Shown piece after piece: positions 1 to 10,630 of a DNA stretch of 10,630 nucleotides. Location: NCBI GenBank assembly GCA_016206745.1, contig JACQQW010000183.1:1-10630 (forward strand). The letters run 5' to 3'. The notes under the pieces are model-generated. The model had not been told where the DNA came from. It saw only the letters and a list, made by a program, of their open reading frames with translations, and ran no database searches. This stretch comes from Candidatus Omnitrophota bacterium. Its GTDB lineage: Bacteria; Omnitrophota; Gorgyraeia; Zapsychrales; Fredricksoniimonadaceae. The position numbers and the translations under genes were made by a program. The first letter of the stretch is position 1. Every line of letters starts with the position of its first letter.

Positions 1-3000
1 ATCACAAACAGCCGTTTAATGTTGGGCTGGATGAATTTAACAACTGGTTGCAGGGCAGGGAATACACCGAGAAACAGTTCAATGAGATGAAGGAAATTTT
101 ACGGCAGGCGCCCTGGCCTGGCATTGATATCAAGACGGCGGATGCGAATCAAACGCTCCTGGAATTGATTCAGGGGAATTTATCCAACGTTATTATCACG
201 TACGGCAATGAGAACGCCGAAGAAATAACGAAATTTTTAAATAGCAACGGTAAGGAGGCCGTGTTCTTACGGGGTGTCAGTGAAGGGGAAGACCCGGAAG
301 AAAGCCGCAGAAACAAGGCCTTAATGGAGGAAGCCTTAAAAGGTGGTAAGCCAGGTAAGATTTATGTGGCCACGCCGGTGTTCGCCAAAAAATACGGGTT
401 CAAAGGCGATTATCGCCTGATCATCATGCACGCCCAGCGCTGGGACACCACGGACCTAAGCCATGCCCTTAACCGCATCTTGCGCAGTCATAAGAAAGAT
501 GAGCAGGGAGACAAATATTTCCTCTATGACAGTGAAGAAATCACCCCCTTTATAAATTACGTCAGCGACGACATCCGGGAAATCGAAAAATTGCAAGACC
601 CGAACATCCCGGCGGACATTGCGGAATATATCCGGCAATTTAAAAGAATAGAGAAACAAGATTTGGAACAAAGAGAGCCGTATGCCATGTTGGAATTGGT
701 GACGGATTTCCGGCAATTATTGCTGCGTTCCAGCGCGCATGAGCATGCCATTTTGAATATGTTCCGCAACGCCTATACAACAAATTTTATATATAACTTA
801 TACAACACCGCCCAAAACGACGAAGAAAAGGAAGCCCTTAAAGAGGCGTTATTTAAAGACGCCGTGAGTGGCCACGCCCAGCAAGAACTCAATGACCGGT
901 ATTTGACCAGCATAGAATGGTTCAATGCCGCCCATAAAGCGAGTATCGAGGCCGTGCAAATTATGCTTAAAGATTTGCTGGTCCTGCACCGCAAGAAATT
1001 GGATCCGGAAACGGTCAAGAAAATAGAAGAGTATCTGAACTTCCTCGAACAGCGCAAGAACAAGACGCTCAATGAATTGCATCCGGTCAATAATTCCCCT
1101 CAAGAGTGGAAAAAGGCCATTCGCGAGGCGGGGAAGGAGGAACGCGTATTTACGCCGGAAGAATATGATGCTTTCTACGAAGGCGCGGCCTATTTGGCCC
1201 GTTGGAAAATGGCCAGTGATATAAAGAGTGTTTATGAAAATTCTTATGCCAATGTGGTGGAAGTAAGCTATTTAGAAGACACCGTGGCAGATGCCCTCAA
1301 AGGCAACGGGGACTTGGTCAAAAAGGGCCGGCTGACCCCCAAGGGCGTTCAGGTTGTGCAGCTGATGGAGGCCCTGCAGAAGCTTAGCCCGCAATTAAAT
1401 CAAGCGCTGGCCAAGCTGCTCAAATCGAATGATGTGGCGCAGGCCAGGCAGCTGCTGGGGGCCCAAGCGAGGCCACAGGACATTGCTTTTGCCGCGTTGC
1501 TGGCGGCCCTGGGTCTGGTAAGCCATAAAGAGGAGTTGCAAGAGCAGTTGAAAGCGCTGCACGAAGATCGTAGATTGTTCCCCACCGTCGTCATTTTGTC
1601 CCGCCTGGCCGAGGCCCAAGGGAAAACCGAAATTGTGGAAGCTCTAAAATACCTGGTCAATCAAGACCTGATCCAGCAGGAAGATGGGCCTGGAATGCCA
1701 AAGCTGGGAATGGTGGACAACTGGATGTCCAAATTATCCCCAGATGCCTGGGTGAAAGATTCGCCCTTTGTCGAGGCCCACGGACTTGACGTGAATGTCT
1801 CTCTGGCTCTGGCCAGGTTTAACATAGACAGTTTAAAAGCCGTTGCCGCGGGCACCACGCTTGCGCCGTATGAGGTTTTGACCGCGCTGGCCCTGTCAGA
1901 GGCGTTCGATGAGCTGGCGGCCCAGGCCCAGCGCCATAAAGATGATCAATTCAAAGAGCAGGTGGAGTCTTTAAAGAACATTATAGAGAGGTTGAAACGG
2001 CAAGCCCTGGACGAAGAAAAAGCCGATATGCTTAAAGACACCCCCTATAATCTTGACCATCCCGATACAGAGGCCAATGTGCCGATTGTGCTCCAGGTGC
2101 TGGACGCGCTGGAAAAAAAGTACGGTTTTAAAGCAGGCGAACTAGTGGATCGTAAGGTCCTCAACACGGACAGCCATGACCGCATCAAAAATGTCTTGCA
2201 ACAGCGAAAAATCATGGAAGTTGTCCGTTCCCTTGGATCCCTAAGCCCAGCGCTCAAAAGCCAATTGGTCAAGGTGTTCAAGGGCAGGGACGAGATGGAG
2301 CAGGCCAAGGCCCTGATGGCCGCGGGAATCACGACGCCGCAGGAAATGCAATTGGCCGCGCTGCTATTGAAGCTAAGGCTGGTTAACAAGAATTCACTGC
2401 TCCAGGAAATAGAAAAGGCCCGCAAAGTCCAATCCATATTGCCCAATGTTTCAGCCGTGTACCTCGCGGCCCAGGACAAAGGCCGCAAAGCCGTTGTACA
2501 AGCCTTGAAGCCTTTATATGATGCCGTACACGCCGCGGAAACTCCCTTGGAAATATCCGCCACCGGTGAGACAACCTTTACTGGCGCCGTCTTTGCCGGT
2601 ATTGTAAACGTTTTTGAGCAATTAAGCCTTGAAGACTTAAGGGCCATCGCCGGCAAAGGGCTTAATTCCCTTAATCCATACGAGGTCTTAACAGCACTTG
2701 GTATTCCGGAATTTTTGGAGGACATCTTGACCAAGGCCCAGGGCCAAGAGCAGGAAATCAGAGAACAAATGGTCCGTTTGGCAGAAGATATGCGCCAGCA
2801 ATTGGAAGCATTAAAACTGCAAAGCCTGGCCTATGAAGCCGCCCAGATCATCAGTAAAGGGCGCCGGTACACCCAACGGATTTCAGATGACCGGCGGCTG
2901 CAAATACTCCTGGATGCGGTCACTTCGTTGGAACAAAAATACAAGGTGGAATTGACCTATACAGCGGCCAATGAGTATGAAGGGGCTGACCTCAGGCTGG

Positions 3001-6000
3001 TCAATCCGGACGCCGCCCGGATGGTGGAGGAAACGCTGGAGCAAATGAATGCAGCGGCTAAAAAGGACCAGAAAAGCTGGTGGAACACAGCGCGCAAAAA
3101 AACCGCCAAGGTTGCGGGCATTGCGGCCATGATGTTCATGTTCCATTTTGGCCATAATGCGGACGCTCATAATAATAGGGGAGATCACGGTACAGGTGGA
3201 ATGCCGGCGCCTACTTCTCCGGTCACTACCCCGCCGGCGCCGTTTACGCTGCCTGCTGTTCCCGCGCCGGGACCGAACCCTGATCCAATGCCGGCACCAG
3301 GTGGCGGCGGCGCAGGAGGAGGAAAAGCTTCGGGCGGCAATGCGCCGGTGGTGGTAGAACAAGTCGGTGAACATCGAGGGCTGGCATTAAGGATCGACGC
3401 TCCGGCTAAGGCCACACAAGTTCGAGATGGAAAAGATCGAATAAAAACCACATTTGCCTCAAAGCGCGGAGAATCGCCGGGCATTACTTCATCTGTCGCC
3501 TCTTCTCCCAAGAGGTCAGACAGAGGAAATGCAATACAAGGGACAAAAGCAGGACAAGTAGTTAGCAGCACAGCAGTTGCAGCAAAACGTAGTCCTAACA
3601 GTGAAGTTGCAGTTAGAGAGGTTAGCGCGAGCTTTGTCTCGCCGGAAGCACAAGAAGGTGTAGAGACGCATAGCAATGCGTCTGTACAAGAAGTTGATGT
3701 GCCAGAAGGTACGGGCTCTGACAGGACGAGAGATCGCTCTCGTGCCGCAGATGATGATCGCAGTACAAATGTTGTACTTGACAATGGAAATAGCGCGTCT
3801 AACCATACGCCCGGTTTACGCCGTGCGAATGATGGTATAAGCGCCCAAGGTGTATCAACCACAGAAGCAGAGAGTCTGCCTAGTGTACAAGGTGGACAAA
3901 CTATGGAAGTGGGAAATATACGCTCTGAGGGTGGCGACGTAGGCGCTACATATACAGGAATCAGGAAGTACATGTCCTTGGCAGGGACTCTGTCTCTGGC
4001 AGGAATTGCTTATCTGGCAATAGGTGCAAGGAGTCTGTCCAGCCGGATAGGTATAAGGACAAGCCACAAATCTCAAGGTTCTCGAAGTGTGCCCAACGGC
4101 AGGCATAAAGAACCTAAATCTGCCGCAGTGCAAGAAGTGTCTGTCCCATCAGTTGATGGCCCTAATCAAAACAGGGTCAAAACCGACGGTAGGGTTCGTG
4201 CGTCCTTCCAATATATAAATAATCTTCTCAGCCGCATCAAAGCATTAACCAGCGTGACCTTCTTCATTTCATTTGTCGAAATCCTAACAACCTTTATCCA
4301 ACGCAAAGGGGGTACCACATGGTCGCCCAACAACTCAAATTCCAACACGTCGTCAACCTCCCCAACATCGACTCTCAAATCGCCACAGCCCGCGACTCCC
4401 GCAACAGGACCCACATCTACCTCATCGTCAACCATCAAGGCCCTGTTTACAAAAGGAACGGTATCAACGGCACCTGGGACATTGTTGGTCCCGGCGATCG
4501 CCGCCTTGTCCTTGATCTTATTGACGCCGGCAACGGCCGCGGCCGCCTTGCCCGGTATAGCACCGGTAATGTCGTTTGTTAGCGCGTATATTGTTCCATA
4601 TTTGATCGTATCGGCTGTTTTGAGCCTGTTCATATTGTTGTTTTGGGACCATACAGAACATATAATTCGCAGGGCATGGCAAGTTTTGATGGCATGGTTT
4701 AATCCTGACGGCATTCAGGCCGTTTCTGCGGCCCCCCACAATGTGGTCACGAACCAGACTACTACCGCCAAAGCAAAGCCACTGAGCCATTATATTCATC
4801 TGGGTATTTTCGGCGTGGCCGGAGGCGTTGTTCTTTTATGGAGTATTGGCGGACTGCCCTGGCTGACCCCGTTGTTCTTCCCTATTGTCGACAGCGCCAT
4901 TCACAATATCACGCCCTACTTAACGGCATTATTTAAAGATGTCCCTGCGGATTCCGTCCTTGGGTGGGTCAAAACCGCTTTTGATGCCTTTAAGCTTTCT
5001 AATGACATCCCGGACCTTGTCGTTAAATTGGCCATTACTTTTGCCTTGAGTATAGAATCGGTTTTGGTCAAAAACTTCCCCAATTTAAAGAACATTTTTA
5101 AAAAAGAAAAAGATAAAGAAAAAGATGTGGTGTCCAAACAAAGCCTTGGTGTTCTGCTGTGGGACACCTTGAATTTTGCCGCGTTGCTGTACCTTGTATT
5201 CAGCGGTATTCATATCATTGAAAAAGGGGCAATCAACAGTGCTCTGGGACATATTATTCAGTGGAATATTTATGAAGCATGGAATGTACTCAAAAATATA
5301 TTCAGCAATGGATTTGACCGTCAAACCGTCTTTGAACTCATCATGGTCGGCATGTTCTTCAAGGTCTTTTACTTTGGGACAGGCATTGTTAAAAAACTTT
5401 TCCAAGGCGAAGAATATTTGCTTAAGGTCAATGCCCATGGCAAGTCCCGCAGGAACACGGTCATACAAGACATGAGAGCAATTTTTACGGCCTATTTCGG
5501 CCCGGAAGCTGTAGGCCAATTTAATGAGATCATTGCGGGCGTACCGACCAGCCGCGCCGGCAATAAGCAAATTGCCCGGGCCTATTTGATTTTATTGAAG
5601 AATCTTAAGGGCATTCATGATCTTTATACCCGAAATGACCATACCCGTCCGGAATTCGTTCAGGAATTCTACGCGGCCTTGTCTAAACAGGGCACCATGG
5701 TTAAATTCTTTAAAGGCATTCCATTTCTTGTGATGTTTGTCGGATTGGCTGTTGGCATGGTCCATAATTACTGGATCATGTTATACGCAGGTTTAATGAT
5801 GAAATTGGTGTTCGGCGGTTTCGCGGAAGAATCCAGAAAGCTCTTTAAAAGCGTGTTTGGCGTGTACCGGATAAAGGCTTTGCAGAATTTGTCTCCAAAG
5901 TGGCGGACCATCATCGGAGTTCCGTTTGCGCCGTTGGTGTTTGCGGCAGGGGTGGGCGCATTTTTGTGGAGCATGCTGGAGAAATTCCTTTTGCCTGTGG

Positions 6001-9000
6001 CTTTATATATTTCCCAACGGGATTTTGAAGCATGGCATAAACCGGACATTGGTGTGCCTGCGGACAAGCAAGAAGAAGCCCGCGATAAAACCAAGAAAGA
6101 GATCATGACGGTATTGGCTTATTTAAAGAATCCCAATGCCCTGACAGGGCTGGAGCCATTAAAGCTGCGCTACGCGGCAGCCACATTTGATTTTTCGATC
6201 CGCTGGAATTTCTTGTATTCTTTTGGTTATTTCTTGCTCTTTCGTTTGTTTATGTACGTCGTTTCACACATTACCCCGGGTATTGTAGGGGCCATCGAAC
6301 AGATTCCTTCATTCAAGCATATTTTAACCAATGAGCAGGTCATTTGGGGATGGCTGGGCCCGGTGCTGGAGCGAGTGCTGCCATTGGATTGGGTGACTGA
6401 TGCCAAGCATTTATTTAAATTCACCGGGTCTGAGATCTTGAGATTGCATTTGCTGGGATTCTTGCTGCATCCATGGGCCGCAATCAAAGTCGTGTTGGAC
6501 AAATTTCTTGATTTTAATGCGGCCAAGGCTTTCGCGGGGCTTTATGTCAATCCGCAGTTAGGTTATAAGAAATACGGCGTCCCCACTCTTGAAGCAGACC
6601 AACTCATTGACCGTTTGTTCTCAGACAGCGGCAGTATTAAGCCAGAGGAAAAAGAAAACATCAAAAAACAACTGGAACAAGCCCATCAAAGCGGCAGGTT
6701 AAGGTTTAAGAGCCCATTATCAAGGGTCCTTTTGACTGAGCATTTTGGTTTGATCATGGAAGGTCAGAATTTTGATGCCGTCAGGCAGCGTGATTCTTTA
6801 TTGTCCTTAACCAAACGGACTTTGAGGAAAACATTGCTCGCGGTCTTGTCGGGGATCATCGTATTGACGCTGCCGGTTGTGCCGTACTTTATTTTTGTCG
6901 GTTCCAATAAGTACGCATTTCGTAATCAGTTCTTTAGTTTATTGACCCAGCAGCAAATGCGCCAATACCACAGCATTGTGGGTTTGATGACCGTTAACGC
7001 GGAAATTGCGGCGGGGGTAGGGATCGGGGAAAAACTGGAAGGTCTGCCTAAAGTTTTAGTTCATTTGGCGGAAGGCGCAAGCGCCCCGAATGGATACCAT
7101 GGGTCGGCGTTGAATATAGCGGAATCGTTCTTAAAATTGTTCGGCATAGATCCGAAGAATGATGTGCCGCATGTTCAAAATTGGGTTGCATCCACGTTTG
7201 GCTTCAAGGGTGATCTTAGAAGTTGGGCAGAGTATCTCACAGTCAAGAATGCTTATGGCGAAACCATAGCGGCAAAGGATTTGAAAGGACTCCCTCCGGA
7301 GGTTGCAAAACATATAGATAAGCATGGTGAGTTCCCGGATTATGAATTGTTTGATCAATGGTACCAGGAAGCCAAAGACAAAAAGAATGGCAAAGCCCGG
7401 ATGACCGAAACCCTCAACTGGCTGAGGGACAATTTGGGTGAGGCAAATTTTGACATCACGAAATACGCGGGACTTAAGGACAATGCGGCTTTGACGGCGA
7501 AATTGAAAGAAGACGGGGTGGTGGCCGCATTGCTGGTCAAGAAAATCAATGAAAGCAATGCCCCAGGCATTGTTACTGCCCGGACGGAAAAAGATCCGCA
7601 AGGCAATGGGCCGGTCATCAAGATTGATATCATCCGGTTGGGACCCAAGGGCCAAAGTGCCATCAAGATTGAGCAAGGGGACGGTAAAGCCATCGAGATC
7701 AATGCCGAAGGAGAAGTGGTCCCCGCCGCGGATGATATCAAAGCGGATTTGGTGCCCCAATCCACCGCCAAACCATCCGGCCCGCGCATTATATTGACCA
7801 CTTCGGCGGAGAGTTTGATCGGCGGGCCATTGAATATGTCCAAACTCCATGAGGCATTGGCCAAAGAGTTAAAGCGTGAAGCCAACAGCGTTTTGGTGTT
7901 CGGCATCCAGGAAGAGGCCAATAAGGCAAGCGCGCAAGACCGTCCGGAAGGCAATGTGGGCGCGCTCATGAACGCCTTGAACCAGAGATATGGTAATGTG
8001 ACCACGCTTTACAAAAATAATGAAGAATTGTTCGGGCCCGTAATCACTTTGGAAGATTTTCAAAAAGCCCTGGCCGACGGACGCTTGACCACCCAGGAAA
8101 TCCAGGCATTGCCCAAAGCGTTCATTGAATTTCTGGAAAAGAAAGCCGGGTATAAACCCGAGGATACGGGCAGGGTCATCACCATCGATGAAATGGCCGC
8201 TATCGCCGACAGAGAAAAAGTCCTGGCGTCCAGGTCCAAAGAATTCTGGACGGTGTTTCATGTGGATGTGGACGAGGTCATTAAGAATGGGAATGTTTCC
8301 GTCCAGGATTTAAGGATCCAGGCGGCGCAGTGGCTCAATGATGGCAGGGATCGCAAGGGCAAGGCTGTCCGTATTCAGATCGCTCAATACGGGGAGCATT
8401 CTCTAAGCGGCGATTTGCTCACCGTGTCTTTGGCGAAGCTTTTTGAAGACCCCCTCCCTAGCCCTCCCCACAAGGGGGAGGGAACATTGGGTGAGAGGAC
8501 TCTCCACAAGGGGGAGGGAAGATACCTCGATGACATCAACGCTTTGTTTGCCGCCAAAGCGGAAGAATATAAAGACGGGCATTATTTCGCGGACCCGGTC
8601 AAGGCCAGGTCCCTGAAAGAGCAAGCCATGCCGCCGGAACAGCCGACGGAGAAACAGCGGGTCACGGTCAAGAATTTCGCCGAGATATTGTCCCGGGACA
8701 AGGCCGCGATGGAACAAAAGCAGGCCAGGACCGCGGCCCAAACATTGGCCGCGTTGACAAACATCCCCGGACAGTGGAAGACCCTGGATGAATTGTTGCG
8801 GCCGCAGCAGCATGGCGAACGTTACAGCAAAGACCTGCACGGCAAGGCGTATGAGGCTTTGGGGGCCGCTTTAAAAGACGCCACCGGTCACGCGCCGCGG
8901 ACATCGGAGGAATTCGCCCAGGCCATGGAGTTCGTGGCCAGGAAACTGATGGGCCGGCACGACGAGGTCCCGTTCAAAGATATTATCGACCATCTGGCAA

Positions 9001-10630
9001 AAGAAATGCAGCAGGCGCAGGACCGCGAAAAAGCAAATCGCGCCCGCAATGAAGAGATACGAAAATTGGAGGGAAAAGACCCCACAGAGATCGCTAAGAT
9101 TAAAGAAGATCTTAGAAAGAAGCACGAAGATGATTTAAGGGCACATGTGTTTGAACGGAATTATGCCTATGAACGCGAGAAACAATTTATTTCATTTGCC
9201 CATCCTGAACCAAGCTCGAGCGGATGGCGGGGGACCGTTACGGGATGGCTTCGCAATACACAACAGGCGCGGTTAAAGCAAGATTGGGAAGACAAAGCGG
9301 ACCTGGCGCAACACCTGACCATGAGCAAAGGGGTCTTTGCCCAAGACCTGAAATATAAAATTGCCAAAGACGATATTATTCGCATCGGCAGGGAACTTGG
9401 CCCGCAATGGTTCAAGGCGGAATACGCCGGCGATGATCCGGCCTTGACGGGCAAGAATTATGCCAGGGCCATTGCTTTGGTTAAGAAAGACCAGGAGATC
9501 ATTGGATTGCGCCTGCATACACTGCAGTCTTCGCGAGACAAAGCGTATGACGATGTCCGCGTTCAAATGGCGGAAGAGCAAAAGAAGATCATCGAATGGA
9601 ATTACCAAAAAGACATTGTCCAAAAGGCCGAGGTCAAGGCCGGCTTGGAACAGCAAATCCTGTCGGCACAGCAAGCCATTGAAGGATTAAGGAAAAAGTT
9701 GATTGAGATCGATCTCAACAGGTTTGAAGAAGAGAATTCCGGGGCGCAAAGAAACAGGTTCGCGCAGGAGGACGCGCAAGAGGAATTAAAGAAACAACGG
9801 GAAAAGCCCATGGAAGAACGGCGCAAGGCCTTGCTGGACGGCATCGGCAAAACCAATGCAAATCTCAAGGCCGCCGCGGATTTGAAGGTGCACCAGACGG
9901 TCCTGGAACTGGAAGACCTGGCAAAAGCTTCCGAAAAGACGAGGGAAGTCAAAGAGTTATTGGCCAAGGCGGCGCAACTGATGGCGGAAGGATATTTAGG
10001 GCAGGGCGAAGCAGGGCTGGCCCAAGCGCGCGAACATGTCAAGGCCATCACTACCAGCGCGGTTTTGGCGTACGCGAAGGGCGGGCAAACGCCGCAAGTC
10101 GAACAGCTCACCCAAGCCCTGGCCTCTTTGAACATAGCGGCGGTGAACAAAAATATTAGAGATGATGAGGTCAAACGTCTTAGCGCCAAGCTCCATATGT
10201 CACCGGAGGAAATGGCAAAAATTGTGACCCTCAAGAAAGTGCTGCGGTATCTTAACGGCTATGACGAGGACGGACAGCATCATAAAGGCCGGATTGAAAT
10301 CGCCGATGGAATGGACATTTTGACCCATGACCCGGCGCAGTTGGATCAGTTGATAGCCGGCAAAGAAGCGAAAATACAAATAGAAACTATTGAATTACAT
10401 AAGGCCCGGGCGGCTAAGGACGATCAAAAAGTCAAGCAGGTCCAAGAGAATATTAAAACGCTTAATCAACTCGTTGAAATGCTCAAAGAAAAAAGAGACG
10501 CGCTCACCGCCATCACGCGGCTTAGCGACCAGCCCATCCATGATTTGAGCCGCTCGATGGAAGGGGAAATCAATTTGGTCTTGCGGGAGCGCCAGATCCA
10601 GGTCCGCCAGGCCTACGCGCGGTTCTGGGA
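1..10630 (+). CDS. Internal part of a giant multidomain membrane protein (both ends outside window)
   Basis: One reading frame, with codons starting at base 3, crosses the whole window without a stop. I translated it completely and found 3,542 sense codons. Neither the start nor the stop is present, so the full protein is larger. The product has a SecA/helicase-like domain, a duplicated helical unit, an embedded signal-like segment, disordered linkers, a polytopic membrane block, a soluble alpha/beta part and coiled coils, in that order. Recognisable protein character (amphipathic helices, hydrophobic spans, a duplicated unit) continues in this frame throughout, so it is not a chance open frame. 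It contains no Cys. No catalytic site or named family for the whole protein could be recognised. By architecture it resembles the giant proteins reported from Omnitrophota, which is inference. The expected location is the inner membrane with soluble parts on one or both sides. Certain as an open frame; function unknown. Confidence 0.95.
177..557 (+). other. Domain: degenerate SecA-like / SF2 helicase C-terminal (RecA2) domain
   Basis: Residues 59-185. The strand-helix opening SNVIITYGNENAEEITKFL matches the start of the second RecA domain of SecA and other SF2 ATPases. IYVATPVFAKKYGF (120-133) sits where SecA has its motif V (ATNMAGRGTDI): AT is kept but the Gly-Arg-Gly-Thr-Asp part is lost. 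YRLIIMHAQRWDTTDLSHAL (137-156), then NRILRS (157-162), parallels the SecA stretch from IIGTERHESRRIDNQL to motif VI (QLRGRSGRQGD), with R158 and R161 as possible remnants of the arginines. GDKYFLYDSEE (169-179) parallels the SecA 'SRFFLSLED' strand. The order and spacing of these blocks argue for SecA rather than a DNA helicase. Loss of key motif V and VI residues suggests a structural or binding domain rather than an active ATPase. The first RecA domain with its Walker motifs would lie upstream of the window. Confidence 0.55.
558..1352 (+). other. Domain: helical, charged region of unknown function
   Basis: Residues 186-450 are rich in Glu, Lys, Ala and Leu and have the spacing of a series of amphipathic helices, with few Gly or Pro breaks apart from HPVNNSPQEW (360-369). 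In SecA the second RecA domain is followed by helical scaffold and wing domains, so this stretch could be a far relative of them. I see no specific motif that proves it. No membrane span and no signal sequence are visible. It leads directly into the duplicated unit. Confidence 0.45.
1353..2132 (+). repeat. Protein repeat unit, copy A
   Basis: Residues 451-710. This is the first of two diverged copies of a helical unit. Landmarks shared with copy B, in the same order, are LSPQLNQALAKLLKSND (461-477), PQDIAFAALLAALGLV (491-506), LFPTVV (525-530), a Gly followed by VEALKYL, PYEVLTAL (622-629), and a closing VLQVLDALEKKYGFK (696-710). The last part before the closing motif is a Gln/Glu/Lys-rich helix (AQAQRHKDDQFKEQVESL), perhaps a short coiled coil. 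Copy A has an extra stretch, around 560-600, that copy B lacks or has replaced. The unit matches no family I know. Confidence 0.75.
2211..2951 (+). repeat. Protein repeat unit, copy B
   Basis: Residues 737-983. It repeats the landmarks of copy A: LSPALKSQLVKVFKGRD (747-763), PQEMQLAALLLKLRLV (779-794), ILPNVS (812-817), VVQALKPLY, NPYEVLTAL (891-899), a Gln/Glu-rich helix (KAQGQEQEIREQMVRLAEDM) and a closing ILLDAVTSLEQKYKVE (968-983). The eight-residue PYEVLTAL is identical in both copies while most other positions differ, so the duplication is old and this segment is probably constrained. A 26-residue spacer (711-736) separates the two copies. Confidence 0.75.
3087..3167 (+). other. Embedded signal-peptide-like / signal-anchor segment
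   Basis: Residues 1029-1055. A basic stretch (ARKKTAK, 1030-1036) is followed by a hydrophobic core VAGIAAMMFMFHF (1037-1049) and then GHNADA (1050-1055), with an Ala-Asp-Ala that fits the small-x-small rule for signal peptidase I. The sequence right after it turns into a His/Asn/Gly then Pro/Gly-rich linker, as often follows a membrane anchor or cleaved signal. The core is only about 13 residues, shorter than a normal membrane span. The three-part layout is seen directly; that it inserts or is cleaved is inference. Confidence 0.5.
3180..3344 (+). other. Pro/Gly/Ala-rich linker
   Basis: Residues 1060-1114 are low complexity: a Pro-rich part with two MPAP tetrapeptides and PAPGPNPDP, then GGGGAGGGKASGG. 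Such sequence is flexible or extended and often spans cell wall or periplasm between an anchor and a folded domain. It starts directly after the signal-like segment. Confidence 0.8.
3345..3962 (+). other. Long polar, probably disordered linker
   Basis: Residues 1115-1320 are rich in Ser, Gly, Asp, Arg, Val, Ala and Thr, with no regular hydrophobic pattern, no clear helices and almost no aromatic residues. Local clusters include RTRDRSRAADDDRS (1241-1254). Codon choice also differs from the rest of the gene: Ala is mostly GCA here and mostly GCC or GCG elsewhere, and Gly GGA/GGT and Arg AGA/CGA are more common. It joins the signal-like segment to the first isolated hydrophobic span at 1324. 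Confidence 0.7.
3972..4031 (+). other. Predicted membrane span
   Basis: Residues 1324-1343, MSLAGTLSLAGIAYLAIGAR, form a 19-residue uncharged run of small and aliphatic residues. It is bordered by RK before and by several Arg (R1343, R1348, R1352) after. If it is a span, it would bring the chain back across the membrane after the linker. It is only moderately hydrophobic, so the call is uncertain. Confidence 0.5.
4248..4298 (+). other. Possible membrane span or membrane-surface helix
   Basis: Residues 1416-1432, TSVTFFISFVEILTTFI, are strongly hydrophobic apart from one Glu, with basic residues on both sides (RIK before, QRK after). The length of 17 residues is short for a span. Confidence 0.4.
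4314..4436 (+). other. Ser/Thr/Pro-rich linker
   Basis: Residues 1438-1478 are almost only Ser, Thr, Pro, Asn and Ala (for example NTSSTSPTSTLKSP and GPTSTSSSTIK). This is a typical flexible linker composition and separates the two lone hydrophobic segments from the main membrane block. The same DNA read one base earlier gives an open 87-codon frame (4319-4582); see findings. Confidence 0.7.
4476..6902 (+). other. Domain: large polytopic membrane region, family unknown
   Basis: Residues 1492-2300 hold about a dozen hydrophobic segments, roughly at 1493-1516, 1521-1548, 1599-1620, 1672-1689, 1724-1739, 1776-1796, 1905-1921, 1923-1940, 1969-1990, 2068-2087, 2146-2165 and 2278-2299. Loops include a Lys/Glu tract (FKKEKDKEKD, 1699-1708), a basic loop KSRRNTVIQDM (1814-1824), and soluble segments of about 100 residues at 1797-1900 and 2166-2275. 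Several spans contain Trp, Tyr, His and Pro near their ends. I see no glycosyltransferase DxD signature, ABC motif, or transporter fingerprint that I can name. It would fix the giant protein in the inner membrane. Exact span number and orientation cannot be settled by eye. Confidence 0.7.
6903..8447 (+). other. Domain: soluble alpha/beta region after the membrane block
   Basis: Residues 2301-2815 have no membrane span. They begin with mixed helical sequence. Residues 2536-2575 then look like a run of beta strands and turns (VIKIDIIRLGPKG, AIKIEQGDGKAIEINAEGEV). From 2593 to 2660 a strand-helix-strand pattern (GPRIILTTSAESLIGG, then SVLVFGIQEEANK) resembles a Rossmann-like fold. Two later strands are FWTVFHVDVDEVI (2748-2760) and AVRIQIAQYGEHSLSGDLL (2788-2806). 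I see no catalytic signature that I can name, and no family is recognised. The region ends abruptly at the palindromic insertion. Confidence 0.5.
8448..8522 (+). mobile_element. REP/MITE-like palindromic element inserted inside the coding frame
   Basis: The DNA CCCTCCCC (8462-8469) pairs with GGGGAGGG (8475-8482) around a 5-base loop. A further CCCTCCC copy lies just upstream (8452-8458). The 17-base string CCACAAGGGGGAGGGAA occurs twice, at 8468-8484 and 8504-8520, exactly 36 bases apart. C-rich/G-rich palindromes of this CCCTCCCC-ACAAG-GGGGAGGG type are common dispersed intergenic repeats in bacterial genomes. Here the element is read in frame as residues 2816-2840, beginning DPLPSPPHKGEG and containing HKGEG twice. 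This peptide does not resemble its surroundings and looks like translated repeat DNA. The reading frame stays open on both sides. Confidence 0.75.
8523..8978 (+). other. Helical charged region after the insertion
   Basis: Residues 2841-2992 are polar and mostly helical by pattern, without membrane spans. They include TLDELLRPQQHGERYSKDL (2927-2945) and SEEFAQAMEFVARKLMGRH (2967-2985). No family is recognised. It leads into the first coiled-coil stretch. Confidence 0.4.
8979..9182 (+). other. Predicted coiled coil 1
   Basis: Residues 2993-3060 are dense in Glu, Lys, Arg, Asp and Gln with spaced Ile, Leu and Ala (for example AKEMQQAQDREKANRARNEE and IAKIKEDLRKKHEDDLRAHV), as in a long surface-exposed helix or coiled coil. 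A Gly/Asp/Pro break at about 3024-3027 divides it into two helices. Confidence 0.6.
9483..10022 (+). other. Predicted coiled coil 2 and helical bundle
   Basis: Residues 3161-3340 form a long, highly charged helix-rich stretch (EEQKKIIEWNYQKDIVQKAE, QQAIEGLRKKLIEIDLNRFE, QEELKKQREKPMEERRKALL) with heptad-like Leu/Ile spacing. After 3310 the pattern changes to Ala/Leu-rich short helices (AKAAQLMAEGYLGQGEAGLA) that recall tetratricopeptide-like packing, but I cannot assign a repeat family. GIGKT at 3280-3284 is not a P-loop, because the required leading Gly is a Leu. Confidence 0.6.
10332..10630 (+). other. Predicted coiled coil 3, continuing past the window end
   Basis: Residues 3444-3542 are again strongly charged helix with Leu/Ile at coiled-coil-like spacing (LDQLIAGKEAKIQIETIELH, VQENIKTLNQLVEMLKEKRD). 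The open frame and its helical character run to the last base, so the downstream part of the protein is missing here. Confidence 0.6.

Follow-up and report, generated by a model that had tools for sequence, protein, structure and literature searches.

In a bioRxiv preprint of 2023, West-Roberts et al. reportedly describe giant genes, the longest of 85,804 codons, commonest in Omnitrophota and rich in membrane segments, and most of these giants are said to carry divergent SecA DEAD helicase domains. A use in prey adhesion and wall degradation was reportedly proposed, and the preprint is not known to remark on cysteine. The locus analyzed here agrees with those giants in its phylum, in about ten hydrophobic segments and in the second RecA-like (RecA2) half of a motor, and nothing in it clearly departs from them.

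Giant Omnitrophota ORFs were reported by Seymour et al. 2023 (PMC10066038), where an ORF of more than 20 kb is taken as giant and the V. archaeovorus LiM ORF reaches 39,678 aa. As characterized in the passages of that paper drawn on here, the giants have outsize frames, many predicted membrane helices, few annotated domains and poor conservation. Our locus resembles them in these respects and in phylum, but it covers only 3,542 codons, and SecA and cysteine are without mention in those passages. The gigantic lipocone proteins of Omnitrophota, read as predation machines in the passages we use of PMC12419801, are likewise giant and multi-domain and have membrane segments, but Pfam and NCBIfam find no lipocone, LysM or kinase domain in our sequence. 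Giant Omnitrophota ORFs are thus already in print, and the locus is no new kind. A search of the literature, with preprints outside its scope and few subscription papers within it, found no paper on SecA-like domains in Omnitrophota giants or on cysteine-free giant bacterial proteins in predators.

Results

One open frame fills the contig

The window, that is, the whole stretch of DNA analyzed (10,630 nt), is the entire contig C133 of a Candidatus Omnitrophota bacterium bin of 1,359,408 bases (299 contigs, 69.17% complete). Since the window equals the contig and the frame runs off it on both sides, the gene lacks both its start and its stop here. The features assigned are as follows; G005, G043 and G004 are genomes with related giant ORFs.

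3..10628, + strand: open frame of 3,542 codons with no stop, both ends off the contig, 0 cysteines
93..566, + strand: very probable second RecA-like domain of an SF2/SecA-type ATPase (residues 31-188), from the model, Foldseek, VIA-align, a nine-sequence alignment and Pfam Helicase_C in relatives
567..1262, + strand: helical continuation (residues 189-420), conserved with G005 and G043, and from the model
1350..2123, + strand: duplicated module, copy 1 (residues 450-707), 29% identical to copy 2, with relatives in G005 and G004
2208..2942, + strand: duplicated module, copy 2 (residues 736-980), from sequence comparison with copy 1
3300..4241, + strand: linker rich in P, G, S and T (residues 1100-1413), from composition and hydropathy
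4242..6899, + strand: about 10 hydrophobic segments, probably membrane-spanning (residues 1414-2299), from hydropathy only
6900..10628, + strand: charged soluble part (residues 2300-3542), without significant family and with nearly no relatives
8461..8482, no strand assigned: REP-like palindrome crossed by the open frame, from a pattern search of the own bin

The first-pass annotation, made from the letters alone, had described one frame filling the window with 3,542 sense codons and both ends open, and the count of frames and stops bears this out: the other frames hold 156 and 205 stops on the + strand and 76, 210 and 82 on the - strand. Its estimate of the chance of such a run with equal codon use, e^-170 (~10^-74), compares with ~10^-79.5 for 3,542 stop-free codons when the window's own base composition is used; both are negligible, and the call of coding sequence is upheld. 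Compared with ORFs from 14 readable contigs of the bin, the frame's codon usage gives a correlation of r = 0.89, against -0.11 to 0.55 for the remaining five frames. When the window was divided into eight blocks (seven of 1.5 kb and a final one of 130 bases), the open frame came out ahead in all 8, with a weak lead (0.26 vs 0.20) at positions 3001-4500, where the composition is biased. GC is 0.50 in the window, as in 14 other contigs of the bin. The Rfam scan of the window gave no match at gathering scores and the tandem-repeat scan found none. The REP-like palindrome has 11 matches in its own bin (up to 2 mismatches), against 0 for the reversed-pattern control; together with its flanks (window 8448-8525) it is translated in frame as a short Pro/Gly-rich insert.

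The strong relatives are giant ORFs

Pfam and NCBIfam were run on the whole window and Pfam also on three pieces of it, and nothing exceeded a curated cut-off; the earlier remark that the window lacks polyketide synthase, NRPS, RTX adhesin and Rhs domains holds for these libraries. DNA_repr_REX1B, MSMEG_6209_Nter, DUF6176, GP46, XFP and DUF6197 appeared below their cut-offs and were judged chance matches.

When residues 1-2700 were compared with 73 related genomes, four were matched, namely the own bin, G005, G043 and G004, and all three matches outside the own bin lie within giant ORFs. G005 and G004 belong to the family of the window's bin and G043 to its order. G005:C24 (Candidatus Omnitrophota bacterium isolate ND2_Bin_17) is a 33,245-base contig in which one frame stays open from end to end, so that its length of 11,081 codons is a minimum. 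The ORF at G043:C24:37451-67261 (Candidatus Zapsychrus exili, phylum Omnitrophota) is closed and has 9,937 codons, and the G004 giant ORF, of 17,411 codons, extends to base 2 of its contig.

A search of a contig collection with a single sequence found no relative, and the same search with profile A2 matched two loci. Among 384 genomes of the phylum, A2 matched in 31, a number that is not the number of giants because many weak matches are ORFs of 480-1,073 codons, and the two scanned (L037, Mfd-like, and L039) are ordinary SF2 helicases. From a collection of ~5.8 billion proteins, among those of 0.55-1.75x query length, only the window's own protein was returned, and the G043 motor found no match within the same length range. 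The first-pass annotation had taken the window for a piece of a giant gene of the Omnitrophota kind and had suggested a profile search against that phylum. In protein and profile searches alike the strong matches were giant ORFs, and G005 and G043 are Omnitrophota, one of them in the family of the window's bin. The window is almost certainly a piece of a giant gene, and adds one further example to those known from Omnitrophota.

Another genome of the taxonomic class to which the window's bin belongs, assembled as a single contig, has an open frame of 45,379 codons at G143:C1:1156625-1292761 (L079-L092); this frame exceeds the 39,678 aa given for V. archaeovorus LiM in the passages used of PMC10066038. 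Its residues 4024-4853 match the G043 motor (E 3e-26), and an N run seen in the contig (1039529-1039628) lies outside the frame.

Residues 31-188 resemble half of an SF2/SecA-type motor

The statement of the first-pass annotation that such giants are mostly without function proved too bleak, residues 31-188 being a recognizable half of an SF2/SecA-type motor; with the structure prediction and alignments together, we regard this assignment as very probable. The two motif VI arginines of the window, R158 (nt 474-476) and R161 (nt 483-485), are kept in 9 of 9 aligned sequences at ~30% identity overall. The region of the Walker A GKT and the DExD motif lies off the contig in the window, and both motifs are kept in the 4 of 4 relatives that reach that far. 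The first RecA-like half would sit upstream, beyond the contig end, and was not found elsewhere in the own bin. Pfam Helicase_C was found in the homologous part of two relatives (G197 and G162), and DEAD/ResIII matches in G043.

The predicted structure of residues 1-420 has modest confidence (mean pLDDT 54), and the model of the whole G005 motor is poor (mean pLDDT 41). Foldseek with the model of residues 1-420 ranked SecA first, with 13 of 16 matches, at large rmsd (20-30 A) across long alignments, and the rows of VIA-align were mostly nucleic-acid SF2 proteins, with SecA in 2 of 50. By hhalign the motor aligned with the phylum's ordinary SF2 helicases over the second domain (E 2.8e-6 to 2e-5); with 12 SecA of the phylum the alignment was confined to 49 columns around motif I (E 7.8e-4) and left out the second domain. 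The profile comparison thus puts the motor closer to the phylum's SF2 helicases than to SecA, which speaks against our preferred explanation.

In structure search, the window's second RecA-like domain and the helical part that follows share the SecA fold, and in its relatives the motif I stretch aligns with SecA by profile. SecA is, however, a separate protein of ~1,000 residues, whereas the window's motor is embedded in a giant and has no SecA family match, and an ordinary SecA is also present in 27 of 29 related genomes, with none seen in the incomplete own bin. The region corresponding to the SecA preprotein cross-linking domain would lie upstream of the window. As to SF2 helicases and ATPases, the motif VI arginines occur in the window itself and GKT and DExD in its relatives. 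We dropped a classification of the motor as SecA, as SecA family models matched neither the window nor the G005 motor in Pfam scans. A PDB sequence search (residues 1-500; profiles A2 and A3) found no SF2 motor or SecA; its hits, to albumin-binding, lamin, RecN and further helical proteins and to one designed ATPase, had E values no better than 0.012 and were rejected. Six matches in a viral structure library (E <= 0.001) fitted poorly and gave no lead.

Repeats, membrane region and soluble end

In a two-sequence comparison the module copies at residues 450-707 and 736-980 are identical at 76 of 266 positions (29%, E 7e-14), and related stretches occur in G005 and G004 (E 3e-8 to 3e-4). The linker contains one hydrophobic segment, at residue 1324, just below threshold. 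Loops in the predicted membrane region reach 185 residues, and the charged soluble end comprises 1,243 residues. Residues 1500-3542 gave, besides the self match, one marginal match in 384 phylum genomes (E 9.8e-4), and blastp showed no significant match of the window's membrane region to that of G043 or to the G004 glucan synthase region.

The closed G043 ORF reads, in order, C39 peptidase, OmpA, DEAD, motor, 16 hydrophobic segments (7390-8930), M23 and SLT; its complete motor spans residues ~6290-7130. The order of motor, membrane region and soluble end is common to the window and G043, a likeness of order only. In G005 the 11,081 residues contain just 2 hydrophobic segments, with 0 in the ~1,300 residues that follow its motor, which speaks against the explanation preferred here. 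The G004 giant (L012, G004:C15) carries a 1,3-beta-glucan synthase domain at ~13011-13497 (PF02364, 4.5e-44, profile positions 3-496 of 819). Behind the G043 giant, on the same strand (G043:C24:67141-100000), stand three further long frames of 3,548, 2,776 and at least 4,651 codons, the first two nearly cysteine-free (4 and 1).

A second contig probably belongs to the same gene

The N-terminal query was residues 1-400 of the G004 giant, which hold a membrane segment and a C39-like domain. Of the family's 32 genomes, 18 gave a match to this module, among them 10 of the 11 with at least 90% completeness and at most 5% contamination. Ten of the 18 best matches are ORFs of 7,274-35,884 codons; the other eight are in shorter ORFs (496-4,248 codons), of which some may be truncated where their contigs end. 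In the own bin the one match is on contig C190, whose 12,745 bases form one uninterrupted frame of 4,248 codons with a C39 match. Residues 1490-2510 of C190 match G005 751-1741 (E 2e-107), and the window matches residues 9441-9924 of the same G005 ORF; some segments of C190 have further matches, to repeated stretches of G005. Since both match within that single ORF, C190 and the window probably derive from a single gene. Their ends show no exact overlap that would link them physically, which counts against this. If they are one gene, it would measure at least 23.4 kb, and if the G005 spacing held, perhaps ~13,000-14,000 codons. The window's frame by itself is open for 10.6 kb with both ends off the contig, and its relatives' ORFs have 9,937 to 17,411 codons.

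Cysteine is absent from the window and rare and mostly paired in four related pieces

None of the window's 3,542 residues is a cysteine, whereas its other two + frames contain 136 and 135 TGY codons. Ordinary ORFs of the bin (at least 200 codons, 14 readable contigs, large L101 ORF left out) contain 277 cysteines in 21,469 residues (1.29%); 45.7 would be expected in the window, and the Poisson chance of none is 1.4e-20. The related pieces hold 7 (C190), 8 (G005), 12 (G043) and 12 (G004) cysteines, and 33 of these 39 have another within 12 residues; three G043 cysteines precede the frame's first methionine, and without them the figure is 30 of 36. In each of the four pieces 0 of 2,000 shuffles reached the observed count of pairs. 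Some CxxC pairs (G004 14077, 14452 and 16344; G005 4915) could bind metal instead. The unpaired G043 C218 lies inside the C39 match, and G004 C166 has the same sequence context; the catalytic cysteine of the C39 family would be expected at this place.

From their sequence, the rare and mostly close-paired cysteines look like those of an exported, disulfide-bonded protein. Among 85 ordinary own-bin ORFs, crudely sorted, cysteine made up 1.45% in those with no membrane features, 0.85% in those with a hydrophobic start and 1.01% in multi-pass ones. Other large ORFs of the bin are low in cysteine too, with 2 in 2,320 (L101) and 0 in 1,006 (C132). Elsewhere in the phylum the picture varies: 0 in the 5,141 residues seen of G260, 12 and 7 without pairing in the 5,999 residues seen of each of G047 and G162, 33 in 6,666 without pairing in G197, and 431 in the 45,379 codons of G143 (0.95%), where a mild excess of pairs (119 vs 88 expected) was reached by 7 of 2,000 shuffles. 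Depletion and pairing are thus not shared by G143 and G197, a point against our preferred explanation, and a general absence of cysteine from the phylum's giants was considered but rejected on the count in G143. The cysteine pattern of the giants may be a new remark.

The L101 ORF (L101:2203-9162, own contig C8; 2,320 codons) joins three enzymes behind a signal-peptide-like start: triosephosphate isomerase (PF00121, 2.5e-32), glyceraldehyde-3-phosphate dehydrogenase (Gp_dh_C 9.2e-12) and class I fructose-bisphosphate aldolase (PF00274, 3.3e-60). Its only 2 cysteines form a close pair in the GAPDH stretch, and the literature search found no paper on a fusion of these enzymes in Omnitrophota. 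The ORF on C132 (L121:2-3019; 1,006 codons, open at the contig start) has a weak match to glpX-type fructose bisphosphatase (2.1e-5, below cut-off), and its N-terminal stretch is, by eye only, that of the L101 ORF.

Discussion

We favor, at slightly better than even confidence for the whole, the explanation that the window is an interior piece of an Omnitrophota giant that includes half of a motor, probably belongs to one gene with C190 and works at the cell envelope. The giant protein would be exported and anchored in the envelope; the SecA-like ATPase adjoining the membrane region would spend ATP on moving or refolding the chain at the membrane, and other arms might act outside through wall-cutting and wall-binding domains such as the OmpA, M23 peptidase and SLT transglycosylase of G043. 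The likely use would be contact with, or attack on, other cells, a role put forward here because of published proposals for such giants, as found in the passages used of PMC10066038 and PMC12057145. As a mechanism this is tentative, and we would sooner expect it to be wrong than right. It is hard to reconcile a chain that looks exported with a motor driven by ATP, and the crude counts of segments after the motor are even in both cases (10 in the window, 16 in G043), which would put the motor and the C-terminal part on one side of the membrane; such a placement does not suit a cytoplasmic motor with M23 and SLT domains outside.

An alternative would be that the motor is only a remnant, its fold structural and located outside without ATP, in a giant that serves as a passive surface adhesin or coat of captured domains. 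The cysteine-free or disulfide-like pattern, suggestive of an exported chain, would fit, as would motifs so divergent that Pfam and PDB profile searches miss the window's domain, and adhesion and coat are among the readings published for Omnitrophota giants (in the passages used of PMC10066038). Drift, however, would not keep GKT and DExD in 4 of 4 sequences and the arginines in 9 of 9 at ~30% identity, and we think this account rather improbable. A nucleic-acid helicase or translocase, in a giant that handles DNA or RNA, for example when attacking a cell or taking up its contents, seems less likely again: it would agree with the better hhalign fit to the phylum's SF2 helicases, with the DEAD/ResIII and Helicase_C matches in G043, G197 and G162 and with the predominance of nucleic-acid proteins over SecA in the VIA rows, but Foldseek placed SecA first, and scans of the window and of its relatives G005, G043 and G004 turned up neither a nuclease nor any further nucleic-acid domain.

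Least probable of all is that the open frame is an artefact of assembly or binning, or joins proteins that are separate in the cell. The bin is indeed fragmented and 69% complete, and no relative turned up in the ~5.8 billion-protein collection within the length range searched, but the window agrees with its bin in GC and codon usage and contains the bin's own REP-like element, its relatives belong to the same family and order, and giant ORFs alike occur in independent genomes, one of them within a 1.55 Mb contig. A bolder reading, which we consider decidedly unlikely, makes the motor part of the cargo, so that the exported giant's own SecA-like ATPase passes the remainder of its chain across or into the adjoining downstream membrane region. 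Cysteines would then have been purged to prevent cross-links during passage, the paired ones forming disulfides outside, and if this were true the cell could export chains of ten thousand residues and more.

The Omnitrophota giants rank among the longest genes known. Should the window be simply another giant fragment, its value would hardly go beyond that of one more example. The retention of ATPase motifs in a nearly cysteine-free, exported-looking chain raises the question of which side of the membrane the motor is on and what it moves, and Ca. Zapsychrus exili, with its closed ORF of 9,937 codons (G043, L050), offers a tractable case in which the side of the motor could be determined.
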